From: Gemmatimonadota bacterium | Lineage (GTDB): Bacteria > Gemmatimonadota > Gemmatimonadetes > Gemmatimonadales > Gemmatimonadaceae | Assembly: GCA_021324635.1 (NCBI GenBank) | Contig: JAJPIS010000033.1 | Span: 1-44,353 of the forward strand | DNA: 44,353 nt | Direction: 5' to 3' | Shown: in pieces, positions 1 through 44,353 of the stretch | How positions within the stretch are numbered: the first letter of the stretch is position 1 | How the letters are laid out: each line of letters begins with the position of its first letter | Notes under the pieces: generated by a model | Database searches by the model: none | What the model was told of the DNA's origin: nothing | The model's input: only the letters and a program-made list of their open reading frames with translations | Position numbers and translations under genes: made by a program

Positions 1-371
1 ACGATGCGGGTCGCCGCGCCGTGGAAGCGCTCCCAGATCGGGAGCAGCGTCGCGCGATCGAAGAGCAGGCTGTCGACGGACAGGTGCCCGGGCGCCCCGA
101 TCGTCATCACCTGGAGCACCGCCGGCGTGCCGCCATCGTCGGTGAATCGACGCTCGGTCGTCCAGGCGCCGGTGTGCGGCTGCGCCGCACCGCCCAGCGG
201 CACGAGTCGATTGTGCACGACCCCCTCGGCGATGTGCGAGGTCACGAGCGTGGGCAGCATCGACGTCTGCGCGACCGACGCGGTCGGCAGCAGGGCGGCG
301 CCGGCGGCGGCAGCCAGCGACAGGCGGACGGCGCGCAGCAGGGTGGACGGCCGCGCGCGACGACTACTCAC
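1..371 (-). CDS. Exported protein of unknown function (5' part only)
   Basis: A minus-strand reading frame starts with GTG at 371 and runs off the left edge of the window, so only about 123 N-terminal residues are visible. The start lies inside the end of the gamma-glutamyltranspeptidase gene (8-nt overlap), which suggests translational coupling. Residues 1-35 form a Sec-type signal peptide: several arginines, a hydrophobic Leu/Ala stretch and a likely cleavage site after SVA. The visible mature part (LVPLGG, TTERRFTDDGG, DSLLFDRATLLPIWERF) reads like the repeating beta hairpins of DUF3108-like or lipoprotein-sorting-like periplasmic proteins. That is a resemblance, not an identification. Function unknown. 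Confidence 0.7.
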   Translation of the reverse strand, partial: MSSRRARPSTLLRAVRLSLAAAAGAALLPTASVAQTSMLPTLVTSHIAEGVVHNRLVPLGGAAQPHTGAWTTERRFTDDGGTPAVLQVMTIGAPGHLSVDSLLFDRATLLPIWERFHGAATRI

Positions 372-2160
372 CCTGGGCTCGGCCGTGCACGCGCGGGTCC
401 GCCATGCCCTGGACGCCGCCGGGCGTGCGCTCGATCGAGGCGCCGATCGCGAGATTGCCGGCCGGCTCGAGGGCGTGGCCCATCGCCCGCAGGGCGGCGA
501 TCACGCTGTCCGGCAGCCCGCCGCGCTCGTACAGCAGGGTATCGGGCAGGTGCTGGTGGTGGATGCGCGGCGCGCTCACGGCGGCGTCGATCGGCAGGCC
601 GTAGTCGACGACGTTGGACATGATCTGAAAGACGGTCGTGATGATGTGGCCGCCGCCGCTCGCCCCGGTCACCAGGAAGGGCGTGCCGTCGTGACCCTGC
701 ACGATCGTCGGTGTCATCGACGACAGCATGCGCTTCCCCGGCGCGATCGCGTTGGCGTCGCCCATCACCAACCCCTCGCTGTTCGGGGTCCCGGGCTGCG
801 CCGTGAAGTCGTCCATCTCGTCGTTGAGCAGGAACCCGGCCCCCGGCACGGTCGAGGCCGACCCGAACCCGGAGTTGATGGTCGTGGTCAGGGCCACGGC
901 GTTCCCATGCCCGTCGACGACGGAGAAATGGGTCGTGTGCTGCCCCTCGGCGGCGAGGCCGGTCGGGAACGAGACGGCCGACGATGGGGTCGCGCTGTCC
1001 GGCCGGATCCCCGCCGCCAGCGAGTCCGCGAACGCCTGCGACAGCAGGTGCTCGGCGGGAATCGCGATCACGTCCGGGTCGCCGAGGAAGTGGTTCCGGA
1101 CCGCGAAGGCACGGCGCATGACTTCGGTGAGGAGATGGATCTCGCCCGCCGAATGCCAGCCCAGAGCGTGCATGTCCCGGCCCGCCAGCATGTGGGCCAT
1201 GAGCGCGATCGTCATCCCGCCCGACGACGGCGGCGGCATCGAGATGATGTGGAACCCGCGGTAGTCGAACGTGATCGGCGTGCGCCACTTGGGACGATAG
1301 GCCGCCAGGTCGGCGAGCGTGATGATCCCGTGACCGCGCCGCATCTCGGCGACGATCGCCCGGGCGGTCGCGCCGCCGTAGAACCCGGACGGACCATGCG
1401 CGGCGATGCGCCGGAGCACGGTCGCGAGCGCCGGGTCACGCCACCGATCCCCGGCGTGAAGCGGGTGGCCGTGCGGCAGGAACAGCGCCGCGCTCGCCGG
1501 GAATCTGGCCAATCGGGCGCTGTCGTAGTGCGTGACGCCGGCGAGATCCGAGTCGACCGTGAAGCCGCTGTCCGCCAGCCGGATCGCCGGCGCCAGGAGC
1601 TCGGCCCACGGCCGCGACCCGAACTTGCGGTGCGCCTCCCAGAGTCCGGCGACCGATCCAGGCACGCCGGCCGCGAGGTCGCCCGTCACCGACCGGTCGT
1701 CGGGCTTCCCGTCGGGCCCGATATACATGTCGCGCGTCGCGGATCGGGGCGCGACCTCGCGGAAGTCGAGCGCCACCGGCGGGCTGCCCGCCATCTGCGC
1801 GACCATGAAGCCGCCCCCGCCGATGTTGCCGGCCGCCGGGAAGACGACCGCCAGGGCGAACGCCGTCGCCACTGCCGCGTCGACGGCGTTCCCGCCCTGT
1901 CGCAGCACCTCGGCGCCAACCTGTGTCGCCAGGGGCGCGTCGGTCGCCACCATGCCGTGCGCCGAGGAGGCCGCGGGCGCATCGAGCGGGTAGCGCCAGC
2001 TCGCCGGCACGGCGTCGCGGTAGGACGGTGGCGCGCTGGCGGCCGCGTTGGCGCTGTGGCCGCCACACCCGGCGGCCAACGGCGCGAGGAGCAGGGAGAG
2101 GGCGGGCAGGGCGCCCGCCGATGCGGGGCGGCAGAGTCGAAGGCGCATGGCGCGGATCAT
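364..2160 (-). CDS. ggt: Gamma-glutamyltranspeptidase, lipoprotein form
   Basis: 598-residue Ntn hydrolase that cleaves gamma-glutamyl bonds of glutathione-like or gamma-glutamyl peptides outside the cytoplasm. The start at 2160 is preceded by GGGGAG with 8-nt spacing; the frame is open further upstream but that part is not conserved. The N-terminus is a lipoprotein signal ending in LAAGC, so the enzyme is probably membrane-anchored. The large subunit has the family block GGNAVDAAVATAFALAVV followed by NIGGGGFM. The autoprocessing site is TTHFSVVD, with the nucleophile Thr near residue 409, matching Thr391 of the E. coli enzyme. The oxyanion region GASGGGHIITTVFQ follows. Length is normal. 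With the M19 dipeptidase and PxpABC in the same window it fits gamma-glutamyl peptide salvage. Confidence 0.93.
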   Translation of the reverse strand: MIRAMRLRLCRPASAGALPALSLLLAPLAAGCGGHSANAAASAPPSYRDAVPASWRYPLDAPAASSAHGMVATDAPLATQVGAEVLRQGGNAVDAAVATAFALAVVFPAAGNIGGGGFMVAQMAGSPPVALDFREVAPRSATRDMYIGPDGKPDDRSVTGDLAAGVPGSVAGLWEAHRKFGSRPWAELLAPAIRLADSGFTVDSDLAGVTHYDSARLARFPASAALFLPHGHPLHAGDRWRDPALATVLRRIAAHGPSGFYGGATARAIVAEMRRGHGIITLADLAAYRPKWRTPITFDYRGFHIISMPPPSSGGMTIALMAHMLAGRDMHALGWHSAGEIHLLTEVMRRAFAVRNHFLGDPDVIAIPAEHLLSQAFADSLAAGIRPDSATPSSAVSFPTGLAAEGQHTTHFSVVDGHGNAVALTTTINSGFGSASTVPGAGFLLNDEMDDFTAQPGTPNSEGLVMGDANAIAPGKRMLSSMTPTIVQGHDGTPFLVTGASGGGHIITTVFQIMSNVVDYGLPIDAAVSAPRIHHQHLPDTLLYERGGLPDSVIAALRAMGHALEPAGNLAIGASIERTPGGVQGMADPRVHGRAQGE

Positions 2161-2334
2161 ATCGCCCGCTCCCCGCGCGCGCCATGCGCGCGGCAATGGC
2201 CGGCGAGCAATGTTGCCCCGCGTCAACCGGCATTCATGCCGTCCGCTGCTCCATTTCGCACCAACGACCGGCCCGGCATTCATGCACCCGCGACTCGCAT
2301 GAGCGTGGATGTCTAGCCCGGCATGTCACGCGGC

Positions 2335-2790
2335 CCGCGTCCCGCGTCCACCAGAGAACGGGTTTCTTGGATGGTGCCAGGGACAATCGCTTCGCGATTG
2401 TCCCTGGCACCGGGAACGGCAACGGCGGGGTGGGATGACGGTATCGTGGCGGGGCGTGGTGCGTGGGCATCCGCATGGGCCATTGCCCCTGCCGCCGGGA
2501 ACAGCAACGGCGGGGCGGGATGACGGCGCCGTCGTGCGCGTCGGCACCGGCCCGTCAACGACGGGGGTGTCACAATGGTGGCGCATCGGAACGGCAAGGA
2601 CGGGGGTGGCACCGTGGTGGCGCATCGGAACGGCAACGACGGGGTGGCACCGTGGTGGCGCATCGGAACGGCAACGACGGGGTGGCACCGTGGTGGCGCA
2701 TCGTAGGGGCGGCATTCATGCCGCCCGCGATTTGCATCCCACGCGGCTGTCCGGCCCGGCATTTCGCGCGATCCCGCGTCCCTCGCATCC
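2335..2790 (-). repeat. Dispersed hairpin element, copy 1 (inverted, expanded)
   Basis: Read on the minus strand this copy has the same order as those near 25.7, 34.1 and 44.2 kb: hairpin module A (2703-2727), a variable spacer rich in CGTCGTTGCCGTTCC-like words, palindrome B (2373-2411), then tail C (2335-2372, ending in GGGACGCGG). Palindrome B has two perfectly complementary 18-nt arms (GGTGCCAGGGACAATCGC and its complement) around TTC. The spacer is much longer than in other copies because of a 38-bp tandem repeat. The outer boundary near 2790 is approximate. It lies between two minus-strand genes. Confidence 0.8.
2577..2703. repeat. 38-bp tandem repeat inside element copy 1
   Basis: Three near-identical units begin at 2577 (39 bp), 2616 and 2654 (38 bp each) with a partial fourth at 2692. 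Each starts GGTGGCGCATCGGAACGGCA and ends in a GGCACC word. The units differ at only a few positions, which suggests recent expansion by slippage or unequal exchange. Confidence 0.9.
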
Positions 2791-2878
2791 GGTACCGATG
2801 CCGGCCGGCGTGGACGGCGCCCGCGTGTGGCCTCGGTCATCGGAACAACAACGACGGAGGTGGAATCGTCGCCCTACA

Positions 2879-3685
2879 TCATCGTGGGGAGCCGGTCAGC
2901 TCGCCCAGCTTCCGCAGCCGAACCCGCGAATCGTTCGCGATGTCCTGCTGTAGCCAGCCGAGGTGCCCCGCCCCGTAGATCACGAGGATCCGGTCGCTCG
3001 GCGAGTCGATGAGCGCCGTGATGTTGTGGTAGATGCGGATGTTCCGCTGATACCAGAGGGCCACGAGGTCGGAACCGGCGTAGTCGCCCGGATCGCCGTA
3101 CGGCACGAACGCGAAATACATGGCCACGTCCTGCGCGACGCGGGAATCGGCGTTCATGTACTCCAGCATTTCGAGCACCGTGTGCGAGGCCAGGAAGTCG
3201 CCCTCCGCTTTCACCCGCGCGCCGGTGCCCGCCTCCATCGCCTCCAACTGCTGCCCACGGCCATTGCCCTTTGCCCAGTTGATCACCCGCTCGAACGGGT
3301 AGTCGCCACTCTCATCGACCGCGTACACGGCCCGATGCCCGAGCAGTTTCGCGAGCCGGAACCCGATCTGATCGACCTCGTTCGTCGAGAGCGTGTACGT
3401 GCCAGCCAGGTAGTCGGCGTAGCGTTGGCCGACCTGCTTGCTATCGACCGGAGCCTCGACCGCGATCTTGGTCGGGTGAAACCGCGTCAGCACGTCCATG
3501 AGCTGCGCGATCTCCTGCTGCCGCTTGGGCGCGAGAACATCGTCGGCGTGCATGTTGTGAACATCGCGGCCCGGGTTCGCCATGTGATACGTCCCGAGGA
3601 CGAGGATCTCCGGACGTACCTCGGATTGAGCCTGAGCGTGCGTCGGCAGCGCCAGGACGACCAGCAGTGCGAACAGCGTCCTCAC
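2879..3685 (-). CDS. Exported Tiki/TraB/GumN-like protein (DUF5694 type)
   Basis: 268 residues. The GTG start at 3685 is preceded by GAGGGA at good spacing, and the first 20 residues form a clean Sec signal peptide ending AQAQ. The mature protein carries scattered motifs of the TraB/PrgY/GumN/EreA superfamily: GTYH near the N-terminus, a conserved Glu in AVEAP, and YGAGHLGWL near the C-terminus. These GxxH and Glu motifs are thought to build a metal-dependent hydrolase-like site. The overall pattern (DVHNMHADDVL, KRQQEIAQL, YGDPGDYAG) is what I know from DUF5694 proteins. The substrate is unknown. Four 11-bp direct repeats lie upstream. Confidence 0.75.
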   Translation of the reverse strand: MRTLFALLVVLALPTHAQAQSEVRPEILVLGTYHMANPGRDVHNMHADDVLAPKRQQEIAQLMDVLTRFHPTKIAVEAPVDSKQVGQRYADYLAGTYTLSTNEVDQIGFRLAKLLGHRAVYAVDESGDYPFERVINWAKGNGRGQQLEAMEAGTGARVKAEGDFLASHTVLEMLEYMNADSRVAQDVAMYFAFVPYGDPGDYAGSDLVALWYQRNIRIYHNITALIDSPSDRILVIYGAGHLGWLQQDIANDSRVRLRKLGELTGSPR

Positions 3686-3818
3686 GTATCCCTCGCGTCG
3701 TGATGGTGAGTGGTTGGGGGCGGCCCCTGGCCGCGCCCCGCCGTCGGCGCCTCTGCGCCGCGGTGCCCACCGGGGTCAGACACGCGGGCGGCCGCAATCG
3801 TTTGTGTGACCCGTGGCG

Positions 3819-3862
3819 CACCGGTGTTGCACCGGTGTTGCACCGGTGTTGCACCCGCGTTG
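3819..3862. repeat. 11-bp direct repeats with CACCGGTG palindromes
   Basis: Units of CACCGGTGTTG occur at 3819, 3830 and 3841, with a degenerate fourth at 3852 (CACCCGCGTTG). Further CCGGTG words follow up to about 3897. Each unit contains the self-complementary octamer CACCGGTG, so identical sites face the same side of the helix. The block lies upstream of the minus-strand gene starting at 3685. Confidence 0.85.
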
Positions 3863-3915
3863 GACCGTTGCGTGGACCGGTGCGTGAACCGGTGTGTGGG
3901 GCGACGGAGCGTCGA

Positions 3916-4164
3916 TCAGCGGCCGATCGCGCCGAGCCGGTGCCAGATGTAGGCCCACTCCACGACGGAGATCACGACCACCACGGCGATGATGAGCGCC
4001 AGCGCGACCCACACCGCGCGCTGCGCGCGACGCGCGCGGGCCAGGGCCTCCGTCTGACGCCGCACTCCCTCCGCCTGCCGCTCCAATGCCAGCGCCGAGT
4101 TCTGAACTTGTTGCCGCTGTAGGTCTCGGATCTCCTCGAGCAGCGGGATCACTCGATCGTCCAT
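3916..4164 (-). CDS. Small membrane protein with N-terminal coiled coil
   Basis: 82 residues. The ATG at 4164 follows GGAGGT with 8-nt spacing, a strong ribosome binding site that fixes the start. Residues 1-50 are a charged Glu/Arg/Gln-rich helix with heptad character (LLEEIRDLQRQQ, ALALERQAEGVRRQTEALARA). One transmembrane helix follows (VWVALALIIAVVVVISVVEW) and then a short tail. The shape is that of a bitopic membrane protein that could oligomerise through its coiled coil. It is divergent from padR with 155 bp between starts. I do not recognise a family and assign no function. Confidence 0.75.
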   Translation of the reverse strand: MDDRVIPLLEEIRDLQRQQVQNSALALERQAEGVRRQTEALARARRAQRAVWVALALIIAVVVVISVVEWAYIWHRLGAIGR

Positions 4165-4283
4165 CGGGGCGCTACCTCCAGGTGGTCGTCTGGGGGAACT
4201 GTTCTCCCGTCCTGTTCGACCGTCACCGGGCCCGGCCACGCCACGTGCGTGACTCCTCCGGGTTCCGCTTCTCGCTCTTCCCC

Positions 4284-4313
4284 TTGCGTGGCGATGGGTA
4301 GATGCAGTATGAT
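4284..4313 (+). promoter_or_regulatory. Promoter of padR; predicted leaderless transcript
   Basis: TTGCGT at 4284-4289, an 18-nt spacer, and TATGAT at 4308-4313. The ATG at 4320 lies exactly six bases after the -10 box, so the transcript should begin at or next to the start codon. No Shine-Dalgarno sequence is present. Confidence 0.75.
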
Positions 4314-4319
4314 GGAACC

Positions 4320-4667
4320 ATGGACGAGCTGGGCGTCAGTCTCACCCGCGGTACGCTCGACCTGCTCATCCTCAAGGCGTTGTCCTGGGGGCCGCGACAT
4401 GGGTACGCCGTCGCCGAGTGGATCGAGCGGGCGACCGGACAGGCGCTCCTGGTCGGAGAGGGGACGCTCTATCCCGCGCTTCACCGGCTGGAGCGCCACC
4501 GGCTCGTGTCGTCCGAGTGGGGACTCTCCGAGTCCAACCGTCACGCCAAGTTCTATCGGTTGAGCGCCGCGGGACGGCAGCGGCTCCTGACCGGGACATC
4601 GGCCTGGCAGCGCTTCGTCGGGGCGGCCGACCGGGCCCTCCGCGCGACGGCCCCGCTCCCGAGCTGA
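4320..4667 (+). CDS. PadR family transcriptional regulator
   Basis: 115-residue winged-helix repressor of the short PadR class. The signature TRGTLDLLILKALSWGPRHG is followed by the recognition helix region and the beta wing (GEGTLYPALHRLE, FYRLSAAGRQRL). The start at 4320 fits the usual 5-8 residues ahead of GTLDLL and lies six bases behind a good -10 box; an in-frame ATG at 4302 would fall upstream of that box. The stop codon shares one base with the start of the permease gene (TGATG), so both are translated together. In Acidobacteria and Gemmatimonadota this pairing is common and the PadR protein probably controls the permease. The ligand is unknown. Confidence 0.92.
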   Translation: MDELGVSLTRGTLDLLILKALSWGPRHGYAVAEWIERATGQALLVGEGTLYPALHRLERHRLVSSEWGLSESNRHAKFYRLSAAGRQRLLTGTSAWQRFVGAADRALRATAPLPS

Positions 4668-7363
4668 TGCGCCGGCCTTTCCGGCTCGGTCGACCCGAGC
4701 GCGACGTGGACGATGAGTTGGCGTTCCACATCGCCGAGCGCGAGCGGGCGCTGATCGCTGCCGGGGAAGAGCCAGGCCGCGCCCGCTCGCGGGCGCTCGA
4801 GCGGTTCGGCGATCTGTCGCGCGTCCGGGCCGAATGTCTCACGATCGACCGGGATCGGGACCGGGCCCGGCGCTGGGGGGCGGTCGCCGGCAGCCTGCGC
4901 CAGGACGCGGGCTATGGCCTGCGCCGCCTGCGCCGGCAGCCGGGCTTCACGCTCATCGTCCTGCTGATCATCGCCATCGGCATCGGGACCAACACGGCGA
5001 TCTTCAGCCTGATCGACGCGCTCTTGCTGCGGCCGCTCCCGGTGCCGCATCCGGAGCAGCTCGTCGCCGTCGGCGATCCACGACAGACGGCCAGCCTCTC
5101 CCTCGGGCTGCCGCAGGCATCGCTCCTGTCGTATCCCGTCTTCGCGGACCTCCGCGACCAGACGCGCACGCTGCGCGGCGTCTACGCGTCGGGCTACGCG
5201 CAGCGACTCGATGTGGTACGCGGGCGCGGCGGCGACGTCACGCACCCCCGCGGCCGATTCGTCTCGGGGAGCTTCTTCACCGTGCTCGGCGTGCCGGCGT
5301 TCGTCGGCCGCACCTTCACCGCCGCCGAGGATCGGACGCCGGGCGGCGACCCGGTCGTCGTCCTGAGCTACGGGTACTGGGCGCGCGCGTTCGCCGCCGA
5401 CCGTGGCGTCATCGGTGGCACCCTCTCGGTCAACGGCGTCCCGCTCACGATCGTCGGCGTTGCCCCCCCGGACTTCGCCGGGGATGTCATCGGGCAAGCG
5501 AGCGACCTGTGGATCCCGGTCATGATGCAGCCGTCGCTCATGCCGCACACGCCATGGCTGAGCGACCGGTCGGTGAGCTGGCTCCTGGTGATGGGGCGCC
5601 TCGCGCCCGGCGTGTCGCTCGCCGCCGCGCGGACCGAGCTCACCGCGCTCGTGGCGCGCTCGCTGCTCGAGCACGCGACGGCGACCGACCACGACGCGAT
5701 CGAGCATATGCTCCGCGCGCACGCGACGCCGGTCGGCTCCGGCGCCCGCGGCTTTTCGTACTACCGCGACGCGTACCGGACGGCGCTGCTCACGCTCATG
5801 GCGGCCGTCGGGCTCGTGCTGCTGGTCGTCTGCGCCAACGTCGCCAATCTGCTGCTCGCCCGCGCCGTCGCCCAGGTCCGCGAGATCAGTGTCCGGATGG
5901 CGATCGGCGCCGGACGGTGGCGCCTCGTCCAGCTGGCGCTGACGGAGAGCCTCCTGCTCGCGGTCGGCGGGGCGGCGCTCGGCCTCGCCGTCGCCGTCCT
6001 GGGTAGCCGCGCGCTGCTGCGCATGGGGACCGGCGTGACTCTCGCCGCAGGGCTCGACGGCCGCGTCCTCGCCTTCACCGCCGCCCTCTCCCTCGGCACG
6101 GCGATCCTCGTTGGAACGTTGCCCGCGTTCCGCGGCACGCGCCTCGCCCTGGCCACCGCCCTGCGCACGCAGGGGCGAAGCGTCAGTGGACCGTCGTTGG
6201 TCTTGGGCCGCTACCTCGTCGTCGCGCAGGTGGCGCTCTCGATGACGCTGGTCGTCGGCGCTGGCATGCTCGCCCGGAGCACGATCCACCTCGCCCACGC
6301 CGATGTCGGCGTCGCGCGCGACAACCTTCTCATCGCGACCATCGACGCACAGCGCGCGGGGTACACGGGGCCCCGGCTCCTCGCGCTCATGCGCGACCTC
6401 ACCGGGCGCGCGCTGGCGGTACCCGGCGTCGCGGCCGCGACACTCTCCGAGGACGGTCTGTTCAACGGACGGTACGCGGGCACGACGGTACAGATCGGCG
6501 GGTTCTCGGCGCGCGCCGACTCGGACACCACGGTGGCGGAGGACGCCGTGGGGCCCGGGTACTTCCACGCCGTCGGGGCGCACATCCTGCGCGGCCGCGA
6601 CATCGACGCGCACGACAACGAGACGGCGCCCAGGGTCGCGGTCGTGAACGCATCCTTCGCCCACTTCTTCTTCCCCCGTGGGGACGCGCTGGGCCAGCAT
6701 GTGCTGGCCGACAGCGCCACGTGGGAGATCGTGGGCATCGTGGCCGACATCCGGCAGAACGGCATCCGGGACGCGCCCGCGCGGCGCCTCTACGTGCCGA
6801 TCTTTCAGGCGACCGAGGGCGTGTCCGAGTTCCGGGTCGTGGTCCGGGCCGAAGGGGATCCGGCGCGTCTCACCGCGGCCGTGCAGGGGGCGTTGTCCGC
6901 GCCCGATCCGAGCGTCGCCGTGCTCGACGTGGAGCCGCTCGACTCGCTCATCGGCAGCACGATCCAGGGCGACCGGTTGGTGGCCACGATGGTCTCGCTG
7001 TTCGGCGTGCTCGCCCTCGTCCTCGCCGCGCTCGGGCTGTACGGCGTCACGGCGTATACGACGGTGCGTCGCACCGCCGAGTTCGGGCTCCGCCTGGCGT
7101 TGGGCGCCGCACCCGCCGCGGTCGCCCGGATGGTGCTCCGCGAGGCGGCCCTGCTGACCGGCCTGGGGATCGCGATCGGCCTGACCGTGGCCCTCGCCGC
7201 CGCCCACCTGGTCGAGGCGCAGCTCTACGGGATCGGTCTCTTCGACCCACCGTCGGTCGGGCTCGCCATCGTCGTGCTGGGCCTGAGCGGGACGCTCGCG
7301 GCCTGCCTCCCGGCGAGCCGCGCGATGCGGATCGCGCCGCTCGACGCGATCCACACCGAGTGA
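4667..7363 (+). CDS. ADOP-type ABC transporter permease (MacB/FtsX duplicated)
   Basis: 898 residues. The family has an N-terminal soluble prefix (here ERDVDDELAFHIAERE, ERFGDLSRVRAEC) followed by two MacB_PCD plus FtsX units. The first membrane helix begins at LRRQPGFTLIVLLIIAIGIG, then TNTAIFSLIDALLLRPLP, the classic MacB-like entry. A cluster of helices lies mid-protein (LMAAVGLVLLVVCANVANLLLARA, SVRMAIGAGRWRLVQ), and the second half repeats the pattern (MVSLFGVLALVLAALGLYGV, LRLALGAAP), ending LDAIHTE. No ATPase gene is adjacent, as usual for these orphan permeases. Substrate unknown; efflux or envelope roles are guesses. The start codon overlaps the padR stop by one base. Confidence 0.93.
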   Translation: MRRPFRLGRPERDVDDELAFHIAERERALIAAGEEPGRARSRALERFGDLSRVRAECLTIDRDRDRARRWGAVAGSLRQDAGYGLRRLRRQPGFTLIVLLIIAIGIGTNTAIFSLIDALLLRPLPVPHPEQLVAVGDPRQTASLSLGLPQASLLSYPVFADLRDQTRTLRGVYASGYAQRLDVVRGRGGDVTHPRGRFVSGSFFTVLGVPAFVGRTFTAAEDRTPGGDPVVVLSYGYWARAFAADRGVIGGTLSVNGVPLTIVGVAPPDFAGDVIGQASDLWIPVMMQPSLMPHTPWLSDRSVSWLLVMGRLAPGVSLAAARTELTALVARSLLEHATATDHDAIEHMLRAHATPVGSGARGFSYYRDAYRTALLTLMAAVGLVLLVVCANVANLLLARAVAQVREISVRMAIGAGRWRLVQLALTESLLLAVGGAALGLAVAVLGSRALLRMGTGVTLAAGLDGRVLAFTAALSLGTAILVGTLPAFRGTRLALATALRTQGRSVSGPSLVLGRYLVVAQVALSMTLVVGAGMLARSTIHLAHADVGVARDNLLIATIDAQRAGYTGPRLLALMRDLTGRALAVPGVAAATLSEDGLFNGRYAGTTVQIGGFSARADSDTTVAEDAVGPGYFHAVGAHILRGRDIDAHDNETAPRVAVVNASFAHFFFPRGDALGQHVLADSATWEIVGIVADIRQNGIRDAPARRLYVPIFQATEGVSEFRVVVRAEGDPARLTAAVQGALSAPDPSVAVLDVEPLDSLIGSTIQGDRLVATMVSLFGVLALVLAALGLYGVTAYTTVRRTAEFGLRLALGAAPAAVARMVLREAALLTGLGIAIGLTVALAAAHLVEAQLYGIGLFDPPSVGLAIVVLGLSGTLAACLPASRAMRIAPLDAIHTE

Positions 7364-7375
7364 GACCGCGGCGCG

Positions 7376-7391
7376 CGCCCGAACCCGGGCG
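7376..7391 (+). terminator. Hairpin after the permease gene
   Basis: CGCCCG and CGGGCG pair over a four-base loop (AACC) twelve bases after the permease stop. No T-tract follows, so factor-dependent or simple 3'-end protection is more likely than intrinsic termination. The rest of 7392-7611 is GC-rich with further inverted repeats around 7560-7610 and no gene. Confidence 0.4.
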
Positions 7392-7611
7392 GCGCTGGTC
7401 TGCGCTGAACGCAGGGAGCGGCCAGGTGGCGGCGTGATCCATGGGTACCAAGTTATGAGCACCAATGGAAGGGCCGGCGTGCCCGGGCCCGACCGGCGAA
7501 GACCGCCCCCGGCGGGGGTAACCGCTGATGGTGGAGCGAGCGGTGTACGGGGCGGCCGCCGTACCCGGGGCGGCGAGTCCGGCCGCCGGCGCCGGGGCGG
7601 CGCCGGCGCCA

Positions 7612-8571
7612 TTACGCGCGCGACAGGCCGGCCCGGTAGCGCTCGCGGGCGCGGTGCCCGGCGCGGGCGGCTTCGATCGCCTCCTCGGGCGTCACCGGGT
7701 GAAAGGTGATGATGTCGTGGCTACGCAGTTGGGCGAGCCCGTCGAGATCGTCCCCGATGACGGTGGCGATCCTGGGGTACCCGCCCGTGGTCGGGTGGTC
7801 CGCGAGGAGGATCGTCGCGGCGCCGTCGCCGCTGACCTGGACCGATCCCCGGACGATCGCCTCGGACGGCATGTCGATCGGTCCGCGCACGCGGAGGGCC
7901 GGGCCGCGCAGCCGGACGCCCATGCGGTCGTACGCGTCGGTGAGCGCGAACGGCGCCGAGAGGAACGTGTTCACGGTCGCGGGAGAGAAGAAGCGCTCCT
8001 GCGGGCCGAGCACGACTCGGATCGCACACCTGGGACGGGCGAACGCAGGGCAGGGGATCGGCCCGTCGCGCTCGGCGCGAAGCTCGGCATCCTCGACCTG
8101 CACCCGCTGGCCGGCGGAGAGCGCACCCCCGCCGAGCCCCGAGGGGGCGTGCGTCGCCGCGCTCCCGAGCCACCGCGGCGCGGCCAACCGGCCGGCGACG
8201 GTGACATAGGTCCAGCTCCCCCACACACCGGGCCGGATCGCCAGCCGCATCCCGGCTCGCAGGCTGGTGACGCGCCAGCGGTGAGCGTCACCCGCGCCGT
8301 CGTCCCGGCTCACGTGAAAGCCGCCGCCGGCGACCGCGACCGTCACCGCACCCTCGCGGCACTCGAGGGTCAGCCCGCCGGCCGCGACCTCGATCGCCGG
8401 GTCGCCGGGTGCGTTCCCGAGGGCGGCGTGGGCGATCGCGAACGCGGTCCGGTCCATCGGGCCCGAGGCAGGCACGCCGAAGCGCGCGAGACCGGCCCGG
8501 CCGGCATCCTGAACCGACGTGTGCGGGCCCGCCTGAAGAATCTCCAACGTGGCCCGCCCCCCGCCCATCAT
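7612..8571 (-). CDS. pxpC: 5-oxoprolinase subunit C (biotin-dependent carboxyltransferase-like)
   Basis: 319 residues, KipA/YbgK family. PxpC acts with PxpA and PxpB to open 5-oxoproline (pyroglutamate) to glutamate using ATP. Recognisable blocks: LEILQAGPHTSVQDAGRAG at the N-terminus, GVPASGPMDRTAFAIAHAALGN, VVLGPQERFF mid-protein, YDRMGVRLRGP, and ILLADHPTTGGYPRIATVIG near the C-terminus. The ATG at 8571 overlaps the stop of pxpB in an ATGA junction. It is the last gene of a three-gene operon (pxpA-pxpB-pxpC). No kinase or regulator accompanies it, so a KipI/KipA sporulation role is unlikely. Confidence 0.93.
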   Translation of the reverse strand: MMGGGRATLEILQAGPHTSVQDAGRAGLARFGVPASGPMDRTAFAIAHAALGNAPGDPAIEVAAGGLTLECREGAVTVAVAGGGFHVSRDDGAGDAHRWRVTSLRAGMRLAIRPGVWGSWTYVTVAGRLAAPRWLGSAATHAPSGLGGGALSAGQRVQVEDAELRAERDGPIPCPAFARPRCAIRVVLGPQERFFSPATVNTFLSAPFALTDAYDRMGVRLRGPALRVRGPIDMPSEAIVRGSVQVSGDGAATILLADHPTTGGYPRIATVIGDDLDGLAQLRSHDIITFHPVTPEEAIEAARAGHRARERYRAGLSRA

Positions 8572-9311
8572 CTCACGCGGGTGGGGTCGGCGGCGTCGGC
8601 GGCGGCAACAGCGGCGTCGAACGCCCGACGATCGATGCGGCCGAAGCGTACGCCATCCCCGACATCGAACAGGAACGGCCGATCGGAGTCGGCGCGCAGG
8701 ATCCTCGTCGGCGAGCGGCCGATGGCCCACCAGCCGGTCGGCATCGCCAGCGTCGTCACCAGGCACTGCGCGCCCGCGATCAGCACGGTCCCGGCCGGCA
8801 CGTCGCGCACGGGCGCCGGCTTGCGCGGGAGCCGGATCGACTCCGGCACCCCCGCCAGGTACGCGTATCCCGGCGCGAATCCGTACATCGCGACGCGGTA
8901 CTGGCCGCTCAGGTGGGCGGCGACGACGGCCTCCCGGGTGAGCCCGCAGCGGGTGGCGACCCGCTCCAGGTCGGGCGCGAGCGATTCCTCGTAGCAAACG
9001 AGGACGTCGCGCACCGGCGCCGCCTCCGGCGGTGGCGCGGGCGGCGAGGGCGGCGCCGACGGGCCGACGAGCTCGCGCAGCGCGCGGGTCGCGGCCGCAT
9101 GGTCGGTGACAAGCGGATCGAACTCCACGAGCACGCTCGCGTAGGCCGGCACGGCTTCGGCAAAGCCCGTGAAGGGGCGAACCTGGAGGGCGGTGTCGAG
9201 GTGCCGCACTCGGTCGTGGATGCTCGCATCGATCCGGTCGCCCAGCTCCACCAGCACGGCGTGGTCGGCCACGGCGCGGAACCGGGGGAAGGCCGGCGAG
9301 TCCGATGTCAC
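8568..9311 (-). CDS. pxpB: 5-oxoprolinase subunit B (KipI-like)
   Basis: 247 residues, KipI/YbgJ family. The start is a GTG at 9311 that overlaps the pxpA stop (GTGA). The N-terminal half begins FRAVADHAVLVELGDRIDA, a typical opening of this family. The second half carries the cyclophilin-like domain with MYGFAPGYAYLAGVP, PRKPAPVRDVPAGTVLIAG and PTGWWAIGRSPTRIL. A proline-rich linker (PSAPPSPPAPPPEAAP) separates the halves and is longer than usual. Both junctions in the operon are 4-nt overlaps, consistent with a stoichiometric complex. Confidence 0.92.
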   Translation of the reverse strand: MTSDSPAFPRFRAVADHAVLVELGDRIDASIHDRVRHLDTALQVRPFTGFAEAVPAYASVLVEFDPLVTDHAAATRALRELVGPSAPPSPPAPPPEAAPVRDVLVCYEESLAPDLERVATRCGLTREAVVAAHLSGQYRVAMYGFAPGYAYLAGVPESIRLPRKPAPVRDVPAGTVLIAGAQCLVTTLAMPTGWWAIGRSPTRILRADSDRPFLFDVGDGVRFGRIDRRAFDAAVAAADAADPTRVR

Positions 9312-10084
9312 GACCGCGGCTCGAGGAAGGGGCCGAGCCGCACGCCCTCGGCGCTCAATCGGGCGCGGAGGCGCTGCGCCATCGCGACCGCGCCCGGCGT
9401 GTCGCCATGCACGCAGATCGAGTCGGCGTCGAGCCGGATCGGCGGGCCGCCGAGGGTCGGCATCGCGCCGGTCGCCAGAAATCCCACGAGCCGGTCGCCG
9501 GCGCGCTCGGCGTCCGTGATCATCGCCTCGGGGTGTGTCCGGGGCACGAGGTGCCCCGAGGGGAGATAGGCGCGATCGGCGAAGATCTCGCGGAACACGC
9601 GCCCGCCCCCCGTCGCGGCGCGGGCCGCCGAGTCGAGCGCCGTGCCGGCCATCGCCAGGATCGCCAGGTCGGCGGACACCGCCGTCACCGCGCGCGCGAC
9701 GGCGCGCGCGACGTCGCTCCGCTCGGCGGCCAGGTTTCCGAGCGCGCCGTGCGGCTTCACGTAGCCGACCCGGGTCCCGGCGAGCGTCGCCACGGCCATC
9801 AGCGCCCCGGTCTGGGCCGCGACCAGCCGCTCGATCTCCGCGGTCGTGCACGGGATCACTCGGCGGCCGAACCCTTCCCGATCCGCGAAGCCCGGATGCG
9901 CCCCGACCACGACACGACGGTCGCGCGCGAGGCAGAGCGTCTCGAACATCGTCTCCGGATCGCCCGCGTGCCCGCCGCACGCGACGCTGGCGCTCGTGAC
10001 CACGTCGAGCAGCGCCCGGTCGTCGCCGGCTCGCCAGATGCCGTACCCTTCGCCGAGATCGGCGTTCAGGTCGATCGTGCGCAT
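9308..10084 (-). CDS. pxpA: 5-oxoprolinase subunit A (LamB/YcsF family)
   Basis: 258 residues if translation begins at the ATG at 10084, which puts MRTIDLNADLGEGYG at the N-terminus as in homologues. An in-frame ATG at 10138 would add 18 non-conserved residues. Family motifs are all present: SASVACGGHAGDPETM, GAHPGFADREGFGRR, YVKPHGALGN, and ICVHGDTPGAVAMAQRL near the C-terminus. It is the first gene of pxpABC and is divergent from the acyl-CoA dehydrogenase gene with about 97 bp between starts. I could not pick a convincing promoter there. The operon recycles pyroglutamate arising from gamma-glutamyl or N-terminal pyroglutamyl peptides. Confidence 0.93.
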   Translation of the reverse strand: MRTIDLNADLGEGYGIWRAGDDRALLDVVTSASVACGGHAGDPETMFETLCLARDRRVVVGAHPGFADREGFGRRVIPCTTAEIERLVAAQTGALMAVATLAGTRVGYVKPHGALGNLAAERSDVARAVARAVTAVSADLAILAMAGTALDSAARAATGGGRVFREIFADRAYLPSGHLVPRTHPEAMITDAERAGDRLVGFLATGAMPTLGGPPIRLDADSICVHGDTPGAVAMAQRLRARLSAEGVRLGPFLEPRS

Positions 10085-10181
10085 CGCCGCATCGGGCCCC
10101 GGTGTTGCCGGTCGGCGGGTCGCGCCGACACTCCGCATATTTCCATGCCCCCGATCTTCTCATGCGGGCCGACACACCACA

Positions 10182-11363
10182 ATGACCGACCTGACGACCG
10201 ACATCAATCCACGCGCGGGCGAGTTCACCGAATACCGCCAGGCGATCCGGGACCTCTGCCGCCCGTTCGACGCCGCCTACTGGATCGGCGTCGAGCACGA
10301 GGGCGGGTATCCCGAGGCCTTCGTCCGCGCGCTGACCGACGCCGGGTGGCTGGCGGCCCTGATTCCGGCGGAGTACGGTGGGGGCGGGCTCGGGGTGACC
10401 GAGGCGTCCGTCATCCTCGAGGAGATCAATCGATCGGGTGGCAACTCCGGGGCCTGCCACGCGCAGATGTACATCATGGGGACGCTCCTCCGGCATGGCT
10501 CCGCGGACCAGAAGCGGCGCTACCTGCCGCGGATCGCCTCGGGGGAGTGGCGGCTCCAGGCGTTCGCCGTCACCGAGCCCACCACCGGCACCGATACCAC
10601 CCAGATCAAGACCGTTGCCGAGCGTCGCGGCGACACGTACGTGATCACCGGGCAGAAGGTCTGGACCTCACGCGTCCAGCACTCCGACCTCATGCTCCTG
10701 CTCGCGCGCACGACCCCGGCCGCCGAGGTGGCGCGGCGTGGCGATGGGCTGTCGGTGTTCCTCATCGAGCTGGGCGACGCCGCGCAGCGCGGGCTGACGG
10801 TGCGTCCGATCGCCAACATGGTCAACCACGAGACCAACGAGGTCTTCTTCGACGAAGTCGTCGTGCCGGCGGCGAATCTCATCGGGGAGGAGGGCAGGGG
10901 GTTCCGGTACATCCTCGATGGCATGAACGCCGAGCGGATCCTGATCGCCGCCGAGTGCATCGGTGACGGATACTGGTTCACGGACCGTGCACGCCGGTAC
11001 GCCCGGGAGCGCGTCGTCTTCGGGCGGCCGATCGGCCAGAACCAGGGCGTGCAGTTCCCGATCGCCCGCGCCTACGCCAACATCCGGGCCGCGGACCTCA
11101 TGCGCTACGACGCGGCGCGGCGCTTCGACGCGGGGGAGCCGTGCGGTGGCGAGGCGAACCTGGCCAAGCTGCTGGCGGCCGATGCGTCGTGGGAGGCGGC
11201 CAATGTGTGCCTCCAGACGCACGGCGGGTTCGGCTTCGCCGCCGAGTACGAAGTGGAGCGGAAGTTCCGCGAGACCCGGCTCTATCAGGTCGCGCCCGTG
11301 TCGACGAACCTCATCCTGTCCTACATCGGGGAGCACATCCTCGGTCTTCCGCGGTCGTTCTGA
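10182..11363 (+). CDS. Acyl-CoA dehydrogenase
   Basis: 393 residues. The flavin and substrate region reads LQAFAVTEPTTGTDTTQIKT and ITGQKVWTSRVQHSDLMLLL, and the C-terminal helical domain carries the FAD contacts VFGRPIGQNQGVQFPIA and QTHGGFGFAAEYEVER. The usual C-terminal catalytic Glu (EGT motif of short/medium-chain enzymes) is absent. Glu251 in DGMNAERILIA aligns with the helix-G Glu used by isovaleryl-CoA and long-chain dehydrogenases. This favours a branched-chain or C5 acyl-CoA substrate. It is followed after 25 bp by a MaoC-like gene, an order I recall from actinobacterial leucine/itaconate-type loci (FadE19-MaoC). The exact substrate is not settled. Confidence 0.9.
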   Translation: MTDLTTDINPRAGEFTEYRQAIRDLCRPFDAAYWIGVEHEGGYPEAFVRALTDAGWLAALIPAEYGGGGLGVTEASVILEEINRSGGNSGACHAQMYIMGTLLRHGSADQKRRYLPRIASGEWRLQAFAVTEPTTGTDTTQIKTVAERRGDTYVITGQKVWTSRVQHSDLMLLLARTTPAAEVARRGDGLSVFLIELGDAAQRGLTVRPIANMVNHETNEVFFDEVVVPAANLIGEEGRGFRYILDGMNAERILIAAECIGDGYWFTDRARRYARERVVFGRPIGQNQGVQFPIARAYANIRAADLMRYDAARRFDAGEPCGGEANLAKLLAADASWEAANVCLQTHGGFGFAAEYEVERKFRETRLYQVAPVSTNLILSYIGEHILGLPRSF

Positions 11364-11388
11364 TCCCGGAACCGAAAGGGAGATGCAC

Positions 11389-11889
11389 ATGACCGGGCCT
11401 CAGCAGGGCGACGGCCGGTGGTTCGAGGACTTCGCCGCCGGTATGGTCCTGCCCCATCGACTGGGCCGCACGATCACGGCGGCCGACAACACGTGGTTCA
11501 CGCTGCTCACGCTGAACAACAACCCGATCCACTTCGACGCCGCCTACGCGGCACAGACGGAGTTCGGGCGGCCGCTCGTGAACTCGACGCTGACCCTGGC
11601 GCTCGCGACCGGCCTGTCGGTCGATGACGTGTCGCGGCACGGGATCAATCTCGGGTGGGCCGCCGTCCGTATGCCGGCGCCGCTGTTCGAGGGCGACACG
11701 CTCTACGCGCGGTCCACCGTCGTCGGCGTGCGGGACTCCCGATCGCGGCCCGACATGGGGATCGTCGAGGTCGAGACGACCGGCTACACCCACGCCGGCG
11801 TGGTGGTGATCGTGTTTCGCCGCACGATCCTCGTCTACCGCCGTGGCCGTGGTCCGGCGCCGCCCACCCTTCCGGCGCCGCGGCCCTAG
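11389..11889 (+). CDS. MaoC-like hotdog dehydratase/hydratase
   Basis: 166 residues, single hotdog domain. The ATG at 11389 has AGGGAG six bases upstream; an ATG at 11383 would leave no spacing, so the later one is preferred. The hydratase motif reads TLNNNPIHFD (residues 41-50): His48 is kept, but the usual catalytic Asp of GD-x-NP-x-H is Asn43. The context ITAADNTWFTLLTLN plus FGRPLVNSTLTLALATG matches the subfamily found beside FadE19-like dehydrogenases. There Asn or Thr variants at this site occur, so the protein may still be active on mesaconyl- or methylmalyl-type CoA esters. Its stop overlaps the stop of the convergent gene (CTAG). Confidence 0.85.
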   Translation: MTGPQQGDGRWFEDFAAGMVLPHRLGRTITAADNTWFTLLTLNNNPIHFDAAYAAQTEFGRPLVNSTLTLALATGLSVDDVSRHGINLGWAAVRMPAPLFEGDTLYARSTVVGVRDSRSRPDMGIVEVETTGYTHAGVVVIVFRRTILVYRRGRGPAPPTLPAPRP

Positions 11890-12611
11890 CCCGCCGCCCG
11901 CGGGAGCGCCGGACGGGCCGTGAGCGCGGCCCCGAGCGCGGCCGCCACGCCCGTCAGCACGATCGCCACGAACGCGCCCCAGGCCCCCGTCGTCGCCGCC
12001 TGCTGGGCGCCGGCGGCGACCTCTCCGGCCTGGGCCTGCATGTTGGCGATCGTGCTGCCGGCCTGCGCGCGGACGCTCTGCGCCGTGCTGTCGACGCGCT
12101 CGGCCGCGCGCCGGGCGCTCGCGGGCCGGGCAGCCGCTGCCGCGCCGACCGTCGTGGCACCCTGTGCCACGCCGCTCACCGCGCCACCCACGACGCTGTT
12201 GGCGAGCTGAAGCGCCCCGCCGGCCACGGCCCCCACACCGGCCACGACCAGCCAGACGTCCAGCAGCATGGCGAGGCCCCACATCACGAGCCCGTGCAGC
12301 AGCCCCAGCCCCTTGCTCCAGGCGCCCGAGACTCTGCCGGTGACGAGCCCGCCGACGAACAGCGAGACGATGGCCGTGATGCCGGTCCAGAGCCCCGCGC
12401 CCAGACCGACGGAGGACGCCGAGCTCCTCGTGCCCACGACGTCGAGCCCGATCGCCAAGCCCAGGACCGTCAGCACGAGCTGGAGCACCGCCGCGATGAT
12501 GAGGCCTGCGAACACCGCGCTCCACCGCACCCGAATCGCGCCGTCGCGCGCGTCGTATCGCGCTGCCGCGGTGTCGGGCAGCCCGACGTAGGGTGTTGTT
12601 CTCTCGCTCAC
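11886..12611 (-). CDS. Four-helix inner-membrane protein of unknown function
   Basis: 241 residues. GTG start at 12611 preceded by GGGAGGT. Predicted helices: WSAVFAGLIIAAVLQLVLTV, GLWTGITAIVSLFVGGLVTG, LLHGLVMWGLAMLLDVWLVV, and a C-terminal AFVAIVLTGVAAALGAALTA. Between helices 3 and 4 is an Ala/Gln/Arg-rich amphipathic region (SARRAAERVDSTAQSVRAQA) likely to form a coiled coil. The opening IRVRWSAVFAGLIIA and LHGLVMWGLA resemble a widespread membrane protein family often labelled PhnA-like, a name without functional meaning here. Divergent from the LanC-like gene; convergent and stop-overlapping with the MaoC gene. Confidence 0.8.
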   Translation of the reverse strand: MSERTTPYVGLPDTAAARYDARDGAIRVRWSAVFAGLIIAAVLQLVLTVLGLAIGLDVVGTRSSASSVGLGAGLWTGITAIVSLFVGGLVTGRVSGAWSKGLGLLHGLVMWGLAMLLDVWLVVAGVGAVAGGALQLANSVVGGAVSGVAQGATTVGAAAAARPASARRAAERVDSTAQSVRAQAGSTIANMQAQAGEVAAGAQQAATTGAWGAFVAIVLTGVAAALGAALTARPALPRAAG

Positions 12612-12764
12612 GGTACCTCCCGGAATTGTCCGCTGCGCTGCGCCCCTGGGGAGCGCATGATCCAAGCCAATCGCCTGCCAATGGCCGCGCCGGGCGTCAC
12701 CGCACCCAGTCACCGAACCCCCTTCCGCTCCGCTCGGTCCCGGCGCTAGGGTAGGGATACCGTC

Positions 12765-12803
12765 GGCGGATGTTGCTGGCGGACGTGGCTGGCGGATGTT
12801 GCT
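12765..12803. repeat. 13-bp tandem repeat, three units
   Basis: GGCGGATGTTGCT, GGCGGACGTGGCT, GGCGGATGTTGCT in direct succession, between the divergent starts of the membrane protein (12611) and the LanC-like gene (12870). It may be a regulatory array or slippage product. Nothing else is evident in this 258-bp interval. Confidence 0.85.
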
Positions 12804-12869
12804 GGGACGGTGCTCCAGCGAACCGCTGATCTCGCGACCCGGCCCGACACCGCCATCGTAGGGGCACCC

Positions 12870-14441
12870 ATGCGTTCTGGTCCGCACGGTCCGCACGGTC
12901 CGCACAGCTCGCACGACCCGCACGGCTCGCACAGTTCGCACGACTCGAGCGGCCCGCACACGGCCGGCGGGCCCGGCTGTTCCGCGGTCGTCACGCGGCG
13001 CCGCCTCGTCCGCGCGGGGCTCGGCGCCGCGATCGGGATGCTGGCGCTCCCGGACGCGCTGACGGCCGCCGTGGCGGCAGCGGCGGGCGGCGACCGGTCG
13101 GGCGCCCTGCGCGCCGCGGCGCCGGACGCGACGCCGGACGCGACGCCGGACGCGACGCCGAACGCGACGCCGAACGCGACGCGGCACCGAGCGACCGCCC
13201 TCGCGGCCGCGCGCTGGGTGCGGGCCGCCCGCGTCGCGACACCACGCGGTGTCGCATGGCCCGCCGACCCCACGCTGCCGGCGAGCGTCGGCACGGACCT
13301 CTACAACGGCATGCCGGGTGTGGTGCTCTTCTGTCTCGAGCTCTATCACGCCACCGGCGACCGACTGTGGCTGGAGGACGCGACCCGCGGCGCGAACGAG
13401 TTGATCGGCCGGCTGGAGACGGTCGCGGCCTCACGCGACTGCGGCCTGTACACCGGCCTCGCCGGGCTCGGGTTCGTGCTCGAGGAGACGCACCGCGCGG
13501 CCGGCGCCGGCGTGTACCGCGATGCGGCCAGGCACGCGCTCCGGATGGTCCACACCCAGGCTCGGCGCGTCGCCGACGGCGTGGCGTGGAGCGGCGACAG
13601 TGACACCACCGACATCATCAGCGGGAGCGCCGGGATCGGGCTGTTCCTGCTGTGGGCGGATCGGTGGATCGGCGATCCGGCGAGCCGCCGCCTCGCCGCC
13701 GCGGCCGGCCGCGACCTGGTCGCCCGCGCGCAACCCACGGACGGCGGCCTCAAGTGGGCGATCTCCCCCGCGGTTCCCCACCTGTACCCCAACTTCTCCC
13801 ACGGCACCGCGGGCGTCAGCTACTTCCTGGCGACGCTGTATCGCGCGACCGGCGAGCGCGCCTTCCTCGATGCGGCGCTGGCCGGGGCCCGGTATCTCGA
13901 GGCCGTCGCGGACCGGGACAACGGCGGGATCAAGGTCTTCCACCACGAGCCCGGTGGCGAAGGCCTGTTCTATCTCAGCTGGTGCCACGGGCCCGCCGGA
14001 CTGTCGCGGCTCTTCTACCGGCTCGGGGAAGTGACGCACGAGGAGCGGTGGCCGGCGCTCGTTCGACAGGCCGCGATCGCGACGATGAACTCGGGCCTTC
14101 CGGAGCAGCGCGCACCCGGCTTCTGGAACAACATCAGCCAGTGCTGTGGCAACGCCGGCGTCGGCGAGTACTTCCTGTCGCTCGACCGGCTCATGCCCGA
14201 CCCCTCGTACGCGCGCATGGCCCAGCGGATCGCCGCCGACACGCTCCGCCGGGCGACGGAGGAGGAGCATGGCCTCGCCTGGATCCAGGCCGAGAATCGC
14301 GTGCAGCCCGAGTACGTGGTCGCGCAGACCGGCTTCATGCAGGGCGCATCGGGGGTGGGGACCCTGTTCCTCCATCTGGACGCCGCCGCGCGCGGCCGGT
14401 GGTCGCCGGCGATCGCCTGGCCGGATACACCCTTCGTCTGA
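12870..14441 (+). CDS. Tat-exported LanC-like protein
   Basis: 523 residues. The (alpha/alpha) barrel repeats of the lanthionine synthetase C family are clear: YNGMPGVVLF, GLYTGLAGLGF, DIISGSAGIGLFLL, FSHGTAGVSYFL, WCHGPAGLSRLFY, CCGNAGVGEYFL, GFMQGASGVGTLF. Zinc ligands are predicted as Cys372 (WCHG), Cys425 and Cys426 (QCCG). Classic LanC has Cys-His in the last pair; a CCG motif with three Cys ligands is known from ProcM-like synthetases. His311 matches the catalytic His of NisC. Unusually the N-terminus has a twin-arginine signal (TRRRLVRAGLG, residues 42-52, then a hydrophobic stretch), preceded by a His-rich 9-bp-repeat segment, and followed by PDAT/PNAT repeats. No precursor peptide or dehydratase gene is near. 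The start at 12870 has AGGGG upstream; GTG 12810 is an alternative. Confidence 0.85.
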   Translation: MRSGPHGPHGPHSSHDPHGSHSSHDSSGPHTAGGPGCSAVVTRRRLVRAGLGAAIGMLALPDALTAAVAAAAGGDRSGALRAAAPDATPDATPDATPNATPNATRHRATALAAARWVRAARVATPRGVAWPADPTLPASVGTDLYNGMPGVVLFCLELYHATGDRLWLEDATRGANELIGRLETVAASRDCGLYTGLAGLGFVLEETHRAAGAGVYRDAARHALRMVHTQARRVADGVAWSGDSDTTDIISGSAGIGLFLLWADRWIGDPASRRLAAAAGRDLVARAQPTDGGLKWAISPAVPHLYPNFSHGTAGVSYFLATLYRATGERAFLDAALAGARYLEAVADRDNGGIKVFHHEPGGEGLFYLSWCHGPAGLSRLFYRLGEVTHEERWPALVRQAAIATMNSGLPEQRAPGFWNNISQCCGNAGVGEYFLSLDRLMPDPSYARMAQRIAADTLRRATEEEHGLAWIQAENRVQPEYVVAQTGFMQGASGVGTLFLHLDAAARGRWSPAIAWPDTPFV

Positions 14442-14610
14442 GTCACCCCGGGGACGCCGGCGTCCCCCGCCACGCCGCCGTCGCGTCCGCCGGTTCAGCT
14501 GCGCGCGACGGCCGACCCCACGCGCGTAGCGCATCGGCTCCGCCGGGGGATAAGATCAGGTGACCCTCACCACGCACTCGGGGCGTCCGGAAACCTGGAG
14601 TCCGACTCGC

Positions 14611-15894
14611 ATGTGGCACTGCCCATCGCATCGATTCGTGTCCGCCGCGCTCCTGCTGCCCGTCTCGGCCACCGCGCTCCCCGCCCAGGGCGACGACGCG
14701 GCGATGCGGCACGCGAGAGCCGTGCTCGCCACCACGCCGGTCATCGACACCCACAACGACCTCCCGTGGGTGATCCGCGAGAAGGGTACCCCGCCGGGTG
14801 ACGTCGAGACGTACGACATCGCGAAGCGGGCCCGCTTCGACACCGACATCCCGCGGCTCCGCGAGGGGATGGTCGGGACCCAGTTCTGGTCCGTCTACGT
14901 CCCCAGCACCGTCTCGCCCCTGGACGCGATGCGCGAGCAGTTGGAGCAGATCGACATCGCGCGGCGGCTGATCGCCAAGTACCCGCGCGATCTGGGCTAC
15001 GCGACCAGCGTCGCCGACATCCGCCGCGAGCGTGCCCGGGGCCGCATCGCGTCGCTGCTGGGGATCGAGGGTGGCCACACGATCGCCAATTCCCTCGGCG
15101 CCCTCCGGGCGTACTACGATCTCGGCGTGCGCTACATGACGCTCACCCACTTCAACACCAACGATTGGGCCGACGCGGCCACCGATTCCGCCCGGCACGG
15201 CGGGCTGACGCCGTTCGGCCGCGAGGTGGTACGCGAGATGAACCGGCTCGGCATGATGGTCGACATCTCGCACGTCTCACCGGCTACGATGAGCGCCGCG
15301 CTCTCGACGAGCGAAGCGCCGGTCATCTTCTCGCATTCATCGGCCCGCGCGCTCACCGACCACGTCCGCAATGTGCCCGACTCGATCCTCCGCCGGATGC
15401 GCGTCAACGGCGGGGTCGTGATGGTGGCGTTCGTCCCGTCGTTCGACTCGGATCGCGCCCGCCTCTGGGCCGCCGACCTGCTGCCGCGACTCGCCAAGGC
15501 GACGTCGGACAGCCAGTGGCAGCGACTCACGCGCGAGTACGTGGTCGAGCGGGGGCCGTCGCCGCGAGCCACCGTGAAGGATGTCGCCGATCACGTGGAG
15601 CACATTCGCGACGTCGCCGGGATCGATCACGTGGGGATCGGGGCCGACTTCTACGGTGCCGAGTCGGAGTCGGACCAGATCCTCGGCCTCGAGGACGTGT
15701 CGAAGTATCCCGCGCTGTTCGCCGAGCTGGTCCGGCGCGGGTGGAGCGACGCCGATCTCCGGAAGCTCGCAGGCGAGAACCTGCTCCGTGTCTTCGCCCA
15801 GGTCGAGGCCGTGGCACACCGGCTCCAGCGACAGCGGCCGCCGTCGACCGCCACCATCGAGGCGCTCGACGGGAAGCCCACGCCAACGCAATGA
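14611..15894 (+). CDS. Membrane dipeptidase (peptidase family M19), exported
   Basis: 427 residues, renal-dipeptidase-type binuclear zinc enzyme that hydrolyses dipeptides such as Cys-Gly. The ATG at 14611 opens a Sec signal peptide (HRFVSAALLLPVSATALPAQ). A TAAGAT box at 14551-14556 would place transcription start near 14563, excluding a GTG at 14560 as the start. Metal-site motifs: VIDTHNDLPW, LLGIEGGHTI (bridging Glu), VDISHVSPATM, IFSHSSARALT and HVGIGADFYG; the C-terminal LAGENLLRVF is the family end motif. With the transpeptidase it could complete gamma-glutamyl peptide breakdown in the envelope. It ends 63 bp before sdaAB. Confidence 0.93.
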   Translation: MWHCPSHRFVSAALLLPVSATALPAQGDDAAMRHARAVLATTPVIDTHNDLPWVIREKGTPPGDVETYDIAKRARFDTDIPRLREGMVGTQFWSVYVPSTVSPLDAMREQLEQIDIARRLIAKYPRDLGYATSVADIRRERARGRIASLLGIEGGHTIANSLGALRAYYDLGVRYMTLTHFNTNDWADAATDSARHGGLTPFGREVVREMNRLGMMVDISHVSPATMSAALSTSEAPVIFSHSSARALTDHVRNVPDSILRRMRVNGGVVMVAFVPSFDSDRARLWAADLLPRLAKATSDSQWQRLTREYVVERGPSPRATVKDVADHVEHIRDVAGIDHVGIGADFYGAESESDQILGLEDVSKYPALFAELVRRGWSDADLRKLAGENLLRVFAQVEAVAHRLQRQRPPSTATIEALDGKPTPTQ

Positions 15895-15945
15895 GCTAGC
15901 TTGCGTCACGGCACCTCGCGCACCTCGCGCGCCGCGCGCATCTCG

Positions 15946-15951
15946 TAGCGT
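15946..15951 (+). promoter_or_regulatory. -10 box of sdaAB; predicted leaderless start
   Basis: TAGCGT lies exactly six bases before the ATG at 15958. No convincing -35 element is seen at 16-18 bases upstream; the interval holds repeated GCACCTCGC words. No Shine-Dalgarno sequence precedes the ATG. Confidence 0.5.
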
Positions 15952-15957
15952 CTCCCG

Positions 15958-16656
15958 ATGGTCTCGCTGCTCGACATCATCGGCCCGGTCATGGTCGGGC
16001 CCTCCTCATCCCACACCGCGGGAGCCTGCCGCATCGGCCTGCTCGCCCGCGACCTCATCGGCGGCACGCCCGAGACGGCGCGCGTCGAGCTCCACGGGTC
16101 GTTCGCGCGGACCGGGGAAGGGCACGGCACCGACCTCGCCATCGTCGGCGGACTGCTCGGGTTCCGACCCGACGACGAGCGCCTCCGGGGGTCGCTGGAC
16201 ATGGCCGCCGGCGAAGGGCTCGACTTCACGGTCGAGAAGACCACCATCGAGGGCGAGGTACATCCGAACACGGCACGACTCACGCTCGGCCGGCGCGGGC
16301 TGTCGATCACGGTCACCGGTTCGTCCCTCGGCGCCGGGCGCGTCGAGCTGATCGAGATCGATGGATACGACGTGTCGGTGAGCGGTGCGTTCCCGACCGT
16401 CGTCCTGCTCGCCCAGGACCGCCCCGGATCGGTGGCGCGCATCACCGGCATCCTCGCGGACGACGCCGTGAACATTGCGACCCTGCGCCTCACCCGGAAA
16501 CGCCGGGGCGGCGACGCCTTCATGGTCCTCGAGTGCGACGACCCGATCCCGCCCGACGCGATCGGGCGCATCGAGCACCTCGACTGGGTCCGCTGGGCGC
16601 GTGCCCTGCGCTCCGTGGCGGACCGGCCGGGCGCGCCCACCGGTCCCCGACGCTAG
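15958..16656 (+). CDS. sdaAB: L-serine dehydratase, beta subunit
   Basis: 232 residues. Two-subunit iron-sulfur serine dehydratases deaminate L-serine to pyruvate and ammonia. The N-terminal motif GPVMVGPSSSHTAGACRIG is diagnostic, followed by HGSFARTGEGHGTDLAIVGG. The last third is an ACT domain (PTVVLLAQDRPGSVARITGI, VNIATLRLTRKRRGGDAFMV), a common ligand-sensing module in this subunit. It precedes sdaAA by 42 bp and both are surely one unit. The organisation matches the Bacillus-type split enzyme rather than the fused E. coli form. Confidence 0.94.
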   Translation: MVSLLDIIGPVMVGPSSSHTAGACRIGLLARDLIGGTPETARVELHGSFARTGEGHGTDLAIVGGLLGFRPDDERLRGSLDMAAGEGLDFTVEKTTIEGEVHPNTARLTLGRRGLSITVTGSSLGAGRVELIEIDGYDVSVSGAFPTVVLLAQDRPGSVARITGILADDAVNIATLRLTRKRRGGDAFMVLECDDPIPPDAIGRIEHLDWVRWARALRSVADRPGAPTGPRR

Positions 16657-16698
16657 CGCCGAGCGCCGGCCGCATTCCTTTCCGACCAACCCGGACCC

Positions 16699-17583
16699 AT
16701 GTACCGCTCGCTCGAAGAAGCCGTTCGTGATGCGACCGCTCGCCGGGCGACGCTCGCCCAGGTGGCGCTCGCGGCCGAAGCCGAGGATCAGGGGCGGACG
16801 GTCGAGGCGATTCGGGCGGCGCTCGGTCGGGCGCTCGAGGTCATGCGGGGCGCGACCGGTCGTGGCCTCGCGGGCGACCTCCGGTCCGCCTCCGGCCTGG
16901 TGGGCGGCGACGCCGCCAAGCTGGTCGCGGGTGCGGGTGCGGGTGCCGTCGTCGGCGGCGTCTTTCGCGATGTGCTCGCCCGCGCGCTCGCCGTCCAGGA
17001 AGTGAACGCGGCGATGGGGGTCATCGTCGCCGCGCCGACGGCGGGCGGCGCCGGCGTGCTGCCCGCCGTGCTCACCGGGCTCGCGCACGCGCGCGGCCTG
17101 TCCGACGATGCGCTCGTCGATGCGCTGGCGACCGCCGGGCTGATCGGGGCCGTGGTGGCCGAGCGCGCGTCGCTCTCCGGCGCCGAGGGTGGATGTCAGG
17201 CCGAGACCGGTGCCGCCGCCGGGATGGCGGCCGGGGCGGCCGCCGAGATGCTGGGCGGCACGCCGGCCCAGGCGGGGCATGCCGTGGCCCTCGCGATGCA
17301 GGGCACGCTCGGTCTCGTCTGCGACCCGCTCGGCGGGCTGGTCGAGCTACCCTGCGTCTTTCGGAACGCCACCGGGTCGGCGATCGCGCTCGCGGCCGTG
17401 GAGATGGCGCTCGCCGGGATCACCTTCGCCATCCCCGTCGACGAGGTGATCGACGTGATGGGCGAGATCGGCCGCGGCATGGACGTGCGCTACCGTGAGA
17501 CCGCCGGCGGCGGGCTCGCCGCCACGCCCACCGGCCGGCGCCTGGCGCGCGAGCGGCTCGTCCAGATCAAGCGCGGGTCGTAG
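16699..17583 (+). CDS. sdaAA: L-serine dehydratase, iron-sulfur alpha subunit
   Basis: 294 residues, catalytic subunit carrying an oxygen-sensitive [4Fe-4S] cluster. Three cysteines sit in conserved places: SGAEGGCQAE, GLVCDPLGG and VELPCVFRNA. The substrate region PTAGGAGVLPAVLTG is typical, as is AGITFAIPVDEVIDVMGEIG near the C-terminus. The length is normal for the split type. Its stop is only 9 bp from the end of the convergent AIM24 gene, leaving no room for a separate terminator. Confidence 0.94.
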   Translation: MYRSLEEAVRDATARRATLAQVALAAEAEDQGRTVEAIRAALGRALEVMRGATGRGLAGDLRSASGLVGGDAAKLVAGAGAGAVVGGVFRDVLARALAVQEVNAAMGVIVAAPTAGGAGVLPAVLTGLAHARGLSDDALVDALATAGLIGAVVAERASLSGAEGGCQAETGAAAGMAAGAAAEMLGGTPAQAGHAVALAMQGTLGLVCDPLGGLVELPCVFRNATGSAIALAAVEMALAGITFAIPVDEVIDVMGEIGRGMDVRYRETAGGGLAATPTGRRLARERLVQIKRGS

Positions 17584-17592
17584 CGACCGGGG

Positions 17593-18366
17593 CTAGTCCC
17601 CGCCGCGCAGCATCGCGCCGAGCAGGCCACCGACGACGCCGGCGGTCGTGGCGTTGGTCGTCGTCGATGTCTCGGAGGCGACCGGCGGGTGGTAGTACAT
17701 CGACTGGATGCCGATGCGACCCGGCCCGGTGAAGCGGTTCCAGAAGATCTGCCCGGCGCTCGCCAGGAACCCGGTCGCCAGACGCTGGAACTGTGTCTCC
17801 ATCCCGACCGACCGATCCTTGTAGATCCACCCGCCCGGCTCGATGTCGATCTGCTCGCCGGGCGCCAGATCGACGAAGAAGACATTGCCGTAGCCGTGCA
17901 GCCAGACGATCCCGTCCCCGGCCGTCGCCGCGAACGTATCGAGGAAGAACCCGCTCCCGCCGAAGAGCAGGTTCGAGACACCCTGAATGCGTTGGAACGT
18001 GTAGTCGACATTGCCGGTCGCGGCGAGGAACTGGTGCTCGCGCACGTCGATCCCCTGGCCGCGCGAGAGATGGATCGGCACCACCTGTCCGGCGCCGTCC
18101 CGACTGAAGGCGATGTGTCCCGGCCCCCGCGCCTCGGTGAGCAGGATCGGCAGTCCCGCGAACAGTCGCTTGACGGCGCCCTTGAGCGGATGGACGCCGA
18201 TGTCGACCTGCGGGTGCTTCCACAGCAGTACGTGGTGCTCGAAGTAGAGCGGCACCCCGGCCAGCTCGACATGCAGGACGGGGACGAGCTCCCCCTCGAG
18301 GTGGTATGTCACCCCGGCAAAGGACTCGTCGTGGACACGGGTCGGGTGCAGCGTCGGAATGGCCAT
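17593..18366 (-). CDS. AIM24 family protein
   Basis: 257 residues. Consecutive beta-strand repeats with GGSGFFLDTFAATAGDGIVW, GNVFFVDLAPGEQIDIEPGG and FFNRFTGPGR-like IFWNRFTGPGRIGIQSM mark the AIM24/TIGR00266 family, a beta-prism-like fold found across bacteria and in yeast mitochondria. No enzymatic activity is established for bacterial members. The C-terminus holds a Thr/Ser linker then a glycine/alanine-rich hydrophobic end (VVGGLLGAMLRGG) that could touch a membrane. The ATG at 18366 follows GGAG with 8-nt spacing. Confidence 0.88.
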   Translation of the reverse strand: MAIPTLHPTRVHDESFAGVTYHLEGELVPVLHVELAGVPLYFEHHVLLWKHPQVDIGVHPLKGAVKRLFAGLPILLTEARGPGHIAFSRDGAGQVVPIHLSRGQGIDVREHQFLAATGNVDYTFQRIQGVSNLLFGGSGFFLDTFAATAGDGIVWLHGYGNVFFVDLAPGEQIDIEPGGWIYKDRSVGMETQFQRLATGFLASAGQIFWNRFTGPGRIGIQSMYYHPPVASETSTTTNATTAGVVGGLLGAMLRGGD

Positions 18367-18480
18367 GCGCGCGGCTCCGGAAAAGGGACGGTGTCGCGCC
18401 AGGAAGGTGCGTCCGACGGCCGGCGCCCCGCTAGGGCCGCCGCGGGTACGGTCGCGCCGCGCGGCGCACGTCGGTCACGG

Positions 18481-18540
18481 GTCGGCGCGGGTCGGCGCGG
18501 GTCGGCGCGGGTCGGCGCGGGTTGCCGCGGGTTGCCGCCG
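18481..18540. repeat. 10-bp tandem repeat, six units
   Basis: Four exact copies of GTCGGCGCGG followed by GTTGCCGCGG and GTTGCCGCCG in the 285-bp gap between the divergent AIM24 and antiporter genes. The period is close to one helical turn. The rest of this gap shows no gene and no convincing promoter. Confidence 0.9.
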
Positions 18541-18651
18541 CCTGGCCGCTCTGCCGGGCCGACCTTGCTCCGGGCGCCTGGCGCCGTACTACTTCCGACA
18601 TGGTCGGCCGCCGCGTCCGCCCGACGGAGCCCTGACTCGCGCCTCGCCGGC

Positions 18652-20139
18652 ATGATCGCGTTCTCCGAGCCCGCGGCCACGGCCTGGATCCTCGTCATCG
18701 CGGCGGTACTCGCGGGCGTTGCGGTCTTGCTCGCCCGCGCCTCGGAGCGCGTCGGCGTGCCGATCGTGCTCGTGTTCCTGCTCGTGGGGATGCTCGCCGG
18801 ATCGGAGCGCCTGGGTGGGCTGCGGTTCCACGACTACCGGCTGTCCTTCCGCGTCGGCACCGTCGCGCTCGTCCTCATTCTCTTCGAGGGCGGCCTCAAC
18901 ACGTCGGCCGCGGCGCTCCGTCGCTATGCCGGCCCGGCGCTCACGCTGGCCACGTTCGGGGTCGTCGGCACCGGCGCGATCACCGCCGCTGCGGCGCGGG
19001 CGCTCGGGTTCGACTGGCCGCACGCCGTGCTCCTGGGCGCCATCGTCTCCTCGACCGATGCCGCGGCGATCTTCGCCGTGCTCCGCTCGAGCGGCATCCA
19101 GCTCCGCCGCCGGGTCGGGGCGACGCTCGAGGCCGAGTCGGGGCTCAACGACCCGGTGGCGATCGTTCTCACGACGCTGCTCGCGGCGAGCCTCGTCCAC
19201 CCGGGCACGCTGGCGGCGGGCCGCGTGGCCGGCGCCTTCGCGATGCAACTCGGCGTCGGCGCGGCCGCCGGCGCCCTCCTCGGGTTTGGCGGCCGCTGGC
19301 TCCTCAAGCGCGTGCTCCTGCCGGCCGGCGGGCTCTATCCCGTGCTCACGCTCTCGCTCGCCGCTTTCGCGTTCGGCGCGGCCACGCTCGTCGAGGGGAG
19401 CGGCTTCCTGGCCGTCTATGTGGCGGGCGTCGTGCTCGGCAACGGCCCCATCCCGTATCGCACGAGCGTGCTCCGCGTCCACGACGCGCTCGGATGGCTC
19501 GGGCAGGTGGCGATGTTCCTGGTGCTCGGGCTGCTCGCCGTCCCGGCGCGGCTGATGGCGGTCGCGCCGGTCGGCATCGCGCTCGCCCTGGTCCTCGCCT
19601 GCGTCTCCCGCCCGGCGGTCGTCGCCGCGTGCCTCGCCCCGTTCGGCTATCCGCGGCGCGAGATCGCGTACATCGGCTGGGTCGGCCTTCGTGGCGCGGT
19701 GCCGATCGTGCTCGCCCTGATCCCGCTCCTCGCCGGCGCGCCAGGCGCGGCGCGCCTGTTCGACGTCGTCTTCTTCATCGTCGTCGCCAACGCGTTCCTT
19801 CCGGGCGGGACGGTGCGGTGGGTGACACGCCGTCTCGACCTCGAGGCGAACGAACCCCCGCCGGCGCCGGCGGCGCTGGCGATCGAGTCCCGCGAGCCGC
19901 TCGAGGGCGAGCTGCTGTCGTTCTATGTCGATGAGGCACTCGGCCTCGCCGGCCAACAGATCGCCGACCTCCCGATCCCCGATGGGACATCCGTCACCGT
20001 CATCGTGCGGGGGCGAACGCTCATCGCGCCCAAGGGTCCGACCGTCCTCGAGGTCGGCGATCACGTCTACGTCCTCACCCGGGCGCCGGACCGTCCGATC
20101 GTGGAGCTCCTCTTCGGGCGGCCGGAGGGCGGGGAGTGA
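18652..20139 (+). CDS. CPA1-type cation/proton antiporter with RCK-C domain
   Basis: 495 residues, NhaP2/CvrA-like potassium or sodium proton antiporter. About twelve hydrophobic helices span residues 10-390. Family motifs: IVLVFLLVGMLAGSE, LFEGGLNTS, SSTDAAAIFAVLRSSG, LEAESGLNDPVAIVLT (the Asn-Asp pair of electroneutral CPA1 exchangers) and YIGWVGLRGAVPIVLAL. The cytoplasmic C-terminus (about 410-485) resembles a TrkA-C/RCK-C ligand-binding domain (GQQIADLPIPDGTSVTVIVR, VLEVGDHVYVLT), suggesting nucleotide or K+ gating. The ATG at 18652 leaves a normal N-terminus; no good ribosome binding site is visible. Confidence 0.92.
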   Translation: MIAFSEPAATAWILVIAAVLAGVAVLLARASERVGVPIVLVFLLVGMLAGSERLGGLRFHDYRLSFRVGTVALVLILFEGGLNTSAAALRRYAGPALTLATFGVVGTGAITAAAARALGFDWPHAVLLGAIVSSTDAAAIFAVLRSSGIQLRRRVGATLEAESGLNDPVAIVLTTLLAASLVHPGTLAAGRVAGAFAMQLGVGAAAGALLGFGGRWLLKRVLLPAGGLYPVLTLSLAAFAFGAATLVEGSGFLAVYVAGVVLGNGPIPYRTSVLRVHDALGWLGQVAMFLVLGLLAVPARLMAVAPVGIALALVLACVSRPAVVAACLAPFGYPRREIAYIGWVGLRGAVPIVLALIPLLAGAPGAARLFDVVFFIVVANAFLPGGTVRWVTRRLDLEANEPPPAPAALAIESREPLEGELLSFYVDEALGLAGQQIADLPIPDGTSVTVIVRGRTLIAPKGPTVLEVGDHVYVLTRAPDRPIVELLFGRPEGGE

Positions 20140-20213
20140 GCGCGGGCCCCCCCACACCGGCCACGCGGGGTGGGCGTTGGGGCAATTGACTCAACGCCGC
20201 GGGATGCGATCGC

Positions 20214-20242
20214 TTGCTCGTGCGGGTGCGGGCGCATAGCTT
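20214..20242 (+). promoter_or_regulatory. Promoter of the SAM-II leader
   Basis: TTGCTC at 20214-20219, a 17-nt spacer and TAGCTT at 20237-20242. Transcription would begin around 20249, ten bases ahead of the riboswitch, which independently supports both assignments. Confidence 0.75.
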
Positions 20243-20258
20243 GTGGGCACAACTGTCG

Positions 20259-20312
20259 ACCCGTGGTGATTTGCCGCGTATTGCAGCCACGTTAAACAAG
20301 TGCTAAAAAGCG
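20259..20312 (+). ncRNA. SAM-II riboswitch (SAM_alpha)
   Basis: The sequence matches the SAM-II consensus closely: CGTGGTGATTTG (20262-20273), then GCAGCCACGTTAAACAAG (20283-20300) and the A-rich tail TGCTAAAAAG. P1 is CGTGG (20262-20266) with CCACG (20287-20291), five perfect pairs. The loop TTG (20281-20283) can pair with CAA (20297-20299) as the core of the pseudoknot, and TGATTT is the U-rich strand that forms the triplex in known structures. SAM-II classically occurs in Alphaproteobacteria ahead of methionine genes. Here it precedes a siroheme reductase, implying that sulfur assimilation is shut down when S-adenosylmethionine is plentiful. Confidence 0.9.
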
Positions 20313-20314
20313 TC

Positions 20315-20350
20315 CGCCCGCGGCTTGTTCGAGCCCGGGCGTTCGTGTTT
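20315..20350 (+). terminator. Hairpin after the riboswitch, possible attenuator
   Basis: CGCCCG (20315-20320) pairs with CGGGCG (20336-20341) and GGCT (20322-20325) with AGCC (20332-20335) around TGTTCG; TTCGTGTTT follows. It begins three bases after the riboswitch core. It could terminate transcription, but I see no alternative pairing that SAM binding would obviously switch. Confidence 0.4.
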
Positions 20351-20506
20351 CCGGCTCCACCGCGCCATGGCCGTGGAACCGGGATGCCGGCGGCCCGCTT
20401 CTCTCCAGCGGAGGTGCGGGCTGCGTCGCTCGTGCGCGGCGTCGTTCTCGACCCGTCCCACCGCCACGATCCGACGGCGCGCGAGCGCCCTCATCGCACC
20501 GAGGCC

Positions 20507-22219
20507 ATGACCGATCCATCGCTTGCACCGCCACTGACCGCTCTGCCCCCAGGGCCCGCGCTCGCACCTCCGGCCGGCGAGACATCGACGCAACGGGTCG
20601 AGCGGATCAAGCGCGAGCGCGCGCCCTGGTCGATCCTCGACGACATCCGCCGCTACGCGCGCGAGGGCTTCGACAGCATCCCCGAGGATGATCTCGCCGT
20701 CCGCCTTCGCGCGTGGGGACTCTACACCCAGGGGGACGGCCACGGCGTGCGCGGGGACGCGGTCCGCTACTTCATGATGCGCGTTCGGACGCCGAACGGC
20801 GTGCTCACGGCCGAGATGTGCCGCGCGATCGCGGAGCTGTCCACGCGCTACGCGCGCGGCACGCTCGACATCACGAACCGGCAGAACTTCCAGCTCCACT
20901 GGCTCCGCATCGAGGACATCCCCGCCATCTGGGACCGCCTCGCGGCGGTCGGCTGGACGAGCATGGGCGCGTGCGGCGACAACACCCGCACCGTTACCGG
21001 CTGCCCGCTCGCCGGCGTCGACGGCGAGGCGGTCGCGGATGCATCACCGGTCGCGCTCGCGATCGACCGCCGGTTGAACGGTAACGCCGAGTTCGCGAAT
21101 CTCCCGCGGAAGTTCAAGATCTCGGTCACCGGGTGCCGGCACTGGTGCACGTTCCCCGAGATCAACGACATCGGGCTCACCGCCGTCCACCGCGGGGAGG
21201 AGGTCGGCTTCTCGCTCCGGGTGGGTGGCGGCCTCTCGACCCGCCCGCACCTCGCCCACCGGCTCGCGTGCTTCGTCCCGTGGGACCGGGCGGTCGACGT
21301 GGCGTGCGCCGTGGCCGCGATCTTCCGCGACTCCGAGGAGCTCCGTCTCAACCGCCAGAAGGCGCGGATGAAGTTTCTCTTCCTCACGCAGAAATGGACG
21401 CCCGAGCGGTTCCTCGACGAGCTGTCGGCGCGCCTGGGCGGACGTCTCGAGGCGCCGGTGCCCGAGCCCCTTCCCGAGGACTCCGCCGCGCACCGCGACC
21501 GCGACCACGTCGGCGTCCACCCGCAGCGCCAACTCGGGCGATCGTATGCCGGCTTCTCCATCCCATCGGGTCGCATCGCCCCCGACACACTCCGCCGGAT
21601 CGCCGACTGGGCCGACTCGTACGGGAGCGGGACGCTGCGCACGACGGCCGCGCAGAACATCGTCGTCCTCGATGTCCCCGACGAGCGCCTGCCCGCCCTG
21701 ACGCGCGCCGCCGCGGCGGCCGGCGTCCCGACGCGCGCGTCGTTCTTTCAGCGCGGCGTGGTCGCCTGCACCGGCTCCGAGTTCTGCAAGCTCGCGCTGG
21801 TCGAGACGAAGCAGTTCAGCCTCCGCCTGATCCCCGACCTGGAGCGGCGGCTCCCCGCGTTCGAGCAGTACGTCCGGATCAATGTCACGGGATGCCCGAA
21901 CGCCTGCGGTCAGCACTGGATCGCCGACATCGGGCTCCAGGGCGTGCGGATGGAGGTGGACGTCGTCGGCGGCGCACGCGAGGAGGTCGACGGCTTCGAC
22001 CTGTTGATCGGCGGCGGCCTGGGCGCCGGCGCCGCCTTCGCCCACCGCGTCGGTCTCCGCCTTCCGGCGACGCAGGTCGCCTCTGCCCTGGAGTCCCTCC
22101 TCCGCGTCTACCTCGCGACGCGCGACGAAGGCGAGGGCTTCCGCCCATGGACCCGTCGCGTCGGTGACGCCGTCGTGCGCGACGCGCTCGTGCGCGAGCC
22201 GGAGAAATCGGCCGCCTGA
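20507..22219 (+). CDS. Siroheme [4Fe-4S] sulfite/nitrite reductase (ferredoxin type)
   Basis: 570 residues with the duplicated half-domain plan of assimilatory sulfite and nitrite reductases (six-electron reduction). The first half has RAWGLYTQGDG, ITNRQNFQLHWLRIED and CGDNTRTVTGCPLAG; the siroheme-bridging cluster ligands are Cys421 and Cys427 (CTGSEFC) and Cys463 and Cys467 (GCPNAC). Sequence alone does not separate the two activities, but control by a SAM riboswitch and the lack of nitrate genes favour sulfite. The start at 20507 gives the usual short N-terminus, yet the same frame is open back to 20300 and ATG 20384 is possible. The leader is thus about 200-260 nt long. Confidence 0.88.
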   Translation: MTDPSLAPPLTALPPGPALAPPAGETSTQRVERIKRERAPWSILDDIRRYAREGFDSIPEDDLAVRLRAWGLYTQGDGHGVRGDAVRYFMMRVRTPNGVLTAEMCRAIAELSTRYARGTLDITNRQNFQLHWLRIEDIPAIWDRLAAVGWTSMGACGDNTRTVTGCPLAGVDGEAVADASPVALAIDRRLNGNAEFANLPRKFKISVTGCRHWCTFPEINDIGLTAVHRGEEVGFSLRVGGGLSTRPHLAHRLACFVPWDRAVDVACAVAAIFRDSEELRLNRQKARMKFLFLTQKWTPERFLDELSARLGGRLEAPVPEPLPEDSAAHRDRDHVGVHPQRQLGRSYAGFSIPSGRIAPDTLRRIADWADSYGSGTLRTTAAQNIVVLDVPDERLPALTRAAAAAGVPTRASFFQRGVVACTGSEFCKLALVETKQFSLRLIPDLERRLPAFEQYVRINVTGCPNACGQHWIADIGLQGVRMEVDVVGGAREEVDGFDLLIGGGLGAGAAFAHRVGLRLPATQVASALESLLRVYLATRDEGEGFRPWTRRVGDAVVRDALVREPEKSAA

Positions 22220-22278
22220 CGCGCCGTCCGTACAAACCGGGGCTCGCCCGGTCCAAGACACCCCGGGTCCGGGGGGGC

Positions 22279-22284
22279 TAGACT
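22279..22284 (+). promoter_or_regulatory. -10 box of the M13 peptidase gene; leaderless
   Basis: TAGACT lies exactly six bases ahead of the ATG at 22291. No clear TTG-type -35 element is seen; TCCAAG at the expected place is weak. Confidence 0.5.
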
Positions 22285-22290
22285 CCCTCC

Positions 22291-24408
22291 ATGCGTCCGA
22301 TCGAGGAAGCGAATGGGTCGGCCGGCATCATCCCTGGCCAGCGCGCACGCACGTCCGCGGCGGCGCTGCTGGCGGTGCCGGCACTGATCGGTGTCCTGTT
22401 CTGTACCGGCGAGACGCACCCCGTCGCTGCCGGCGACGGCGCGCGCCACGGCGTCGATCGCTCGTACATGGACACGACGTGTGCTCCGTGCCGGGCGTTC
22501 TACGAGTACGCCAACGGAGCGTGGATCGCCCGGGCGCGGCGGACCAGCGACGAGGCGGCGTCCGGCGTGCTCGACGAGCTTCAGCGGCGTTCCGCGGACG
22601 TGGTACACGCCACGCTGGACTCGCTGGGGACGTCGCACCCCGCCCCGCGGTCGCTCGGCTGGAAGCTGGGCGAGTTCTACGGGACGTGCATGGACACGGC
22701 TCGCGCGGAGCGGGAGGGTCCGAGCCCCGTGCGAGCGGAGCTCGACCGGATCGATCGCGTCACATCGCGGTCAGCCCTGGAGGCCGAAGTAGCCCGCCTC
22801 AACCGGATGCAACTCGGTGTCGTCTTCGGGTTCGGGGTCACGGCCGACCCGAGGCATGCGGACAGCACGATCGGTCACCTCATGGCAGGGGGGTTGGGGC
22901 TGCCGGACGCCGGGTACTACACGCTGGAGGATTCGACCACTCGGCACGTTCGTGACGCGTATCGGCGCATGCTCGATAGCCTGCTCGTGCTGGCCGGAAC
23001 GCCCCCCGACCGGGCGGCTCGCGAGGCGACGCGGGCGCTGGCGCTGGAGACGAGCCTCGCCGGCCTCGTGGCGGCGGGTGGCCCGGGGCTCGGTCGCGAT
23101 CCGCGGGCTCACTACCACAAGCTGACCGTTCGCGCCCTCGATTCGCTGACGCCGCATTGGTCGTGGACGCAGTACTTCCTGGACCTCGGCGCCCCGGCCG
23201 CCTTTCCGGCCACCGCCAGCCTCCTCGTGGAGCAGCCGGAGCTCGTTCGGTCCCTCGATGGTCTGCTGGCGACCGTGCCGCTCGACAGCTGGCGGAGCTA
23301 TCTCCGCGGGCAGTACATCCAGTCGGCCGCCCCGTGGCTGGGCGGTGCCTTCCGGCGGACCTACAGTGGGACCGCGGCTCTGATGGGAATGACTCCCTCG
23401 GCGGTGCGCTGGCGGCGCTGCGTCTCCGAGACGGATCAGCTCCTCGGGAACGCGCTGGGGCAGGAGTACGTGAGACGCGCGTTCACATCGGGCGCGAAGG
23501 GCCGCCTCGTCGAGATGGTGCACGAGATCGAGGGCGTGCTGCACGACGACCTCGACACGCTTCCCTGGATGAGTGCCGCCACGCGGCGTGCCGCCGTGGC
23601 GAAGCTCCGCCACTTCACGGTGAAGATCGGGTATCCGGCGCGCTGGCCGGACTACAGCGCGCTCGTCGTTCGTGACACGTCCTTCTGGACGAATGTGGTC
23701 GCGGCCTCGGAGTTTCAGACGGATGCCGATCTGGCGAAGCTCGGGCGCGCGGTTGACCGGAGTGATCTCCAGTACACCCCGCAGACTGTCGACGCGTACT
23801 TCAATCCCCGGCGGAACGAGGTGGGGTTCGCCGCGGGTGTCCTCCAGCCGCCGCTCTTCGACTCCCTCGCGGACGACGCATCGAACTACGGGGCGATCGG
23901 CGTCGTCATTGGCCACGAGTTGACGCACGCCTTCGACGAGCAGGGACGACAGTATGACTCGACCGCCGAGCTGCACGACTGGTGGGTCCCTGCCGATGAC
24001 TCGGCGTTCCGGCGCCGAGCGGCGCTCCTGGTCCGGCAGTACGACGAGTACCTCGTCGTCGACTCCCTGCACATCAACGGCTCCCGGACGTTGAGCGAGA
24101 ACCTGGCCGATCTGGGAGGTGTGGTGCTGGCCTACCGGGCGCTCGAGCGCAAGCTCGCCGGACGGCCCCGCCCGGCAGTCGGAGGATTCACGCCGGAGCA
24201 GCGCTTCTTCATCGCCTACGCCCAGTCTCGTCGTGGCCTCTTCAGTCCTGCGTACCTGCGAAACAAGGTATTGACCAACGACCACTCCCCCGACGAGTGG
24301 CGCGTGCTGGGCCCGATCGCCGACATGCCCGAGTTCGCGACGGCGTTCCATTGCCGAGCGGGCGACCCGATGATCCGGCCCGACTCACTGCGCGTTCGCA
24401 TGTGGTGA
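22291..24408 (+). CDS. M13 family metallopeptidase (neprilysin/PepO-like), exported
   Basis: 705 residues. An N-terminal hydrophobic segment (AAALLAVPALIGVLFCTG) serves as signal peptide or anchor, and the M13 N-domain follows (FYEYANGAWI). The zinc site is complete: His542 and His546 in IGHELTHAFDEQG, Glu603 in ENLADLGG with Asp607. The substrate-binding Asn-Ala-Tyr region appears as VDAYFNPRRNEVGFAAGVLQ, upstream of the active site as usual. The C-terminal WRVLGPIADMPEFATAFHC is conserved. It probably degrades short peptides in the periplasm or at the surface. It has its own -10 box and does not depend on the upstream reductase promoter. Confidence 0.94.
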   Translation: MRPIEEANGSAGIIPGQRARTSAAALLAVPALIGVLFCTGETHPVAAGDGARHGVDRSYMDTTCAPCRAFYEYANGAWIARARRTSDEAASGVLDELQRRSADVVHATLDSLGTSHPAPRSLGWKLGEFYGTCMDTARAEREGPSPVRAELDRIDRVTSRSALEAEVARLNRMQLGVVFGFGVTADPRHADSTIGHLMAGGLGLPDAGYYTLEDSTTRHVRDAYRRMLDSLLVLAGTPPDRAAREATRALALETSLAGLVAAGGPGLGRDPRAHYHKLTVRALDSLTPHWSWTQYFLDLGAPAAFPATASLLVEQPELVRSLDGLLATVPLDSWRSYLRGQYIQSAAPWLGGAFRRTYSGTAALMGMTPSAVRWRRCVSETDQLLGNALGQEYVRRAFTSGAKGRLVEMVHEIEGVLHDDLDTLPWMSAATRRAAVAKLRHFTVKIGYPARWPDYSALVVRDTSFWTNVVAASEFQTDADLAKLGRAVDRSDLQYTPQTVDAYFNPRRNEVGFAAGVLQPPLFDSLADDASNYGAIGVVIGHELTHAFDEQGRQYDSTAELHDWWVPADDSAFRRRAALLVRQYDEYLVVDSLHINGSRTLSENLADLGGVVLAYRALERKLAGRPRPAVGGFTPEQRFFIAYAQSRRGLFSPAYLRNKVLTNDHSPDEWRVLGPIADMPEFATAFHCRAGDPMIRPDSLRVRMW

Positions 24409-24567
24409 CCTGAGTAACTCGGCACGATGCGGGCGGCACCCCCCGTGCGGGGCTACGCCGTCGGACGCGGTGGCAATGTATGTTATCCTTCGGCGGCTTC
24501 CGACCTGGTCGGTGCCGCCGCTGGCTTTGCTCCTCCGGGGACGGGCGCGTCAACTTCCGAGGGCCGT

Positions 24568-25620
24568 ATGATCAGAACGTCACTCGCCGCCGCTGTGCTC
24601 TTCGTCGTCGTCGCCGTCGGGGGGCCGCATGATGCCCGCGGCCAGGCGTTCAAGGTCGAGAAGGTGAGCATCGGGGGCGACGGCGGCACGGACTACCTCA
24701 CCGCCGAGCCTGGGACCGGCCGCGTGTTCGTCTCGCGCGCGACCCACGTGATGGTCATCGACGGGCCGACAGGGCGGGTGATCGGAGACATTCCCGAGAC
24801 GCCGCGGACACACGGGATCGCGCTCGCCCCGAGGTCGGGACACGGCTTCATCACGAACGGCGGCGATTCCACGGTCACGATGTTCGACCTGCGGACGCTG
24901 GCCGCGATCAGGAAGATCAAGGTTCCGAGCGGCGGGATGGACGGCATCATGTACGACGACCACGCCGACCGGATCATCCTCACGAATCACAGCCACCCGG
25001 CCGGCACGGCGACCGCGCTCGACCCGCGGACCGGCGCGATCATCGCCACCGCCGAGCTCGAGGACGACGCGCCGGAAGGGGCGGCCGCCGACAGCAAGGG
25101 CAAGCTGTTCGTCAACAACGAGCGGAAGAGCACGATGCAAGTCATCGACGAGAAGTCGATGCGCGTCCTGGCGTCCTGGCCGCTCGCCCCCTGCGAGGGC
25201 CCGACCGGTATCGCCTACGACCGGGCGCACGACCGGATCTTCGTCGGGTGCGGCAAGACGTCGGTGGTGGTGGATCCGTCGTCGGGCAAGGTCGTGGCGA
25301 CGATCGCGAACGGCGACGGCGTCGACGCGCTCGGGTGGGACCCGGGTCAGCGGCTGCTCTACATCCCGGCCGGCCGCGACAGCAATGTGACGATCGTGCA
25401 CCAGGATACGCCCGACACGTACACGGTCGTCGGCACGGTGACCACGATGACCGGGGCCAAGACGATCACCGTCGACCCGGTGAAGCACGTGGCCTACCTC
25501 TTCCAGCCCGAGTACGGCCCCGCCCCAGCGCCCGCGCCCGGGTCCCCGCCTCCCGCGCCCGGCGCGCGTCCGCCACGCGGTCCGGTCATCGGCGCGTACT
25601 TCTTCCGCATCACGCACTGA
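24568..25620 (+). CDS. Exported YncE-like beta-propeller protein
   Basis: 350 residues. GAGGG precedes the ATG at 24568. A Sec signal peptide (residues 1-25) is followed by seven short blades with recurring motifs such as TGRVFVSRATHVMVIDGPTG, GFITNGGDSTVTMFDLRT, GKLFVNNERKSTMQVID and RLLYIPAGRDSNVTIVHQD. These resemble YVTN/YncE repeats, which build a seven-bladed propeller in the periplasm. The C-terminus has a Pro/Ala linker (PAPAPAPGSPPPAPGARPP) before the last strand YFFRITH, so the propeller likely closes after the linker. Specific role unknown. TATCCT at 24484-24489 may be the -10 box, giving an 80-nt leader. Confidence 0.87.
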   Translation: MIRTSLAAAVLFVVVAVGGPHDARGQAFKVEKVSIGGDGGTDYLTAEPGTGRVFVSRATHVMVIDGPTGRVIGDIPETPRTHGIALAPRSGHGFITNGGDSTVTMFDLRTLAAIRKIKVPSGGMDGIMYDDHADRIILTNHSHPAGTATALDPRTGAIIATAELEDDAPEGAAADSKGKLFVNNERKSTMQVIDEKSMRVLASWPLAPCEGPTGIAYDRAHDRIFVGCGKTSVVVDPSSGKVVATIANGDGVDALGWDPGQRLLYIPAGRDSNVTIVHQDTPDTYTVVGTVTTMTGAKTITVDPVKHVAYLFQPEYGPAPAPAPGSPPPAPGARPPRGPVIGAYFFRITH

Positions 25621-25659
25621 TCCCGCACTGAATCAGGGACGCGGGCGGCGTCAAAAGAT

Positions 25660-25884
25660 CGGGCCGGACGTCCGCGCGGATGCGACGGGCGGGCCGCGTG
25701 AATGCCGGGCCAGGCATCCGTGCGGATGCGAGTCGCGGGCGGCATGAACGCCGCCCCTACGGTACACCACGTTACGGTACACCACGTTGCGATGCGCCCA
25801 CGCCGGCACCGTCGTCCCACGCCCGCCGGTGCTGTTCCCGGGACCATCCAATAACCCCGTTCCTTTGGTGTCCGCGGGACGCGG
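25660..25884 (+). repeat. Dispersed hairpin element, copy 2 (palindrome B lost)
   Basis: Module A (25738-25761) is a near-perfect copy with one change (GAACGCC for GAATGCC). A CATCCGTGCGGATG-type hairpin lies before it at about 25714-25730. Tail C occupies 25846-25884. The central palindrome is reduced to GTTCCCGGGACC. The spacer also contains a duplicated TACGGTACACCACGTT. The element lies between two convergent genes and overlaps the 3' end of the CHAT gene. Confidence 0.8.
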
Positions 25885-28800
25885 ACCGCGTTTCCCGCGG
25901 GCGCCAGCGGACCGCCACGGCGCCGCCCAGCGCGAGCGCGGCGGCGAGGGCGAGCACGAGCAGCGCGGCGGCGATGCTCCCCGGGGCGCCCAGCCGAGCC
26001 TCGGCGAGCCGGAGCGCTCCGGGCTGCTCGAGCGAGATGCGCGGGAACGGGTCGCCCACGATCGTGAACGCCGCCCACTCTGCCGGCGGCGCACCGCGCC
26101 GGATGGCCGCCTGCTTGGCGGCGGCCAGCGCGTCGCCGACCGGCAGTCCGCGCGCGAGCGCAGCGTAGAAGTCCTCCACGACGGGCAGCACCGCCTGGTC
26201 GCGGATGCGCCACTGGGTCGCCACCACCGCCCGCGCGCCCGCGGCCAGCAGCGGGCCGGTGAGTCCCTGGACGCCTTCGCCGTCGATCACCGCGCCGCCG
26301 GCGGTCTGACAGGCCGAGAGCACCACCAGGTCGGCGCGCAGACGGAGGCCGGTCAGCTCGCTCGCCGGCACGAAGCCGGTCTCGCCATCGCCGGGCGCGA
26401 GCACGAGCGCGGTCCGGGCGAGGCTCCGCTCATCCACCAGCGCGTGGGTCGCGATGTGGATGATCCGGTAACCCGCGAGCGGCGCGTGCCGAAAATACGC
26501 GGCGCTCGCGGCCCGTCGCAGGCGCACGTCCGCGCCCGGCGCAAAGGCGGCGACGACGCGCGCCTCGCGCGCCGAGGCGGCGAGCCGCGGGAGTCCCCCG
26601 GCGAGCGCGAACGCACCGCGGTAGACGTCGCCCCGCTCGGTCGCGCCATCCTCCCGCGAGCTCATCTGAATCGTCCCCGCGCCGGTCGCGCCGGTCGCGC
26701 CGCCACCGATGCCGTCCCCCGGGGTCGCCGGGGTCGCCGGGGTCGCCGGGGTCGCCGGGGGGAAGCGCGGATCGGCCAGCACGAGCATCCGTGGCGTGTC
26801 CCGGCCGCCGGCGGCGCGACTGGCGCGCGCGGTGGCGCCCCGGCGGACCAGCGCGTCCCAGACGGCCGCCGACGGCGCGATGCTCACGGCGTATCGTGTC
26901 GCGATCGGCGCGCCGGCGGAATCCTCGAGCGCGTCGAAGGCGAGCCGGTGGAGCGGGCCGTCGGGCACGATGATGAGACGGGTGACCCCCGGGCCGAGCG
27001 CGGCGAGCGCGCTGTCGAGCAGCGTGCGGCCCAGGCGTCGTGCGAGGGGCCCGATGTCCAGACCGCTCTCGATGAGAGCGGCGAGCCGCGCGACCTCCGC
27101 GCCGAGTGAGTCCGCGCTCGGGAGCTCGAACGCCAGCACCGCCGGTGTGCCGGCTCGACCGGCCGTGCCCCGGGCGGCGCCCGCGGCATCGGCGGCGGCG
27201 GCTCCCGCGCCGCCGTGCTGGCTCGGGATCGCGAACAGCGTCGTCGGGGTCCCGCGTGGCCCGCTCACGAGCTCGAGGAGTGCGGTGCCGGCCGGCAGCC
27301 ACCGCGCGACCGAGTCGGCGCTCACCCGCCGGGACGTGAGCGCGGCCGCCCGCCTGGCTCCGGTGTCGGCACCGGAGCCAGGCGGGCGTGCGCCGAGCGC
27401 GTCGAGTCGCAGCAGCCGGTCGGCCAGCTCGCGTGCCCGGCGGCGCTCCGCCAGCTCGAACGCTTCGGGCGCGAGGCCTCCTCGGACCATGGCCGCCAGC
27501 ACCTCGGCCCCGGTCAGCTCGCGATCGGTCGCCTCGCGGCTACTGACCTGAAAGACGAACGGCCGGAGGGCCGAGTCGGTGAGCGCGGCACGCCAGGCAT
27601 CCAGCTCGTCCTCGGCCGAGGCCAGCTCGGACGCGGCCCGCCGGAGATCACCGCCCCGGGCATAGGCCACGGCGAGCAGCACGCGTACGCCGTGCCGTAG
27701 GACGTGCTCCGAGCTGTCGGCACGTCGCTCGGCGCGAGTGAGCGCGGCGACCGCCGCCGCGACGTCGCCCCGCGCGAGCGCGAGCCGACCGCGCTCGCGG
27801 TCGAAGCTGGTCGTGGCGAGCAGGTGGTAGCGCGCGGCGGCCGACTCGGCCTGGGCCAGCGCCGCACCGGCGGCCGCGAGGTCGCCCGACTCGATGTCGA
27901 TATACACCAGGTCGCGTCCGATCTCGAACTCTTCGGGATCGCGGATGGCGCGGCGGAACGCCCGCGCGGACTCCGCCAACTGGCGGGCGGTGGCAAAGTC
28001 ACCGACATCGGCGGCGCGCAGCGCCTCGAACGCCTGCACGGATGCGATCCCGCCCTGGTCATCCATCGCGACGTTGAGGGCCCCGGCCTGGTGCAGGAAG
28101 GTGGCGGCGGTCGCGTCGTCATGGAGCTGAATCGCGATCACTCCGAGCGCCACGTCCGTCGCCGCCGCGACATACATGCTCCCCGACGCCAGCGCCTCCG
28201 CACGGGCCATGAGGGCGTAGGTCCGAAAGGCGCCCAGATCACCCCGGTCGTGCAGGATGTCGGCGTGGCGCGCGAGCGTGACCGACAGCTCGAGGCGATC
28301 GTGGCTGGCTCGCTCGAGCGCTTCGGCTCGACCGAGCGTCTGGAGCGATGAGTCGAAGTGCTCGCGCAGCTTCTGCCCGAGCGCCAGCGCCCGGAGGGCG
28401 AGGGCCTCGATGCGGGGCGCGGCCGCCCGGCGGGCGAGAGCCGCGGCCGCGAGCGCATCGCCGGCGGACCCGGGCAGTTGCTGGACGACCGCGAGCAGCG
28501 CCCGCCGGTAGGCGATGAGCGCCTCCAGCTCCGGATTGCCGCCGGGATAGATCCGGCGGGCGGTGTCCAGCAGGGCAATGCCGAGCGGCGCGCCGAGCTG
28601 TGAGGCGCGGATCAGCGCGACACCGGCGAGGGCGTCGGCCTCGGCGAGCGCGTCGTGCCTCGCCCGCGCCTCGGCGCGCGCGTGCGTGAAGAGCGTGTCG
28701 GCGCGGCTCGAGTATCCCTGATCGTACAGGTCCCAGGCGGCGCGGAGCAGCGCCACCGTCGTGACGGCGTCGCGCGGGCGGCCGGGCCCGCCGCTGAGCG

Positions 28801-29101
28801 CGGCGAAGCGCCGCTGCGCGTCGTCGTGGTGATACGTCTGCTCCGCCAGGACGGCGAGCCCGAGCGCCGCGCCGCGGTCGCCGGAGTCCCGCGCCAGCGC
28901 CGCTGCCCAGTGGGCCGCGAGCGCCGGAGCCGAGTCACCCTCGACCGCGACGCGGGCTGCGCGTGCGATCGTCCACGGATCGACCGCCGGCGAGGCGGCG
29001 CTCGGCTGGGCGCCGGCTGGCCCGATGGGGCAGCCCAGGAGGACCGCCGCGAGCATCGAGGCGGCGCCCAGCTGCCGGTCGAGAGAGCGGCGCGGTGCCA
29101 T
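25772..29101 (-). CDS. TPR-CHAT domain protein, membrane anchored
   Basis: 1109 residues. A signal segment (AASMLAAVLLGCPIG, perhaps a lipobox) opens the protein. Residues about 40-620 are alpha-helical TPR-like repeats rich in Ala/Arg. The CHAT caspase-like domain follows, with the expected dyad His886 (IIHIATHALVDE) and Cys931 (VVLSACQTAGG), then GVQGLTGPLLAAGARAVVATQW and WAAFTIVGDPFP. A transmembrane helix (AAALLVLALAAALALGGAVA) comes after the protease domain. A PATPATPATP linker marks a 9-bp DNA repeat. The last 37 residues are encoded by repeat copy 2 and look like an accidental extension. GTG 29140 is an alternative start. Probably downstream of the LytTR gene in one transcript. Confidence 0.9.
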   Translation of the reverse strand: MAPRRSLDRQLGAASMLAAVLLGCPIGPAGAQPSAASPAVDPWTIARAARVAVEGDSAPALAAHWAAALARDSGDRGAALGLAVLAEQTYHHDDAQRRFAALSGGPGRPRDAVTTVALLRAAWDLYDQGYSSRADTLFTHARAEARARHDALAEADALAGVALIRASQLGAPLGIALLDTARRIYPGGNPELEALIAYRRALLAVVQQLPGSAGDALAAAALARRAAAPRIEALALRALALGQKLREHFDSSLQTLGRAEALERASHDRLELSVTLARHADILHDRGDLGAFRTYALMARAEALASGSMYVAAATDVALGVIAIQLHDDATAATFLHQAGALNVAMDDQGGIASVQAFEALRAADVGDFATARQLAESARAFRRAIRDPEEFEIGRDLVYIDIESGDLAAAGAALAQAESAAARYHLLATTSFDRERGRLALARGDVAAAVAALTRAERRADSSEHVLRHGVRVLLAVAYARGGDLRRAASELASAEDELDAWRAALTDSALRPFVFQVSSREATDRELTGAEVLAAMVRGGLAPEAFELAERRRARELADRLLRLDALGARPPGSGADTGARRAAALTSRRVSADSVARWLPAGTALLELVSGPRGTPTTLFAIPSQHGGAGAAAADAAGAARGTAGRAGTPAVLAFELPSADSLGAEVARLAALIESGLDIGPLARRLGRTLLDSALAALGPGVTRLIIVPDGPLHRLAFDALEDSAGAPIATRYAVSIAPSAAVWDALVRRGATARASRAAGGRDTPRMLVLADPRFPPATPATPATPATPGDGIGGGATGATGAGTIQMSSREDGATERGDVYRGAFALAGGLPRLAASAREARVVAAFAPGADVRLRRAASAAYFRHAPLAGYRIIHIATHALVDERSLARTALVLAPGDGETGFVPASELTGLRLRADLVVLSACQTAGGAVIDGEGVQGLTGPLLAAGARAVVATQWRIRDQAVLPVVEDFYAALARGLPVGDALAAAKQAAIRRGAPPAEWAAFTIVGDPFPRISLEQPGALRLAEARLGAPGSIAAALLVLALAAALALGGAVAVRWRPRETRSASRGHQRNGVIGWSREQHRRAWDDGAGVGASQRGVP

Positions 29102-29249
29102 GCGGCGACCGCTCCGGTTGATTGCGCCCCGCGGCCTCACGCTTCATCGACGCACGGGCAACCGCCGTCCTCTCAGGCCATGGCGCGGTGGGCGGCGGCG
29201 CCGACGCCCGGGCTGTGGCCGACCCGGGCGCCGCCTGCCCGCCGGCGCG

Positions 29250-30074
29250 TCACGGCCTGGCTCCGACCGAGGCCTGTTCCACCGGCATCCGGAGGGCGGC
29301 GACGACGGCCGCGCGGCGGGAGCGACTCACCGCCGCCCGGGCCCCGTCCTCCATCGTCAACGTGAGGCGCCCCGCCGGGGAGCGCTCGAACCCCCGGATC
29401 GCCGTCACCCGGACGATCGCCGACCGGTGGACGCGCAGGAACATTGCCGGGTCGAGCGCGCGCTCGAGCATCGTGAGCGGGGCCCGGACGAGGTGGCGGG
29501 CGCGGGCCGTGTGCACCCAGGCGTAATAGCCGTCGGCCTGGATCCGGACCACCTCCTCGATCGGGATCACGGTGCTCCGCCGGCCGACGCTGGCCATGAG
29601 CCGAGTCGCGTAGCGCACGGGGGGCGTGCGGACCGGGGCGGCGGCCAGGGCACGGTCCGACGCCGACCCCGCAGTCGCAGGCGCCGGCCCGCCCGCGGCC
29701 ATCGCCCGCCGAGCTTCGTGGCGTTCGACCGCACGGTCGATGGCCCGGCGGAGGCGAGTCTCCTCGACGGGCTTGACGACGAAATCGACCGCCGTCACGT
29801 CGAACGCCCGGACCGCGAAACTGTCGTACGCCGTCACGAAGATCGTGAGCGGCATCGCCTCGACGCCGATCTCGCGGATCACGCCCATCCCGTCGAGCCC
29901 TGGCATCTGCATGTCCAGCAGCACGAGATCGGGCTCGGTCGCGCGGATCACGCGTACCGCCTCCACACCGTCCCGACACTCGGCCACGAGCTGCACGCGG
30001 TCGTGACCCAGCGCCAGCCGCCGTAGCCCCCTGCGGGCGACGGGCTCATCGTCGACGATGACCGTGCGGAGCAT
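29250..30074 (-). CDS. LytTR-type response regulator
   Basis: 274 residues. The receiver domain (1-120) has the acidic pocket DDEP and phospho-acceptor Asp54 in VLLDMQMPGLDG, the Thr/Ser position in VTAYDSFAVRAF and the Lys in FVVKPVEE. A linker rich in Ala/Pro (130-165) leads to a LytTR DNA-binding domain: VIPIEEVVRIQADGYYAWVH, LERALDPAMFLRVHRSAIV. Such regulators bind paired direct repeats. No histidine kinase is adjacent, so the partner is elsewhere. The CHAT gene follows on the same strand after about 150 bp and may be a target. GTG 30089 is an alternative start. Confidence 0.9.
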   Translation of the reverse strand: MLRTVIVDDEPVARRGLRRLALGHDRVQLVAECRDGVEAVRVIRATEPDLVLLDMQMPGLDGMGVIREIGVEAMPLTIFVTAYDSFAVRAFDVTAVDFVVKPVEETRLRRAIDRAVERHEARRAMAAGGPAPATAGSASDRALAAAPVRTPPVRYATRLMASVGRRSTVIPIEEVVRIQADGYYAWVHTARARHLVRAPLTMLERALDPAMFLRVHRSAIVRVTAIRGFERSPAGRLTLTMEDGARAAVSRSRRAAVVAALRMPVEQASVGARP

Positions 30075-30363
30075 TCCCGGCGTAGCCACCCGGTCTATTC
30101 TCCGACCCGGTCGCTCGGGACGCCAGCGGCATGCAGCCGGGCGCGGGCCCGGCGCTGTGAGCGGCGGCCGGTGGCCCCGACCGGCCGCCTCCCCCGGCAC
30201 TCGCCCCCACCTCCGCAGCCGATCGCTCGGGCGGCGACCGGCCGCGGCCCTGTCGTTCGGTGCACGGACCGGCCCGCCCGCAGCACAGGTGTTTGCCGCC
30301 GGCGCTCCGCGCGTGATGATCTCGGATCCACGCCGCTCCATTCCCCTGCGCCGGAGGTGACGC

Positions 30364-31026
30364 ATGACCGTTGCGATGTCGAGAGCACTGGCACCGAGAT
30401 CGCGTGCACGGAGGTCGCCGGCCGCGCGCGCGCTGGCACTCGGTCTCCTGGTCATCGGGGGCGGCGCCTGTGGCGGCAGCGGCGCGACCGCACCGTCGCC
30501 GAGCCCGCCGTACCTCCCGCTCGCGATCGGGAACCGGTGGCAGTACGAGTGCCTGCGCCAGGGGTCGTCGGGAGCGGCGCTCACCCTGACCGACTCGGTG
30601 TCGGACACGGTGCGCGTCGCCGGGCGGCTCACCTACGCTTTCGCGCTCGAGATCCCGGACTCGGCGGGGCACGTCGCGACGCAGGTCCAACTGCTCGCGA
30701 ACGACAGCGCCGGCAACACACGGATCGAGGGCTATGTCATCGGCGGCCAGCCGACGCCCGTCACCCCCACGGTGATCGTGGCCGCCCAGCCGCAGCTCCA
30801 CACGCCCTACGACTACCCCGCGCCCGGCGGGGGCACGATCACCCGTGCCTTCAAGGGGATCGAGAGCAGCAATCCCACGCCGCTCGGCACCTTCACCAAC
30901 GTCGCGCCCTACTACGACAACGGCGGGATCGACAATTACGGGTATGTCCCCGGCAAGGGGATCGTCGAGCAGGACCACGCGAACTTCGAGTTCGACTGCC
31001 TGATCGAGTCGGTCCAGTTGCACTGA
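30364..31026 (+). CDS. Lipoprotein of unknown function
   Basis: 220 residues. GGAGG seven bases before the ATG at 30364. A basic N-terminus and hydrophobic stretch (ALALGLLVIGGGACGG) end in a lipobox-like GGAC, so the protein is probably lipid-anchored. The mature part opens YLPLAIGNRWQYEC, a phrase seen in secreted proteins that begin a beta-sandwich with an NxW-type strand, then alternates polar strands through to LIESVQLH. Two Cys at the ends of the mature domain (YECLR and FDCLI) could form a disulfide. No family recognised. The 289-bp gap before it is structured GC-rich DNA without a gene. Confidence 0.75.
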   Translation: MTVAMSRALAPRSRARRSPAARALALGLLVIGGGACGGSGATAPSPSPPYLPLAIGNRWQYECLRQGSSGAALTLTDSVSDTVRVAGRLTYAFALEIPDSAGHVATQVQLLANDSAGNTRIEGYVIGGQPTPVTPTVIVAAQPQLHTPYDYPAPGGGTITRAFKGIESSNPTPLGTFTNVAPYYDNGGIDNYGYVPGKGIVEQDHANFEFDCLIESVQLH

Positions 31027-31153
31027 CGCGCGCCGCCCGGCGGATGTCCGCTGGCGAGCCCCGCGCGCGGCGCGCGGGGCTCGCTCCGAACATCGTCGCG
31101 TTCCGACCCTGATGGGCCAGAAGTTGCGCTTCGCGCGCCGACCGGAGGAATGC

Positions 31154-32203
31154 ATGGCAGCGAAGCGCAATGGATCCACCACGCGGCGGCCGGCGGCGCG
31201 CAAGCAGACGACACATCGGACGGGGCGGCCGACGAGCGGCCCCGTCAGCCAGTATCGATCGCTCCAGCGCGAGGCCGAGCGCCGCGCGTCCCGCACGGAA
31301 AAGTCGACGAAGGCGAAGGAAGCTCCCGTACAGGCCGGCGCGCGCAGGCAGCCTGGGACACCGCTCCCCCGGCAGCACCAGGCGAAGCCGGGGCTCGAGT
31401 CGGAGGTGCGGCCCGCGCCCAGGTATCTCGCTCCGGAGTACAGGGGGTCGGACAAGCTTCGCGACAGGGTAGCGATCATCACGGGCGGCGACTCGGGGAT
31501 CGGGCGCGCGGTGGCCGTCCTCTTCGCCCGCGAGGGGGCGGACGTCGCGATCGTGTATCTGCCGGAGGAGCAGTCGGACGCCGAGACCACCCGCGAGGCG
31601 GTTGCCCGCGAAGGGCGGCGGTGTCTGCTGGTGCCGGGCGACGTATCCGACTCGGCCTTCTGCCGCGAGGCCGTCGCCCGCACCGTCGAGGCGCTCGGTC
31701 GGCTCGACATCCTCGTGAACAACGCCGCGTTCCAGCAGCATGCGGAATCGCTCGACGCGATCACCGACGAGCAGTTCGACCGGACGGTGAAGACGAACCT
31801 GTACGGGTACTTCTACATGGCGCGGGCGGCGCTGCCTCACCTGCGCGCCGGGAGCGCCATCATCAATACCGGCTCCGTGACCGGTCTCGAGGGCAACAAG
31901 CGGCTGCTCGACTACTCCACGACCAAGGGCGGCATCCACGCATTCACGCGGTCGCTGTCGGAGAACCTCGTGGACCGCGGCATCCGCGTGAACGCCGTCG
32001 CGCCCGGTCCCGTCTGGACGCCCCTCAACCCAGCCGATCAGCCGCCCGAGGCGGTCGCGAAGTTCGGGAGCGACACGCCCATGCACCGGCCGGCGCAGCC
32101 CGAGGAGCTCTCGCCCGTCTACGTCTTCCTCGCCGCGCCCACCTGCTCCAGCTACATCACGGGCGAAGTCATCCCCGTGATCGGCGGCCACAGCGGCGGC
32201 TGA
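31154..32203 (+). CDS. Short-chain dehydrogenase/reductase (YghA/general-stress type)
   Basis: 349 residues. The ATG at 31154 follows GGAGG at 6-nt spacing. The first 90 residues are a Lys/Arg/Gln-rich, probably disordered extension, longer than in E. coli YghA. The Rossmann core begins DRVAIITGGDSGIGRAVAVL, then GDVSDSAF, LVNNAAFQ, the catalytic Ser in IINTGSVTGLEGN and Tyr-x-x-x-Lys in YSTTKGG, and NAVAPGPVWTPL. The C-terminal YITGEVIPVIGGHSGG is typical for the subgroup induced by stress in many bacteria. Substrate unknown. Confidence 0.9.
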   Translation: MAAKRNGSTTRRPAARKQTTHRTGRPTSGPVSQYRSLQREAERRASRTEKSTKAKEAPVQAGARRQPGTPLPRQHQAKPGLESEVRPAPRYLAPEYRGSDKLRDRVAIITGGDSGIGRAVAVLFAREGADVAIVYLPEEQSDAETTREAVAREGRRCLLVPGDVSDSAFCREAVARTVEALGRLDILVNNAAFQQHAESLDAITDEQFDRTVKTNLYGYFYMARAALPHLRAGSAIINTGSVTGLEGNKRLLDYSTTKGGIHAFTRSLSENLVDRGIRVNAVAPGPVWTPLNPADQPPEAVAKFGSDTPMHRPAQPEELSPVYVFLAAPTCSSYITGEVIPVIGGHSGG

Positions 32204-32339
32204 CCCGCACGCACGGGCGCCGCGCACGCGCCCGCCCAGTCCCGGGAGTGGGGTCACCATCTCCACATCATCGGGCGGCTGGGACGCGGAGTCACCGCCG
32301 GTCAGGCCCGGCGTGAGTCTCGTCGCCGCATTTCGCTTT

Positions 32340-32357
32340 CGGTCGGGGAACCGACCG
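32340..32357. terminator. Bidirectional hairpin between convergent genes
   Basis: CGGTCGG and CCGACCG form seven perfect pairs over GGAA, midway in the gap between the SDR stop (32203) and the ftcD stop (32394). A-rich bases follow on the minus strand (AAAGCGAAA). Position and symmetry suit a shared transcript end. Confidence 0.45.
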
Positions 32358-32393
32358 TGAGCCGGTCGGCCGCCGGGTCGATCTCGTGAGCTT

Positions 32394-33911
32394 CTAGAGT
32401 CGCTTCTCGACCTCGGCGGTGGCGCGGGCGGCGGCGTGTGACGTCTCGGCGACGAGGCGCTGGGCCTCGCCGGCCAGTTGGCGGCCGCGGGCGGCGTCCG
32501 ACAGCCCGACGACGTTGATGCGCACGTTGTAGGCGGCCCCGCGGGCGGCCGCGTCGGCGAGCAGCGCGGCCACCCCGGCGTCGGAGACGGCGTTGGGGTT
32601 CCCGCCGACGGCCACCTCGGCGGCCAGCTCCGCCACGCGCGCGCAGGCGCGCGCCGTCTCGAGCGGCACCTCGGCTGCGCCCACGAGCGCCGCGTCGATC
32701 GCCGCCTGGCGCGCGGCGGCCGCGGGTTGCGGCTCCTTGGGGAGCTTGTAGGCGGCCGACACGGCACCGTAGGCGGCGGCGTCGCGCTGGACGAGGGTGG
32801 CGAGCGTCGTGCCGAGTGCGGCTGCCTCCTGGCCCAGCTGACGCATGCGTGCGTCGACCGACGCGAACTTCGGGCGGCCTGCCGTGAGCCCGGCCACCAT
32901 CTGCGCGAGCGCCGCGGCGAGCGCCCCCGCCAGCGCCGCCACACTCCCACCGCCGGGCGTCGGCGCGGGCGAGGCGACCGCCGCGACGAACGATGCCAGC
33001 GTCGGGCCGCCGGCGATCGCGTCGCGCACGCGCCGCTCCAGCAGTTGTGCCGGCGTGATCCCGCGGAGTTGTACATGGCGGACGCCGGCATCGAGCAGCA
33101 CGCGCTCGGGCACGAGCCCGACGATCTCGCTCCACGTCGGGGCGACGCCGTGCGCGGCCGCCTCGGTCCGTACCACCTCGTAGGCGCGGTGGAGCGGCGT
33201 GCGCTCCGTGTCGACCAGGTTCATCGAGACCTGCGCCTGACCGTCGACCTCGAGCCCGAGCGCCTTGACATACCGGAGCCCGCCCGACGATCCGCGGACC
33301 GCCTTGGCGACCTCCTTGGCCACCGGGAGGTTCGACGCGGGGCCCAGGTAGACATTGTAGGCGACGAGAAAGGGGCGAGCGCCGATCGCGACCGCGCCGG
33401 CGCTCGGGTGCACCGCCGCCGGCCCGAAGTCGGGCGCGCGGCGCGGGTCGGTGCGGATCGCCTCGCGGAGTCCCTCGAACTCACCACGCCGGACATCGGC
33501 CAGGTTCTCACGGTCGGGCCGAGTCGCGGCCCGCTCGTAGAGATAGACCGGGATCTCGAGCTCGCGTCCGACCCGCTCGCCGAGCGCGCGGGCGAGCGCG
33601 ATGCAGTCCTCCATCGTGGCGCCATCGAGCGGCACGAACGGCACGACATCGGTTGCCCCGATCCGCGGGTGCTCACCCGTGTGTGTCCGGAGGTCGATGA
33701 CCTCCCGAGCGGCGCGGATCCCGGCGAACGCCGCGTCCCCGACCGTCTCCGCCGGCGCAACGAACGTGACGACCGTCCGATTGTGCGACGCATCGGAGGA
33801 GACATCGAGGATCGCGACGCCCGGCACGGCGCCGATCGCGCCTCGGATCCGCTCGACGATCTCCGGCCGGCGCCCCTCGGAGAAATTGGGCACACACTCG
33901 ATCATCTTCAT
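32394..33911 (-). CDS. ftcD: Glutamate formimidoyltransferase / formimino-THF cyclodeaminase fusion
   Basis: 505 residues. The N-terminal half (1-300) is the formiminotransferase: ECVPNFSEGRRPEIVERI, SSDASHNRTVVTFV and the catalytic His81 in RTHTGEHPRIGATDVVPFV. The C-terminal third (about 315-505) is the cyclodeaminase: PTPGGGSVAALAGALAAALA, VGGNPNAVSDAGVAALLADA and NVRINVVGL. The bifunctional form channels formimino-tetrahydrofolate, linking histidine catabolism to the one-carbon pool. No other hut genes are in the window. The ATG at 33911 has GAGAG upstream. The element copy 3 lies immediately upstream. Confidence 0.95.
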   Translation of the reverse strand: MKMIECVPNFSEGRRPEIVERIRGAIGAVPGVAILDVSSDASHNRTVVTFVAPAETVGDAAFAGIRAAREVIDLRTHTGEHPRIGATDVVPFVPLDGATMEDCIALARALGERVGRELEIPVYLYERAATRPDRENLADVRRGEFEGLREAIRTDPRRAPDFGPAAVHPSAGAVAIGARPFLVAYNVYLGPASNLPVAKEVAKAVRGSSGGLRYVKALGLEVDGQAQVSMNLVDTERTPLHRAYEVVRTEAAAHGVAPTWSEIVGLVPERVLLDAGVRHVQLRGITPAQLLERRVRDAIAGGPTLASFVAAVASPAPTPGGGSVAALAGALAAALAQMVAGLTAGRPKFASVDARMRQLGQEAAALGTTLATLVQRDAAAYGAVSAAYKLPKEPQPAAAARQAAIDAALVGAAEVPLETARACARVAELAAEVAVGGNPNAVSDAGVAALLADAAARGAAYNVRINVVGLSDAARGRQLAGEAQRLVAETSHAAARATAEVEKRL

Positions 33912-33974
33912 GGCTGCTCTCGATTACTTGCGTGTCGAAATGTCCGGCCGCCGATCGGCCCAAATATCGTGCGG

Positions 33975-34197
33975 GATGCCGGGCGCGGGCGGTGCCCCCC
34001 GCGCCGGCGGGCATTGGTGCGGGTGCCGGTCGCGGGCGGCATGAATGCCGCCCCTACGGTGCGCTATGTTTGCCGTGCGCCCACGACGCCGCGCCCACCC
34101 CGCCCGTTGTCGTCGTTCCGGTGCCTGGGGCAATCGCGAAGCGATTGCCCCTGGCACCATCCCAATAACCCCTTCCTTTGGTGGCCGCGGGACGCGG
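33975..34197 (+). repeat. Dispersed hairpin element, copy 3
   Basis: Module A at 34034-34057 contains the perfect inverted repeat GGGCGGCATGAATGCCGCCC followed by CTACG. Palindrome B at 34120-34158 has 18-nt arms (GGTGCCTGGGGCAATCGC) around GAA with a single T-T mismatch. Tail C runs 34159-34197 and ends five bases before the stop of the inositol-monophosphatase gene, so the element sits at the 3' end of that gene and upstream of ftcD. Confidence 0.85.
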
Positions 34198-34201
34198 CCG
34201 C

Positions 34202-34990
34202 TCATCGAGCGGCGGCGTGGAGCGTCGCGAGGAGCCACGCGTGCATCGCGGGGCTGCCGGCGACGATCGACGTGTGCGCGATCCGGGCGTCGGCGCCGGC
34301 GAGGTCGGTCACGACGCCGCCCGCCTCGCGGACGAGCAGGATGCCGGCCGCAATGTCCCAGGGGGCGAGCGTCAACTCCCAGAACGCCTCGAACTGCCCC
34401 GCGGCCACATGCGCGAGATCGAGCGCCGCCGACCCGGCCCGGCGGATGCCGGCCGTCCGACTGGAGATCGCCGCGAATTGCGGCAGGTACTCGTCGAGCC
34501 ACTCGAGCTGCGAGAACGGGAACCCCGTGCCGATGAGCGCCCGCTCCGGGTCGGTGATGGGTGACACACCGAGGCGAACCCCATCGCGGAACGCCCCGCC
34601 GCCGCGGGTAGCCGTGTACGTCGCGCCGGTCGCCCCATGCTTGATGACAGCCGCCGTCAACACGCCGTCGGCGAGCACGCCGATCGAGACCGCGTACTCC
34701 GGGAACCCGTGCACATAGTTGGTCGTGCCGTCGAGCGGATCGACCACGAAGACGAGACCGGGCAGCGAGGCGGCTCCCGCCGCGCCGCCGAGCTCGGGCG
34801 ACAGCTCCTCGCCCAGCATCCGCGCCTCAGGCAGCGCCTCGGCGAGCACGCGGCGGACGCACCGCTCCGACGCCCGGTCGACCTCCGTCACGTAGTCGGC
34901 GCGCCCCTTTTTCTCCCAACGGAGCGTCGCCAGCCCGCCGGCGTGCGCCGCCAGGACGGTCGCGGCCTCGGTCGCAGCCTGCACGGCCAC
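34202..34990 (-). CDS. Inositol monophosphatase family protein
   Basis: 262 residues from a GTG at 34990, which begins near the conserved LLDVAVQAATEAA segment. The frame stays open to a GTG at 35089 with a good GGAG, but that start adds 33 non-conserved residues and would collide with the trpS start and cover its promoter. Lithium-sensitive phosphatase motifs are intact: GEELSPE, the metal-binding DPLDGTTNYVHGFPEYAVSIG-type block, and WDIAAGILLVREAGGVVTD. These enzymes act on inositol-1-phosphate, other sugar phosphates or PAP; sequence does not choose. The stop lies directly beside tail C of element copy 3. Confidence 0.88.
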   Translation of the reverse strand: MAVQAATEAATVLAAHAGGLATLRWEKKGRADYVTEVDRASERCVRRVLAEALPEARMLGEELSPELGGAAGAASLPGLVFVVDPLDGTTNYVHGFPEYAVSIGVLADGVLTAAVIKHGATGATYTATRGGGAFRDGVRLGVSPITDPERALIGTGFPFSQLEWLDEYLPQFAAISSRTAGIRRAGSAALDLAHVAAGQFEAFWELTLAPWDIAAGILLVREAGGVVTDLAGADARIAHTSIVAGSPAMHAWLLATLHAAAR

Positions 34991-35047
34991 GTCGAGCAGA
35001 TGCCGAGGCGACGGCTGGCCCTGCCGGGAACGGGACGGATCGGGCGC

Positions 35048-35076
35048 TTGCCCGGCCCCTACGGGCCGTCTACCTT
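35048..35076 (+). promoter_or_regulatory. Promoter of trpS; leaderless
   Basis: TTGCCC at 35048-35053, a 17-nt spacer and TACCTT at 35071-35076. The trpS ATG at 35083 follows after exactly six bases (CGCGCG), with no room for a Shine-Dalgarno sequence. Confidence 0.75.
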
Positions 35077-35082
35077 CGCGCG

Positions 35083-36096
35083 ATGGCACGTACGACTCCG
35101 CGCGTCTTCAGCGGCATCCAACCGTCGGGCGAGCTCCACATCGGGAACTATCTCGGTGCCGTCCAGAACTGGGTCGCCCTCCAGCATCGGTACGAGTCGA
35201 TCTTCTGCGTCGTGGACTATCACGCGATCACGGTGCCGTACGATCCGCGTGAGCTCCCCGCTCGAACTCGCGAGCTCGCCATCTCGCTCCTCGCCGCCGG
35301 AATCGATCCCGACGTGGCCACGGTGTTCGTCCAGTCGGCGGTCCCGGAACATACCGAGTTGGCGTGGATTTTCAACACGATCACGCCGATCGGCGAGCTC
35401 GAACGCCAGACACAGTTCAAGGACAAGGCGCAGCGCCAGGAGAGCGTGTCGGCCGGGCTGCTCAACTACCCGGTGCTCCAGGCTGCCGACATCCTGCTCT
35501 ACCGCGCCGACACCGTCCCGGTCGGCGAGGATCAGGTGCAGCACCTCGAGCTGTCGCGCGAGGTTGCCCGCCGGTGGAACGCCCGCTTCGCCGCGCCACC
35601 CGACGAGCCGTACTTCCCGGAGCCGGCGCCGTTGCTGACGCCGACCCGGCGCGTGATGGGCCTCGACGGGCAGAGCAAGATGTCGAAGTCGATGGGCAAC
35701 ACGATCGGGCTCCTCGAGCCGCCGGAGGACGTGTGGGCGAAGCTGCGTCCGGCGGTGACCGACCCGGCGCGCGTCCGCCGCACCGACCCGGGCACGCCCG
35801 AGGTCTGCAACATCTATCACCTCCACCGGGCCTTCAACCCGCCGGAAACGGTCGACCTGGTGGCCACGCAGTGTCGCACCGCCGGGTGGGGGTGCATCGA
35901 GTGCAAGCGCGTCCTCTTCGACGGCATGGAGCGCACCCTCGGCCCCGTCCGCGCCCGCGCCGCCGAGCTGCGCGCCGACCCGTCGATGGTCGACGCCGCG
36001 CTCGACGCCGGCGCCGCCGCCGCTCGGCGGATCGCGCAGGAGACGATGCGCGACGTCAAGGCCCGCATGGGCCTCGCCCCGGCCGCGCCCCTGTAG
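35083..36096 (+). CDS. trpS: Tryptophanyl-tRNA synthetase
   Basis: 337 residues, class I synthetase charging tRNA-Trp. The N-terminus RVFSGIQPSGELHIGNYLGA contains the HIGN signature, and SKMSKSMGNTI is the KMSKS loop. Further family blocks: QSAVPEHTELAWIF, LNYPVLQAADILLYRA, VPVGEDQVQHLELSRE. Length and ends are normal. It is followed after 94 bp by purA, with a strong hairpin (36116-36147) and a separate -10 box in between, so the two are probably transcribed separately. Confidence 0.96.
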   Translation: MARTTPRVFSGIQPSGELHIGNYLGAVQNWVALQHRYESIFCVVDYHAITVPYDPRELPARTRELAISLLAAGIDPDVATVFVQSAVPEHTELAWIFNTITPIGELERQTQFKDKAQRQESVSAGLLNYPVLQAADILLYRADTVPVGEDQVQHLELSREVARRWNARFAAPPDEPYFPEPAPLLTPTRRVMGLDGQSKMSKSMGNTIGLLEPPEDVWAKLRPAVTDPARVRRTDPGTPEVCNIYHLHRAFNPPETVDLVATQCRTAGWGCIECKRVLFDGMERTLGPVRARAAELRADPSMVDAALDAGAAAARRIAQETMRDVKARMGLAPAAPL

Positions 36097-36115
36097 GACA
36101 TCAGACCGGCACGGG

Positions 36116-36147
36116 GCCGGTGGCGCGATCGCGCCCCGCCACCCGGC
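36116..36147 (+). terminator. Hairpin between trpS and purA
   Basis: GGTGGCG (36119-36125) pairs with CGCCACC (36137-36143), and the flanking GCC/GGC can extend it. The loop contains CGATCG. No T-tract follows. It lies ahead of the purA promoter. Confidence 0.4.
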
Positions 36148-36178
36148 GCCGCGAGGGACGCAAACGGCCGGCCCTCGT

Positions 36179-36184
36179 TATCTT
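36179..36184 (+). promoter_or_regulatory. -10 box of purA; leaderless
   Basis: TATCTT is followed by exactly six bases (ACGAAA) and the purA ATG at 36191. No TTG-type -35 is recognisable at the expected distance. Confidence 0.6.
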
Positions 36185-36190
36185 ACGAAA

Positions 36191-37489
36191 ATGTTCGACT
36201 CCGAGACCCGGACACTCGTCGTCGTCGGGGCACAGTGGGGCGATGAGGGGAAAGGAAAGCTGGTCGACGTGCTCGCGGAACGGGCCGATTGGGTCGTCCG
36301 CTACCAGGGCGGGGCGAACGCCGGGCATACCGTCGATCTCGGCACCACCTGCTTCATCCTCCAGCAGATCCCGAGCGGCATCCTCCACTCGGGCGTCCGC
36401 TGTGCCATCGGCAACGGCGTCGTGCTCGACCCCGAGACGCTCTTCACCGAGATCGACCGGCTCGTCAAGAGCGGAATCGACGTCGAGGGCCGCCTCTACG
36501 TCAGCGACCGGGCCCATCTGGTGCTCCCGTACCACAAGCTCGTCGACGCCGAGAGCTCGGCCAGCCGCGCCATCGGCACGACCGGCCGGGGCATCGGTCC
36601 GGCCTACGAGGACAAGGTCGCGCGGCGCGGGGTCCGGGTGCTCGACCTCCGGCACCCCCGGCATCTGCACGAGGTGGTGAGCCGCGGCGTCGACCACGCC
36701 AACGCGCTGCTCGCCCACTTCGGCTCCGCCAGGCGCGCGGCCGTGGACGACACCGTCGCCGCGCTCGAGGCCATCGCCCCGCGGCTCCTCGCCCTCGCCG
36801 ACGACGTCGGCCTCAGCGTGCATCAGGCGATCGAGAGCGGCGCGACGGTCCTCATGGAAGGCGCGCAGGGCTCGTTGCTCGACGTCGACCACGGGACCTA
36901 TCCGTTCGTCACGTCGAGCAACACGACGTCCGGTGGCGCCGCCACCGGCGCCGGGATCGCGCCGACGGCGATCGATGCCGTCCTCGGTGTCGTCAAAGCC
37001 TACACGACGCGCGTCGGCAACGGCCCGCTCCCCACGGAGTTTGCCGAGCCGCTCGCGACGCGGATGCGCGACCTGGGCCACGAGTACGGCGCGGTCACGG
37101 GACGGCCACGCCGGTGCGGATGGTTCGACGCGGTCGTCGTCCGTTACGCCGCCCGCGTCAACGGACTGAGCGGGCTCGCGGTGACCAAGCTGGATGTGCT
37201 CGACACCCTCGACCGGGTCGCCATCTGCACGGGCTACCAGGTGGCCGGTGGTGTGCACACCGAATTCCCCGGCGACCTCGTCGCGCTCGAGGACACGGCG
37301 CCGCAGTACGAGTGGTTCGAGGGATGGCAGCGCTCGACGGCCGACGCTCGGCGTGTCGACGATCTGCCGCCCGCCGCCCGCCGCTACCTCGACCGGATCG
37401 AGGAGCTGATCGAGGCGCCGATCCGGTTCGTCAGTGTCGGGACCCGGCGCGATCAGATCATCGAGCTCGCGGGCGCCGCACGAGTCTGA
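36191..37489 (+). CDS. purA: Adenylosuccinate synthetase
   Basis: 432 residues, GTP-dependent enzyme joining IMP and aspartate in AMP synthesis. The P-loop-like GAQWGDEGKGKLVDVLAE is diagnostic. Also present: GGANAGHTVDLG, the IMP-binding GTTGRGIGPAYEDKVARRG, MEGAQGSLLDVDHGTYPFVT, TTRVGNGPLPTE and TGRPRRCGWFDAVVVRYA. The C-terminal IRFVSVGTRRDQII is the base-specificity end. Length is typical. Monocistronic by its own -10 box. Confidence 0.96.
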   Translation: MFDSETRTLVVVGAQWGDEGKGKLVDVLAERADWVVRYQGGANAGHTVDLGTTCFILQQIPSGILHSGVRCAIGNGVVLDPETLFTEIDRLVKSGIDVEGRLYVSDRAHLVLPYHKLVDAESSASRAIGTTGRGIGPAYEDKVARRGVRVLDLRHPRHLHEVVSRGVDHANALLAHFGSARRAAVDDTVAALEAIAPRLLALADDVGLSVHQAIESGATVLMEGAQGSLLDVDHGTYPFVTSSNTTSGGAATGAGIAPTAIDAVLGVVKAYTTRVGNGPLPTEFAEPLATRMRDLGHEYGAVTGRPRRCGWFDAVVVRYAARVNGLSGLAVTKLDVLDTLDRVAICTGYQVAGGVHTEFPGDLVALEDTAPQYEWFEGWQRSTADARRVDDLPPAARRYLDRIEELIEAPIRFVSVGTRRDQIIELAGAARV

Positions 37490-37585
37490 GCGCCGAGCCG
37501 AGGGACGGGATGACACCGCATGGCACCCGCATGGCATTCACGTGGCACGCCGGATGACAGCGCGTGACAGCGGTGTGATGCCGAC

Positions 37586-38647
37586 ATGACTCGCGGGCGG
37601 AGCGATGGACCAGCGAGGCGAGCGTCGGGCGGTACGCCCGCCGCGCGCGGCACGTCGGTCGCCATCGTCGGCGCCGGCCCCTGCGGGCTGGCCGCCGCGA
37701 TCGCGCTCCAGCAGGCGGGCCTTCGCACCATTGTCTATGACCGCTCGTGCGTCGTCAGCAGCATCGCGAGCTATCCGACCTACATGACGTTCTTCTCGAC
37801 CGCGGAGAAGATCTCGATCGGCGGGCTCCCCTTCGTGACCGCCGGCGAGAAGCCGACCCGTCGCGAGGCCCTCGCGTACTATCGGATGGTCGTGCAGTAC
37901 TTCGGCGTCCGGCTCCGGCTCTACGAGCACGTCATCGACATCGCGCGGGCGGGGGAGCACTACATCGTCCGGTCCGAGACCGCGCGCGGGAGCGCCGAGG
38001 CGGCGTACGATGCGATCGTCATCGCGACCGGCTACTTCGGGACGCCCAACATGCTGGACGTGCCCGGCGAGACCCTGCCGCACGTGACGCACGTGTACCG
38101 CGAGGGACACGAGTCCTTTCGCCGCGAGGTGATCGTCGTCGGCGGTGGCAACTCGGCGGTCGACGCGGCGCTCGATCTGTACCGGTGTGGCGCCAAGGTG
38201 ACGATCGTGCACTTCGCCGAGGGCCTCGACCCGAACGTGAAGCCGTGGGTGCTCCCCGACATTCGGAACCGACTGGCCGATGGCAGCATCGGCGCCCGCT
38301 GGCAGTCGCGTGTGACTCGGATCGACATCGACTCGGTCGCGATCGACGGGCCCGCCGGCCCCGAGCAACTGCGCGCGGACCGCGTCTACCTGATGACCGG
38401 CTTCACGCCCAACAGCACGCTGCTCCGCGAGCTCGGCGTCAGCATCGATGCGGCGACCGGCGTCCCGTGGCACGATCGGGCGACCATGGAGACCAACGTC
38501 GAGCGTGTGTTCATCGCCGGCGTGCTCGCGAGCGGCTACGACGCCAACAAAGTCTTCATCGAGAATGGTCGCGGGCATGGCACACTGATCGCGCAGCGCC
38601 TGCTCGCCGTTCGGCCGGCCGCGGCCGGCTCCCAGGTCGCCCAGTAG
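37586..38647 (+). CDS. ypdA: YpdA family bacillithiol-disulfide reductase (putative)
   Basis: 353 residues, two-dinucleotide flavoprotein. The FAD site is VAIVGAGPCGLAAAIALQQ and the NADPH site EVIVVGGGNSAVDAALDL, with the ATGYFGTPNMLDVPGE connector. The Cys in GAGPCG (residue 33) matches the conserved Cys of YpdA, which distinguishes the family from thioredoxin reductases; there is no CxxC. FSTAEKISIGGLPFV and VFIAGVLASGYDANKVFIENGR are further YpdA hallmarks. YpdA reduces oxidised bacillithiol in Firmicutes, so the organism probably makes this thiol. The 22-residue N-terminal extension is unusual; no ribosome binding site is seen. TGTGAT precedes the ATG by six bases. Confidence 0.9.
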   Translation: MTRGRSDGPARRASGGTPAARGTSVAIVGAGPCGLAAAIALQQAGLRTIVYDRSCVVSSIASYPTYMTFFSTAEKISIGGLPFVTAGEKPTRREALAYYRMVVQYFGVRLRLYEHVIDIARAGEHYIVRSETARGSAEAAYDAIVIATGYFGTPNMLDVPGETLPHVTHVYREGHESFRREVIVVGGGNSAVDAALDLYRCGAKVTIVHFAEGLDPNVKPWVLPDIRNRLADGSIGARWQSRVTRIDIDSVAIDGPAGPEQLRADRVYLMTGFTPNSTLLRELGVSIDAATGVPWHDRATMETNVERVFIAGVLASGYDANKVFIENGRGHGTLIAQRLLAVRPAAAGSQVAQ

Positions 38648-38964
38648 CGCCCCTGCGCGCCCCTGCGCGCCGCCCGCGGGTCGCTCGCGGACGGTCGGCC
38701 GTCGGGCCGTGCGACCGCCGCATCTCTCCGGGGTCCCGCACGGGCTGTCGGGTAACCCCATGGGCACTCCGGTTACCTGGCGTACCACACGGTGACGCCG
38801 CGCACCGTCGGCGTGTGCCGGCCCCCTGGCCCCGAGCCCGCTCTTCGGTCACCTTGTGAGACATCCTCCCAGACCTGCCGACCGTGTCCACCCCTGCCCC
38901 TGTGCCGCTCGTTCCGCGGCCGACGTCGTCCCAGCACGCGCCGCCCAGTATGTATCCTGACGTG
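38648..38964. other. 317-bp gap upstream of glyS
   Basis: No gene. It begins with a short CGCGCCCCTG repeat. At 38751-38777 GGTAACC and GGTTACC form a perfect 7-bp stem around a 13-base loop, followed by GC-rich inverted repeats (about 38779-38820). I do not find T-box consensus words. The last 12 bases hold the glyS -10 box. The frame of glyS is open through 38884, which explains possible longer annotations. Confidence 0.6.
38953..38958 (+). promoter_or_regulatory. -10 box of glyS; leaderless
   Basis: TATCCT is followed by six bases (GACGTG) and the ATG at 38965, which is the start expected from homologues ([10 protein letters not shown]). An upstream in-frame start at 38884 would lie outside this transcript. 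Confidence 0.6.
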
Positions 38965-40290
38965 ATGGACAAGCTCGTGTCCCTGTGCAAGCGACATGGC
39001 TTCATCTTCCAGTCGTCGGAGATCTACGGCGGAGCCGGATCGGTGTGGGACTACGGCCCGCTGGGCGTCGAGCTCAAGAAGAACATCAAGGATCGCTGGT
39101 GGCAGGCGATGGTCCGCTCGCGCGACGACATCGAGGGACTCGACGCGGCCATCCTCATGCATCCGCGCGTCTGGGAGGCGAGCGGACATGTCGCCGGATT
39201 CACCGATCCGCTCGTCGACTGCAAGACCTGCAAGGGTCGCTTCCGCGCCGACAAGCTCGGGGATGCCCGGTGCCCGCAGAAGCCGAGCAAGCGGCCCGGG
39301 GAGTGGGACGCGTGCGCGCTCACGCCGCCCCGGATGTTCAATCTCATGTTCAAGACGTTCATGGGGCCGGTCGAGGAGAGCGCTGCCGTCGCGTACCTGC
39401 GGCCCGAGACGGCGCAGGGCATCTACGTGAACTTCCTCAACGTCCAGCAGTCGACGCGGCAGAAGATCCCATTCGGCATCGCGCAGATCGGCAAGGCGTT
39501 CCGCAACGAGATCACGCCCGGCAACTTCATCTTTCGGACGCGCGAGTTCGAGCAGATGGAGATGCAGTTCTTCGTCGAGCCCGGCACGGATATGGAATGG
39601 TTCGCCCGGTGGAAGGCCGACCGCATGGCCTGGCATCTGGCGCTCGGGCTCGATCCCGACCGGCTCCGCTATCACGAGCACACGCGCGAGGAGCTCGCGC
39701 ACTACGCCCGCGCCGCCTATGACATCGAGTTCGATTTCGGCGGGACGCTCGGCTTCCAGGAGATCGAGGGCGTGCACAATCGGGGCGACTTCGACCTCAT
39801 GCGGCATCAGGAGTACTCGGGGAAGAAGCTCGAGTACTTCGACCAGGTGCGGAACAAGCGGTACATCCCGCTGGTGATCGAGACCTCCGTCGGCGCCGAC
39901 CGGGTCACGCTCGCCGTGCTCGTCGGCGCCTACCGCGAGGAGACGGTCGCGGGCGAGCAGGAGGGCCGCACGGTGCTGGGACTGCACCCCGCGCTCGCCC
40001 CGATCAAGGCGGGGGTCTTCCCGCTCGTGAAGAAGGACGGCATGCCGGAGTACGCGACGCAGCTCGCCGGCGATCTGCGCCGCGCGTTCCCGGTCTTCTA
40101 TGATGAATCGGGCTCGATCGGGCGGCGCTATCGCCGGCAGGACGAGGTGGGCACGCCGTTCTGCGTCACGGTGGACGGTCAGACGGTGACCGACCACACG
40201 GTGACGATCCGCGAGCGCGACTCGCTGCGTCAGGACCGCGTGCCCGCCACGGCGGCGCGCGCTTACATCGAAGAACGGATCGGCGCATGA
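38965..40290 (+). CDS. glyS: Glycyl-tRNA synthetase (dimeric class II type)
   Basis: 441 residues of the alpha2 type found in many bacteria and archaea rather than the alpha2beta2 form. It begins [20 protein letters not shown]. Class II motifs: [39 protein letters not shown] with a CxxC that may bind zinc, [14 protein letters not shown] (motif 2 region), [20 protein letters not shown], and [10 protein letters not shown] with the C-terminal anticodon domain. The frame extends upstream to 38884, but these residues are not conserved and the -10 box argues against them. The stop overlaps the start of the next gene (ATGA). Confidence 0.94.
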
Positions 40291-41867
40291 CAGAGCTCGG
40301 AGGACGGGGATCGATCGCCGGGGGATCGGGCGGGGCGGGCCTGGCCGGCCCGGCGGGACTCACGCTCGAGCGACTCCGCCGCGACGGCCAGTCGTTCATG
40401 CAGGAGGTCTCACTCGAGTACTACTCGGCCCAGGCGGGGCTCAAGCCCGAGGCCGAGCTCCAGCCCATCTACGCCCGCCATGCGCGGATCCTGGGGGCCG
40501 AGGCCCTCGAACTCGTGCGCGGCGAGTTCCTCGCCAGCGCGCCCGGCACCGAGGAGCACCGGTCGGCGCGGCTGCTGCTGGAGTGGCAGGTGGAGTCGCA
40601 GGCGTCGCGCATCCAGGCGGCGCTCGAGGAGCGCGAGATCGCGTGGGAGGCCTCGACGGTCGTCACCCTGCCCGACGGACGGACCGTCCCCTACCAGCGG
40701 GTGGCGATCGAGCTCGCCAACCTGCGCGACCGGAAGGAGCGGCTGACGCTGGACCGGGCGCGGGCGGCCATCGTCGAGCGCGAGCTCGCGCCGCTCCGCC
40801 GGGAGCGACTCCAGCGCGAGCGCGACTTCGTCGAGAGCGTCGGCGTCGCCGGCGACTACAATGCGACGTTCGTGGCGCTGAGCGGCGTCCCGCTCGGCGA
40901 CCTCGTCACCGCCTGCCGGCAATTCCTGGTCGACACCCAGGCGATCTGGGACGACATCCTGCCGGACGCCGTCCGGCACTCCCTGGGCATCCCGGTCGCG
41001 GAGCTGACGCGGGCCGACGCGCTCGCGCTCATGCGGGCTCCGGAGTTCGACCAGTACTTCCCCGGCGGGCCGATGCAGGAGACCGTCCGCGGCCAGGTCA
41101 GGTCGATGGGCATCGACCCCGACGCCAACGGCCGCATCCACTACGACACCGGCGAGCGGGAAGGGAAGCGGGCCCGCGCCTTCTGCTCCCCCGTGCGGGT
41201 CCCCGAGGACGTGTACCTCGTCCTCCGGCCGCACGGTGGCCAGACCGACTGGCAGACGCTGCTCCACGAGCTCGGCCACGCGCTCCACTTCGCCTATACC
41301 CGCCCCGACCTCCCGTTCGAGTTCCGATGGGTCGGGGACAACTCGGTGACCGAAGGGTACGCCATGCTCTTCGATCATCTGATGCAGAACCCGCGCTGGC
41401 TGCTCCGGTACACGGGGCTCACCAAGCGCGAGCTACCCGAGTTCCTGCGGGCTGCCGCCCTCGAGGAGCTTCAGTTCCTTCGGCGGTACTGCGCCAAGCT
41501 GATCTACGAGGAGCAGCTCTATAGCGGGCGCGTGCCCTGGGAGGCGCTGCCCGACCTCTACGTCGAGACGCTCAGCTCGGCCACGACCTTCCGCTACCGG
41601 ACCGCGGATGCGTTCGTCGACGTCGACCCCCGGTTCTACGCGTCGAGGTACCTCCGGGCCTGGCAGCTTCAGGCCGTCCTCGCCCAGGCGCTGACCGATC
41701 GGTACGACGAGGACTGGTTTCGGAACCCGCGCGCGGGCCCCTGGCTGGTCGGGCAGCTCTTTGGCGAGGGCCAGCGGGAGCTCGGGGACGAGCTCGCCGC
41801 CCGCGTCTCCGGGGCGCCCCTGTCCTTCGCCCCCGTCCTGGCCGCGGTGGAGCGTCTCGTGAGCTAG
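40287..41867 (+). CDS. M3-like zinc metallopeptidase (oligoendopeptidase type)
   Basis: 526 residues, cytoplasmic (no signal peptide). The gluzincin active site is HELGH at 327-331 ([15 protein letters not shown]) with the third ligand Glu356 in [14 protein letters not shown]. The N-terminal helical half contains YYSAQAGLK, a charged middle, and [20 protein letters not shown] just ahead of the zinc helix. The helix-rich plan and motif spacing match the M3/M32 clan, probably an oligopeptide-degrading enzyme. The start codon overlaps the glyS stop by 4 nt, so it depends on glyS translation. The first 25 residues are Gly/Ala-rich and not conserved-looking. Confidence 0.85.
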
Positions 41868-41870
41868 CGC

Positions 41871-41895
41871 GGGGGAGGGGGGGAGGGGGGGAGGG
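41871..41895 (+). other. Potential G-quadruplex
   Basis: Four G-runs (5, 7, 7 and 3) separated by single A residues lie just after the peptidase stop and upstream of the kinase gene. The pattern satisfies the usual intramolecular G4 rule. It lies ahead of a possible -10 box (TACATT, 41932-41937). Confidence 0.7.
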
Positions 41896-41964
41896 AAGCG
41901 GCGTCGTCTGTTCCTCGGTCAAGAGCCGTGGTACATTGACGTTAGTGATTTACCCGTCCGGCTC

Positions 41965-43347
41965 GTGACGAAATCACTCTCGGCCTCCGCGGAGCTGGCT
42001 CGCGCGCCGGCACCCCCGTCGCCTCCCTCGAGCACGTCCAGGGGATCGGATGCCGCGGTGCGGGAGCTCACCGCAGTGCGCGAGATCGTGCAGGCCTTCC
42101 TCACGGCCGACCGGCCGGAGGAGGTCTTCCGGTTCGCGCTCGAGCGCGTGAGCCCGGTTGTCGGCGCGACCTTCGCGTCGGTGTACCTGATCGATGGCGC
42201 CTCGGAGCTCATGCGTCTCGCGGCCGCATACAACTGGCCGCGGCGCTACGAGCCCTGGCTCGGGGAGATGCGCGTCCGTCTCGGCTTCGGGCCGAGCGGC
42301 GAGGCGGCGAGCGAGCGTCGCGCGATCGAGATCCCCGACGTCTTCGCGGACCCGAACCTCGAGGACTGGCAGGAAGTCGCGAGCGAGCTCGGGTTCCGGG
42401 CGCTCATTGCCCTGCCGCTCCAGACGACCAACCGCGTGCTCGGTGCCGTCACGTTCTACTTCGCCGACGCGCGCCACTTCAACAGCGAGCGCCGCGGGTT
42501 GCTGCGGATCGTGGCGGCGCAGATGGCCGCGACCGCGGAAAAAGCGGCCCTGATCGACGAGCTCCGCCGTGCCAACGCGGCCCTCACCGAATCCAAGGCC
42601 GAGGTGGAGCAGCAGTACCTGGCGGTCGTCGAGGCGAGGCGCGTCAAGGACGAGTTCCTCACCAACGTCACGCACGAGCTTCGGACCCCGCTCACCGCCG
42701 TGATGGGGTACATCTCGCTCCTCCAGGAGGAGTTCTCCGGTCCGCTGACGGAGTCGCAGCGCCACGACCTGACGCTCGCCCGCGATGCGAGCGAGCGCTT
42801 GCTTGCCCTGATCGACAACCTGCTCGAGATGACGACCCTCTCGCGGGGCGGTCTCGATGTCCAGGTCGAGACCTTCGACCCGCGCGATCCGTTGCGTGAG
42901 GCGGCCGCCACCACCAAGGGCCGGCCCGAGCCGACCGAGCTTCGGATCGAGGTGCCCGACGATCCGATGCCGTTCATGCGGAGCGATCGGCGGAAGCTCA
43001 CGAAGATCCTCTCGAACCTCCTGAGCAACGCGTACAAGTTCACGGCGCGCGGCGTCGTCACCGCCTCGCTCGAGGTGGCGAGCGGTCGGGCCCTGTATCG
43101 CGTGCACGACACCGGGATCGGCGTCCCGCACGCCTCGCAGCGGCTCGTATTCGAGGAATTCCGACAGGTGGACGGATCGCTCACCCGTCGGTACGGCGGC
43201 ACGGGGCTCGGCCTCGCGCTGTCCCGTCGACTCGCGCGACTCCTCGGTGGCGACATCGACCTCGCGTCGACGCCCGGCGAAGGGTCGACATTCACAATGG
43301 AGATCCCGCTGGAGTATCAGCCGGTGGATACGGAGAGTGCCGGGTAG
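41965..43347 (+). CDS. Soluble GAF-domain sensor histidine kinase
   Basis: 460 residues without membrane helices. Residues about 40-195 form a GAF domain (VVGATFASVYLIDG, ALPLQTTNRVLGAVTFYF). A coiled-coil linker leads to the HisKA dimerisation helix with phospho-acceptor His237 in VTHELRTPLTAVMGY. The ATPase domain shows the N box LSNLLSNAYKFTA, G1 VHDTGIGVP, F box VFEEFRQVDGS and G2 YGGTGLGLALSRRLA. No response regulator is adjacent. The GTG start at 41965 overlaps, as GTGA, the end of a seven-codon frame that begins at 41945. The partner of this kinase is unknown. Confidence 0.92.
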   Translation: MTKSLSASAELARAPAPPSPPSSTSRGSDAAVRELTAVREIVQAFLTADRPEEVFRFALERVSPVVGATFASVYLIDGASELMRLAAAYNWPRRYEPWLGEMRVRLGFGPSGEAASERRAIEIPDVFADPNLEDWQEVASELGFRALIALPLQTTNRVLGAVTFYFADARHFNSERRGLLRIVAAQMAATAEKAALIDELRRANAALTESKAEVEQQYLAVVEARRVKDEFLTNVTHELRTPLTAVMGYISLLQEEFSGPLTESQRHDLTLARDASERLLALIDNLLEMTTLSRGGLDVQVETFDPRDPLREAAATTKGRPEPTELRIEVPDDPMPFMRSDRRKLTKILSNLLSNAYKFTARGVVTASLEVASGRALYRVHDTGIGVPHASQRLVFEEFRQVDGSLTRRYGGTGLGLALSRRLARLLGGDIDLASTPGEGSTFTMEIPLEYQPVDTESAG

Positions 43348-43348
43348 T

Positions 43349-43354
43349 TAGCTT
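43349..43354 (+). promoter_or_regulatory. -10 box of the 106-residue gene; leaderless
   Basis: TAGCTT begins two bases after the kinase stop and is followed by six bases (TGCCGG) and the ATG at 43361. It gives the downstream gene pair its own transcript start. No clear -35 element. Confidence 0.55.
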
Positions 43355-43360
43355 TGCCGG

Positions 43361-43681
43361 ATGCCGACGCCCCCGACTCCTCCCAACCGCACGCTCCAGC
43401 AAACGCGGACCTCGCTCTCTCCACGCGACGTCCTGGCATCAGCCAAGCGATTCTTCCTCCGTCGGAGCAGCCTGTATCCGGCCTTCCTCGACAAGGAAGG
43501 TCCGACGTTCGTGAGCTTCCGCGGTCAGGGTGGCGAGGAGCTGGTGATCGGCGTCGCGCCCGAAGTCTCGGCCACGGCCGTCACCGGGTCGACCTACATG
43601 TTCGATCAGCAGATCGCGCGGTTCTTCACGACCCTGCCGCCCGCATCCGCCACGCCCGGCACCGAGCAGGCCGTCGCGTGA
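43361..43681 (+). CDS. Conserved-looking small protein of unknown function
   Basis: 106 residues. A disordered Pro/Thr N-terminus is followed by a basic helix (SPRDVLASAKRFFLRRSSLY) and a beta-rich middle (PTFVSFRGQGGEELVIGV, TAVTGSTYMFDQQIARFF). It has no signal peptide, membrane helix or cysteine. I do not recognise a domain. It starts 13 bp after the kinase stop, has its own -10 box, and its stop overlaps the start of the ubiquitin-like gene (GTGA), so the two products are probably made together. Confidence 0.75.
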   Translation: MPTPPTPPNRTLQQTRTSLSPRDVLASAKRFFLRRSSLYPAFLDKEGPTFVSFRGQGGEELVIGVAPEVSATAVTGSTYMFDQQIARFFTTLPPASATPGTEQAVA

Positions 43682-44055
43682 GCATCGCCGGCCCTCCCCG
43701 CACCCCCGCCGGCGCCGCCGCGACCGCCTCGTCCCGATTCGTCGCCTCGCTCCGGACCGGCCCAGACGTGATCCGCATCTCGGGCGGCTCCGAGCCCAGT
43801 ATCACGATCCGCGTCGAGGTGCCCGAGGTGTGGGACACCGTGCGCGTCGAGACGCCGTCGTCCGAGCCCGTCGCCGGAGTCAAGACGCGGGCGCTCGCGG
43901 CGCTCTACCCCGACGCGAGCGGGGTTGAGGATTTCGTCACGAAGCTCAACGGCTTCGAGGTCCGCGACGAGCGCCGCTCCCTCGCCGAAGTCGGCGTCAA
44001 GGACGGCTCGACCCTCCTCGTGACCTTCCGACGCCGGCGACCCGTCCGAAGCTGA
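43678..44055 (+). CDS. Ubiquitin-like beta-grasp protein
   Basis: 125 residues from a GTG at 43678. Residues 1-38 are low complexity. From about residue 40 the order is two strands (TIRVEVPE, DTVRVETPSS), one helix (EPVAGVKTRALAALYP), then strands (FVTKLNGFEV, STLLVTFRRRRP), which is the ubiquitin fold. The final part, DERRSLAEVGVKDGSTLLV, lines up well with the DGRTLSDYNIQKESTLHLV segment of ubiquitin. The C-terminus ends RRRRPVRS, without diglycine, so conjugation by the usual route is not expected. It resembles YukD/EsaB-like domains equally well. Function unknown. Confidence 0.75.
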   Translation: MSIAGPPRTPAGAAATASSRFVASLRTGPDVIRISGGSEPSITIRVEVPEVWDTVRVETPSSEPVAGVKTRALAALYPDASGVEDFVTKLNGFEVRDERRSLAEVGVKDGSTLLVTFRRRRPVRS

Positions 44056-44094
44056 TCGGCACCTACCTCCGGTCGTCGCTTTTTCCCGCCAGAC

Positions 44095-44353
44095 GCGGGC
44101 GGTGCGACATGCCGGGCCAGGCATCCGTGCGGGATGCGAACGGCGGGCGGCATGAATGCCGGCAGGCATCCGTGCGGGATGCGCATCGCGGGCGGCATGA
44201 ATGCCGCCCCTACGATACGACCCCGTTGCCGCGCGCCGCGACGGCGTCGGCATCCCGCCCGTCGTTGCCGTTCCCGGTGCAGGGGCAATTCGCGACGCGA
44301 ATTGCCCCTGCACCATCCAACAAACCCGTTCCTTTGGTGGCCGCGGGACGCGG
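44095..44353 (+). repeat. Dispersed hairpin element, copy 4 (runs to window end)
   Basis: Module A occurs twice, once degenerate (about 44144-44160) and once perfect (44189-44213), each preceded by a GCATCCGTGCGGGATGC hairpin. Palindrome B (44276-44314) has perfect 18-nt arms (GGTGCAGGGGCAATTCGC) around GAC. Tail C runs 44315-44353, to the window edge. No gene lies between 44056 and the end. Confidence 0.85.

Follow-up and report, generated by a model that had tools for sequence, protein, structure and literature searches.

A SAM-II element ahead of a gene for a probable sulfite reductase in Gemmatimonadota, and apparent two-input attenuators in its relatives

SAM-II has been placed in alpha-, beta- and gamma-proteobacteria and in Bacteroidetes (PMC1273637, PMC2258182). 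An earlier note on a contig from another phylum proposed that a SAM-II aptamer stands ahead of a siroheme reductase gene. Is this element a genuine SAM-II, how would it act on the gene behind it, and how far does such control extend among relatives? In this study, we analysed the whole stretch of 44,353 nucleotides, called the window here, together with related genomes. The reductases closest to that of the window are carried by the Gemmatimonadetes isolates Centralia_MAG_331 (G026) and palsa_1248 (G105), which belong to the same genus; the window is therefore from the Gemmatimonadota.

The aptamer, its promoter and its 5' element

Rfam cmscan of the whole window gave a full-length match to RF00521 (SAM_alpha) at 20253-20327 on the plus strand, with 41.6 bits against a cut-off of 36 and an E value of 4e-6. 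This was the sole Rfam match above any gathering score. P1, formed by CGTGG (20262-20266) with CCACG (20287-20291), is intact. The pseudoknot helices P2b (20281-20285/20301-20306) and P2a (20275-20277/20310-20312) lie on the same strand, and every P2 pair of the phylum alignment is a standard pair in the window aptamer. By the alignment, the window aptamer also has the conserved core, with the GAUUU loop, UUGC and GCUAAA. The plain fold of the aptamer and the following hairpin was not unusual (z -1.5), a value that says little because the folding program cannot handle pseudoknots. By the covariance model the window element is a genuine SAM-II, and it would be expected to bind SAM. The earlier note had read a SAM-II aptamer with a perfect P1 at this place and suggested scoring it with RF00521; its reading was borne out by the score and by the intact P1 and pseudoknot.

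The pseudoknot covaries across the phylum. In 89 distinct phylum sequences, the last P2b pair was standard in 98%, compared with 61% when partners were shuffled, and the outer P2a pair was standard in 78%, compared with 51%. Both pairs change between G-C and C-G, and the P2b pair also occurs as A-U. The remaining P1 and P2b pairs are nearly invariant in these sequences and uninformative on covariation.

Upstream of the aptamer lies a putative promoter on the plus strand (20214-20242), consisting of TTGCTC (20214-20219), a spacer of 17 nt and TAGCTT (20237-20242). The hexamers are found where the earlier note had placed them, and TAGCTT and the hexamer spacing recur in the same-genus relative G026. 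However, they are weak against the consensus, and the promoter stays putative because a consensus promoter scan of the window gave 0 sites. Across the phylum, promoter-like hexamers whose -10 lies some 22-27 nt before the aptamer were enriched, with 51 of 112 SAM-II sites scoring at least 8.5 compared with about 5% of shuffles. A conserved ACAAC (20249-20253, plus strand) stands shortly before P1, close to where transcription is expected to start. Among 115 SAM-II sites collected from the phylum, these being the better-scoring ones, ACAAY was found within 30 nt 5' of P1 in 95, compared with 5% in shuffles. At these sites it lies some 10-14 nt ahead of P1, again close to the expected start of transcription.

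Expression platform of the window element

The stretch described earlier, 20214-20312, covers the promoter and the aptamer but ends before a terminator hairpin on the plus strand, T1. The T1 stem (20315-20341; -19 to -20 kcal/mol) is followed by the U-rich tract UUCGUGUUU at 20342-20350, and terminator-like sites were recorded in the window at 20323-20341. The U tract UUCGUGUUU is imperfect, and the stability of the hairpin is on par with that at other phylum sites. At 101 of the 115 surveyed sites a terminator-like hairpin begins 0-4 nt past the aptamer, and a terminator was present anywhere within 110 nt past the aptamer at 106 sites, compared with 47 of 115 after shuffling. These features suggest that the expression platform in the window is most likely transcriptional.

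A candidate antiterminator on the plus strand (20295-20329) would pair AACAAG (20295-20300) in the 3' strand of the aptamer with CUUGUU (20324-20329) in the arm and loop of T1. This duplex was calculated at -9.2 kcal/mol and is weaker than in metH homologues; a long antiterminator duplex is found at metH sites such as L017, L142 and L151. The duplex between the aptamer 3' strand and the terminator arm had a mean of -10.7 kcal/mol, compared with -7.9 kcal/mol for shuffled sequences. Native duplexes were barely better than those with arms swapped between loci (-10.7 vs -10.0 kcal/mol), and because this difference is small we treat antitermination as a candidate mechanism. At low SAM, the 3' strand of the aptamer would be available for pairing with the T1 arm and loop, and RNA polymerase would read through. 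At high SAM, the 3' strand would be locked in the P1/P2 pseudoknot, T1 would form, and transcription would end before the reductase. The supply of sulfide for cysteine, methionine and SAM would thereby be coupled to the end product SAM. Termination upon SAM binding is the best reading of the element, and it agrees with the terminators reported for SAM-II (PMC1273637, PMC2258182, PMC9373788). We consider it likely that the genuine SAM-II of the window works at the level of transcription, as an OFF switch of a sulfite reductase gene.

Two other readings were weighed. The aptamer might control translation. It contains an in-frame GTG at 20300 from which this could happen, or it might act from afar in the manner of S. 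meliloti metA. The open frame from this GTG continues into the reductase, a start codon stands directly past the aptamer at some phylum metH sites (L009, L010, L013, L016, L018 and others), and translation control at a distance has been reported for S. meliloti metA (PMC9373788). However, a hairpin and a U-rich tract lie directly 3' of the window aptamer, the alignment with homologous proteins starts only at about ATG 20507, and no clear Shine-Dalgarno sequence was found in the window P2 strand, which makes translational control of this gene unlikely. The phylum may use both transcriptional and translational platforms, because of the metH sites with a start codon directly past the aptamer.

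The window element might also be a decaying relic that no longer switches, in a genus that has shifted between SAM and cysteine sensing. Three same-genus genomes present three control states: SAM-II without a Cys-rich leader ORF (Cys leader) in the window, a damaged SAM-II with a Cys leader in G026, and a Cys leader only in G105. The imperfect U tract of T1 points in the same direction. Against decay, the window aptamer scores above the cut-off with all P2 pairs formed and the conserved core intact, and T1 is as stable as elsewhere in the phylum. We regard a relic as very unlikely and retain SAM-dependent termination as the preferred reading.

The reductase gene and its substrate

The gene behind T1 (20507-22219, plus strand) encodes a siroheme/4Fe-4S reductase of 570 aa in the NirA/SirA superfamily, probably a ferredoxin-type sulfite reductase. 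Its likely start is ATG 20507, about 195 nt past the aptamer; GTG 20300 was rejected as the gene start because homology begins near ATG 20507. A 47-codon ORF with 3 Cys (20367-20510, plus strand) has a stop that overlaps the reductase start (ATGA), an arrangement that would allow translational coupling. A Cys leader attenuator in the window was ruled out, and the ORF was not counted as one, because no stretch of 12 codons in it holds more than 2 Cys, compared with 5-8 in relatives, and there is no second terminator. It is possibly a relic of the Cys leader of the relatives.

The cysteines for siroheme/4Fe-4S, C-x5-C and C-x3-C, are present in the translation as CTGSEFC and CPNAC. The closest solved structure is M. 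tuberculosis NirA/SirA (PDB 1zj8; E 1e-98), yet it is distant in sequence. We take this enzyme to be a sulfite reductase in which a Tyr and a Cys are cross-linked; the two residues align with identical ones in the window reductase. To our knowledge, SAM-II control of M. tuberculosis NirA/SirA is not known. NCBIfam NirA-type models matched the window reductase below their equivalog cut-offs, the best being ferredoxin-nitrite reductase (381.9 vs 594 bits), and sequence families alone therefore do not decide between sulfite and nitrite. Relatives of the reductase at 57-71% identity adjoin cysC, cysH, sat, cysN/D, cysM or cysG, where neighbour names were partly PF01507 matches and otherwise came from sequences read by eye. 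The three genomes of the genus (G000, G026, G105) matched neither PF01507 (PAPS reductase) nor PF01747 (ATP sulfurylase). This weakens a simple sulfate-assimilation reading, and sulfite would have to come from elsewhere.

The gene might instead encode an assimilatory nitrite reductase (NirA) under incidental SAM control. The best NCBIfam match, although below its cut-off, and the genus without detectable PAPS reductase and ATP sulfurylase would fit such an enzyme. However, the relatives at 57-71% identity are encoded with cys genes, Cys-rich leader peptides stand upstream of the reductase in same-genus genomes, and the cross-linked Tyr and Cys are kept from what is presumably a sulfite reductase structure. 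Two molybdopterin proteins of this genome, judged by eye out of hits that include two further ones, look like formate dehydrogenase and another oxidoreductase, not assimilatory nitrate reductase. We find a nitrite reductase highly improbable. The sulfite reductase favoured by the earlier note is most likely, by its cys-operon neighbours in relatives, the same-genus Cys leaders and the likeness to the NirA structure.

SAM-II and leader attenuators across the phylum

SAM-II was matched at E 0.01 in 271 of 395 sampled phylum genomes, with 221 above the cut-off; 14 control genomes gave no match at E 0.01. The earlier note was right to place this element outside the classical hosts but too narrow in its claim, because SAM-II is phylum-wide rather than an oddity of one genome, and the extension of the host range is larger than it proposed. 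In the literature searched, we found no earlier description of SAM-II in Gemmatimonadota; public annotation pipelines may already mark such sites.

The first downstream gene at the 115 sites was metH at 74, a threonine-synthase-like gene at 8, metF at 7, panB at 6, metY at 5, metX at 4, sulfite reductase at 3 and homoserine dehydrogenase at 2, with single others. The names of thrC, panB, metY, hom and metX were checked with NCBIfam, and those of metH and metF came from reading the sequences. Nearly all SAM-II sites have met or sulfur genes downstream. A search for SAM-II before cys or met genes in other Gemmatimonadota, also suggested earlier, thus found mostly metH (74/115) and cys clusters too. 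An unexpected target was panB (ketopantoate hydroxymethyltransferase), preceded by SAM-II and a terminator at L004, L012, L024, L027, L031 and L133. L151 has two SAM-II on one strand, separated by 4.7 kb, and each was classed as lying before a metH-type gene.

This genome has three SAM-II, before the reductase, before metH and before thrC-like/MoaD-like/ThiF-like genes, the latter two at L034 (11345-11419, minus strand) and L035 (11481-11556, minus strand). The thrC-like gene matched TIGR00260 above the cut-off, and the MoaD-like and ThiF-like genes were read by eye. A divergent cysteine synthase adjoins these genes, which suggests sulfur-carrier-based homocysteine synthesis at this locus.

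Reductase matches in the family numbered 14, one of which is distant, leaving 13 genomes with a close reductase. In 5 of these, SAM-II either precedes the gene or heads its operon: the window, G026, G080, G071 and G363. In G080, SAM-II (36.1 bits) heads cysH-sir. In G071 and G363, it lies about 6 kb upstream, outside the flanks first scanned, and heads the whole cysN-cysD-cysC-cysH...sir cluster. The G026 element (L118:1066-1139) scored 30.5 bits, below the cut-off; its GAUUU loop is altered (CCGTGGTCCTTGCC) with the rest intact, which may represent decay or a changed ligand. No SAM-II was found at the reductase gene of G105. SAM-II control is thus not conserved in the genus, given the damaged aptamer of G026 and its absence at the gene in G105. 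Gathering-score scans of 20 named reductase loci gave no SAM-II, and a general control of this reductase by SAM-II was rejected; the operon-head elements of the same-family genomes G071 and G363 then raised the estimate, which stays a minority (5/13 relatives). The proposed extension of the regulon to the reductase is real, but SAM control of sulfur assimilation appears to be a minority use, found in 5 of 13 close relatives, one of them with a damaged aptamer.

In some relatives, a Met- or Cys-rich short ORF and then a second strong terminator lie between T1 and the gene. We counted second terminators with a stability of -18 kcal/mol or better; 12 of 118 sites have one. A leader with at least 4 Met/Cys per 12 codons was found at 11 of these 12 sites, and the twelfth (L141) reads MMC; among the 106 sites lacking a second terminator, just 4 had such an ORF. 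In shuffled controls, 4 Met per 12 codons appeared in 0 of 1150 trials and 6 Cys in 1 of 2300. The Met leaders include MMCMGMRHMAMAMC (L157) before metY, MMMMMMRM (L172) and TMYMRHMLMRR (L185) before two homoserine dehydrogenases and SMRMTM (L284) before metX, and mixed Met/Cys leaders read TMCMCMCCM (L224) before a thrC-like gene and GMSMCMCMC (L220) before metY. Cys leaders at sulfur assimilation genes are RCSECCRECCCSCCGCC (G026), NECACACECGCEC (G080) and ACACMCPAIIACCC (G071), and the second terminator is present in G026, G080, G071, G363 and G105.

The Met-rich leaders with a second terminator, often with both Met and Cys, were seen at L157, L028, L220, L218, L172, L185, L159, L137, L224, L141 and L284, with metY, hom, metX, aspartate kinase, aminotransferase or thrC-like genes behind them. 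Cys leaders with a second terminator precede sulfite reductase or whole sulfate-assimilation operons at L118, L119, L122, L282 and L283, and L119 has this arrangement without SAM-II. Named Acidobacteria and a single betaproteobacterial record (L049, L052, L046, L056, L065, L066) likewise have short ORFs with Cys runs ahead of homologous reductases, and several of these ORFs end in a similar peptide, GAGRLLT or GQGSFRT. By eye, L185, L218 and L220 have, past the Met codons, a self-pairing segment; its 3' half can alternatively bind the 5' arm of the terminator, which would correspond to the textbook layout of ribosome-mediated attenuation.

As sequence features, these second attenuators suggest that the tandem in relatives is apparently a two-input attenuator, of which the window copy keeps the SAM half alone. 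We think it probable that Gemmatimonadota use a two-input RNA gate, in which SAM-II with its own terminator is in series with a ribosome-mediated attenuator of Met or Cys codons, and that these modules are gained and lost singly within a genus. Met-codon leaders would serve metY, metX, hom, aspartate kinase and others, and Cys-codon leaders sulfate assimilation and sulfite reductase. Full transcription would require both low SAM and a shortage of the charged amino-acid tRNA. Neither a SAM-II and leader-peptide tandem nor leader-peptide attenuation with methionine codons was found in the literature searched. The earlier note had missed the terminator platform, the Met/Cys leader attenuators of the relatives and the genus without ATP sulfurylase and PAPS reductase.

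The window element is a known riboswitch class at an unusual target in a phylum where it is common, and the combination of SAM-II with Met/Cys-codon attenuators in relatives is the larger lead. SAM-II turns from a mainly proteobacterial element into a phylum-wide regulator in soil bacteria, and sulfur assimilation genes join its regulon. The same gene is found with SAM sensing alone, with cysteine-codon sensing alone and with the two combined, and this natural series makes the logic of riboswitch and leader peptide directly testable.

The window element resembles the SAM-II/metA motif (RF00521; Corbino 2005, PMC1273637) in covariance score, P1 and P2 pseudoknot, core, a promoter just upstream of P1, a met/SAM regulon and the intrinsic terminator of many members. 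It differs from SAM-II as described in its Gemmatimonadota host, its sulfite reductase target and the conserved ACAAY 5' element. In S. meliloti, the metZ aptamer likewise has a terminator behind it, whose formation is predicted upon binding of SAM, and metA has an extra terminator and a distant start codon (PMC9373788); the target genes are different, and the relatives studied here have a Met/Cys-rich leader ORF between two terminators. The polycysteine leader attenuators of mycobacteria (Seliverstov 2005, PMC1262725; Canestrari 2020, cited in PMC13236596) are also short ORFs with a run of Cys codons, placed ahead of genes for sulfur assimilation. The mycobacterial leaders have no obvious terminators (PMC1262725), whereas those of Gemmatimonadota, outside the window, come with a strong terminator and are often preceded by SAM-II. 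The tandem SAM-II/SAM-V of Pelagibacter bhmT (PMC11508383, PMC5069961) likewise sets a transcriptional SAM-II switch in series with a second element; there, this element is a SAM aptamer acting on translation, whereas in the Gemmatimonadota relatives it would be a leader-peptide attenuator.
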